Part shown: positions 1 to 37,274 of the stretch, piece by piece
How the letters are laid out: every line of letters begins with the position of its first letter
How positions within the stretch are numbered: position 1 is the stretch's first letter
NCBI GenBank assembly: GCA_040756475.1
Contig: JBFLZB010000022.1
Coordinates: 1 to 37,274, forward strand
Reading direction: 5' to 3'
Length of the DNA stretch: 37,274 nucleotides
From: Thermodesulfobacteriota bacterium
Lineage (GTDB): Bacteria > Desulfobacterota > Deferrisomatia > Deferrisomatales > JACRMM01
Notes under the pieces: generated by a model
Databases searched by the model: none
Seen by the model: only the letters and a program-made list of their open reading frames with translations
What the model was told of the DNA's origin: nothing
Translations under genes and position numbers: made by a program

Positions 1-397
1 TGATCTCGTCGGCCGTGGGGTTGGGGATGCGTTCGAGCAGCGCCACGGTGGAGAGGATCATCCCCGGGGTGCAGTACCCGCACTGGATCGCGCCCCCCTC
101 CACGAAGGCCCGCTGCACGGGGTGGAGGGAGTCGCCCACCTCGCCCCCGCAGGTCTCGGCCAGGCCCTCGATGGTGGTGACGGGCTTTCCCACGCACGAG
201 AGCGCGAGCGTCAGGCACGAGAGCACGGGGCGCCCCTGCACGAGCACGGTGCACGCCCCGCAGTCGCCGATGCCGCACCCCTTCTTGGTGCCCGTGAGCC
301 CCACCCGGTCGCGGATCACGTCCACCAGAAAGTCGGTGGGCGCCACGGGGACCTCGAAGTCCTCCCCGTTGATGTTTAGGGTGACGAGCGTCTTCAT
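1..397 (-). CDS. Molybdenum hydroxylase [2Fe-2S] subunit (partial)
   Basis: Small electron-transfer subunit of a xanthine dehydrogenase/CoxS/HcrC-type hydroxylase. It passes electrons between the molybdenum subunit and the FAD subunit. The visible 132 residues start with ATG at 397. They carry the plant-type ferredoxin cluster pattern (CGIGDCGAC followed by a further Cys) and the first half of the second cluster motif (QCGYCTPG). The C-terminal end, with its remaining CxC pair, lies beyond base 1. The ATG overlaps the TGA of the FAD-subunit gene by 4 bases (positions 394-397), so the two are translationally coupled. The molybdopterin subunit is presumably further left. The substrate cannot be read from this subunit; aromatic acyl-CoA reductase, CO dehydrogenase-like and xanthine dehydrogenase types all share it. 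Confidence 0.93.
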   Translation of the reverse strand, partial: MKTLVTLNINGEDFEVPVAPTDFLVDVIRDRVGLTGTKKGCGIGDCGACTVLVQGRPVLSCLTLALSCVGKPVTTIEGLAETCGGEVGDSLHPVQRAFVEGGAIQCGYCTPGMILSTVALLERIPNPTADEI

Positions 398-1284
398 CGC
401 GTCTTCCTCCCCGAGAGCTCTTCGGCGCAGGCGGCAAACGCCCGGGAGACGAGCACCGCCACCAGGCGCCGGCGGTAGCTCGCGCTCGCCCGCACGTCGT
501 CGATGGGTTTGGCTTCCTCGGCGGCGAGCCGCCCGGCTTCTTCGAAAAACTCCGGGCCGATCTTGGCTCCGGCAAGCGCCGCCTCGGCCTGCACGGCCCG
601 GTAGGGGATGGGACCCACGGCCCCGAGCGCGATGCGCACGGCGGCCGCCTTTTGCTTCTTGGCGTCGAGCTCCAGGTAGCAGCCGACGTTGACCATGTCG
701 ATCTCCATGGCCCGCCGCAGCCCCTGGAACCGGTAGGCCACCGCGGCCCGCGCGGTGAGCGCCGGCAGGTGGAAGCTCTTGAGGTACTCCCCGGACGCAA
801 GCGCCGTCTTTCGGTAGGCGAGCCAGAACGTCTCGATGGGCAGCCGCCGCTCGCCCCCTTCCCGCGAGAGCGTCACCTCGGCCCCGTGGGCCAGGAGCAC
901 CGGGGGCGTCTCCGCCGAGGGCGAGCCGTGGCAGCAGTTGCCCGCCATGGTGGCCATGTGGCGCACCTGGGAGGAGCCCAGCTGGGCCGCCGCATAGGCC
1001 AGCGCCGGGGCGCATTCGCGCACCAGCGCGCTCGCCTCGATCTCCGAGACCTTGGTGCCCCCGAGGATCGTCAGCCCCCCGTCGGGGGCCCGGAAGATCC
1101 CCTGGAGCTCCGCGAGATCCCCCACGTCGAGCACCAGCCGCGGCGAGAGGAGCTTTTCCTTCACCAGCACCAGAAGGTCCGTGCCCCCCGCCAAAAGGTG
1201 GCACTGCCCCGCGTGGCGGGTAAGCAGCCCCTCGAGCTCCCGCAGGCTCCCGGGGCGTTGGTAGTCGAAGGGTTCCAGGTGCAT
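394..1284 (-). CDS. Molybdenum hydroxylase FAD-binding subunit
   Basis: FAD-binding medium subunit (CoxM/HcrB/XdhB-like) of the same hydroxylase, 296 residues, close to the usual 280-330. The N-terminal FAD domain shows the family's LLAGGTDLL motif near residue 30. A second FAD motif (MATMAGNCCHGSPSAE) replaces the usual GGNI/T-type loop around residue 115. The C-terminal CO_deh_flav_C domain ends in a YRR segment (SASYRRRLVAVLV). The ATG at 1284 has a strong Shine-Dalgarno (aggagga) and a promoter 35 bases further up. It lacks the HcrB-type insert for a [4Fe-4S] cluster, which argues against a 4-hydroxybenzoyl-CoA reductase. The gene is first in its operon and is followed directly by the [2Fe-2S] subunit. 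Confidence 0.93.
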   Translation of the reverse strand: MHLEPFDYQRPGSLRELEGLLTRHAGQCHLLAGGTDLLVLVKEKLLSPRLVLDVGDLAELQGIFRAPDGGLTILGGTKVSEIEASALVRECAPALAYAAAQLGSSQVRHMATMAGNCCHGSPSAETPPVLLAHGAEVTLSREGGERRLPIETFWLAYRKTALASGEYLKSFHLPALTARAAVAYRFQGLRRAMEIDMVNVGCYLELDAKKQKAAAVRIALGAVGPIPYRAVQAEAALAGAKIGPEFFEEAGRLAAEEAKPIDDVRASASYRRRLVAVLVSRAFAACAEELSGRKTR

Positions 1285-1318
1285 GGCTTCCTCCTGCTGG
1301 GGATCGGCGTCGCGCCGA

Positions 1319-1347
1319 GGTATAGCAAATAACGGGCCCCGTGCCAA
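1319..1347 (-). promoter_or_regulatory. Sigma-70-type promoter of the hydroxylase operon
   Basis: Reading leftwards, TTGGCA (-35, 1347-1342) is followed by a 17-base spacer and TATACC (-10, 1324-1319). Transcription would start near 1312, leaving a short leader that contains the Shine-Dalgarno of the FAD-subunit gene. The AT-rich -10 stands out in very GC-rich surroundings. Confidence 0.7.
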
Positions 1348-1350
1348 GCT

Positions 1351-1370
1351 CGCCAACCGCGCGGTCGGCA
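1351..1370. promoter_or_regulatory. Palindromic operator candidate, copy 1
   Basis: CGCCAACCGCGCGGTCGGCA is a near-perfect palindrome lying 3 bases upstream of the hydroxylase -35 box. It matches the perfect palindrome at 8671-8690 in 16 of 20 positions (shared pattern CGCCAACCGNNCGGTNGGC). The dyad length and half-site spacing are typical of a TetR-like dimeric regulator. No such regulator is encoded in this window. Confidence 0.55.
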
Positions 1371-1500
1371 GCACTCCAGGGTCGGCGGCCCGGTGAGAGG
1401 TCACCGGGTCCCCCCCGCATCCGCGGTGAAATCCCGTCCCGCGGTTGCGCTGGCCCGGCGCCCGGGTAACATGTGCCCTTCGCGCAGACCCGGCGTCGGC

Positions 1501-1560
1501 GGGCGGTGCCCACCCCGCCCCTCCTGGCGGGGAAGATCGGCGGTAGGGTGGGCGCCGCCC
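1501..1560. repeat. Complex inverted repeat, probably dispersed
   Basis: Arms at 1501-1515 (GGGCGGTGCCCACCC) and 1546-1560 (GGGTGGGCGCCGCCC) are complementary at 14 of 15 positions. A second 7-bp stem, 1513-1519 with 1526-1532, overlaps and continues inside the first. From memory, GGTGGGC/GCCCACC palindromes of this kind recur between genes in many bacterial genomes, so this is likely one member of a dispersed family. Only one copy is visible here. Confidence 0.5.
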
Positions 1561-1608
1561 ACCGAGACCGTTCGAGGGGGCAAACACGCAAAAGGGAGGA
1601 CGACTGCG

Positions 1609-3027
1609 GTGACCCACCGGATCGAGAAGGACACCATGGGCGAGGTGCGCGTGCCCGCGGCGGCCCTCTGGGGCGCCCAGACCCAGCGGGCCCTCGCAAA
1701 CGGCATCCCGGCCGGACGGCTCCCGTGGCCCCTTCTCGCCGCCCTGCTCCTGGTCAAGAAGGAAGCGGCCCGCGCCAATGGGGAGTTGGGGCTCGTGCCC
1801 CCCCCGGTTGCCGACGCCGTGCAGAGGGCGGCGGAAGAGCTCCTGGCGTCGGGAGACGACGCCCCCTTCCCCCTCTCCCCCTTCCAGACGGGGTCGGGCA
1901 CGTCCACCAACATGAACGTCAACGAGGTCCTGGCCAACCGGGCCGCAGAGCTCCTGGGGGGCGAGCGGGGCCGCAAGGACCCGGTACATCCCAACGATCA
2001 CGTCAATCGCTGCCAGTCCTCCAACGACGCCTTCCCCACCGCGATTCACGTGGCGGCCGCCCGGGTCGTCCGCGAGGACGTGCTCCCCGCCGCCCAGGCC
2101 CTGGAGGAGGCCCTTCGCGAAAGGGCCCAGGCCTTTGACGGGGTGGTGAAGCTCGGGCGCACCCACTGGATGGACGCCCTGCCGGTGACCCTGGGACAGG
2201 AGCTCGGTGCCTACGCCCGGCAGGTGGAGCTGGGCAGGGAGCGGCTGGAGGCGGCCGCCGCAGGGCTTCGGGAACTGCCGCTGGGGGGAACCGCGGTGGG
2301 AACCGGCATGAACGCCCACCCGGAGTTCGCGCCCCGGGTCATCGCCGGGCTGGCCCGAGAGACAGGCATCCCCTTCGTCCGCGCCGCAAACGCCTTCGAG
2401 GCCCAGGGAGCCAGGGACGCCTGCGTGGCGGTGAGCGGGGCGCTCCGGGGGCTCGCGATCTCCCTGTCCAAGATCGCCAACGACCTGCGGTGGCTCGCCT
2501 CGGGGCCCCACGGGGGGCTCGCGGAGATCCGCCTGCCCGAGCTCCAGCCCGGCTCCTCGATCATGCCGGGAAAGGTCAACCCGGTGGTGCCCGAGGCGGT
2601 GCTCCAGGCGGCGGCCCAGGTGCTCGGAAACGACCTGGCGGTGGCCCAGGGCGGTCTGGGCGGCGCCTTCGAGCTCAACCTCATGATGCCGCTCATCGGA
2701 CGAAACCTGCTGGAGTCGGCCGCGCTCCTGGCGGGGGCCTCCCGGCTCCTGGCGGACAAGTGCGTCCGGGGGCTGGCTGCGGACCCGGACCGATGCCGGG
2801 AGCTCCTGGAGGGAAGCCTGGCGCTGGCCACCCCCCTGGCGGAGCACATCGGCTACGACGCCACCGCCCGCCTCGTCCAGGAAGCCCGGCGGCGCAGAAT
2901 CCCCCTGCTCCAGGCTGCCCGCGAGCTGGGCGCGGTCTCGGAGGAGGTCCTCGGCCGCCTCCTCGATCCCCGCAACATGGTGGGGTCCCGACCGAGGTTT
3001 GACTTCCCTTCCGGGGCCGCCGTGTAA
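1609..3027 (+). CDS. fumC: Class II fumarate hydratase
   Basis: Reversible hydration of fumarate to L-malate in the cytosolic TCA cycle; oxygen-stable class II homotetramer. The 472 residues match the usual ~465. The N-terminus RIEKDTMGEVRVP and the stretch ALWGAQTQR are typical fumarase. GSGTSTNMNVNEV (near 100) and HPNDHVNRCQSSND (near 130) form active-site loops. GRTHWMD carries the catalytic-region His (about 186). The signature GSSIMPGKVNP (about 315-325) contains the catalytic Ser. The start is GTG at 1609, eight bases after a gggagga Shine-Dalgarno; this removes a long unrelated upstream extension. Some positions (LPELQPGSSIMP, NPVVPE) are as in aspartases, so aspartate ammonia-lyase is the alternative, but the N-terminal half favours fumarase. 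Confidence 0.87.
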   Translation: MTHRIEKDTMGEVRVPAAALWGAQTQRALANGIPAGRLPWPLLAALLLVKKEAARANGELGLVPPPVADAVQRAAEELLASGDDAPFPLSPFQTGSGTSTNMNVNEVLANRAAELLGGERGRKDPVHPNDHVNRCQSSNDAFPTAIHVAAARVVREDVLPAAQALEEALRERAQAFDGVVKLGRTHWMDALPVTLGQELGAYARQVELGRERLEAAAAGLRELPLGGTAVGTGMNAHPEFAPRVIAGLARETGIPFVRAANAFEAQGARDACVAVSGALRGLAISLSKIANDLRWLASGPHGGLAEIRLPELQPGSSIMPGKVNPVVPEAVLQAAAQVLGNDLAVAQGGLGGAFELNLMMPLIGRNLLESAALLAGASRLLADKCVRGLAADPDRCRELLEGSLALATPLAEHIGYDATARLVQEARRRRIPLLQAARELGAVSEEVLGRLLDPRNMVGSRPRFDFPSGAAV

Positions 3028-3069
3028 TGGAGGCCTTCGCCGGCTGAAACTCCGACCCCCGTGGGCCCG

Positions 3070-4758
3070 ATGCCGACTTGCCGCAATGGCTCCCCGCTCG
3101 CCCCGGCCACCCTCGTCCTGGCCGCCCTCGCCCTGGGATGGCCGGCGCCCGCCGCGCCGGCCCCCCGGACCGAGGCGGTGGAGCGGGGCAGCCTGCGCCT
3201 GGCCTGGGATGCCCACGGGTCAGGGCGCTGCCGCGAAGCGCTGGTCTACTTGGGGGAGATTCGGGACGAGTCCGCGCTCGCCGCCGAGGCCGCCTGGCTC
3301 CGCGCCGACTGCCTCCTGGAGCTGGGGCGCTTCGAAGAGGCCGTGGCGTTCCTGGAGACGTCTCGGGGCCGAGGGGCCCAGGCGCGCGACGAGCTCCTCC
3401 TGAACGCTTACTGGGATTGGGCCTGGGACGCCACCGGCCGAGAGGGCTACGACGAGGCCTTGGACATCCTGGAACGAGCCCGCCGAGCCCTGCCCGAGGA
3501 CGCCGCGCTTGGGGCCCTGGCCGAGGCGACTCGCTTTCGCAAGGATCTGGCGGACGCCTTGGGAAAGAGGGATGAGGGAAGCCTTGCCTCGGGAGAGGCG
3601 ATCGCGCTGCGGCCCGAGGGCTCGCCCCCCCGGGGCGCCCATTGGGTGCGGGCCTACCCCTGGAGGAAGGACCTCCCCTGGGTTCCCCAGGTCACCGCCC
3701 GGGAGTGGATGCCGCGTCTCGCCGAGCGCCTGGAGCGGGAGGCCAAGGTGCTCTGGGTGAAGATCCCCGGCGGGGCAATGGAGCGCCAGGTCGCGGCGGA
3801 AGCCGCCGGGCGGTCCGTCTTGGCCGCGGGCGGCAGCGGGCAGCCCCTGCTCCTCACGGACGGCTCCGGATCGGTGGCCCTCTCCGTCGGTGAATGGGCG
3901 TATCGGGCGGCAGCCGAGGGGCTCGGCATCCGGGGGGCGGCTCGTGCCGTCGCGGGCTGGGCGCAAGAGCGCCTGGCGCATCGGCGGGACCTCCTGCGTT
4001 GGCTCCAGGAGAACCGACGCGACCTCTCGGTGGAGCCGAGGGACGACGCCGTCCTCCTGCGGCACCCGAAGACGGGACGGACGTTTCACCTGGATGCCGC
4101 GGGCTGGGCGGGCGCCTTTCGCGATCCGGGCAGCGACTGGGCGGAGTTCTGGGCCGACCTCCAGGCGGAGCTCGCCAAGCCACCCCGGCCCTACCGGTGC
4201 TTCTGCGGGCGCCAGGTCTTCGTGCGCGCCGTCCTCCTGGCAGACCCGGGAGAGGCCCTGGTGCTGGAGAAGGGCCTCGGCTTCGCCGTCGTCGGGGCGG
4301 CGCTCTGCCCCCTGCACCACCAGTACGTGACCCCGGCGCTCGCCCGCAGTTGGGGTGTAGGCGCCGCCGAGCTCGCCGCACGCGTTCGGCAGGACGCCGA
4401 GCGGCACCCCTGGCAGCTCTCCTTCTACCGGGGAGAAGCCGCGGGCCAATCTTATCTCGTCCTGGAGGGCGAGGGGGTTTCCGCCCTGGGCCGCAGCCCC
4501 GAGCTCCTCCTGGGGGCGCTCGAGGGGGTGGACGGGATCTCGGCCCGCGGGCGCAACGTGCGGGTGCTGGCACCCACCCCTTCGGCCCTGGTGATTGCGG
4601 AAAGCGAGCTCCCCGATCCCGCTGCCGACGCGGCGGCGGCTCGGGTCCTCCTCGGACGGGCCGCCCGGGAGAACTCGGTGGAGCGGCTCGACTTCCGGAC
4701 CTTGGTCCGCCTGCCCGAGCGGGGCAAGGGAGACTTTCGCCTGGAACACTCCGAGTAG
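3070..4758 (+). CDS. Exported protein with N-terminal repeats and Cys/His motif, unknown function
   Basis: A protein of about 562 residues that I do not recognise. It begins with a hydrophobic Ala/Leu-rich segment ending in APAAPAPR, a plausible signal peptide. Residues ~35-150 are alpha-helical and Ala/Leu/Glu-rich with TPR-like spacing (ALVYLGEIRDE, CLLELGRFEEAVAFLE, YDEALDILERARRALPED). The middle third contains a CFCG motif and, about 40 residues later, CPLHH, together a possible metal site. The C-terminus is charged. The start is uncertain: ATG at 3070 and GTG at 3061 are in frame and neither has a convincing ribosome binding site. It lies 42 bases after fumC, so they are probably co-transcribed, but the context does not reveal a role. 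Its GC3-rich codon use is normal for the region. Confidence 0.75.
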   Translation: MPTCRNGSPLAPATLVLAALALGWPAPAAPAPRTEAVERGSLRLAWDAHGSGRCREALVYLGEIRDESALAAEAAWLRADCLLELGRFEEAVAFLETSRGRGAQARDELLLNAYWDWAWDATGREGYDEALDILERARRALPEDAALGALAEATRFRKDLADALGKRDEGSLASGEAIALRPEGSPPRGAHWVRAYPWRKDLPWVPQVTAREWMPRLAERLEREAKVLWVKIPGGAMERQVAAEAAGRSVLAAGGSGQPLLLTDGSGSVALSVGEWAYRAAAEGLGIRGAARAVAGWAQERLAHRRDLLRWLQENRRDLSVEPRDDAVLLRHPKTGRTFHLDAAGWAGAFRDPGSDWAEFWADLQAELAKPPRPYRCFCGRQVFVRAVLLADPGEALVLEKGLGFAVVGAALCPLHHQYVTPALARSWGVGAAELAARVRQDAERHPWQLSFYRGEAAGQSYLVLEGEGVSALGRSPELLLGALEGVDGISARGRNVRVLAPTPSALVIAESELPDPAADAAAARVLLGRAARENSVERLDFRTLVRLPERGKGDFRLEHSE

Positions 4759-4814
4759 AAACCCCGTCGGCGGCGGCAGAGGCTCGGCCACCACCGCCCT
4801 TCCCCCGGTGCGCC

Positions 4815-5330
4815 ATGCGACGCTCGGTTCTCGCCTGGACCGTGGAGATCGACCCGGCAGCGACCCGAGCCGCCTACGCCCTGCTGCGCACCGGGGCAGC
4901 GGAGAACTGCGGGTGCCCCGCCTGCGCCAACTTCGAAAGTGCCCGGCCGCGCCACTACCCAGAGCCCTTTCGCGCGATCCTCACGGCAGTGGGCGCGGAC
5001 CCTCGAAAGGAGCTCGCCGTGCACCTCGTGGCACCGCTGGAGGAGGGCCTGCACCTGTACGCGGGAGCCTACGCCTTCTGCGGCGAGGTCCTCTCTGGGC
5101 GGCCCCCGAGGGGCTTTCCGTTCCTGCGGGAAGGAGTGGACGTGTTCGAGCGGGTGGCTCCGGGGGTCCACATCGCACTGCGACCCTGGGCGGCGCCCGA
5201 AGAGCCCTGGGCCGGGCGGCCCTGCGTGCGCCTGGAGTTCCTGGTGGTGCTTCCGTGGGTGGGAGGCGAAGGGGGGGCCCCGGCCGTGAACCTCGACCGG
5301 GGCCCCCGCGGGCTCACTTCGAGGAATTGA
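4815..5330 (+). CDS. Conserved-looking small protein with CGCxxC motif, unknown function
   Basis: A 171-residue cytosolic protein without signal peptide or membrane segment. Near residues 32-40 it has NCGCPACANF, followed by a PRKE...VHLVAP...GLHLYAGAYAF segment. I recall this arrangement (CGCxxCxNF, then a DPRKE stretch, then GLHLY) in unnamed short proteins scattered through bacteria, but I know no function. The three closely spaced Cys (CGCxxC) could bind a metal. The ATG at 4815 is the first in frame that keeps this conserved region, but no strong Shine-Dalgarno precedes it. The gene is 56 bases after its neighbour on the same strand. Its last 17 bases overlap the opposing relic tail at 5314-5448. 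Confidence 0.7.
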   Translation: MRRSVLAWTVEIDPAATRAAYALLRTGAAENCGCPACANFESARPRHYPEPFRAILTAVGADPRKELAVHLVAPLEEGLHLYAGAYAFCGEVLSGRPPRGFPFLREGVDVFERVAPGVHIALRPWAAPEEPWAGRPCVRLEFLVVLPWVGGEGGAPAVNLDRGPRGLTSRN

Positions 5331-5448
5331 GGATTCCTGCCAGCTTGTCGTACTGGATTCCCTGGTGGGGCACCGGCCCCGCCTGGAGGAAGTTGCGCCG
5401 CAGCTGCCGGCCCAGCGCCTCCTCCGCGCACCGTCCCGCCGCCAGCAT
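5314..5448 (-). pseudogene. GC-rich 44-codon tail, likely relic of an HMG-CoA-lyase-like gene
   Basis: Directly after the TAG of the lyase-like gene (5451-5449), and in the same reading frame, an ATG opens 44 codons ending in TGA at 5316-5314. Nearly all third positions are G or C, so it looks like genuine resident coding sequence, unlike the AT-richer gene before it. Its start (RCAEEALGRQLRRNFLQAGPVP) can be laid alongside the end of the preceding protein (AARQAKLGRP...LNGHLP): both have a helix, an LGR turn and a ...GxxP ending, as at the C-terminus of lyase-family proteins. I infer a leftover tail of a resident paralogue replaced by an incoming gene. Alternatives are a former C-terminal extension cut off by a nonsense mutation, or an independent small ORF. 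Confidence 0.45.
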
Positions 5449-6627
5449 CTACGCGCTGTATAGCTCGGTAACGCTCTTCGGTAGATGCCCGTTCAACAAC
5501 ATCAATGAGCGGCACGGCATGGACGGGCGCCCGAGTTTGGCCTGTCGCGCGGCGAACGCATCCAGCACCTCGGCTCTGAAATCACGCCCCAAGGCCAGCA
5601 GTCTTTCCTGATCTATTCCGGTGTCAACCCCAATCTCATGGAGCATCGTCACAAGGTCTTCCGTGGAAATCAGGCCATGGTTGAAGTGGTCACTGTAGTA
5701 GTCGCCCTCACGTCCCGGGATGGCAACCCCGTCAACCATGTTGGCCGGTTGCCCGCCGATGCCCGACATGCAGGATTCGAAGCGGATGATTCCGGCTTTG
5801 AGAGCGGCTGCGGCGTTTCTGAGGGCCGAGGCCATGTTCTTGGTGTGGAAGTGCGCGATGTAGAGCTTCGGATCGGAATAGTCGCGACCGTCCGGACCGG
5901 TACCCATCTCTTTGGGGTCGAGCACGCGGCTGAAGAACTCGTAGGCCTTGTGATAGTCGGTAACCGAGCCGTCATGGTCGGCGAGCTCGATATCGTCGGC
6001 CCCGCAATCCAGGTAGCGCTTCACAAAGGAAATGGCGATGTCGAGCTTCTCCGACATGGTGTATTGCTTGTTGAACTTCTCAAAGGGGCTGCCCCAGATG
6101 GTGCTGACGGTACCGTTTACCACGATTCCCCGGCTGTGGGCGGCCTTGATGGTCTGCTCGGTCATGGCAAAGTACTGGTCATGGGTCTTGCCCGAGTTTG
6201 CCTTCTGGTGTTCCGGGCAGGTGGATGTCATCTGCAGTATGCGGTCCGGGCCGAGTCCCCGGTCGAAATCCTTGAACGCGCGCTCGGCACCTGTCTCATG
6301 GATGGTGACGGCGGTCAGTTCCACATCGCCGCCGTTGCGTTTCATCATCTGGCCGATCGTCCTGCCGTCCGGCGCCTTGGTCTCGCTGTTCAGCAGGCGT
6401 TTCAGTACTTCCGTGGCATCCGGGAAGAACGGCACGAACTTCGGGTGGCCGTAGTTCGTGACTTCCAAGCGCTTGAACCCTGCCAGGATCAAGCCCTCCA
6501 GGTACTTGACCTTGGTGTCGGTGTCCACGATTGTTTCCAGAGACTGCAGGCCATCTCTGATGCTGATATCGCTGAGTTCCACTTTTTTTCCAGCAAACTG
6601 TTTCTTGTCAATATAAAGAACTGGCAT
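5449..6627 (-). CDS. HMG-CoA lyase-like (HMGL/pyruvate carboxyltransferase family) protein
   Basis: A 392-residue TIM-barrel protein of the HMGL-like family, which cleaves or forms C-C bonds next to acyl-CoA or 2-oxo acids using a divalent metal. Visible motifs are SDISIRDGLQS (metal Asp, catalytic Arg) at residues 20-30, ELADHDGS in the barrel, the metal-binding HFHTKN strand, and ESCMSGIGGQPAN near the C-terminal end. It is about 90 residues longer than a standard HMG-CoA lyase and differs from the typical lyase GLGGCPYA loop, so the exact substrate is unknown. ATG at 6627 has a good aaaggag Shine-Dalgarno. Base composition is strikingly lower in GC than all neighbours, which suggests horizontal acquisition. 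It is downstream of, and on the same strand as, the hydratase/lyase pair. Confidence 0.85.
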   Translation of the reverse strand: MPVLYIDKKQFAGKKVELSDISIRDGLQSLETIVDTDTKVKYLEGLILAGFKRLEVTNYGHPKFVPFFPDATEVLKRLLNSETKAPDGRTIGQMMKRNGGDVELTAVTIHETGAERAFKDFDRGLGPDRILQMTSTCPEHQKANSGKTHDQYFAMTEQTIKAAHSRGIVVNGTVSTIWGSPFEKFNKQYTMSEKLDIAISFVKRYLDCGADDIELADHDGSVTDYHKAYEFFSRVLDPKEMGTGPDGRDYSDPKLYIAHFHTKNMASALRNAAAALKAGIIRFESCMSGIGGQPANMVDGVAIPGREGDYYSDHFNHGLISTEDLVTMLHEIGVDTGIDQERLLALGRDFRAEVLDAFAARQAKLGRPSMPCRSLMLLNGHLPKSVTELYSA

Positions 6628-6757
6628 CTCATTCTCCTTTCTGGTTAGGTCAAGTTAATCCCAGTTGCATTCATCAACAACCGAGGAACGATCTTCTTGA
6701 GAAGTGCCTAGTGCCTCGATGCATCAGTTCGCGTGGATGCGAGTCGCATCCCTGGTC

Positions 6758-6815
6758 GTCATTCCGGCGCAAGCCAGGCCCCGGGGTTCTGGACCCCGGC
6801 TTCCGCCGGGGCGAC
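6758..6815. repeat. Palindromic intergenic repeat
   Basis: The segment begins GTCATTCCGGCGCAAGCC and ends with GGCTTCCGCCGGGGCGAC, forming an imperfect palindrome of about 58 bases around a GGTTCTGGACC-like centre. It resembles, from memory, the 'CGTCATTCC...GGGATTCC/CCGGCTTTCGCCGG' repeats scattered between genes in many Proteobacteria. A separate small hairpin, GGATGCG/CGCATCC, lies just to its left (6735-6751). It sits at the right edge of the AT-rich segment that carries the lyase-like gene. Confidence 0.6.
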
Positions 6816-6846
6816 GGCAAAGCACACGAACGTATGCATCGCGGTA

Positions 6847-7629
6847 CTAGCGCCCCTTGTAGGCCGGCTTGCGCTTCTCCCGGAACGCGGCCAGGCCCTC
6901 GCGGCGGTCCTCGGTCGGGATCGTGATCTCGTAGCAGGTGCTCTCGAAGACCAGCGCACTCGCAAGGTCCATCTCCATCCCCCGGTCCACGGCGCGCTTG
7001 GCCACCCGCACGGCAACGGGCCCGTTCTTCGTGATGGCGTCCGCCATGGCCCGCGCCTCGTCCATCAGGGAGGTTGGCGAGACCACCTTGTTGGCAAGCC
7101 CGATGGCCAGGGCCTCCCGGGCGTCGATACGGCGGGCGGTGAAGATGAGCTCCTTGGCCTTGGCCTTTCCCACGATGCGGGGCAGCCGCTGGGTGCCCCC
7201 TGCGCCCGGAATGATGGCCAGGCTGGTCTCCGTGAGGCCCAGGGTGGCCGTCTCGGACACGATGCGCAGGTCCGACGCCAGGGCGAGCTCGGTGCCTCCC
7301 CCGAGGGCGATGCCGTTGACCGCCGCGATGACCGGAACCGGAAGGTTCTCCACCAGGGTGAAGGTGTTGCGGATGGTCTCGATGTAGCGGCGCACCTCAA
7401 CCTCGGCCATGCCGGCTCGCTCCTTGAGGTCGGCCCCCGCGCAGAAGGCCTTCTCGCCGGCCCCGGTCACGATGACACAGCGCGCATCGGCATCGAACTG
7501 CACCTCTTCCAGGGCAGCCCGCAGATCGCGCAGCATGGCCACGTTGACCGAGTTCATCACCTCGGGGCGGTTGAGGGTGATGGTGCAGACACCGCCCTCC
7601 CGGGCCACCCGGACCGTGGATTCGGACAT
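6847..7629 (-). CDS. Enoyl-CoA hydratase, methylglutaconyl-CoA hydratase-like
   Basis: Crotonase-fold enzyme, 260 residues, the standard length, that adds water across a 2-enoyl-CoA. The oxyanion-hole loop is CAGADLKE (near 63-70). Both catalytic glutamates are present: one in GGGTELALASD and one in GLTETSLAIIPGAGGTQRLPR, so hydratase activity is expected. The LAIIPGAGGTQRLPR stretch is closest in my memory to 3-methylglutaconyl-CoA hydratase (LiuC/AUH). That fits its neighbour, because the product of that reaction is the HMG-CoA cleaved by the lyase encoded 48 bases upstream. A generic short-chain enoyl-CoA hydratase is the alternative. The start ATG at 7629 follows an aggagg-like Shine-Dalgarno. 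Confidence 0.9.
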   Translation of the reverse strand: MSESTVRVAREGGVCTITLNRPEVMNSVNVAMLRDLRAALEEVQFDADARCVIVTGAGEKAFCAGADLKERAGMAEVEVRRYIETIRNTFTLVENLPVPVIAAVNGIALGGGTELALASDLRIVSETATLGLTETSLAIIPGAGGTQRLPRIVGKAKAKELIFTARRIDAREALAIGLANKVVSPTSLMDEARAMADAITKNGPVAVRVAKRAVDRGMEMDLASALVFESTCYEITIPTEDRREGLAAFREKRKPAYKGR

Positions 7630-7677
7630 GAAATCCTCCTTCCTTCGTCGAAAGCCCCGAAAGCGCCGCGAGGCAGT

Positions 7678-8595
7678 TCAGCACGCCGGCGGGGGACAGG
7701 GTGCGGCGCCGGCCGTCCCCAGCTCCGCGAGGCACTCTGTGGCGGCCCGCGCGAGGGCGGGCCGATCGATTCCCGTCTCCACTCCAAGGCTGTGGAGCAA
7801 GTATGCGAGATGGCCCATGTCGGCGTTGCCCCGCGCCCCCGGGGCGAAGGGGCAGCCCCCGAGCCCCCCGATGGAGCCGTCGAACCGGCGTACCCCTGCA
7901 GCCAGCCCTGCCAGGGTGTTGGCGGCGGCCACCCCGAAGGTGTCGTGCAGGTGCAATCCCACCTGCGTGGGCGGGAAGTCCGGGGCAACGGCCTCCACGA
8001 GCCCGGCCACCGCCCGGGGCGACGCTCCGCCGTACGTGTCGCACAGGGTCAGCTCCCGGAAGCCGGCGTCGCCCAACTCCCGAACCAGCCACACAACCCG
8101 CTCCGGCGCGACCGCCCCCTCGTCGGGGTCGATCCAGGCCATGGAAACCGCGATCCGGGTCCTCGCCCCCGCGGCGTGCGCGTCGCGGGCCAGCGCCCCG
8201 AGGTCCGCCAGCACCTGGGAGACCGTTCGCCCCAGGTTGGCGCGGCTGTGGGTCTCGGTGGCCGAGACCATGCACACCAGGTTGCGGGCGCCGGCCGCCA
8301 GCGCCTCTTCAAGCCCGCGCCGGTTGGGAACCAGCACCCAGAGGCGCTCGGCATAGGGCTGCAGGATTTTGAGGACCTGGGCCGCGCCCGCCATCTGCGG
8401 CACCCGCCCCGGGTGGACGAAGCTGCCCGCTTCGGCCTCCGGCACCCCCGCGTCCAGGAGCCGGCGAATCCACGCCGCCCTCCGGGCCGGAGAGAGGGCC
8501 TGGGACACCGCCTGGAGGCCGTCCCGGGCAGAGACCTCCACCACCGCGGCCCGGGAGGGGAGAGACTGAAGCACCTTACGTAAACTGGCAAACAT
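7678..8595 (-). CDS. mvaB: Hydroxymethylglutaryl-CoA lyase
   Basis: Cleaves 3-hydroxy-3-methylglutaryl-CoA to acetyl-CoA and acetoacetate, the last step of leucine/isovalerate catabolism. The 305 residues match the family (~300). Motifs: VVEVSARDGLQ (metal/catalytic Arg-Asp), EAGSFVHPGRVPQMA, LHLHDTFG (metal-binding His pair) and GGLGGCPFAPGARGN with the catalytic-loop Cys. The chosen start, ATG at 8595, has ggagg about 12 bases upstream and a good promoter. An in-frame GTG at 8574 is the alternative. The first codons after the ATG include AGT, TTA and CGT, rare in this DNA, because they coincide with the repeated motif at 8571-8592. First gene of a two-gene operon with the hydratase; the HMGL-like gene may be a third member. 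Confidence 0.9.
   Translation of the reverse strand: MFASLRKVLQSLPSRAAVVEVSARDGLQAVSQALSPARRAAWIRRLLDAGVPEAEAGSFVHPGRVPQMAGAAQVLKILQPYAERLWVLVPNRRGLEEALAAGARNLVCMVSATETHSRANLGRTVSQVLADLGALARDAHAAGARTRIAVSMAWIDPDEGAVAPERVVWLVRELGDAGFRELTLCDTYGGASPRAVAGLVEAVAPDFPPTQVGLHLHDTFGVAAANTLAGLAAGVRRFDGSIGGLGGCPFAPGARGNADMGHLAYLLHSLGVETGIDRPALARAATECLAELGTAGAAPCPPPAC
8571..8592. promoter_or_regulatory. 22-bp motif, copy 1 (within mvaB 5' end)
   Basis: This stretch matches 8800-8821 at 20 of 22 positions, with the shared core ACGTAAACTGG. It lies in codons 2-8 of mvaB as annotated, where it imposes AT-rich rare codons (TTA for Leu, CGT for Arg). That suggests the DNA is conserved for binding rather than coding. 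It contains the small palindrome TTACGTAA. A MerR/LiuR-type or other regulator site is an inference. Confidence 0.5.
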
Positions 8596-8640
8596 GCCCG
8601 GGGACTCGCCCTCCGTGGAAACAAACAGCGGTAGGGACGC

Positions 8641-8670
8641 TGTATACCGGAAAGCAACCCCGCCCGTCAA
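8641..8670 (-). promoter_or_regulatory. Sigma-70-type promoter of mvaB operon
   Basis: Reading leftwards, TTGACG (-35, 8670-8665), an 18-base spacer, then TATACA (-10, 8646-8641). The start of transcription would be near 8634, about 40 bases before the mvaB ATG. Confidence 0.75.
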
Positions 8671-8690
8671 CGCCAACCGGACGGTTGGCG
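8671..8690. promoter_or_regulatory. Palindromic operator candidate, copy 2
   Basis: CGCCAACCGGACGGTTGGCG is a perfect palindrome with 9-bp arms and a 2-bp centre, touching the -35 box of the mvaB promoter. It is the fuller version of the palindrome at 1351-1370, which occupies the same place relative to the hydroxylase promoter. A dimeric repressor of the TetR kind is the simplest explanation. Confidence 0.65.
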
Positions 8691-8799
8691 GTCGCGGGCC
8701 CACACGAGAAGAGGCGGGGAGAACTGCCGCAGGAGGCCGTGACGTTCCTGCCCGGGGAGGATGGCGCGGCCTCCGGTGCCCTCCCGCGGCAGGATATTC

Positions 8800-8821
8800 G
8801 CACCTCACGTAAACTGGAAAA
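8800..8821. promoter_or_regulatory. 22-bp motif, copy 2 (upstream of livG promoter)
   Basis: Second copy of the motif at 8571-8592 (20/22 identical, core ACGTAAACTGG), in direct orientation. It ends 5 bases before the -35 hexamer of the livG promoter, the normal position for an activator or a MerR-type site. The flanking sequences of the two copies are unrelated, so this is not simply a larger duplication. Confidence 0.55.
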
Positions 8822-8826
8822 AGGGT

Positions 8827-8856
8827 TTGACGGAAAAAGTCGAACGGTGTTATACC
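8827..8856 (+). promoter_or_regulatory. Sigma-70-type promoter of livG operon
   Basis: TTGACG (8827-8832), an 18-base spacer and TATACC (8851-8856). It has the same layout as the divergent mvaB promoter. The transcript would have a leader of about 40 bases before the livG start. Confidence 0.75.
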
Positions 8857-8902
8857 TCGCCCCCGTCGCATACCTACCGGGTGATAGATAAGGAGCATGC
8901 CC

Positions 8903-9694
8903 ATGGACACCCCGGCCCAGCTCCAGGTGGACGGCATCCACCTGAGCTTCGGCGGCGTCAACGCCCTCATGGACGTCGGCTTCCAGGTAAAGCAGGGAGA
9001 GATCTTCTCGATCATCGGCCCCAACGGGGCCGGCAAGACGAGCATGCTCAACTGCATCAGCGGGCGCTACACTCCCCAGCGGGGGCGTATTGCCTTCGAA
9101 AACACCGAGATCACCGGACGACCCCCGGCCTTGCGGTCTCAGCTCGGCATTTCGCGCACGTTCCAGAACATCGCCCTCTTCAAGGGGATGACCGTGCTCG
9201 ACAACATGCTCATCGGCCGCCATATCCACCTCAAGAGCGGCTTCCTCAAGGGGGGTATCTACCTGGGCCCCTGCCAGAGGGAGGAGATCGAGCACCGCAA
9301 GTTCGTCGAGGACATCATCGACTTCCTTGAGATCGAGCACATCCGCAAGAAGGTGGTGGGCACCCTGGCCTACGGCCTCCAGAAACGGGTTGAGCTCGCG
9401 CGCGCCCTGTCCCTGGACCCCAAGCTCGTGCTCCTGGACGAGCCCATGGCGGGGATGAACCTGGAAGAGACCGAGGACATGGTGCGCTACGTTCTCGACA
9501 TCAACAACGAGTGGGGGGTCACGGTGGTGCTCGTCGAGCACGACATGGGCGTCGTGATGGACATCTCCGATCGGGTCGTGGTGCTCGACTTCGGCCAGAA
9601 GATCGGCGAGGGCACGCCCGAGGAGGTCCAGAAGAACCCCGCCGTCATTCGGGCCTACCTGGGAGACGAGGAGTCGGTGTTCTTGGGGCGGTAG
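8903..9694 (+). CDS. livG: Branched-chain amino acid-type ABC transporter ATPase, LivG family
   Basis: One of the two ATP-hydrolysing subunits of a Liv/HAAT-type importer. 263 residues: Walker A GPNGAGKT (39-46), Q-loop near 88, LivG-specific insertion around 110-130, signature LAYGLQKR (155-162), Walker B LVLLDE (175-180) and the switch His in VEHDMGVV. The start is taken at ATG 8903 because the aaggag Shine-Dalgarno is seven bases before it; the ATG at 8897 would be only one base from that site. First gene of a long operon that also encodes two permeases, a binding protein, LivF and two acyl-CoA ligases. This suggests the imported compound is an organic acid rather than an amino acid. Confidence 0.94.
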   Translation: MDTPAQLQVDGIHLSFGGVNALMDVGFQVKQGEIFSIIGPNGAGKTSMLNCISGRYTPQRGRIAFENTEITGRPPALRSQLGISRTFQNIALFKGMTVLDNMLIGRHIHLKSGFLKGGIYLGPCQREEIEHRKFVEDIIDFLEIEHIRKKVVGTLAYGLQKRVELARALSLDPKLVLLDEPMAGMNLEETEDMVRYVLDINNEWGVTVVLVEHDMGVVMDISDRVVVLDFGQKIGEGTPEEVQKNPAVIRAYLGDEESVFLGR

Positions 9695-9790
9695 TTGCAC
9701 GTTGCACGTTGCGCGTTGCACGTTGCACGTTGGTCGCAGCCGAGCCTCCGAACCCAGGTTTCCAACGAGCAACGGGCAACGAGCAACAAG
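9694..9790. repeat. Heptamer array with inverted partner
   Basis: Five tandem units of GTTGCNC (9694-9728) plus a partial one are followed, after about 30 bases, by four units of CAACNNG (9763-9790), the reverse-complement form. Arm 9708-9733 pairs with 9762-9787 at 23 of 26 positions, with all mismatches at the same place in each 7-bp unit. The RNA could form a long hairpin between livG and the synthetase gene. The first unit begins on the last base of the livG stop codon. Confidence 0.8.
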
Positions 9791-9813
9791 CAGATTCCAC
9801 TCAGGAGACCACA

Positions 9814-11730
9814 ATGGTTCATCTTCCCCACGACACGCTTCCCAAGCTCCTGCGCCACAACGCCATGAAGTATGGGGACGGCAAGGTGGCCCTGCGGGAG
9901 AAGGAGTTCGGGATCTGGCAGCCCTTCACCTGGAAGGAGTACTACGAGCACGTCAAGTACTTCTGCCTCGGGCTCGTCTCGATGGGGCTCGAGAAGGGCG
10001 ACACCATCTCCATCATCGGCGACAACCGCCCCGAGTGGGTCTACGCCGAGCTCGCGGCCCAGTGCGCGGGGGCCGTGGGGATCGGGATCTACCAGGATTC
10101 CATCCTGAAGGAGGTCTCCTACATCATCAACCACGCGGCCTCGAAGTTCATCGTGGCCGAGGACCAGGAACAGGTGGACAAGGTCCTCGACATGGGCGAC
10201 GAGCTCACCACCGTGCGCCATGTCGTCTACACCGACAGCCGGGGAATGAGCAAGTACGACGACGACCGGCTGATCTTCTTCCCGGAAGTCGAGGAGAAGG
10301 GCCGCCAGTACGAGAAGGATCACCCGGCCCTCTTCGACCAACTCGTGGACGCAACCCGGACCGACGAGCCGGCCCAGATCTGCACCACGTCGGGAACCAC
10401 GGGCAACCCCAAGCTCGCCGTGCTCTCCCACCGCAACATGATCTCCATGGCGGCGAACCTGGGAGAGGTCGACCCCAAGCGCGAGACCGACGAGTTCGTG
10501 AGCTTTCTGCCCCTGCCCTGGATCGGGGAACAGATGATGGGGGTGGCGAGCGCGCTCCTCTTCGGCTTCACGGTGAATTTCCCCGAATCTCCCGAGACCG
10601 CCACGGACAACATTCGGGAAATTGGTCCCCACGTGCTCTTCAGTCCGCCACGGGTGTGGGAGAACCTGGCCGCCACGGTGCAGGTCAAGATCATGGACGC
10701 CTCGTGGCTCAAGCAGTTCCTCTACAACCGGTTCCTGCCCGTCGGCTACGAGTGGGCGGATCTCAAATTCCAGAAGAAGCAGCCCTCCCTCGCCCAGAAG
10801 CTTCGCTACGCCCTGGGCTACCTCCTGGTCTTCCGAGCCCTCAAGGACCGGCTGGGTTTTACCTTCGTGCGCTCGGCCTCCACCGGGGGCGCCGCCCTGG
10901 GGCCCGACACCTTCCGGTTCTTCCACGCCCTCGGGGTGAACCTGAAGCAGATCTACGGCCAGACGGAGATCTCGGGCATTTCGTGCATTCATCGGGACGG
11001 GGACATCAACTTCGACTCCGTGGGGAAACCCATCCCCGAGACCGAGGTGCGCATCGACAACCCAGATCCCCAGGGGGTGGGAGAAGTGGTCTCCCGCAGT
11101 CCCGCCCTCTTTCTCGGTTACTACAAGAACGAGGAGGCCACCCGCGAGACGATCCTCAACGGCTGGCTTCATTCGGGCGACGCTGGGTACTTCACCCCGG
11201 ACGGCCACCTCATCATCATCGACCGGATGAAGGACATCATGACGATGACGAGCGGGGAGCGCTTCAGCCCCCAGTTCATCGAGAACAAACTAAAGTTCAG
11301 CCCCTACATCAAGGAAGCGGTCTGTATCGGACACCAGAGAGACTTCGTGATCTCCATGATCTGCATCGACTTCGGCATCGTCGGAAAGTGGGCCGAAGAC
11401 CGCCGGATCAACTACACCACCTACACAGACCTGGCCGCGAAACCCGAAGTCTACGACTTCCTGGAAAAGGAGGTACGCAAGGTCAACGCAACGCTGGTGG
11501 AGTCGCAGAAGGTCAAGAAGTTCATCCTGCTCTACAAGGAGCTCGACGCCGACGACGACGAGCTCACGCGTACTCGGAAGGTCCGTCGAGGCTTCATCGA
11601 CGAGAAGTACAAGGACATCATCGAGGGCATCTACGCCGGCCAGGAGCAGATCCACATCGACACCCTGATCAAGTACCAGGACGGCAAGACCTCGCAGCTC
11701 AAGACGACGCTGCCGGTGCGGACACTCTAG
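9814..11730 (+). CDS. AMP-forming acyl-CoA synthetase, long-chain (FadD-like) type
   Basis: Activates a carboxylic acid to its CoA thioester with ATP, giving AMP and PPi. The 638 residues match long-chain-type synthetases (~600-650). Motifs are complete: P-loop TTSGTTGNPK (about 191-200), IYGQTEISG, SGDAGYF with the ribose-binding Asp, DRMKDIMTMTSGE hinge, and a C-terminal lysine region with the TRTRKVRR motif typical of this subgroup. ATG 9814 has a caggaga Shine-Dalgarno. The gene is wedged between livG and livH of a transporter operon. Inference: the ligase traps the solute brought in by that transporter as its CoA ester. The acid may be aliphatic or aromatic; the family name does not decide chain length. 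Confidence 0.92.
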   Translation: MVHLPHDTLPKLLRHNAMKYGDGKVALREKEFGIWQPFTWKEYYEHVKYFCLGLVSMGLEKGDTISIIGDNRPEWVYAELAAQCAGAVGIGIYQDSILKEVSYIINHAASKFIVAEDQEQVDKVLDMGDELTTVRHVVYTDSRGMSKYDDDRLIFFPEVEEKGRQYEKDHPALFDQLVDATRTDEPAQICTTSGTTGNPKLAVLSHRNMISMAANLGEVDPKRETDEFVSFLPLPWIGEQMMGVASALLFGFTVNFPESPETATDNIREIGPHVLFSPPRVWENLAATVQVKIMDASWLKQFLYNRFLPVGYEWADLKFQKKQPSLAQKLRYALGYLLVFRALKDRLGFTFVRSASTGGAALGPDTFRFFHALGVNLKQIYGQTEISGISCIHRDGDINFDSVGKPIPETEVRIDNPDPQGVGEVVSRSPALFLGYYKNEEATRETILNGWLHSGDAGYFTPDGHLIIIDRMKDIMTMTSGERFSPQFIENKLKFSPYIKEAVCIGHQRDFVISMICIDFGIVGKWAEDRRINYTTYTDLAAKPEVYDFLEKEVRKVNATLVESQKVKKFILLYKELDADDDELTRTRKVRRGFIDEKYKDIIEGIYAGQEQIHIDTLIKYQDGKTSQLKTTLPVRTL

Positions 11731-11734
11731 TGCA

Positions 11735-11816
11735 GTGAGACGTGAAAAGTACCACCTAGAGACCTCTCGTTTCACGCTTCACGTCTAACGCTTCACGTTT
11801 CACGTCTCACGCTTCA
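11735..11816. repeat. CGNNTCA heptamer array with inverted partner
   Basis: Seven tandem 7-bp units of the type CGCTTCA/CGTTTCA/CGTCTCA/CGTCTAA run from 11768 to 11816. A reverse-complement pair of units stands at 11735-11747. GTGAGACGTGAAA there pairs exactly, 13 of 13, with 11798-11810. The array runs right up to the Shine-Dalgarno (cggagg) of livH, so folding could affect its translation. Confidence 0.8.
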
Positions 11817-11827
11817 CGGAGGCAACC

Positions 11828-12718
11828 ATGGAGTTCTACGTCCAGTTGATCGTGAGCGGGCTCGTGCTGGGGTCGATCTACGCCCTGGTGGCCCTGGGGT
11901 TCGCCATCATCTACAAGTCCACGAGCGTCGTGAACTTCGCCCAGGGCGAGTTCCTGATGCTCGGGGCGTACTTCTGCTTCTCCATGGTGGTGCAGTACCG
12001 CATCCCGTGGCTGTGGGCGTTCCTGCTGACCCTGGTCTTCTCCGTCGTTTTGGGCCTGTTGGTGGAGCGGCTGATCCTGCGGCCCATGATCGGCGAGCCG
12101 ATCATCTCGATCATCATGGTCACGATCGGGCTTTCCTCGGTCTTGAAGAGCGTCGTCACCACGATCTGGGGCACCCAGATCCAGATCTACGACCCGCCGC
12201 TCTTCCCGGACGCGCCCGTAAACATCGCGGGCATCCCCATCAGCCAGGTGTACCTGTGGAGCATGGGGCTCTCCCTGCTCCTCCTGGCGCTCTTCGGGCT
12301 CTTCTTCAAGTACTCGAAGGCCGGCGTCGCCATGCGGGCAACGGCCTTCTCGAACCAGGTGGCCCTGTCCATGGGGATCAGCGTGAAGAACATCTTCGCC
12401 CTCGCCTGGTGCATCGCGGTGGTGGTCTCCTCCATCGGCGGCATCCTGATCGGCAACATCAACGGCATCAACATCTCCCTGGGGCACTTCGGGCTCAAGG
12501 TGTTTCCGGCCGTCATCCTGGGCGGGCTCGACTCGATCCTCGGGGCGGCCCTGGGAGGTCTCATCATCGGCGTCTTGGAGAACCTGTCCGACGGGGTGCT
12601 AAAATCCCTCTTCGGTCTTCAGGGCATCAAAGAGGTCGCGCCCTTCGTCTTTCTGGTGATCATCCTCATGGTGAAGCCCTACGGGCTCTTCGGCACCAAA
12701 GAGATCGAACGGGTGTAG
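11828..12718 (+). CDS. livH: Branched-chain amino acid-type ABC permease, LivH family
   Basis: Inner-membrane permease subunit of the importer, 296 residues, standard length. About eight hydrophobic segments are visible. The N-terminal VSGLVLGSIYALVALGFAIIYKSTSVVNFAQGEFLMLGAY block is the family hallmark (key residues G-x-IYAL-A-G, NFAQG-F-M-GA). The cytoplasmic loop for contact with the ATPases has RATAFSNQVALSMGI (EAA-like), and GGLDSILGAALGG lies near the end. ATG 11828 follows an acggagg Shine-Dalgarno. It pairs with LivM to form the channel. Confidence 0.95.
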   Translation: MEFYVQLIVSGLVLGSIYALVALGFAIIYKSTSVVNFAQGEFLMLGAYFCFSMVVQYRIPWLWAFLLTLVFSVVLGLLVERLILRPMIGEPIISIIMVTIGLSSVLKSVVTTIWGTQIQIYDPPLFPDAPVNIAGIPISQVYLWSMGLSLLLLALFGLFFKYSKAGVAMRATAFSNQVALSMGISVKNIFALAWCIAVVVSSIGGILIGNINGINISLGHFGLKVFPAVILGGLDSILGAALGGLIIGVLENLSDGVLKSLFGLQGIKEVAPFVFLVIILMVKPYGLFGTKEIERV

Positions 12719-12743
12719 ACCAGATTCTCCAGGGCTTTGCCTG

Positions 12744-12778
12744 GCTGACCGCTGACCGCTAGGAGCTGAGAGCTGACA
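12744..12778 (+). repeat. GCTGANN heptamer array abutting livM start
   Basis: Five tandem units (GCTGACC twice, GCTAGGA, GCTGAGA, GCTGACA) end one base before the base preceding the livM ATG. The only Shine-Dalgarno-like sequence for livM, aggag at 12761-12765, lies inside the third unit, so the array doubles as the ribosome-binding region. Confidence 0.65.
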
Positions 12779-12779
12779 C

Positions 12780-13832
12780 ATGAGCGTCCATCACTGCGGG
12801 GATTTCAAACAAACCTACGCCGACGACATGAAGGTGATGCAGACCCGCTTCATCCAAGTCTGCATCGGGCTCTTCGTCATTCTCCTGTACGTCTTCCCCT
12901 ACCTGGGCTCGAACTACCACGTCAGCGTGATGAACAAGATCGGCATCGCGGTGATCGGCGCGGTGGGGATCAACATCGTCACGGGGTTCACGGGGCAGAT
13001 CTCCCTGGGCCAGGGTGCGTTCCTCGGAGTCGGCGCGTTCGCATGTTCGTACTTCATGCGGGAGTGGAACATTCCCTTCTGGTTCGCCATGCCCATGGCA
13101 GGCCTCACCACGGCCGCGATCGGGATGGTGTTCGGCAGCCCCAGCCTCCGCCTCAAGGGGCTGTATCTCGCCATCGCCACCCTTGCGGCCCAGTTCATCC
13201 TGGAGTACCTCTTCCTCCACGTGGACAAGGTGACCGGCGGCAGCAACGGCGTGATGTTTCCCTCCCCCGAGATCGGGTCCTTCGCCTTCGACGACGACCG
13301 GTCCATGTACTATCTCATCCTCACGGTGGCGATCATCGGGGTCCTCTTCGCGGTAAATCTCTTCCGCTCCAAGGACGGCCGCGCCTTCGTGGCGGTACGC
13401 GACCACTACCTCTCGGCAGAGATCATGGGGATTCACCTCTTCCGGTACCGGCTGCTTTCGTTTGCCATCAGTTCGTTCTACGTCGGCGTGGCCGGGAGCC
13501 TGTGGGGAGCCTACACCCAGTACATCACCCCGGAGCACTTCACCATCCACGAGTCCATCCACTACCTCGCCATGATCATCATCGGGGGGCTGGGAAGCGT
13601 GCTCGGGGCCATCTTCGGCGCGATCTTCATGACGCTGCTGCCCTTCGTCCTCACGGGGGTCACGGCAAACCTGGCCGACTACTTTCCCCAGGCGGGGTAC
13701 TTCATACAGAGCCTCAGAGAGGGAATTTTCGGCCTCATCGTGATCCTTTTCCTGATCTTCGAGCCGGACGGCATTGCCCACCGCTGGCGGCTCATCAAGG
13801 CCTACTGGAAGCTCTATCCCTTCAGCTACTGA
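12780..13832 (+). CDS. livM: Branched-chain amino acid-type ABC permease, LivM family
   Basis: Second inner-membrane permease subunit, 350 residues. It has a hydrophilic N-terminus (about 20 residues), then about nine or ten hydrophobic segments. Family marks are NIVTGFTGQISLGQGAFLGVGAFA (GQISLG-GAF core), RLKGLYLAIATLA, VRDHYLSAEIMGIHLFRYRLLSFAISSFYVGVAGSLW and IGGLGSVLGAIFGA. ATG 12780 is the first start in frame; another ATG at 12828 is possible, but neither has a clean Shine-Dalgarno apart from the repeat-borne aggag. Partner of LivH, and a fourth member of the same transcript. Confidence 0.94.
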   Translation: MSVHHCGDFKQTYADDMKVMQTRFIQVCIGLFVILLYVFPYLGSNYHVSVMNKIGIAVIGAVGINIVTGFTGQISLGQGAFLGVGAFACSYFMREWNIPFWFAMPMAGLTTAAIGMVFGSPSLRLKGLYLAIATLAAQFILEYLFLHVDKVTGGSNGVMFPSPEIGSFAFDDDRSMYYLILTVAIIGVLFAVNLFRSKDGRAFVAVRDHYLSAEIMGIHLFRYRLLSFAISSFYVGVAGSLWGAYTQYITPEHFTIHESIHYLAMIIIGGLGSVLGAIFGAIFMTLLPFVLTGVTANLADYFPQAGYFIQSLREGIFGLIVILFLIFEPDGIAHRWRLIKAYWKLYPFSY

Positions 13833-13943
13833 GGGCAGGAAAGGAGGGCCGGTCAGACACCGAGAGAACGGGAAGTCACCTCGAGGGAGGAATCCGGTTC
13901 GATTTCGTATCGGGAGAGCACGGCACATCATAGGAGGTACACC

Positions 13944-15110
13944 ATGAAGCACATCCGCACCCTGCTCGGGCTCGTGGCCGCGGTGGCCCTGGCCGGCACC
14001 AGCTTCGCCCAGGAGATCGTCATCGGGAACCTGGCCGACATCACGGGCGGAACCGGCTCCGTGGGCAAGCCCTACGCCGACGGCATCCGGGCCTACACCG
14101 ACTACATCAACGCCCAGGGCGGCATCAACGGCAAGCAGATCAAACTCTTGCAGATCGACTACGCCTACAAGATCCCCGAGGCCCTGAACGCCTACAAGAA
14201 GTTCAAGGACTCGGACAAGGCCGTGGCCATTCAAGGCTGGGGCACGGGTGATACCGAAGCACTGGTCGCGCAGGTGAACCGGGACGAGATGCCGTACTAC
14301 TCGGCGTCGTATTCGGCCCACCTCACCGACCCGTCCAAGAGCAAGTACAACTTCTTCATCGCCGCCGACTACTCCACCCAGGCCCGGGCGGGGCTCACCT
14401 ACCTCAAGAACAACTGGAAGGAAAGCCGCAAGCCCAAGCTGGCTCTCGTCTACCCCGACCACCCCTACGGCAAGGCGCCGATCCCGGCAATCAAGAAGTT
14501 CGCTGAAGAGATCGGGTTCGAGCTCGTGGGCGAAGAGAACGTGGCCCTCAACGCCATCGAGGCCACCACCCAGATGCTCAACCTCAAGAAGAACGAGCCC
14601 GACTTCGCGTGGCTCGGGGGCACGACCCCCTCTTGCGCCGTGGCCATCAAAGACGCCCGCAAGCTCGGCCTCAAGACGGTCTTCCTCGTGAACATCTGGG
14701 GCAACGACGAAGACCTGCCGCGGCTCGCGGGTGGCGCCGAGGAAGGGACCTTCGGACTCCAGGGCGCGGTGACCTACGGGGCCGACGTCCCCGGCATGAA
14801 GCCCATCCTCGAGGTCACCAAGAACCAGCCCCAGATGACCCACTTCATCCGCGGCTGGACCTCCATGCTGGTCATGTGCGAGGCCCTCAAGCGCGCCGAC
14901 GCAGCGGGAAAGCTCAACGGCCGAGGGATCAAGGAGGCCTCCGAGACCCTCCGGGACTTCGACACCGGGGGGTTGACCGCCCCCATCACGTTCACCCCCG
15001 AGGATCACCGGCCGACCATGTCGGCGGTGATCGTGAAGTACGTGGGCGGCAAGCCCGTGACCCAGGAGACCGTCGTCCTCGAGCGCAAGGCCGAGTGGCT
15101 CGGTTTGTGA
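13944..15110 (+). CDS. Periplasmic substrate-binding protein of the Liv-type transporter
   Basis: Captures the solute in the periplasm and delivers it to LivHM. The 388 residues start with a classical signal peptide: MKH, a hydrophobic core, and cleavage after TSFA before QEIVIG. The mature part has the two-lobe type I fold signature of LivJ/LivK (PYADGIRAYTDYINAQGGINGKQIKLL; YPDHPYGK in place of the usual D-x-x-YG). ATG 13944 has a strong taggagg Shine-Dalgarno. The ligand cannot be told from sequence. The acyl-CoA ligases in the operon suggest a carboxylic acid (fatty, dicarboxylic or aromatic) rather than leucine. A stem-loop directly after the stop may protect this part of the message, as is common for abundantly made binding proteins. 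Confidence 0.93.
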   Translation: MKHIRTLLGLVAAVALAGTSFAQEIVIGNLADITGGTGSVGKPYADGIRAYTDYINAQGGINGKQIKLLQIDYAYKIPEALNAYKKFKDSDKAVAIQGWGTGDTEALVAQVNRDEMPYYSASYSAHLTDPSKSKYNFFIAADYSTQARAGLTYLKNNWKESRKPKLALVYPDHPYGKAPIPAIKKFAEEIGFELVGEENVALNAIEATTQMLNLKKNEPDFAWLGGTTPSCAVAIKDARKLGLKTVFLVNIWGNDEDLPRLAGGAEEGTFGLQGAVTYGADVPGMKPILEVTKNQPQMTHFIRGWTSMLVMCEALKRADAAGKLNGRGIKEASETLRDFDTGGLTAPITFTPEDHRPTMSAVIVKYVGGKPVTQETVVLERKAEWLGL

Positions 15111-15124
15111 GAACCTGAGAAGGT

Positions 15125-15151
15125 GGCGGGAGGGCCTCAAGCCCTCCCGCC
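15125..15151 (+). terminator. Intercistronic stem-loop after the binding-protein gene
   Basis: An 11-bp perfect stem, GGCGGGAGGGC with GCCCTCCCGCC, around a CTCAA loop, 14 bases after the stop codon. No U-run follows, so full termination is unlikely. A partial attenuator or 3'-end stabiliser that makes binding-protein mRNA exceed livF mRNA is the better reading. Confidence 0.65.
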
Positions 15152-15218
15152 CTTCCCCGCGGGCCCCCGCGACACGACGGGGACCCGCCGGGACGGGAAA
15201 TCCACCCGAGGAGAAGCC

Positions 15219-16013
15219 ATGCTCAACGTGAACAATGTCGAGGTCGTCTACAACGACGTCATCCTGGTGCTCAAGGGGCTCTCCCTCCAGGCTCAGGAAG
15301 GTCAAATCACCACCATCCTGGGCGCCAACGGCGCCGGCAAGTCCACCACCCTCAAGGCCATCTCGGGGCTCCTCAAGAGCGAGGAGGGCGAGGTGACGGA
15401 GGGGACGATCGAGTTCATGGGGGAGAAGATCAACGGCGTCGATCCCGAGAAGATCGTGCGCAAGGGGATCTTTCAGTGTATGGAAGGACGGCGGGTTTTC
15501 GAGGACCTGGACGTGGTGGAGAACTTGCGCTGCGGCGCCCACACCCGGAACGACCGCGCCGGGGTGAAGCGGGATATCGACCTGGTCTTCACCTACTTCC
15601 CGCGCCTCCAGGAGCGCCGGGCGTCCCTGGCCGGCTACCTCTCCGGCGGAGAACAGCAGATGCTCGCCATCGGCCGCGCCCTCATGGCGCGCCCCAAGCT
15701 CATGCTCCTCGACGAACCGAGCCTGGGGCTCGCGCCGCTCCTGGTGAAGGAGATCTTCGGGATCATCCAGAAGATCAACGCCGAGGAGAAGACCACCATC
15801 CTGCTCGTGGAGCAGAACGCAAACCTGGCCCTCCAGGTGGCCAGTTACGGGTACATCATGGAAAACGGGAAGGTCGTGCTCGACGGACCCTGCGAGAAAC
15901 TGCGGCAGAATCCCGACGTGAAGGAGTTCTACCTGGGCGTGGGGGAGAGCGGGCACAAGCGTTCCTTCAAGAACGCCAAACACTACAAGCGCCGCAAGCG
16001 GTGGCTTTCGTAG
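15219..16013 (+). CDS. livF: Branched-chain amino acid-type ABC transporter ATPase, LivF family
   Basis: Second ATPase subunit of the importer, 264 residues. Walker A GANGAGKST (near 37-45), signature LSGGEQQMLAIGRAL, Walker B LMLLDEPSLGLAPLL and switch region LLVEQNANLAL. ATG 15219 follows a gaggagaa Shine-Dalgarno. After the usual LivF end (FYLGVGE) the protein continues with about 22 mostly basic residues ending KHYKRRKRWLS. I recall this extension in LivF paralogues whose operons carry acyl-CoA ligases. It may contact the membrane or the neighbouring ligase, which is inference only. Confidence 0.94.
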   Translation: MLNVNNVEVVYNDVILVLKGLSLQAQEGQITTILGANGAGKSTTLKAISGLLKSEEGEVTEGTIEFMGEKINGVDPEKIVRKGIFQCMEGRRVFEDLDVVENLRCGAHTRNDRAGVKRDIDLVFTYFPRLQERRASLAGYLSGGEQQMLAIGRALMARPKLMLLDEPSLGLAPLLVKEIFGIIQKINAEEKTTILLVEQNANLALQVASYGYIMENGKVVLDGPCEKLRQNPDVKEFYLGVGESGHKRSFKNAKHYKRRKRWLS

Positions 16014-16035
16014 AGGGCTTGCGCCCGGAGAGGGG

Positions 16036-17301
16036 ATGCGCATGGATCGGACACAAGGGTTCCTGAACCCGGAGCGCGAGACGCGCAGCTGGGACGAGCA
16101 GCTCGCAGGCATGGAAGCGGAGCTGGGCAAGCTCCTGCCTCATGCCTACGCCAACGCCCCGGCCGTTCGGGCAAAGTTCGACGCCGTCGGCGCAGCCCCA
16201 CAGGATATCCGCACCGTCGGCGATCTGGCTCGGGTGCCGGTAACCTCGAAGATGGAGTTGGTGGAGCTCCAGAAGAAGGACCCGCCGTTCGGAGGGCTGC
16301 TGGCCGTTCCGCTCAAGGAGATCGCACACGTCTTCCAGTCGCCGGGCCCCATCTACGACCCCATTGCCCGGGGCGAGGGGTGGGGCTTCGAGGAGGCATA
16401 CTACGCAGCGGGGTTCCGGCCCGGCGACCTGGTCGTGAACACCTTCGGGTACCAAGTGACCCCCGGCGGGATGATGTTCGACGACAGCCTGCTCAAAGCC
16501 GGCTGTGCCGTGGTGCCCATGGGGGGAGGCGAACGGGAGACCCAGGTGGAGATCCTGCGCCGGCTCCCTGTTGCCGGGTATCTCGGGATGGCGTCGTTCC
16601 TGATGCAGATTGCAGAAAAGGCCCGGGAGATAGGCCTCGATCCCCGGCGCGACTTCTCCCTCGAGGTGGCCTGGAGCATCGCCGAGCCGCTGCCTCCCAG
16701 CCTGCGCCAGGCCGTCGAGGACACCTTTGGCTGTCTGTGCCGGCAGGGCTACGGTACCGCCGACGTCGGGTGCATCGGCTTCGAGTGCTTCCACCTGGGG
16801 GGGTGGCACCTGACCTCCCGGGCCATCGTCGAGATCGTGGATCCCACCGACGGAAGGCCCCTGGCCCCCGGCGAGATTGGGGAAGTGGTGGTGACCCTGC
16901 TCAGCCACGCGTACCCCCTGATCCGATTCGGCACCGGGGACCTCTCGGCCCTCGACCCCGGCGCGTGCGCCTGCGGCCGCCGATCTCCCAAGCTGCGGGG
17001 CTGGCTTGGAAGGGCCGACCAGCTCGTGAAGGTGAAGGGCCAGTTCGTCCACCCCGGGCAGCTCCAGGGAGCCCTCAAGGACTTTCCCGAGGTGCGCCGC
17101 TTCCGTGCCGTGGTGACCCGGGAAGGGAGCCGCGACGTGCTCGCGGTGCGGGTCGACGCGCAGCCCGACGATGCCCTCAAGGCCCGACTCGAAGAGCGCC
17201 TGCGCGAGGTGCTGCGCATTGGGGCCACCGTGGTCTGGGCGGCCCCCGCTCAACTGCCCGAGGACGGAAAGATCCTCGAGGACGCCCGCACGTGGGAGTA
17301 A
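16036..17301 (+). CDS. Phenylacetate-CoA ligase (PaaK) family protein
   Basis: ANL-superfamily adenylate-forming enzyme of the PaaK branch, about 421 residues (PaaK ~430). Clear motifs are YGTADVG near 240, FGTGDLS near 300, a CxCGRRSPKL Cys pair region, GRADQLVKVKGQFVHP (hinge) and a C-terminal GK in LPEDGKILED. The ATP phosphate-binding loop, normally SSGTTGKPT, reads QSPGPIYDP here, so either catalysis differs or this is a special subgroup. ATG at 16036 or 16042; the ggagagggg just before favours the second, but both are close. It lies 22 bases after livF and ends inside the MerR gene. Probable substrate: an aromatic or other acid taken up by the transporter. Confidence 0.85.
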   Translation: MRMDRTQGFLNPERETRSWDEQLAGMEAELGKLLPHAYANAPAVRAKFDAVGAAPQDIRTVGDLARVPVTSKMELVELQKKDPPFGGLLAVPLKEIAHVFQSPGPIYDPIARGEGWGFEEAYYAAGFRPGDLVVNTFGYQVTPGGMMFDDSLLKAGCAVVPMGGGERETQVEILRRLPVAGYLGMASFLMQIAEKAREIGLDPRRDFSLEVAWSIAEPLPPSLRQAVEDTFGCLCRQGYGTADVGCIGFECFHLGGWHLTSRAIVEIVDPTDGRPLAPGEIGEVVVTLLSHAYPLIRFGTGDLSALDPGACACGRRSPKLRGWLGRADQLVKVKGQFVHPGQLQGALKDFPEVRRFRAVVTREGSRDVLAVRVDAQPDDALKARLEERLREVLRIGATVVWAAPAQLPEDGKILEDARTWE

Positions 17302-17711
17302 GAGCCCAGGGACGCGGGCGGGCGGACCAGGAAGGCCGCAGCCCCCCGCCGTTCACCATCGGCGACCTGTCGCGCCAGGTGGGGCTCACCCCCCGCACGA
17401 TCCGCTACTACGAGGACATCGGGCTCCTGAACAGCGTGCGCCGGGTGGAGGGGGGACGGCGCATCTACACCGAGGAAGACATTCGGCGCCTGCGGTTCAT
17501 CAAACGCCTCAAGGTCCTGGGCCTGTCCCTGGAGGACATGGCCGAGCTCGAAAACCTCTATGTGACGCACCGGAGCAACGATCGGGTGCTCCCCCGCCTG
17601 CTGGAGCTCCTGGACCGCCACATGCAGACCCTGGACGCGCGCATCGAGCAGCTCAACATCCTCAAGCAGGATATCGAAAGCTATAGGGACCACATCCGCC
17701 AAAAACTGTAG
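17292..17711 (+). CDS. MerR-family transcriptional regulator
   Basis: Dimeric DNA-binding regulator, 139 residues. The N-terminal winged helix-turn-helix FTIGDLSRQVGLTPRTIRYYEDIGLL starts near residue 21 (key RTIRYYE-GLL signature), with wing GGRRIYTEEDIRRLRFI. A long coiled-coil dimerisation helix follows (about 85-135). The Cys residues of metal-sensing MerR proteins are absent, so an organic ligand such as an acyl-CoA is likelier, as in LiuR-type regulators of branched-chain acid catabolism. The start is GTG at 17292, overlapping the ligase gene by 10 bases, with gagga nine bases upstream; no ATG is available before the HTH. It probably controls this operon and perhaps the divergent mvaB genes. 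The repeated 22-bp motif is a candidate site. Confidence 0.88.
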   Translation: MGVRAQGRGRADQEGRSPPPFTIGDLSRQVGLTPRTIRYYEDIGLLNSVRRVEGGRRIYTEEDIRRLRFIKRLKVLGLSLEDMAELENLYVTHRSNDRVLPRLLELLDRHMQTLDARIEQLNILKQDIESYRDHIRQKL

Positions 17712-17820
17712 GGCTGAAGTCCATGAGCTCCCCCGTCGAGCGTGGACCGAATCCTGGTCATCCTGTAATCCCGTCAAACAACGGTCTTCTCTGTCAGGCC
17801 GCCGCCGTGGGGAGGAGAGC

Positions 17821-18975
17821 ATGGCCCTGAACTTCGATCTCACCACCGAGCAGAACATCCTGCGCCAAAGCGTGCGGGAGTTCGCCGAGAAGGAAATCCG
17901 CCCCGTCGCCCGAGAGCTCGACGCCCGGGAGGAGTTCAGCTACGAGGTGACCGCCAAGATGGCCCAGATGGGGCTGCTTGGCGTCTTCGTCTCCCCGGAA
18001 TACGGGGGAAGCGGGCTCGACTACGTCTCGTACATCATCGCCGTGGAGGAGATCGCCCGGATCGACGGTTCCCAGGCGGCCACCATTGCAGCCGGAAACT
18101 CGCTTGGCATCGGCCCCATCTACTACTTCGGCAGCGAGGAGCAGAAAAAGCGCTGGCTGCCCAAGCTCTGCACCGGAGAGCTCCTGGCGGGGTTCGGCCT
18201 CACCGAGCCCCTCGCGGGGTCCGATGCGGGCTCCTCCCGAACCCGCGCGGTGCGAGACGGGGACGAGTGGGTGCTGAGCGGGTCCAAGATCTTCATCACC
18301 AACGCCGCCACCGACACCACCGGGGTCATCGTGGTGCAGGCGGTCACCGGCAAGAAGAGCGACGGCCGAAACGAGCTCTCCTGCTTCCTCGTGCCCGCCG
18401 ACGTGGCCGGCCTCACCCGCAAGGCCATGCACGGCAAGATGATGTGGCGCTCGTCCAACACCGCCGAGCTCTATTTCGACGACGTGCGCCTGCCCGCCGA
18501 CGCCATCCTGGGCCGCCAGGGCGATGGGTTCCGGCAGATGCTCTCCACCCTCGACGGGGGCCGCCTCTCCATCGGGGCCATGGGTCTTGGGGGTGCCCAG
18601 GGAGCCTTCGAGCTCGCCCTCCGGTACGCCCAGGAACGCAAACAGTTCGGCCAGGCCCTCTTCGAGTTCCAGGCCATCCAGTTCAAGGTGGCCGACATGG
18701 CCATGGAGATCGAGGCCGCCCGAAACCTCCTCTACAAGGCGTGCTGGCTCAAGGACAACGGACGCCCCTACGGCAAGCAGGCGGCCATGGCCAAGCTCTA
18801 CTGCTCCGAAGTGATGGGACGGGTGGTGGGCGAAGCCGTGCAAGTGCACGGCGGCTATGGCCTCATGCAGGACTACGACGTAGAGCGGTTCTTCCGGGAT
18901 CAGAAGCTCCTCACCATCGGAGAAGGCACGAGCGAGATCCAGCGCCTGGTCATCGCCCGCCACCTGCGGGAGTAA
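17821..18975 (+). CDS. Acyl-CoA dehydrogenase
   Basis: FAD enzyme introducing a trans-2 double bond into an acyl-CoA and passing electrons to ETF. 384 residues, standard length. It has the N-terminal helical domain, FGLTEPLAGSDAGS (FAD/substrate motif), the middle beta domain, and a C-terminal domain with the catalytic Glu in IGEGTSEIQR (Glu368). That is the short/medium/branched-chain position; isovaleryl-CoA dehydrogenase keeps its base elsewhere, so that identity is less likely. ATG 17821 follows a ggggaggag Shine-Dalgarno. It starts 109 bases after the MerR gene, probably in the same operon, supplying the first oxidation step after CoA activation. Confidence 0.94.
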   Translation: MALNFDLTTEQNILRQSVREFAEKEIRPVARELDAREEFSYEVTAKMAQMGLLGVFVSPEYGGSGLDYVSYIIAVEEIARIDGSQAATIAAGNSLGIGPIYYFGSEEQKKRWLPKLCTGELLAGFGLTEPLAGSDAGSSRTRAVRDGDEWVLSGSKIFITNAATDTTGVIVVQAVTGKKSDGRNELSCFLVPADVAGLTRKAMHGKMMWRSSNTAELYFDDVRLPADAILGRQGDGFRQMLSTLDGGRLSIGAMGLGGAQGAFELALRYAQERKQFGQALFEFQAIQFKVADMAMEIEAARNLLYKACWLKDNGRPYGKQAAMAKLYCSEVMGRVVGEAVQVHGGYGLMQDYDVERFFRDQKLLTIGEGTSEIQRLVIARHLRE

Positions 18976-19132
18976 GGCCTCCCGCCCCCTCTCGCTTCCG
19001 GCTTCCGGTGGCCTTCGCGTCGCGAGCTGCTGCGAGCTGGCGCACCCGGCAGGTGGGGGGTATGCTGGAGATGCTCGTGCCGCGGTACACAAGGCACGCG
19101 CCCCGGCCGCCACCCGAACTCGCGAGAACCCT

Positions 19133-19987
19133 GTGACCGTGGGACGTCTTCCCCGCTTCGTGGCCGCCCTCGCCGTAACCCTCCTCGCGGCTTCCCACGC
19201 AGCCTCGGCCCCGGGAGTCGTGTTTCGCGTCTCGAACCGGGCCGAGATCCCCCTGCACGAGATGGTGGAGGACCTCAAGACCGCCCGGGTGGTCTTCATG
19301 GGGGAGGAGCACGACAACCGTGCCCACCACGCGGCCCAGCTCACGGTCATCCAGGCCCTGGCCCAGGCCGGCGCCAAGGTGGCGGTGGGCCTGGAGATGT
19401 TCCGGGCCGACGCCCAGGCCGACCTCGACCGCTGGGTCGCGGGACGTCTCGGCCAGCGGCAGCTCTACGAGGTCTACGCCGACAACTGGGCGCGCCGGCT
19501 CTGGCCCCTGTACAGCGACATCTTCTTCTACGCGCTACAGGAACGAATCCCCCTGGTCGGCCTCAACGTGCCCCGCGCGCTGGTCGCCCAGGTGGCCCGG
19601 GAGGGCTTCGACGCCTTGGCCCGAGAGGACAAGGATACGCTGGGGGTCGTCGAGTGCGACGTGGACGAACGCTACCAACAGCTCATCGCCCTGGTGCTGG
19701 GGAGAAAAGATCAGGAAAGCGAGGCGTTTGGCCGGTTCTGCGAGGCACAGGTCGTGTGGGACACGGCCATGGCCCAGAACGCCCTGCGGTTCCTCGAGGC
19801 GAACCCGGAGCGCGTCCTCGTGGTGCTCGCGGGAACCTTCCACGCATGGAAGCACGGCATCCCGGAGCAACTGCGCCGCCTCTCCCCCCTGCTGCCCTAC
19901 CGGGTCATCCTGCCCTCGAGCGACAAGAGCTTCCTGCGCTACGACATCGTGCTTCAGGACGCAGACTACGTGTGGTGGCACGAGTGA
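19133..19987 (+). CDS. ChaN-family (DUF399) exported protein
   Basis: 284 residues with an N-terminal signal peptide (hydrophobic core ending ASHAASA). It matches the ChaN/DUF399 family, whose Campylobacter member binds haem as a dimer. Family motifs: VVFMGEEHDNRAHHAAQL near 47-64 (GE-HDN core), VGLEMFRADAQADLDRW, LVGLNVPRALV and VVLAGTFHAWKHGIP (His). The usual lipobox Cys is missing, so this member should be released to the periplasm instead of being lipid-anchored. GTG start at 19133; a second in-frame GTG at 19139 is possible and no strong Shine-Dalgarno distinguishes them. It is 157 bases after the dehydrogenase and appears unrelated to it. Confidence 0.85.
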   Translation: MTVGRLPRFVAALAVTLLAASHAASAPGVVFRVSNRAEIPLHEMVEDLKTARVVFMGEEHDNRAHHAAQLTVIQALAQAGAKVAVGLEMFRADAQADLDRWVAGRLGQRQLYEVYADNWARRLWPLYSDIFFYALQERIPLVGLNVPRALVAQVAREGFDALAREDKDTLGVVECDVDERYQQLIALVLGRKDQESEAFGRFCEAQVVWDTAMAQNALRFLEANPERVLVVLAGTFHAWKHGIPEQLRRLSPLLPYRVILPSSDKSFLRYDIVLQDADYVWWHE

Positions 19988-20028
19988 GGATCGTGTCCTC
20001 AGATCCAGCCGCAGGGCCGCCCCCCCCT

Positions 20029-20100
20029 CGGTATCGGTATCGGTATCGGTATCGGATTCGCGAAAACCAGCCGATTCGATTTCGATATCGACTTCGATCA
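20029..20100. repeat. Hexamer arrays, CGGTAT and CGATNT, facing each other
   Basis: Four CGGTAT units and one CGGATT (20029-20058) are followed, after 13 bases, by CGATT, CGATTT, CGATAT, CGACTT and CGATCA (20072-20100). The first array read as NATCGN and the second as CGATNN are reverse-complementary in register, so a partly paired hairpin is possible. They fill the gap between the chaN-like gene and the convergent Cys-rich gene. Confidence 0.75.
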
Positions 20101-20195
20101 CGGGGAAAGCCAGGCCTCGCCGCAGCGTGGGGCGCTGGCTCGGAATGATGGGGCGGGATGCTGAGGAGGAGTTCCCCGGCCCGGGGAGCTGGGGA

Positions 20196-20399
20196 TCAGA
20201 GGGAGGCGGGCTTGCAGAGGTTTTCGATCCTCTCGGCGGTGCGCCCGCAGGAACGGCAGATGTAGCGGGGCTCCCCCACGAGGCGGCGAACCCGTTCCGG
20301 CGAGCTCCCTTTCCCGACCAACCGGCACAGGTGGTAGACCTCCCGGCAGTGCTCTCCCCCCCGGCAGTAGTGGACGGTTCCTTCGGCGCTGGCGAGCAT
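20196..20399 (-). CDS. Small Cys-rich protein, possible zinc ribbon
   Basis: 67 residues, not recognised. Cysteines at 12, 18, 25, 48, 51 and 62: the CRSCG pair at 48-52 with two of the upstream Cys (CRGGEHC, HLC) forms a plausible four-ligand metal site. Basic overall, no signal peptide. The start, ATG at 20399, is supported by a ggagg Shine-Dalgarno seven bases upstream, and codon use is GC3-rich, so I consider it a real gene. It is transcribed alone, towards the chaN-like gene. DNA or RNA binding, or a redox role, are possible. Confidence 0.7.
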   Translation of the reverse strand: MLASAEGTVHYCRGGEHCREVYHLCRLVGKGSSPERVRRLVGEPRYICRSCGRTAERIENLCKPASL

Positions 20400-20636
20400 G
20401 GCAGACCTCCGCTGTGGGGAGCGGAAAAACAGGCGGAATTGTCCGCCGGGGACGAGGCGCAGCCTATGGGGGCGGCCCCGACCTTTTTGAAAAACCCGCC
20501 CCCAGGGGAGGCCATGCCCCCTGGTCAGAGAGCATCCGGCGGTTCCTGGAAGCCCTCGCCCCGCCCCTCCTTCCCGCGCTATCCTGGGACCCTTGCCCAC
20601 GCAAACCTCCTCCGACCCGGCCGAAAGGATGCCTCC

Positions 20637-21146
20637 ATGCTCCGCGCCGCGCTCCCGCGTCTGCTGTCCTTGTGCCTGTGCCTGGCGGCCCTCTCATGCA
20701 GCGAAGGTCCCGCGAAACCGACCATCGGGGAGCCGGCTCCCGACTTTGCCCTCTCGGCCCTCGACGACTCTCGTTATCGGCTCTCGGAGCTGCGAGGAAA
20801 GGTAGTCTTCGTGAACCTGTGGGCCACCTGGTGCCCGCCGTGCCGCCACGAGATGCCGTCGATGGTCCGGCTCTACGACCTCCTCCGGGACGAGGGCCTC
20901 GAGATCCTGGCCGTGTCCGAGGACAACGACGAAGACGCCCTGCGCCGGTTCGTGCAGTCCTACGGCGTAAACTTCCCCGTGCTGCGCGACGAGAACAAGA
21001 AGGTGTACAACCTCTACATGGCCACCGGCGTGCCCGAGACCCACCTCATCGATAAGCGCGGCAAGCTCGTCTCGTCCATCATCGGCCCCTTCGACTGGAC
21101 GAGCCCCGAGGTGGTGGCCCGGGTGCGGGAGTTGTTGCGGCAGTAG
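20637..21146 (+). CDS. TlpA/ResA-type thioredoxin-fold lipoprotein
   Basis: Periplasmic thiol-disulfide oxidoreductase, 169 residues. It has a lipoprotein signal with lipobox LAALSC (Cys about 20), then an AhpC/TSA-Redoxin domain: EPAPDFALSALDD, active site WCPPC at residues 65-69, and the cis-Pro region GVPETHLID near 135. Such proteins keep Cys reduced during cytochrome c or metal-site assembly. ATG 20637 is preceded by aaagga. No cytochrome-biogenesis genes are adjacent, so its partner is not visible. Separated from the divergent Cys-rich gene by 237 bases with GC-rich inverted repeats but no convincing promoter. Confidence 0.92.
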   Translation: MLRAALPRLLSLCLCLAALSCSEGPAKPTIGEPAPDFALSALDDSRYRLSELRGKVVFVNLWATWCPPCRHEMPSMVRLYDLLRDEGLEILAVSEDNDEDALRRFVQSYGVNFPVLRDENKKVYNLYMATGVPETHLIDKRGKLVSSIIGPFDWTSPEVVARVRELLRQ

Positions 21147-21156
21147 GAGTTGCCCG

Positions 21157-21816
21157 TTACCCGTCACCCAACACCTCCCGGAACGCTTGCAGCACCGCGT
21201 CGGCGGCTTCTTCGACACTCGGGCGCTCGGCCAGGTGCTCGGCGAGCGAGGTGGGGGGGATGTCGGTCTGGCCGCAGGGGACGATGAGGCGGAAGTGGGA
21301 CAGCTCGGGGCAAGCGTTGAAGGCGAAGCCGTGGAAGGTCACCCCCCGGGAGACCGCCACCCCCACGGCCCCGAGCTTGCCGCGACGCGTGTAGACCCCG
21401 GGCCTTCCCGGGAGGCTGCGCGCCTCCACCCCAAAGGCCGCTGCGGCCCGCGCCATGGCCTCCTCCAGGGCCGCCACGTAGCGGCGCACCCCCAGCCTTC
21501 TCGCCTTGAGCTCCACAATCGGGTAGCCCACCACCTGCCCCGGCCCGTGGTAGGTGGCCTCCCCGCCCCGCTCCACCCGATGGAGCCCGATCCCCTCGGC
21601 GGCCAGGGCCTCGGGTCCCGCGAGGACTCCGGCGGGGTCCGCGTGGCGCCCCAGGGTGATGACGGCCTCGTGCTCCAGGAGCAGGAGGGTGTCGGGCACC
21701 CTGCCCGCCTGCCGGGCGGCCACGAGCTCGAGCTGCAGGGCATGGGCCCGGGCATAGGGGGTGAGGCCGGGAAGCCGCACGACCCGGAGCTCCGACTGCG
21801 CGCGCAGCTCAGGCAC
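21157..21816 (-). CDS. lipB: Octanoyl-[acyl-carrier-protein] transferase
   Basis: Transfers octanoyl from ACP to lipoyl domains, the first step of lipoate synthesis. 219 residues (family ~215-230). Motifs: LLEHEAVITLGRHAD, RGGEATYHGPGQVVGYPI, GRPGVYTRRGKLGAVGV (active-site Lys) and the catalytic Cys in IVPCGQTD near 180. The start is GTG at 21816, overlapping lipA by 8 bases; the protein then begins close to the expected ELRVVRL. No obvious Shine-Dalgarno, consistent with coupling to lipA translation. Confidence 0.93.
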   Translation of the reverse strand: MPELRAQSELRVVRLPGLTPYARAHALQLELVAARQAGRVPDTLLLLEHEAVITLGRHADPAGVLAGPEALAAEGIGLHRVERGGEATYHGPGQVVGYPIVELKARRLGVRRYVAALEEAMARAAAAFGVEARSLPGRPGVYTRRGKLGAVGVAVSRGVTFHGFAFNACPELSHFRLIVPCGQTDIPPTSLAEHLAERPSVEEAADAVLQAFREVLGDG

Positions 21817-22744
21817 GGGGCGGCGACGGAGCTGGAGTAGGGACTTCCCCCAGGGCGCGGCGCCGCGCGTAGACTTCGGCGGCGCGGTAGGAGGTGCGCA
21901 CCAGGGGCCCGGCCGCCACGGTCCCGAACCCCATCCGGCGGCCTTCGTCTGCCAGGCCGGCAAAGACTTCCGGCGCCAGGTACGCGGCCGCGGGGGCATG
22001 GGCGCGGGTGGGTTGCAGGTACTGGCCCAGGACCAGGATCTCCACCCCGGCCCGGCGCAGATCCTCCATGGTCCGGAGCGCCTCGTCCCGGCTCTCCCCC
22101 AGCCCCAGGAGGATCGAGGATTTGGTGAGGACTTCCGGAACGCGCTCCCGCGCCTCGGCCAGCACCTGGAGGGACCGCCGGTAGCCGAACCGGGGGTGGC
22201 GAAGAAGGGGGGTGAGGCGCTCCACCACCTCCACGTTGTGGGCCAGCACGTGGGGTGCCGCCGCGAGCACGGTGTGCAGCGGCGCCCCCGTGTAGTCGGG
22301 GATCAGCACCTCGACCAGGGGCGCCGGGTCCAGGGCTCGCAGGCGCCCCACGGTGGCCGCGAACGCCGCCGCCCCGCCGTCCGGGAGATCGTCCCGGGTC
22401 ACCGACGTCACCACCGCGTAGTCCAGCCCCAGGCGGCGCACGGCCGCCGCCACCCTCGCCGCCTCTCCTTGGGCATCCGGGGCCCCTCTCGCCGGGGCAC
22501 CTCGGGCCACCGCGCAGAAGGCGCAACCCCGGGTGCAGGTGTCCCCCAGGATGAGAAACGTCGCGGTGCCCGCCTCCCAGCACTCCGCCGCGTTGGGGCA
22601 CCGGGCCTCTTCGCACACGGTATGGAGGCGACCCGCCGCCAAAACCCCACGCACCTGCCGGTACCGCTCGCCCCCGGGCATCCGCACCGCGAGCCACGGG
22701 GGCTTGCGGCCCGGCGCGGGCACCGGCGCGTCCGGCCCCCTCAC
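21809..22744 (-). CDS. lipA: Lipoyl synthase
   Basis: Radical-SAM enzyme that inserts two sulfurs into protein-bound octanoyl groups. 311 residues, standard. The auxiliary cluster motif is CEEARCPNAAEC and the SAM cluster motif CTRGCAFC follows 20 residues later. The C-terminal RTSY motif (LVRTSYRA) ligates the auxiliary cluster by its Ser. GTG start at 22744 with an aggagggg Shine-Dalgarno. The start overlaps the YihY stop (GTGA). Together with lipB it serves the 2-oxoacid dehydrogenases and glycine cleavage system. Confidence 0.96.
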   Translation of the reverse strand: MRGPDAPVPAPGRKPPWLAVRMPGGERYRQVRGVLAAGRLHTVCEEARCPNAAECWEAGTATFLILGDTCTRGCAFCAVARGAPARGAPDAQGEAARVAAAVRRLGLDYAVVTSVTRDDLPDGGAAAFAATVGRLRALDPAPLVEVLIPDYTGAPLHTVLAAAPHVLAHNVEVVERLTPLLRHPRFGYRRSLQVLAEARERVPEVLTKSSILLGLGESRDEALRTMEDLRRAGVEILVLGQYLQPTRAHAPAAAYLAPEVFAGLADEGRRMGFGTVAAGPLVRTSYRAAEVYARRRALGEVPTPAPSPPRA

Positions 22745-24042
22745 TTCCCCTCCTGCCGGACTTTCTCGTCCAGGGCCAGCGATGCCCAGGTCACGCCCCC
22801 GAACTCCCGCTCCAGCATGGCCCGCATGCGGGCCTGGAGGGCAGGGGCGACCCCGTCCTCCCGAGAGATCTGGGCGACGGCTTCGAGCACCTCGGCGGCG
22901 GAGGTCCGGTCCGGAGACCGGGCCGGGAGGAGTCCGGGTGGCTCCTCCTGGGTGGAGGCCAGGAGCCCTGCTTCGGACAGCCGGTGCATCACGCGGGAGG
23001 CCTCCTCGGGGTGCAGGTCGAGCTCGGCCACCAGCTCCTGCTCTCCATAGGGGGGCTCGCCGGCCTCGAACCGGCGGGTCACGGCCAGCAAGATTGCCAG
23101 GGCCACATCCAGGCGCGGCACCCACAGCTCGTGGCGCACGCGCAGATACCTGCCGCGGCCCGGCAGCTGATGCACGAAGGCGAGCTCGGCCCCCATGAGC
23201 ACGATGCACCAGCTCAGGTAGACCCAGGCGAGCAGGAGGGGAAGCTGGGCCATGGCACCGTAGATGGCGTTGTAGCGGGTGATCCCGAACTGGAAGCGGA
23301 TATAGAGCAGCTCCGCCACCTGCCACACCAACCCGGCCACGGCCCCCCCGATGAGGGCCGACACCACGGGCACCCGCCGGTTGGGCATGATGAGGTACAG
23401 GGCCGTAAACGCAATCCAGACGGCGACGAACGGCAAGGCCTTGAGGAGAAAGGGCACCGCCTGGCCCAAGATGTAGAGCCGTTCCAGCACCGCCGGGCTC
23501 TGGAGGGTAGTGGTGAGACTCAGGCTGAGAAGCAGGAGCACCGGCCCCACCACGAGCACGGCGGTGTAGTCGGACACCTTGCGCACGAGGCTGCGGCCCC
23601 GGCGAATCTGCCAGATGTCGTTGAAGGAGAGCTCGATGTTGCCGAGCACGCTCACGGCGGTGAGGAGAAGCGCCACCAGCCCCACCGCCCCCAGGGCCCC
23701 CACCTTGGTGCGGTCCACGTACTCCAGCACCTGGGCGACAACCTGCTCGTTGCCCACGGCCAGGTGCTCCAGGAGCAGGGGCTCGAGCCGCTCCTGCACC
23801 CCGAGGCCCTTGAGCACCGAGAACATGAAGGCCAGAAGGGGCACGAGGCTCAGGAGCGTGGTGTAGGTGAGCGCGGAGGCCCGCAGAAACCCCCGGTCGG
23901 ACTGGAACTTCCACACCGTCACCCCGGCCACCCGGAAGGCCTCCGCCGCATACCCCCGATCGGCCCGGCCCCAGAGAAGGCCCTCGATTCCCGAGATGAG
24001 CCGGTACAGGCGGCCCTGGGGGCCGGGGCTCCGGGTCGTCAT
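22741..24042 (-). CDS. YihY/BrkB-type inner-membrane protein with C-terminal winged-helix-like domain
   Basis: 433 residues. The first ~300 form the YihY/virulence factor BrkB (UPF0761) membrane domain with about six hydrophobic segments; marks are FLRASALTYTTLLSLVPLLAF, a SFNDIWQIRRGR loop, and the WQVAELLYIRFQFGITRYNAIYGAMAQLPLLLAWVYLSW region (key YNAIYGA, PLLLAWVYLSW). The last ~110 residues are soluble and contain a helix-turn-helix-like stretch (EQELVAELDLHPEEASRVMHRLSEAGLL), as in some longer members. Once called ribonuclease BN, a name that is obsolete; the true function is unknown. ATG 24042 has a ggagg Shine-Dalgarno. Confidence 0.9.
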   Translation of the reverse strand: MTTRSPGPQGRLYRLISGIEGLLWGRADRGYAAEAFRVAGVTVWKFQSDRGFLRASALTYTTLLSLVPLLAFMFSVLKGLGVQERLEPLLLEHLAVGNEQVVAQVLEYVDRTKVGALGAVGLVALLLTAVSVLGNIELSFNDIWQIRRGRSLVRKVSDYTAVLVVGPVLLLLSLSLTTTLQSPAVLERLYILGQAVPFLLKALPFVAVWIAFTALYLIMPNRRVPVVSALIGGAVAGLVWQVAELLYIRFQFGITRYNAIYGAMAQLPLLLAWVYLSWCIVLMGAELAFVHQLPGRGRYLRVRHELWVPRLDVALAILLAVTRRFEAGEPPYGEQELVAELDLHPEEASRVMHRLSEAGLLASTQEEPPGLLPARSPDRTSAAEVLEAVAQISREDGVAPALQARMRAMLEREFGGVTWASLALDEKVRQEGK

Positions 24043-24064
24043 GGTCGCCTCCTTTCGGGCTCGC

Positions 24065-24826
24065 TCACCGCCGGGCCGAGAGCTTCTCGACCTGGGCCTG
24101 GCGGCGGGCCGTGGCGTCGGGTGAGAACCACCACGCGCCGAACTCCTCCGCTACCCGGGCGTCGGCCTCCTCCAGAGCCCGCAGGGTGGGAGCCCGAAGC
24201 TCCTGCCGAATGGCCTGGAGGGCACGGCGGGGCTTGGCGGCCAGGCTGCGAGCCTCCTCCCGGGCGGCCTCCGTCAGGGCCTCCGGTGCCGCGAGTCCGT
24301 CGGCGAACCCGGAGGCTCGCGCCTCGGTCGGACCGTAGAGCCGGCCGAAGAGGCCGGCCTCCAGGGCGACCCGCTCCCCCGCCGCGTACCGCAAGAGGTG
24401 CAGGACCCCCGGGGGCAGGGGCAGCCCCAGGTCCACCTCCGTGAGCCCGAAGCGCCCTTCCCCTTGGGCAAAGACCCGCCGGTCGCAGGCCAGGGCCAGG
24501 ATCGCTCCCCCCGCCACCGCGTGCCCGTTCACGGCGGCCACCGAGGGCAGGGGGCCGGCAAAGATCTTCCGGTACAGCTCGGCAAAGGACCGGATGAACA
24601 CCCCGAAGGCAGCGGGCTCGAGGCCGTGGAGCACCTTGAGGTCGAAGCCCGCCGAGAAGACCCCCGGGCGGCGGCTTCCGAGCACGACCGCACCCACGCC
24701 GGGGTCCGCGGCCAGCTCGTCCCAGCAGGTGCACAGGGCCCCAACGAGCTCCGGGGCGAGCGCGTTGACCTTGGGCCGGTCCAGGAAGACCAGCGCCACC
24801 TCTGCGTCCCGTTCCACCTCGATCAC
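24065..24826 (-). CDS. Enoyl-CoA hydratase/isomerase family protein, isomerase-like
   Basis: Crotonase-fold protein, 253 residues. The oxyanion loop is SAGFDLKVL. The first glutamate position of true hydratases is not acidic (AGGAILALACD), while the second is kept (GLTEVDLGLPLP). A single glutamate there is the pattern of Delta3-Delta2-enoyl-CoA isomerases (ECI), so isomerase of unsaturated acyl-CoAs is the best guess; hydrolase or other crotonase reactions remain possible. GTG start at 24826 with a strong gggagga Shine-Dalgarno. It sits between ligA and the YihY gene on the same strand with no obvious metabolic link. Confidence 0.87.
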   Translation of the reverse strand: MIEVERDAEVALVFLDRPKVNALAPELVGALCTCWDELAADPGVGAVVLGSRRPGVFSAGFDLKVLHGLEPAAFGVFIRSFAELYRKIFAGPLPSVAAVNGHAVAGGAILALACDRRVFAQGEGRFGLTEVDLGLPLPPGVLHLLRYAAGERVALEAGLFGRLYGPTEARASGFADGLAAPEALTEAAREEARSLAAKPRRALQAIRQELRAPTLRALEEADARVAEEFGAWWFSPDATARRQAQVEKLSARR

Positions 24827-24920
24827 CCGGCTCCTCCCTTCCGGCGCGCCTCGCCCCGCCGTCCATCGTCGCGGCCCATCCCGGGGACGGCGCACCCGCC
24901 GCCCCGGCACCGACTCCCCG

Positions 24921-27533
<2,613 letters not shown>

Positions 27534-27568
27534 CTACCCTGGCAGCTCCTTTCGCCCACAGGGGACCC

Positions 27569-28774
27569 ATGGGGCGCCATCTCCACCTGGACCCGCTCAG
27601 CGGCATTGCCGGCGACATGCTCCTGGCGGGGCTCGTCCACCTGGGGGCCTGCGCCCAGGCCATCGAGGAAGCGGTCAACGCCGTGCCCGCCCCGGTCGAG
27701 GCTCGGGTGCGGCTGGACTTCGAGCCCCACCGGGCCTGGAGCGTCCGGGGGCTGCGCCTGCGGGTCGCCCTCGATCCGCCGCGGGCGACGGATTCCCGCT
27801 CCTATCCGGAGCTGCGCGACGCCCTGGCCTGCGCCCCCCTTCCCGCCTCCGTCCAGGCCCGCAGCCTCGCCGCCCTGGAGGCCCTGGCACGGGCCGAGGC
27901 AGCAGTGCGCGGCCTGGAGCTCGACCAGGTCCGCTTTTGCGAGCTGGGGGGGTTCGACACCGTGGTCGACCTGGTGGGAGGATGTCTCGGCCTGGAGCTC
28001 CTCGGGATCGCGTCCGCCTCCTGCGGCCCCCTGCCCCTGGGGCGCGGCACCATGCCCGACTCCCCTGCGGGGGCTTCCCCCTGCCCGTCCCCCGCAGCCC
28101 TGGAGCTGCTCCACGGCCTGCCCACCGTGGGGCTCGACGTGGAGCACGAGCTCGTCACGCCGACCGGCGCAGCGCTGGCGCGCACCCTCTCTTCCTCTTT
28201 CGGGCCGCCGCCGTCCATGGTGCTTCTGCAGGCCGGCGCGGGCTTCGGCACCGCCGAGCTCCCCGGCCGGCCCAACTGCCTGCGCCTGCTCCTGGGCGAG
28301 GAGACAAGTGTCCAGCCGGCGCGGGAATACCTACGGGTGCTCGAGGCCAACCTGGACGACCTCTCCCCGGAGATCCTCGCCACCCTGCCGAACGCCTGCC
28401 TCGCCGCGGGCGCCCTCGACGCCTGGCTGACACCCGTGATCATGAAGAAGGGCCGGCCGGCCCATCTCCTCTCGGCGCTCTGCCGCCCCCAGGACGAGGC
28501 GACGGTGGGAACCGCCATCTTTCGCCACTCGTCCACCCTGGGGGTGCGGTCTATTGGGGTGGAGAGAACCGCCCTGGAGCGCCGCTGGGAAGAGGCACAG
28601 ACCCCCTGGGGCCCGGTGAGGATAAAGGTGGGGACCCTGGAGGGGAAGACGGTCAACCAGGCGCCGGAGTTCGAGGATTGCCGGCAGATCTCCGAGAACG
28701 CAGGCGTGCCTCTCAAGGAAGTCTACGCTGCCGCCCTGGCCGGGCGACCGGGCAAAACCCATAAAGGGGTTTGA
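27569..28774 (+). CDS. larC: LarC-like (DUF111) nickel-pincer cofactor protein
   Basis: LarC inserts nickel into the pyridinium dithiocarboxylate cofactor of lactate racemase and related racemases/epimerases in a CTP-dependent reaction. 401 residues, one uninterrupted frame. Motifs: DPLSGIAGDMLLAGL at the N-terminus, EANLDDLSPEILATL, LDAWLTPVIMKKGRPAHLLSAL and SSTLGVRSIGVERTALER. The conserved HFHEVG segment of the family is RFCELG here (residues 122-127), losing both His. ATG 27569 follows a weak agggga. larA, larB and larE are not in the window, so the protein may serve another nickel-pincer enzyme elsewhere or have drifted in role. Confidence 0.86.
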   Translation: MGRHLHLDPLSGIAGDMLLAGLVHLGACAQAIEEAVNAVPAPVEARVRLDFEPHRAWSVRGLRLRVALDPPRATDSRSYPELRDALACAPLPASVQARSLAALEALARAEAAVRGLELDQVRFCELGGFDTVVDLVGGCLGLELLGIASASCGPLPLGRGTMPDSPAGASPCPSPAALELLHGLPTVGLDVEHELVTPTGAALARTLSSSFGPPPSMVLLQAGAGFGTAELPGRPNCLRLLLGEETSVQPAREYLRVLEANLDDLSPEILATLPNACLAAGALDAWLTPVIMKKGRPAHLLSALCRPQDEATVGTAIFRHSSTLGVRSIGVERTALERRWEEAQTPWGPVRIKVGTLEGKTVNQAPEFEDCRQISENAGVPLKEVYAAALAGRPGKTHKGV

Positions 28775-28800
28775 CAGCCTTTCCGGCGGCTCTCTACAAT
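28771..28800 (+). promoter_or_regulatory. Strong sigma-70 promoter for radC
   Basis: TTGACA (28771-28776), an 18-base spacer and TACAAT (28795-28800): consensus -35 and near-consensus -10. The -35 box overlaps the larC stop codon. Confidence 0.8.
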
Positions 28801-28832
28801 CGCTTCGCTCGTGCCGTGGGCGAGGAGGGGCC

Positions 28833-29540
28833 ATGGGGGACATGCGCACAGGGATCAAGGCTTGGCCCGCCGAGGAGCGACCCCGCGAAAAGCTCGCGGC
28901 CCGCGGACCGGGCGCCCTCACCCCAGCCGAACTCCTGGCGATCCTCTTGCGCACCGGCGACGGGACGCGCAACCTCACGGCTCTCGACGTGGCCCGCGGT
29001 CTCTGGGCCGAATTTGGGGAGGACTGGGAAGCCCTCGGGCAGGCCACGGCGGCAGAGCTCGCCCGGTGCCGGGGGCTCGGGCCCGCCAAGGCCGCCACCG
29101 TGGCCGCCGCCCTGGAGCTGGGCCGCCGCCTGGGCTGCCGGCCCCTGACGCCGGCTGAGCCCTTCCGGAGCAGTCAGGAGGTCTTCGCCCACTACGGACC
29201 GCGATTGGCGGATGTGAAGCGGGAGAACTTCTTCTGTCTACTCCTGGACGCCCGCAACCGCTGGCTTCGGGAAGACCGGGTGAGCGAGGGGTCGCTGACA
29301 TCGAGCCTGGTGCACCCCCGGGAGGCCTTCCGGGCCGCGGTGCGCGAAGCCGCTTCGGCGGTGATCTTCGCCCACAACCACCCCAGCGGAGACCCCTCGC
29401 CGAGCCGCGAAGACGTGGACCTCACGCGGCGGCTCTGGGAGGCGGGTAAGGTGCTGGGCATCCGGGTCCTGGACCACGTGATCGTGGGCCGCGATCGATA
29501 CTACAGTTTCGCCGACGACGGTGGGCTTCCCCCCGGCTGA
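28833..29540 (+). CDS. radC: RadC-family JAB-domain protein
   Basis: 235 residues: N-terminal UPF0758 helix-hairpin-helix region (RPREKLAARGPGALTPAELLAILLRTG; LARCRGLGPAKAATVAAALELGRR) and a C-terminal JAB/MPN metalloprotease-like domain with the JAMM signature HNHPSGDPSPSREDVD (His-x-His, Ser, Asp). The name comes from an E. coli repair mutant later traced to recG, so the real function is unknown. ATG 28833 has a gaggagg Shine-Dalgarno and a strong promoter of its own; another ATG lies at 28842. Confidence 0.94.
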   Translation: MGDMRTGIKAWPAEERPREKLAARGPGALTPAELLAILLRTGDGTRNLTALDVARGLWAEFGEDWEALGQATAAELARCRGLGPAKAATVAAALELGRRLGCRPLTPAEPFRSSQEVFAHYGPRLADVKRENFFCLLLDARNRWLREDRVSEGSLTSSLVHPREAFRAAVREAASAVIFAHNHPSGDPSPSREDVDLTRRLWEAGKVLGIRVLDHVIVGRDRYYSFADDGGLPPG

Positions 29541-29589
29541 AGCGGCGCGGCGACGCTTTTCACGCTCCGGCGCTTGCGAAAGGACCTCG

Positions 29590-31134
29590 ATGCTCCGCCC
29601 TCTCTTCCGGCTGATCCTCGCCTCTTTGCTCCTCGCCGCGGGAGCGGTACAGGCGGCCGGCCCCCGGGTCGTGGTCCGCCCCATCGAGGTCTACAACGCC
29701 CAGGAGGTGGAGACCCTCGCGCCCGGGCTCCAGTCGATGCTCGCGAGCCGCCTGGCCGGACCGGGGTACACCGTCGAGACGTCCAAGCACCGCGAGGCGG
29801 GCGACGAAGCCTGGGCCGTGCGCACGACCATCACCCAACTGGGCGGGGTGTTCAGCATCGACGCCGCCCTGGAACCCGTGACGGGAGAGGGAGAGGGCAC
29901 CCGCACCTACGAGACCGCCCCCTCCGCCGACGCCCTCCTCCCGGCGCTCGACAAGGTCGGCGTCCGCCTGCGGGAGGCGATGTCCCGTGCGGCTCAGGCC
30001 CACCAGGCACCCCCCGTCCCCGCGGGGCCCGCACCCGCCCACCAGCCGGCTCCCGCCGCCGCTCCGGCGCCCGCTGCCCTCTCGCCCCTGCACGCCGAGG
30101 CCCAACTGGCCCTGGCCCTTCGCACCCACCGCATGGGGCCCCAGATCTCCGGGGAAGCCCTGAGCCTGGTGGTGGCCGACGCCGACCGGGACGGCACCCC
30201 CGAGATCCTGCTTCTCTTCGACGACGCCATCGTGGCCTTCCGGGATCAGGGGGGAGAGCTCATGCGGGCCTGGGAGAGCCCCGTGCCCCGGGGCTTCCAG
30301 CCCAGGGCCCTCTCCGCGGGCGACATCGACGGCAACGGCGTCCCCGAGCTCTTCGTCGCCGGCATGGCCGGCGCCCGCCCCGTGTCCCAGGCGCTGGAGT
30401 GGTTCGGCTCCGCCCTCGCCCCCAAGGGGGAGCGCCTCAACGCCTTCGTGCGCGCGGTGCGCCATCCCGAGAGGGGGCCGGTGCTGCTGGGCCGCAGCGC
30501 GGGGATGGGCAAGGACCTCTTCGGCCCCTCGTTGCGCGCCTTCGTCTGGACCGGGGCCACCTACCGGGACGAGGGGCCCGCCGACACGCCGGCCGGAACG
30601 GGGCCCGTGAACCTCGACTGGGTCCAACTGGGTCCCTCGGGAGAGGTCTACACCGTCATCACGACCCGGGGCGAGCTCCTCTCCATCCACGACGCCGAGG
30701 GACGGCGCGTTTTCGAGGGCGCCGACCCGGTGAAGGGCAGCCGGATCTTCCTGCGGGGGGAGGAACGGGTAGCCGGCCAGCAGGACGAAGACATCTTCAA
30801 GGTCCAGGGCAAGACGGTCTCCTGGAGCGGCGCCGACGGTCAGCCGATCCTCCTCACCGCCCGCAACCAGTCGAGCATCGGCCGGTTCTTCCAGCGGGTG
30901 GCGAGCTTTTCCCACGGCCAGCTCCTGGCCCTGCGCTGGGACGGGCTCACGCTCACTACCGTGGCGGAAGGCCCGAAGGTCCCCGGCTTCCTCCCAGACC
31001 TCGACCTGGGGCCCGCCCGCCCGGGGGGGCGCACGGCCTACATCGCCCTGGCCCAGACCGAGGGCGCGCTGGTGCGGACCACGAAGACCCGGGTGGTGGC
31101 CTACGACCTTCCGGCCAACGCGGCACTCCGCTGA
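29590..31134 (+). CDS. Secreted FG-GAP/VCBS-like repeat protein
   Basis: 514 residues, specific function unknown. Signal peptide (LASLLLAAGAVQA, cleavage before AGPR). An N-terminal ~100-residue alpha/beta region begins PRVVVRPIEVYNAQEVETL, resembling envelope proteins that build a small-molecule or peptidoglycan-associated domain. Then comes a Pro/Ala linker (about 140-165), and repeats with calcium-binding-type loops, VVADADRDGTPEILLL and SAGDIDGNGVPELFVAG, as in FG-GAP/integrin-like beta-propeller proteins. ATG 29590 preceded by aaagga. Follows radC by 49 bases; convergent with nothing, and ends just before the rpmB promoter. Confidence 0.8.
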   Translation: MLRPLFRLILASLLLAAGAVQAAGPRVVVRPIEVYNAQEVETLAPGLQSMLASRLAGPGYTVETSKHREAGDEAWAVRTTITQLGGVFSIDAALEPVTGEGEGTRTYETAPSADALLPALDKVGVRLREAMSRAAQAHQAPPVPAGPAPAHQPAPAAAPAPAALSPLHAEAQLALALRTHRMGPQISGEALSLVVADADRDGTPEILLLFDDAIVAFRDQGGELMRAWESPVPRGFQPRALSAGDIDGNGVPELFVAGMAGARPVSQALEWFGSALAPKGERLNAFVRAVRHPERGPVLLGRSAGMGKDLFGPSLRAFVWTGATYRDEGPADTPAGTGPVNLDWVQLGPSGEVYTVITTRGELLSIHDAEGRRVFEGADPVKGSRIFLRGEERVAGQQDEDIFKVQGKTVSWSGADGQPILLTARNQSSIGRFFQRVASFSHGQLLALRWDGLTLTTVAEGPKVPGFLPDLDLGPARPGGRTAYIALAQTEGALVRTTKTRVVAYDLPANAALR

Positions 31135-31150
31135 GCTCGAAAGTCGGAGC

Positions 31151-31180
31151 TTGAGTCCTCCTCCCGGACCATGCTATAAG
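31151..31180 (+). promoter_or_regulatory. Sigma-70 promoter for rpmB
   Basis: TTGAGT (31151-31156), an 18-base spacer, TATAAG (31175-31180), about 45 bases before the rpmB ATG. Confidence 0.7.
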
Positions 31181-31229
31181 GCGCAGTTCATTGCGCGGGC
31201 GCGCCGGGAGCCCCAGAGGAGAGATCGCC

Positions 31230-31421
31230 ATGGCCAGGACCTGTGAAATTTGCGGAAAGGGCCCCTCGGTGGGGCAGAACGTGAGCCACGCCAACAACAA
31301 GACCAAGCGGGTGATCCTGCCGAACCTCCAGACCGTGCGGGCCCAGGTGGGCGGCGGGGTACGGCGGGTGAAGGTGTGCACCCGGTGCCTGCGCTCGGGG
31401 AAGATCCTCAAGGCCCCCTGA
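31230..31421 (+). CDS. rpmB: 50S ribosomal protein bL28, zinc-binding form
   Basis: 63 residues. The N-terminus [26 protein letters not shown] is the bL28 signature. Two CxxC pairs (CEIC at 5-8 and CTRC near 48-51) make this the C+ zinc-carrying version. ATG 31230 follows an agaggaga Shine-Dalgarno. Single-gene transcript bounded by its own promoter and terminator; rpmG, its common partner, is not adjacent. Confidence 0.97.
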
Positions 31422-31445
31422 AGTGCAGAACACGGCCGCACGTAC

Positions 31446-31475
31446 CGAGGGCCGGGAGGAGACTCCCGGCCCTCG
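31446..31475. terminator. Strong hairpin, probable bidirectional terminator
   Basis: A 13-bp perfect stem (CGAGGGCCGGGAG/CTCCCGGCCCTCG) closes a GAGA (GNRA-type) tetraloop. ATAATTCCCC follows on the plus strand, without a proper U-run. It lies between the convergent ends of rpmB and the permease gene, so it can end both transcripts. Confidence 0.8.
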
Positions 31476-31486
31476 ATAATTCCCCC

Positions 31487-33960
31487 CTACTCCTCTCGCA
31501 GCTGCACCTGGGGAAACGTCCGAAGCACCTTCCACACCGGGTAGGCGGCGGCCCCGGCGCTGGCCAGCAGCGCCGTGGCAAGGGCCGTGGCGTAGGGGGT
31601 CCAGGCGAAGTGGAAGAAGATGGTCCAGTGGAAGCTTTGCAGGTTGATGACCCGGATCAGCACCACGGCGAGCACCGTGCCCAGCCCCACGCTCCAGACG
31701 AAGCTCGCCGCGCCCATGGCCAGGCCCTCCAAGAGGGTCATCCCGGCCACCTGGGGGGTGGAAAAGCCCAGGGCGCGATAGATGCCGAACTCGCGCTGGC
31801 GCTCCAGATACAGGGTGAGGAGCGCCCCGGCGATGCCGAAGAACGCCACCACCACCGCTAGCACCCGCATGGAGCGGGTCACGGCAAAGGTGGTATCGAA
31901 GACCTGGAGGATGTTGCCGTGGAGCTCGTCCCGGGTGACCACCGGCAGGTCGAAGGCCGCGGCCCGGCGCCGCACCTCGGCGAGCACCGACTCCGGGTCG
32001 GGCGCCCTGGGGTCGAGGAAGACCCCCAGGCTGTCGATGGTCTCGTCTGCGAAGACCCGCCGGTAGGTCGCCCAGCCCATCATGACGAGGCCGTGCTCGG
32101 TGGTGTAGTCGTAGAAGACCCCCGCCACGGGTAGCTCCGCGGGGCCCTCCACCCCCTCCAGGGTGACCCGGTCCCCCCGCCCCACCCCGAACCGGCGCAG
32201 GAAGCTCTCGGACACCAGGACCGCCCCCTCCTTCACCGCGTCCCAGCTTCCGGGGCCGCCTTCCACCCACTCGAAGCGCGCAAAGGCCTGGAGGACGGCC
32301 GGGTCTACGGTGGAGAGGTACACCGGACGGCCCCCATAGAGCACCTGGACGTTGCGGTAGGGGTCGACGCCGGCCACCCCGGGCACGGTGCGGATCTCCT
32401 CGTAGGCCGCCCGCGGCACCTCCACCTCCGAGGCGCTCGCCACGTACACCTGTCCGGTGAGCTGGCTCTCCATCCACCAGGTCAGGGTCTGCCGAAAGCT
32501 GCCGATCATGAGCCCCAGACCCACGGAGAGGGAGAGCGCCACCGCGAAAGCGGCCACCGCCACGGCAGTGCGCCCCAGGTTGCGGCGAATGCTCCCCGCC
32601 GCGAGCTTCCCCGGCAGCCCCCCGAGCAGGGAGCAGGCGCGCTCCAGGGCCGGCCCCAGGGCCAGGAGGACTTCCCCCGAGGCGAGGCTCGCCGCTACCA
32701 GGAGGCCGAACGCCCCGGCAAAACCGGCATACACGTGGGCCGACGCGGCTGGAAAGAGGGCCAGGCTCAGGGCGGCCACCCCCAGGCCCGCCCACGCGGC
32801 GACGCGCGCCTTTCCGGGGTCGGAGCGGCTCGCCGTGCGGCCCCGCAGGGCAGTCACGGGGTCGGTGCGCAGGAGCTCCCGCAGGGGATAGGCGCCCCCC
32901 AGGAGGCACGCCCCGCACCCCAGCGCAACCCCTCCCAAGCCTGCGGCCCAGGACCACCCCGGGGGGGTCGGGCGCAAGAAGAAGTAGATGTTGGAGATGG
33001 CGTCACCCACCGGGGCGGTGAGCACCCGGCTCAAGGCGTAGCCCAGGGCGGCGCCCAGCGCCCCTCCCACGGCCCCCAGGAGGAGGATCTCGCAGAGGAA
33101 GGCCCGGGCGACCTCCGAACGCTGGGCCCCGAGGCTGCGCAGGATGCCCGCGTCGCGCCGCCGGCTCACCACGGCGAACATGGCCGTGTTGTACACGAGG
33201 AACACGCCGACGAAGAGGCCGATGAGGGAGAGGGCCTCCAGGTTGAGGCGAAAGGCCTGGAGCATCTGCTCCAGGCCGGCGCGGTTCTGGCGTACGGACG
33301 CCACCCGGAACCCCGGCTCCCAGCGAGTCCGGAACGCCTCGGGATCGGAGAGGATCAGGTCGACCCGGTCGAGCCGGCCCCGCAGCCCGAAGAGCTCCTG
33401 GGCATGGCCGATGTCGAGAAAGGCCAGGGGCTCCCCCGCGGGGTTGGGAAAGGTGCCGAGCACCCGCAGGGGACCCCGGTCCGTGTCGAGCTCCGCCCCC
33501 GGGCCGACCCCGAGGCGGGCGGCGAGGCTCGCCTCCAGCAGGGCGGCCCGGGGGTCGGTGAGGAAGTCCAGGGCGGCGGCCTCCCCCGGAACCGGCGCCA
33601 CGCCCGACCGGAACCGACGGTCGAGGAAGGGATCGACCCCCAGCACCCGCATCTTCTCGCCCCCGGAGAGCACCACCCGGCGGTCGAGGACCGGGGAAAA
33701 GGCCTCCACCGCGGGGTCGGCGATGAGGCGGGGCAGCATGTCTTCGTCCAGGGGCCCCGCGGGGCGGGCGAGCGTGTGGGTGGCCCTGCCCTGGAGAAAG
33801 TCCACGGCCCTCCCGAAGCTCCCCAGCGCCGCCCGGGCCGAGAGCGCCATGCCCACGGCCGCGGCCACCCCCACGGCGATCCCCAGGAGCTGGAGGGCCG
33901 CCAGCGCCCGGCGCCGCGCCAGGTACCGGAGGAAGGCCCTTGTGACGGTGGTAACGCTGG

Positions 33961-33964
<4 letters not shown>
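31487..33964 (-). CDS. FtsX-type ABC transporter permease, two-domain
   Basis: 825-residue inner-membrane protein of the MacB/LolCE-like class that moves substrates or lipoproteins from the membrane by mechanotransmission. N-terminal TM (ALQLLGIAVGVAAAVGMAL), a periplasmic MacB-PCD-like domain (~60-235), three TMs (~250-385, with RRRDAGILRSLGAQRSEV coupling helix), two more hydrophobic segments near 410-440, a second TM/periplasmic domain, and three C-terminal TMs with a second coupling helix (RQREFGIYRALGFSTPQV). This tandem layout is the long AcxA/YbbP-like form. GTG start at 33964 overlaps the ATPase stop (GTGA) and has a ggagg Shine-Dalgarno. The transported substrate is unknown. Confidence 0.92.
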
Positions 33965-34665
<701 letters not shown>

Positions 34666-34702
34666 GGGATCGTCTCCCAAAGGGCGCGCGCGGCGTCCTC
34701 TT

Positions 34703-35488
34703 TCATCGGGGTCCGGTCAGCACGAGCTCCACCCGGCGGTTCCTCTGGCGCTGCGCCGCGGTGTCGTTGGGCCCCAGGGGATGGTAGAGGGCCAGGCCCA
34801 CCGCCTCGAGGCGCGCGGGCTCGATCCCCCGGCCGTACTGGAGGTAGCGCACCACGCTCGCCGCCCGGGCGGCCGAGAGCTCCCAGTTGGAGAACCACTT
34901 GTCCTTGATCCGGGGCCCTATGGGGATCTCGTCGGTGTGCCCCTCCACCCGAATCCGCTCCGCTCCCCCCGCGAGGCCTCCTGCCACCTTGTCGAGCACC
35001 GCCCTGCCCGCGGGCACGATGTCGGCGCTCCCCGAGGCGAAGAGAAGCCGGTCCACCACCCGCACCGAGAGCCGGCCCCGAAGGTTTTCGATCTCCACCG
35101 TCTTGGCGTCGAGCTCGGCCTGGAGCCGCACCCGAAGCGATTCCTCTTGCTCCTTGAGGGCCGCCGCCTCCGTCCGGGCCGCCTCCGCCTCACGCCGGCA
35201 GGCCGCGAGCTCCTGGCGGAGGCCCTGGGCCTCTCCCTCCCCCTTCTTCCGCTCGGCCTGACAGGCGCCCAGCTCTCCCTCGGCTCGGGAGGCCTGCGCA
35301 CGCGCCGCCTCCAGGTCGGCGGCGACCCGATTCGCGTCCGAGCGGGCGGCGTCGCGCTCGCCCTGGCACGCCGCCAGGTCTTTGCGGCACACCTCCAGGA
35401 CCGCATCCTTCTCGGCCACGACCTGCTTCGAGACGCCGCAGCCGGCCAGGGCCAGGGCCGCAAGGGCGAGGACGAGAGCGCGGGCCAT
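34703..35488 (-). CDS. OmpA-family lipoprotein with coiled coil
   Basis: 261 residues. Lipoprotein signal with lipobox LAGC (Cys 17). Residues ~25-135 form a heptad-rich Ala/Glu/Arg coiled coil containing several Cys (CRKDLAACQGE, LGACQAE, LAACRRE). The C-terminal OmpA/MotB-like peptidoglycan-binding domain has LLFASGSADIVPAG, VEGHTDEIPI, NWELSAARAASVVRYL and NRRVELVL. It should tether the outer (or inner) membrane to the wall. ATG 35488, aggagg Shine-Dalgarno. First gene of a three-gene operon with the ABC transporter, 37 bases before the ATPase. Confidence 0.92.
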   Translation of the reverse strand: MARALVLALAALALAGCGVSKQVVAEKDAVLEVCRKDLAACQGERDAARSDANRVAADLEAARAQASRAEGELGACQAERKKGEGEAQGLRQELAACRREAEAARTEAAALKEQEESLRVRLQAELDAKTVEIENLRGRLSVRVVDRLLFASGSADIVPAGRAVLDKVAGGLAGGAERIRVEGHTDEIPIGPRIKDKWFSNWELSAARAASVVRYLQYGRGIEPARLEAVGLALYHPLGPNDTAAQRQRNRRVELVLTGPR

Positions 35489-35534
35489 GGGCGGCCTCCT
35501 TTTGCGCAGAGGGTGTTGGAGAACGGCCCCGAGG

Positions 35535-35562
35535 AGTATAGGGTACGGCGCCCGTGCCGCAA
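35535..35562 (-). promoter_or_regulatory. Promoter of the OmpA-lipoprotein/ABC operon
   Basis: Reading leftwards, TTGCGG (35562-35557), a 16-base spacer and TATACT (35540-35535). The -10 is strong; the -35 and spacer are fair. About 45 bases to the start codon. Confidence 0.5.
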
Positions 35563-35645
35563 GCAGGCACATGGGCTGCCTGGCTCCCGGCCCGTTCCCC
35601 GGGTAGAGTGGACGGTAGATTTCACACTGCTTCCGGGAGGCCGCC

Positions 35646-36749
35646 GTGGAAACCGCCTTCTCCGCCGAGGTCCGGGACGCCGGCCCCGACACTTGCGCCC
35701 TCGCCCTGGAGGGCCGCCTCGACGCCCGATCCGAGGCAGCCCTCGTCGACGCCCACAACCGCACCCGCCGCCCGCCCCGGGAGCGGCCCGCGTCCCGGGT
35801 GCTCCTGGACGGCCGGGGGCTCTCGGCCCTGGACGGGGCGGGCCTGGGGCTCCTGGTGAAGCTCTGGGGCTGGACCCGGGCGGAGGGCCAGGGGATTGGC
35901 CTCTTCGGCCTCGGGGAGCGGTTCGGGGCGCTTCTGCGGGAGCTCGGCCTGGCAGACGCCCTTCCCCTCTTCCCCACCGAGGAAGCCGCCCTGGCCGGTG
36001 CCCCCCGGGGCCCGGCGGCGCCGGCGCCGGGAGGGCCGGAGCCCTGCCCCCCCGGCCAGTGGGCCGTGGCCCTGGGGCGGGCCCGGCTGGCCTCTCGAGA
36101 CCCGGGGGTCTCGGCCCTCAACGTGGACGGGCGCCGGGTGCAGGGCCCCCTCCAGGGGTTCGGACAGCTCTGGCACAAGACCTACCGCGCCCGGCTCGGG
36201 GCGGCGTCCCCGGGGCAGGCCGCCCGCATCCTCCGGGAGCACCTCGGGGACCTGTGGCCCGAGGGCAACCGCCTCTTCCTGCCATCCCCCGGGGTCGTGC
36301 CGGGGGCCGTGGGGGCCATCCACCTGCGGATGCCCGGGGGGGCGCCCCTTTCCACGGGGGTGCGGGTGCTCCACGCCGACCCGTCGTCGTTTACCCTGGC
36401 CACCCTCCAGGGACACCTCCAGGCCGGGTGGATCACCTTCGGCGCCCACGAAGAGGCGGGGGGCACCGTGGCCCTGGTCCAGTCCGTGGGGCGCACCGGG
36501 GACCCCCTCTACGAAGTGGGCTTTCGGCTCTTCGGCCACGCCGAGCAGGAGCGCTTCTGGGGCGCGACCTTGGAGGCCCTGGGGGCGCGGCTCGGGGTCG
36601 CCGTTCAGGTGGAGGCCGCAAAGGCCCTCCTCGACCCGGCCGTCAACTGGTCCGCCGCCACGAACCTCTGGCGCAACGCCGGGGTGCGCACGGGACTCTC
36701 GGCGGCCGCGGCGCTGGCGGGGCGGCTCCTGGGAGGGCGCAGGCCCTGA
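35646..36749 (+). CDS. STAS-domain protein with unknown C-terminal domain
   Basis: 367 residues. Residues ~1-110 match the STAS (anti-sigma antagonist) fold: GRLDARSEAALVDA, VLLDGRGLSALDGAGLGLLVKLWGWTRAEGQGIGLFGLGERFGALLRELGLADALPLF (key LDGAGLGLL). The phosphorylatable Ser of classical members is absent (DGAG), so a phospho-switch is unlikely. A Pro/Gly linker leads to a ~200-residue domain (from LQGFGQLWHKTYRARL) resembling SRPBCC/DUF1990-like ligand-binding proteins; this match is weak. The start is GTG at 35646 with a gggagg Shine-Dalgarno. Its stop overlaps the next ATG by one base, so the two proteins are made together. Confidence 0.78.
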   Translation: METAFSAEVRDAGPDTCALALEGRLDARSEAALVDAHNRTRRPPRERPASRVLLDGRGLSALDGAGLGLLVKLWGWTRAEGQGIGLFGLGERFGALLRELGLADALPLFPTEEAALAGAPRGPAAPAPGGPEPCPPGQWAVALGRARLASRDPGVSALNVDGRRVQGPLQGFGQLWHKTYRARLGAASPGQAARILREHLGDLWPEGNRLFLPSPGVVPGAVGAIHLRMPGGAPLSTGVRVLHADPSSFTLATLQGHLQAGWITFGAHEEAGGTVALVQSVGRTGDPLYEVGFRLFGHAEQERFWGATLEALGARLGVAVQVEAAKALLDPAVNWSAATNLWRNAGVRTGLSAAAALAGRLLGGRRP

Positions 36750-37274
36750 TGGGCGCGCCCGACGCCGTCGTGGTGGGGGCGGGCCCCAACGGCCTGGCCG
36801 CCGCCGTGGCGCTGGCCCGGCAGGGGCTCTCCGTGGAGGTGCGGGAAGCCGGGGAGACGGTCGGGGGCGGGTGCCGGTCCCGGGAGCTCACCCTGCCCGG
36901 GTTCACCCACGACGTGTGCGCCGCGGTCCACCCCCTGGGGGTGAGCTCCCCCTTCCTGCGCCGGCTGCCCCTGGCGGACCACGGCCTGGCCTGGGTGCAC
37001 CCCCCGGCGCCCCTGGCCCATCCCCTGGACGACGGGACCGCGGTCCTCCTGGAGCGCGACCTCGCGGCCACCAAGGCGGGGCTCGGGCCCGACGCCCGGG
37101 CCTGGGGGGAGCTCTTCGCCCCTTTGGCGCAGGCCTGGTTCGACCTCGTGGAGGACCTCCTCGCCCCTCCGCTCCACCGGGTGCGCCACCCCCTGGCCTA
37201 CGCCCGCTTCGGCCTGCGCGCCCTGCGCTCGGCCCGGGGCCTGGCCGAGGGCCGTTTCCGGGGCGGCCGGGCCC
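36749..37274 (+). CDS. FAD-dependent oxidoreductase, phytoene-desaturase (CrtI)-like (partial)
   Basis: The first 175 residues of a NAD(P)/FAD oxidoreductase. Dinucleotide motif VVGAGPNGLAAAVALARQG at residues 8-26 and the second FAD motif REAGETVGGGCRS, then PGFTHDVCAAVHPLGVSSPFLRRL, which is typical of CrtI/amine-oxidase-like proteins in the 'phytoene desaturase family' class. The gene runs out of the window. ATG 36749 is coupled to the STAS gene (TGATG). Whether it acts on a carotenoid, retinoid or another isoprenoid cannot be said. Confidence 0.88.
   Translation, partial: MGAPDAVVVGAGPNGLAAAVALARQGLSVEVREAGETVGGGCRSRELTLPGFTHDVCAAVHPLGVSSPFLRRLPLADHGLAWVHPPAPLAHPLDDGTAVLLERDLAATKAGLGPDARAWGELFAPLAQAWFDLVEDLLAPPLHRVRHPLAYARFGLRALRSARGLAEGRFRGGRA

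Follow-up and report, generated by a model that had tools for sequence, protein, structure and literature searches.

Members of the MerR family of regulators usually act within the long (19-20 bp) spacer that separates the -35 and -10 boxes. Operators can also be located inside genes; intragenic operators such as lac O2 act as roadblocks. LiuR is a MerR-family protein that represses the utilisation of isoleucine, leucine and valine (PMC3223726). Here we analysed a stretch of 37,274 nucleotides (the window) in which mvaB and a liv operon are divergently oriented, the latter encoding a MerR-family regulator (Table 1). The comparisons presented below make it highly probable that two copies of a motif, one in the first codons of mvaB and one upstream of liv, would be operators of this MerR protein, in an explanation that as a whole includes a block at mvaB, contact with the polymerase at liv and an acyl-CoA signal.

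The window protein is recognised by the MerR family models PF13411 (E 6e-22) and PF09278 (E 3e-12), both above cut-off, and has the same DNA-binding fold and family models as MerR, CueR, ZntR, CadR and SoxR. Unlike these classic activators, however, it lacks metal-binding cysteines (there are no cysteines in its 120-residue core, and none in 37 of 39 orthologous sequences) and it scores far under the cut-offs of the metal-sensor equivalogs CueR/ZntR/CadR/MerR (best 77 bits, cut-off 143).

Resemblance to LiuR of the Proteobacteria lies in the combination of a MerR-family protein with predicted sites at genes for the breakdown of acyl-CoA and branched-chain amino acids, including mvaB, liv and dehydrogenase/mutase genes. 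At a Photobacterium liuR locus the sequence TAACATTTACGTAAACGTTA precedes the operon, and its core, TTnACGTnAA, is the same as that of the window palindrome; the flanks are AACG-like and CAS..STG, respectively, the LiuR side of this comparison coming from one liuR locus only. In contrast to LiuR, the predicted window regulon includes the liv transporter, one operator lies within mvaB codons and one site is at -55 of liv; in addition, some genomes carry both proteins. The window protein was not placed as a LiuR: in a tree, Photobacterium LiuR groups with the other MerR proteins of the order (99/97), outside the window clade, a result limited by short sequences and long branches. MerR matches of Sinorhizobium meliloti pSymA and Sphingobium lie outside liu-type loci and were rejected. 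The locus apparently carries a switch for branched-chain amino-acid and acyl-CoA breakdown of a known general kind, with a regulator lineage separate from LiuR. Like lac O2, one window site is inside the coding start of the gene that it would regulate; unlike lac O2, it overlaps codons 3-8, and similar leader sites would serve merR and acyl-CoA dehydrogenase genes phylum-wide. The literature searched, mainly non-subscription papers with RegPrecise regulons outside its scope, contained no description of this operator.

Motif copies and their conservation in the order

According to the preliminary description of this region, a 22-bp motif is present on both sides of the divergent promoters in two copies that agree at 20 positions and are 229 bp apart. 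Direct comparison of GCACCTTACGTAAACTGGCAAA (8571-8592) with GCACCTCACGTAAACTGGAAAA (8800-8821) gave the same values, and the two copies are real. The unit is not a 22-bp direct repeat, however, as alignment of relatives identified the 16-bp imperfect palindrome CASYTnACGTnARSTG as the functional unit. This pattern was built on the sites of the order and had to be matched strictly; weaker sites are therefore missed, and its invariant positions are partly so by construction. It matched three times in the 5.0-Mb genome to which the window belongs, and the reversed control pattern did not match at all. The third palindrome (G000:C128) is located 5' of an operon for acyl-CoA dehydrogenase and methylmalonyl-CoA mutase. 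The 11-mer ACGTAAACTGG, common to both window copies, has no further exact match in the genome; allowing one mismatch produced six extra copies, compared with eight for the reversed control, and apart from the third palindrome these are mostly chance matches. When the window was scanned for extra sites with up to three mismatches, none was found above chance.

Aligning the region in relatives had been proposed in the preliminary description. When the sequences 5' of mvaB were aligned among relatives from the order, whose mvaB is 55-61% identical, the liv copy was kept in all seven site-bearing genomes and the mvaB copy in six of them, namely the window's own genome, G004 and G007 to G010; the seventh, G001, has the liv copy alone, as a perfect CAGTTGACGTCAACTG. 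The palindrome is present one to three times per genome in these seven of the 12 order genomes and absent in the other five, and the reversed control was absent from all 12. The third site was found in the window's own genome and in G007, G008 and G009. Orthologues of the window MerR protein, 63-74% identical, are encoded in exactly the seven site-bearing genomes, downstream within the liv operon. Separately, a diverged MerR gene (44%) was observed directly 5' of mvaB on contig C27 of G006 (L055, L087), with no recognisable operator.

Table 1. Genes and predicted control elements of the window
Feature	Position	Strand	Remarks
Second HMGL-like protein	5449..6627	-	
Enoyl-CoA hydratase	6847..7629	-	3' of mvaB
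mvaB, hydroxymethylglutaryl-CoA lyase	7678..8595	-	306 codons including stop; probable start ATG at 8595; NCBIfam NF004283 above cut-off
Operator 1 (predicted)	8572..8587	-	CAGTTTACGTAAGGTG on mvaB-sense strand; mvaB codons 3-8; palindrome kept here in 6/7 order genomes with divergent locus
Predicted mvaB promoter	8637..8671, ends approximate	-	TTGACG-N18-TATACA; 18-bp spacer and form common to six genomes retaining mvaB site
Operator 2 (predicted)	8801..8816	+	CACCTCACGTAAACTG; immediately 5' of liv -35 box; kept in 7/7 genomes
Predicted liv promoter	8829..8860, ends approximate	+	TTGACG-N18-TATACC; conserved in 7 genomes
livG, branched-chain amino-acid type ABC ATPase	8897..9694	+	First gene of liv operon
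AMP-binding acyl-CoA ligase	9511..11730	+	PF00501; start uncertain
livH, livM, livJ, livF	11828..16013	+	
Phenylacetate-CoA-ligase-like AMP-binding enzyme	16036..17301	+	
MerR-family regulator, proposed binder	17292..17711	+	PF13411, PF09278; co-occurrence, sites before merR, tree
Acyl-CoA dehydrogenase, liv operon	17821..18975	+	Orthologues in other families directly carry the predicted operator (L090, L104, L106)

Site geometry and proposed mode of action

Relative to transcription starts, which like the promoters were predicted from consensus boxes only, the liv site is centred between -54 and -56 in each of the seven genomes and the mvaB site between +33 and +54 across six genomes (+54 in the window). 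Unlike those of classic MerR activators, the predicted sites are thus outside the promoter spacer rather than inside one of 19-20 bp, and the spacers are 18 bp. The mechanism would therefore differ from that of textbook MerR proteins, which makes the positions of the predicted sites of note for the MerR family. A similar arrangement was observed in family f16: here too the liv site lies 5' of the -35 box, and the two are separated by a further, degenerate copy (CAGGTTACGGAAGGTG); at L135 and L136, 5' of livG in this family, the degenerate copy is found within TTGCCAGGTTACGGAAGGTGGCAA. In the merR leaders of families f30 and f17 the site is downstream of the -10 box. The right arm of the operator in the f30 leaders (L127-L131), AAGGTGG, also resembles the merR Shine-Dalgarno sequence.

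We envisage that a dimer of the MerR protein would bind CASYTnACGTnARSTG. At mvaB, protein bound within the first codons, some 35-55 bp past the predicted transcription start, would block the young elongating polymerase, resulting in repression, and we lean towards such a roadblock. At liv, protein bound at the fixed position of about -55, just 5' of the -35 box, would touch RNA polymerase and either activate or hold back transcription; contact of this kind appears reasonably probable. For merR itself the simplest reading would be repression by blocking, as at mvaB, and the third site would control the acyl-CoA dehydrogenase/methylmalonyl-CoA mutase operon. The signal would be an acyl-CoA derived from the breakdown of branched-chain amino acids, a type of ligand that we somewhat favour. 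Control of both operons through the two sites, as put forward in the preliminary description, is likely.

The same description suggested that the two sites are joined by looping, in which dimers or tetramers of the MerR protein would bridge them and control both operons jointly. Paired sites are kept in six genomes, and their distances (229, 261, 263, 263, 286 and 345 bp) all deviate from whole turns at 10.5 bp by no more than about a quarter turn, but this helical phasing is not significant (p ~0.1 for the six genomes and 0.3 when these are collapsed by genus). Moreover, of the two sites G001 retains only that of liv, the liv site is locked at a fixed distance from its own promoter, and a single site before merR suffices in other families. 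Looping is therefore unsupported, and we consider it unlikely.

A different inverted repeat, CGCCAACCG-GA-CGGTTGGCG, is present at 8662-8699, where it overlaps the predicted mvaB -35 box, and resembles a TetR-type operator; this palindrome was not evident in the mvaB upstream sequences of the relatives.

The MerR protein of the liv operon as probable binder

Searches at the family, order and class level yielded only 2, 12 and 12 genomes, respectively, and for this reason a sample of 395 genomes of the phylum was used, in which orthologues of the window MerR protein were defined by E below 1e-35. The motif was present in 60 of the 63 genomes with an orthologue and in eight of the 332 without one (Fisher p = 4e-58 before correction for relatedness; related genomes, representing 15 families, overstate independence). 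All three orthologue-containing genomes that lack the motif belong to family f17; they have variants of it with one arm, CACGTTACGTAAACTG or CAGTTTACGTAACCTG, which lie close to merR or 5' of it. Three of the eight motif-only genomes are members of family f45 that are 78-90% complete, and other f45 members have both the motif and the MerR protein. The remaining five contain one site each, matching the level of the reversed control pattern, which gave a single match in each of 14 of the 395 genomes.

A MerR gene often shares an operon with its target genes, so that co-occurrence alone is weak; the binder argument is therefore carried by the separate third site and by sites in front of merR. Such a site directly precedes merR in at least 27 genomes, belonging to families f11, f16, f30, f75, f90 and f96, at distances of about 10-125 bp, and it is often the sole site of the genome or one of two. 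In families f33 and f69 the site is on the contig of merR, 1.7-3.5 kb before that gene and, where examined, 5' of an acyl-CoA ligase gene. These results and the distribution of the motif support the proposal, made in the preliminary description, that the MerR protein of the liv operon is the binder, and it is very likely that this protein binds the palindrome. By every comparative test applied, the protein and CASYTnACGTnARSTG behave as a regulator/operator pair.

Sites precede livG in family f16 and an orthologue of the window acyl-CoA dehydrogenase in families f12, f45 and f14; further sites across the phylum precede genes for CoA ligase, thiolase, CoA transferase and mutase subunits. The motif search at other acyl-CoA genes called for in the preliminary description has thus returned matches at several classes of such genes. 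Among f45 genomes, the more complete ones (e.g. G148:C218, G174:C333, G220:C16 and G056:C2) contain 4-8 sites, some of them paired 23-24 or 65-73 bp apart and, where examined, 5' of acyl-CoA ligase genes, which suggests an expanded regulon with paired operators.

That another regulator binds the motif, for instance the LiuR-type MerR protein found in several of these genomes, is very improbable. LiuR-type proteins are indeed present in G001, G002, G003 and G007-G009, and the core shared with the palindrome of the Photobacterium liuR locus is identical; however, in G002 and G003 the LiuR-type protein adjoins mvaB and yet no such site is present, G000, G004 and G010 have sites with no LiuR-type match at E <= 1e-12, and it is the window-type merR that is preceded by sites in many families. 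LiuR was rejected as binder on the distribution of sites relative to LiuR-type proteins, together with the tree. At the LiuR-type loci themselves, L016 and L017 (G002 and G003), mvaB follows the LiuR-type MerR gene and the window motif is missing; AATTGCAAACGTAAATTTG near L017 is a possible LiuR-type site.

With the window-type MerR protein as predicted binder, a MerR orthologous group present in about one sixth of the sampled phylum genomes can be assigned a regulator, its operator and a small regulon. A broader reading is offered only tentatively: a MerR lineage separate from LiuR may govern acyl-CoA and branched-chain amino-acid metabolism in a large part of the phylum through very few sites per genome, with one palindrome acting in two ways, blocking from within coding or leader sequence in the case of mvaB and merR and contacting the polymerase from -55 in the case of liv, and without the promoter untwisting of textbook MerR proteins.

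Codon choice at the mvaB start

The 5' end of mvaB reads ATG TTT GCC AGT TTA CGT AAG GTG. The preliminary description had concluded that the motif forces the odd codons AGT, TTA and CGT (codons 4-6) in a gene that otherwise uses G/C-ending codons almost exclusively. The rarity of these codons was borne out: elsewhere in the confident genes of both operons TTA is used for none of 364 Leu codons, and among all predicted window genes TTA accounts for 3 of 1057 Leu codons, AGT for 16 of 438 Ser codons and CGT for 40 of 811 Arg codons. The wording "almost exclusively" slightly overstates the bias of mvaB, as 30 of its 296 other codons end in A or T. The mvaB start of the window at 8595 is likely, although its ribosome site is weakly spaced. 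It is supported by G007-G009, where the gene starts with a GTG that is aligned with the window start and has a strong Shine-Dalgarno sequence, and where the site is therefore within the coding sequence.

In G001, the relative that lacks the mvaB site, the mvaB start contains AGC TTG CGC AAG, so that the SLRK peptide is retained, whereas neither the site in the DNA nor the unusual codons remain. Persistence of SLRK would fit conservation of S/T-L-R-K/E at the protein level plus AT-rich early codons with no binding site, but this can practically be dismissed, given that the palindrome is preserved although third-position bases are free, that TTA is otherwise absent from the operon genes, that G001 returns to AGC TTG CGC once the site is lost, and that the same palindrome occurs in non-coding DNA 5' of liv. 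Selection on DNA binding, proposed in the preliminary description as the simplest cause, is strongly supported by the conservation in relatives, by the co-occurrence of site and MerR orthologue, by the sites before merR and by the return to ordinary codons in the relative that lost the site. The mvaB start would thus be a clean case of a binding site that dictates codon choice, with a natural control in a relative that regains ordinary codons on losing the site. At the mvaB start of G001 (G001:C59, L010) a palindromic remnant, GATCTTGCGCAAGCTG, persists after loss of the operator.

Follow-up and report, generated by a model that had tools for sequence, protein, structure and literature searches.

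The heptamer array upstream of livH

A tandem array of heptamers lies in the gap between acs and livH, within a run of liv-type genes, and raises the question of whether such arrays are made on the spot, each with a sequence of its own, or belong to a repeat that is scattered over the genome. The window that contains it, 37,274 nucleotides long, is one entire contig of a draft genome of 5.0 Mb in 369 contigs (Table 1). An earlier note on this DNA had counted seven CGNNTCA units before livH. The array is real, but only six units are exact (starting at 11768, 11775, 11789, 11796, 11803 and 11810), the unit at 11782 being a variant, CGTCTAA; together they span 11768-11816. The array does continue into the ribosome binding site of livH, and the inverted pair that the note had described, 11735-11747 with 11798-11810, does match at 13 of 13 positions. 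TRF calls the array at 11771-11818. The array has a period-7 score of 17, reached by 1 of 300 order-3 shuffles of the window, which itself contains three period-7 arrays scoring at least 15.5. Taken alone, the 13-base inverted pair is weak evidence; there are two perfect pairs of this length in the window versus 0.32 expected per shuffled window. The other one with less than 100 bp between its members lies at 31446 and 31463. The best four named homologues of the upstream AMP-binding enzyme, at 70-80% identity, come from metagenome bins labelled Thermodesulfobacteriota, bacterium, Proteobacteria and Holophagaceae.

A sister element precedes the AMP-binding gene, and its unit had been thought unrelated to that of livH. 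In register, however, the two units are CGTTTCA (livH array) and CGTTGCA (9694 array) and differ by one base, and the two arrays align at 68% over 31 bases. This near-identity may be accidental, since genome-wide the units fall into two core families (GTGA/TCAC and GTTG/CAAC), both of them dispersed; the period and the layout are, as proposed earlier, common to both families. The window also contains period-6 arrays at 20028-20055, 20072-20098 and 27452-27483, the first and third of which have an ATCG/CGAT core and represent another array family of this genome.

Table 1. Features of the livH element, its sister element and the neighbouring genes (window coordinates)
Feature	Position	Strand	Remark
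Sister element, left arm, GTTG-core array	9694..9732	+	begins on final base of TAG stop of upstream ABC ATPase gene
Sister element, right arm, CAAC-core array	9763..9792	+	
Upstream gene, AMP-binding enzyme (PF00501)	9814..11730	+	
Left arm, two GTGA-core units	11735..11747	+	exact reverse complement of 11798-11810
Spacer between arms, without GATCGG- or CCCAT-type words	11748..11764	.	
Right arm, TCAC-core heptamer array, reaching ribosome binding site	11765..11818	+	
GGAGG, probable ribosome binding site of livH	11818..11822	+	before ATG at 11828
Downstream gene livH, branched-chain amino acid permease (PF02653)	11828..12718	+	

Dispersal of the arrays and the link between core and period

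The heptamers in front of livH are one copy of a scattered intergenic repeat type and not a one-off local invention. A 301-base query had 31 matches in its own genome, at least 29 of them in the array part elsewhere (a lower bound that leaves out the self match and one match inside livH, with 40 of 156 candidates scored and some of the 29 being two arms of one place). The pattern GTGANNN x4 matches the genome 72+76 times versus 2+5 for the same pattern read backwards, with overlapping matches inside one array counted apart, while GTTGNNN x3 matches 109+101 times, a count for which the backward control is the identical word and hence uninformative. The earlier note had set independent local arrays against a dispersed repeat and had named dispersal of this very unit as the observation favouring the latter; the livH unit is dispersed.

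These arrays were surveyed in stretches picked by contig and not by content (20-kb stretches, in this genome and two relatives). From the source genome 837 kb was taken, with about 41 kb masked, and a home-made gene caller designates 83% as coding. Period-7 arrays are mostly intergenic in this sample (36 of 45 lie mainly outside gene calls). Among the 35 non-coding arrays that were found by period alone, regardless of sequence, 14 carry the GTTG core and 13 the GTGA core, three contain one of 12 control words, and five have neither core nor control word. Because 27 of the 35 thus share two cores, the arrays are not independent local inventions, and the claim that unit sequences are unrelated between loci does not hold for this genome.

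Each main core is also tied to a period. Non-coding triplets of CAAC number 56 at period 7 and 22 at period 14, and those of GTGA 55 and 24, with none for either core at the other periods from 5 to 15; ATCG triplets fall at period 6 (82) and period 12 (27), with two at period 9. CCCAT has no single period (eight triplets at period 9, five at period 7). The sixth base of GTGA-family units is nearly always a purine (144 of 147). Counted without regard to core, non-coding arrays of this genome number 25 at period 6, 36 at period 7, 11 at period 9, 10 at period 12 and 2 at period 8, and are also frequent at multiples of 7; in coding sequence there are 16 at period 9, 13 at period 12 and only 9 at period 7.

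Polarity of paired arrays and the centre of mixed elements

Two neighbouring period-7 arrays were treated as a pair if fewer than 160 bp separated them and if one had at least three units and the other at least two; GTGA or GTTG arrays were labelled L, and TCAC or CAAC arrays R. The order is LR in 37 of 45 pairs (RR 4, LL 3, RL 1); this set includes pairs from 67 small loci fetched for matching arrays, and the systematic sample by itself gives LR 24, RR 3, LL 3 and RL 1. The systematic sample is not a random one: besides the window it takes in the initial 40 kb of the 20 longest contigs and the initial 20 kb of 20 more. Period-6 pairs are ordered in the same way (LR 20, RL 1, LL 1). The side of the gap on which an array lies was rejected as the basic rule: 43 of 48 arrays are on the expected side in tandem and convergent gaps but only 7 of 16 in divergent ones, and it is because of this failure that pair order was adopted instead. 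For period-6 arrays, 35 of 55 in all are on the expected side. Inverted and direct similarity between the paired arrays of this genome stand at 16:5.

Same-core arms are found in 16 of the 37 LR pairs versus 17.8 expected under independent assortment (11 of 24 versus 11.5 in the systematic sample only), and are therefore not in excess. A centre, scored as at least two GATCGG- or CCCAT-type words that were picked after viewing the spacers and without reference to period, is present in 14 of 21 mixed pairs and in none of the 16 same-core pairs (p=2e-5). The corresponding figures are 9 of 13 versus 0 of 11 in the systematic sample alone, and 14 of 15 versus 0 of 7 among spacers of at least 30 bp. 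Some of these tracts form arrays with a 9-bp period. GATCGG tracts lie beside arms in 10 of 12 cases (a two-unit arm within 70 bases), whereas CCCAT tracts do so in 4 of 13, the other 9 being without such an arm. In one element (locus L242, 1487-1677), a GTTG arm and a TCAC arm flank about eight copies of the 9-base unit CCTATGGGA. The livH element belongs with the same-core elements, its inner cores being 26 bases apart.

The exact 13-bp stem of the livH element could also be read as an RNA hairpin under selection in the leader of livH, with a role in attenuation, mRNA protection or translational control. The leader has a predicted fold of -32.3 kcal/mol (z -2.19; 5 of 200 shuffles are as stable or more so), which puts parts of GGAGG and of the start codon in a second small hairpin, and same-core arms pair strongly among the 26 loci on which RNA duplex pairing was scored (mean z -6.5 at five loci and -4.5 at seven). 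Mixed arms, however, do not pair (mean z +1.1 at 11 loci and +1.8 at three) yet keep the polarity, so that hairpin selection was discarded as the source of polarity. Nor was the hairpin found in the relatives examined. No intrinsic terminator (a G+C-rich stem followed by a T run) was detected in window positions 9600-12000; the terminator and promoter scan found nothing, and an Rfam scan of the window gave no match at gathering scores. With the lack of excess of same-core pairs added, we regard a selected hairpin as decidedly unlikely. With no surplus of same-core pairs and no pairing between mixed arms, the polarity rule can give rise to the livH inverted pair, and a selected hairpin is not needed.

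The arrays might instead be multi-site tracts for a putative DNA- or RNA-binding protein that recognises the core of every unit. Binding would hold the core and the spacing and let the other bases drift, in keeping with the fixed core, variable bases and fixed period that we observe. By itself, however, binding leaves the polarity and the centre unexplained, and it sits poorly with the wide range in unit number (2 to 12 per array in paired arrays); we consider this explanation quite improbable.

Local change and a proposed history of the livH element

Neighbouring units resemble each other beyond the core. Agreement at the variable bases is higher between adjacent units than with units of other arrays of the same core in the GTGA (0.59 versus 0.40), GTTG (0.49 versus 0.35) and ATCG (0.43 versus 0.34) families, with 0 of 1000 permutations reaching the observed value in each. 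Local gain and loss of units is thereby supported, the likeness being such as unit-by-unit slippage would give. The arms of one locus are only slightly more alike than those of different loci, 0.72 versus 0.63 in one family (223 of 2000 permutations reach this; seven loci) and 0.64 versus 0.59 in a second (324 of 2000; seven loci), and two of the seven GTTG loci in this test are probably one locus. As these differences are not significant, hairpin-templated copying was rejected, and with it the templated hairpin growth suggested earlier, for which an excess of same-core pairs is also missing.

These results bear on the view that the arrays arose separately at each locus, by slippage or by synthesis on a hairpin template, with 7 bp as a favoured replication step, a view also put forward in 2007 by Mrazek and others, according to passages of PMC4679880 and PMC4692102. 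The likeness of units within an array agrees with it, as does a survey of 80 loci from named records of several phyla, in which period 7 is the commonest (10 arrays, with varied units) and other periods up to 30 have 0-2 arrays each, except for 14 (4) and 21 (5). For the present genome it is largely refuted by the shared cores, and the tie of core to period, the fixed polarity of pairs and the lack of significant arm-to-arm matching also count against it; we judge it unlikely. The slippage part of the earlier proposal thus survives as change within arrays, but not as their independent invention, and the inference that arrays arise locally was mostly wrong. Among the named records, degenerate period-7 arrays with other units were seen at L033 2998-3107, L038 6844-6919, L048 5881-5991, L039 3942-3989 and L076 3912-3952, in records from Anaerolineae or Chloroflexi, Desulfobacteraceae and Meiothermus; by eye, those of L033 and L038 seem to have inverted partners.

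On balance, we favour the reading that the livH array is the right arm, accompanied by a short left arm, of a dispersed, non-coding, two-armed family that occupies intergenic gaps and has been altered by slippage. A seed element would have reached the acs-livH gap in this lineage, and slippage during replication would then have made the array longer and shorter by 7 bp at a time with the core kept. As both livH arms happen to be of the GTGA kind, the leader could form a 13-bp stem immediately before the ribosome binding site, and the element may be close to neutral for livH, possibly serving to insulate the two cistrons. Movement and slippage are proposed here rather than observed, since neither an enzyme that moves the elements nor an empty site with a target duplication was found, nor any strain of the same species.

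A RAYT transposase was considered as the mover and set aside. PF01797 has one match in the genome, a single gene that is not flanked by these arrays, and its 3.3-kb locus is without arrays of these cores, containing one weak C-rich period-7 stretch only. Of ten array-bearing genomes tested, nine have at least one PF01797 match, and the tenth (G040) has none in spite of GTGA arrays at 16+26 (backward control 7+12). The sole match of the source genome, at 892-2001 of its locus (L199), lies on the minus strand in a 369-codon frame, the end of which looks like a DnaA-type DNA-binding region.

Arrays in related genomes

The 38 relatives returned all belong to genera other than that of the source. 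The 4.5-4.9-kb loci around the homologue in seven genomes of the order (G001, G003, G004, G006, G008, G010 and G011) contain no period-7 array at a detector threshold of 14, and reading of the livH junction by eye in G001, G004, G008 and G010 confirmed that the livH array is absent. The livH copy therefore looks lineage-specific. In G001, of the same family, a different, G+C-rich inverted repeat lies in the acs-livH gap just after the AMP-binding gene (L111), and in G008 a period-8 array, seen by eye, lies just upstream of the AMP-binding gene, in what would be the counterpart of the gap holding the GTTG element here.

Arrays of other kinds do occur elsewhere in relatives. The same-order genome G004, a single contig, has 21 non-coding arrays at period 7, 20 at period 8 and none at period 6 in a sample of 400 kb, while the same-family genome G001 (387 kb sampled) has few (three at period 7, five at period 8). 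Triplets in G004 number 30 for GACC at period 7 and five for GCTAG at period 8, and ATCG occurs twice at period 7. Pairs in G004 and G006 are few and mixed in order: G004 has one RL for GTGA, an LL and an LR for GGTC, and two LL at period 8, and G006 has three LR and three RR; inverted and direct similarity of paired arrays stand at 2:3 in G004 and 2:2 in G006. In two G004 families, 20 of 22 and 10 of 10 single arrays lie on the gap side expected of them, as do 6 of 7 in the CTAGA family, whose strand label was chosen after seeing the pairing results. A 21-kb sample of G168, too short for use, gave no array triplets at period 7. Across the phylum, GTGANNN x4 is present in 68 of 198 genomes. 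The cores seem to differ between lineages, since in G183, G116 and G086 the backward-read pattern is the commoner one.

It is possible, though doubtful, that the regularities seen here amount to an intergenic-repeat grammar of this order, in which each core has a unit length of its own, polarity is inward and a centre belongs to mixed-arm elements only. If true, these rules would suggest a single active process, with machinery that could be found, behind the building or movement of two-ended array elements in many bacteria. Intergenic heptamer arrays are known from separate bacteria without a settled mechanism, and the core-period link, the polarity and the mixed-arm centre make the question of slippage or mobile repeat yield testable predictions.

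Comparison with known heptamer repeats

A literature search with six array sequences matched no paper. The kind of repeat is nevertheless already known, because precedents exist in Xanthomonas and Geobacter metallireducens; the closest systems are the intergenic heptamers of these two, of Nostoc and of Beggiatoaceae, which are compared here from portions of the cited papers. In Xanthomonas, GGGAATC / (GGGANTN)n heptamers occupy 186 and 183 sites in two species, about 90% of them intergenic, and form 70 and 75 convergent pairs (PMC4692102). Like the present arrays, they have a 7-base unit with a conserved core and variable positions, occur at many mostly intergenic loci, and pair convergently (LR 37 here). 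They differ in their core, which is G-rich and quadruplex-capable, unlike the livH array, and the portions of that paper drawn on report no second core and no distinct centre (PMC4692102). The livH array (11765-11817) contains no run of three G or C, the G-tracts looked for in a quadruplex; GGG does occur in some other arrays of this genome, for example in GTGACGG repeats.

In Geobacter metallireducens, four tandem heptamers, GGGACCG / GGACCGG, are described at 49 intergenic and intragenic places and are proposed to be regulatory (PMC2700814). The GACCG-core period-7 family of G004 resembles them, although, compared by description, the Geobacter metallireducens elements have one fixed unit in four copies (PMC2700814). 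The TAACTGA heptamers of marine Beggiatoaceae are likewise dispersed and intergenic, near start codons, but their unit is near-fixed and their 169 direct-repeat sets, against one indirect, are unlike the present arrays (PMC4679880). The same source describes mostly 7-nt indels between two close Cyanothece strains (PMC4679880), and the P6b heptamers of the Nostoc trnL intron, TDNGATT / NNTGAGT, also combine fixed and variable positions and build a stem from units, but at a single locus within an intron (PMC4476775). Borg tandem repeats, described in PMC9879509 as perfect units that arise independently, were dismissed as a different thing. The pneumococcal BOX element is alike in being modular and interspersed, with end modules around a variable tandem array; judging from the text alone, its middle is the tandem array, whereas here the ends are arrays (PMC3049150). 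Within the portions of the literature on heptamer repeats and BOX that were consulted, we found no report of the core-period link or the centre rule, an absence that is not proof. Relative to those portions, what is new in the present system is its cores, the coexistence of several periods each with cores of its own, and the centre rule.
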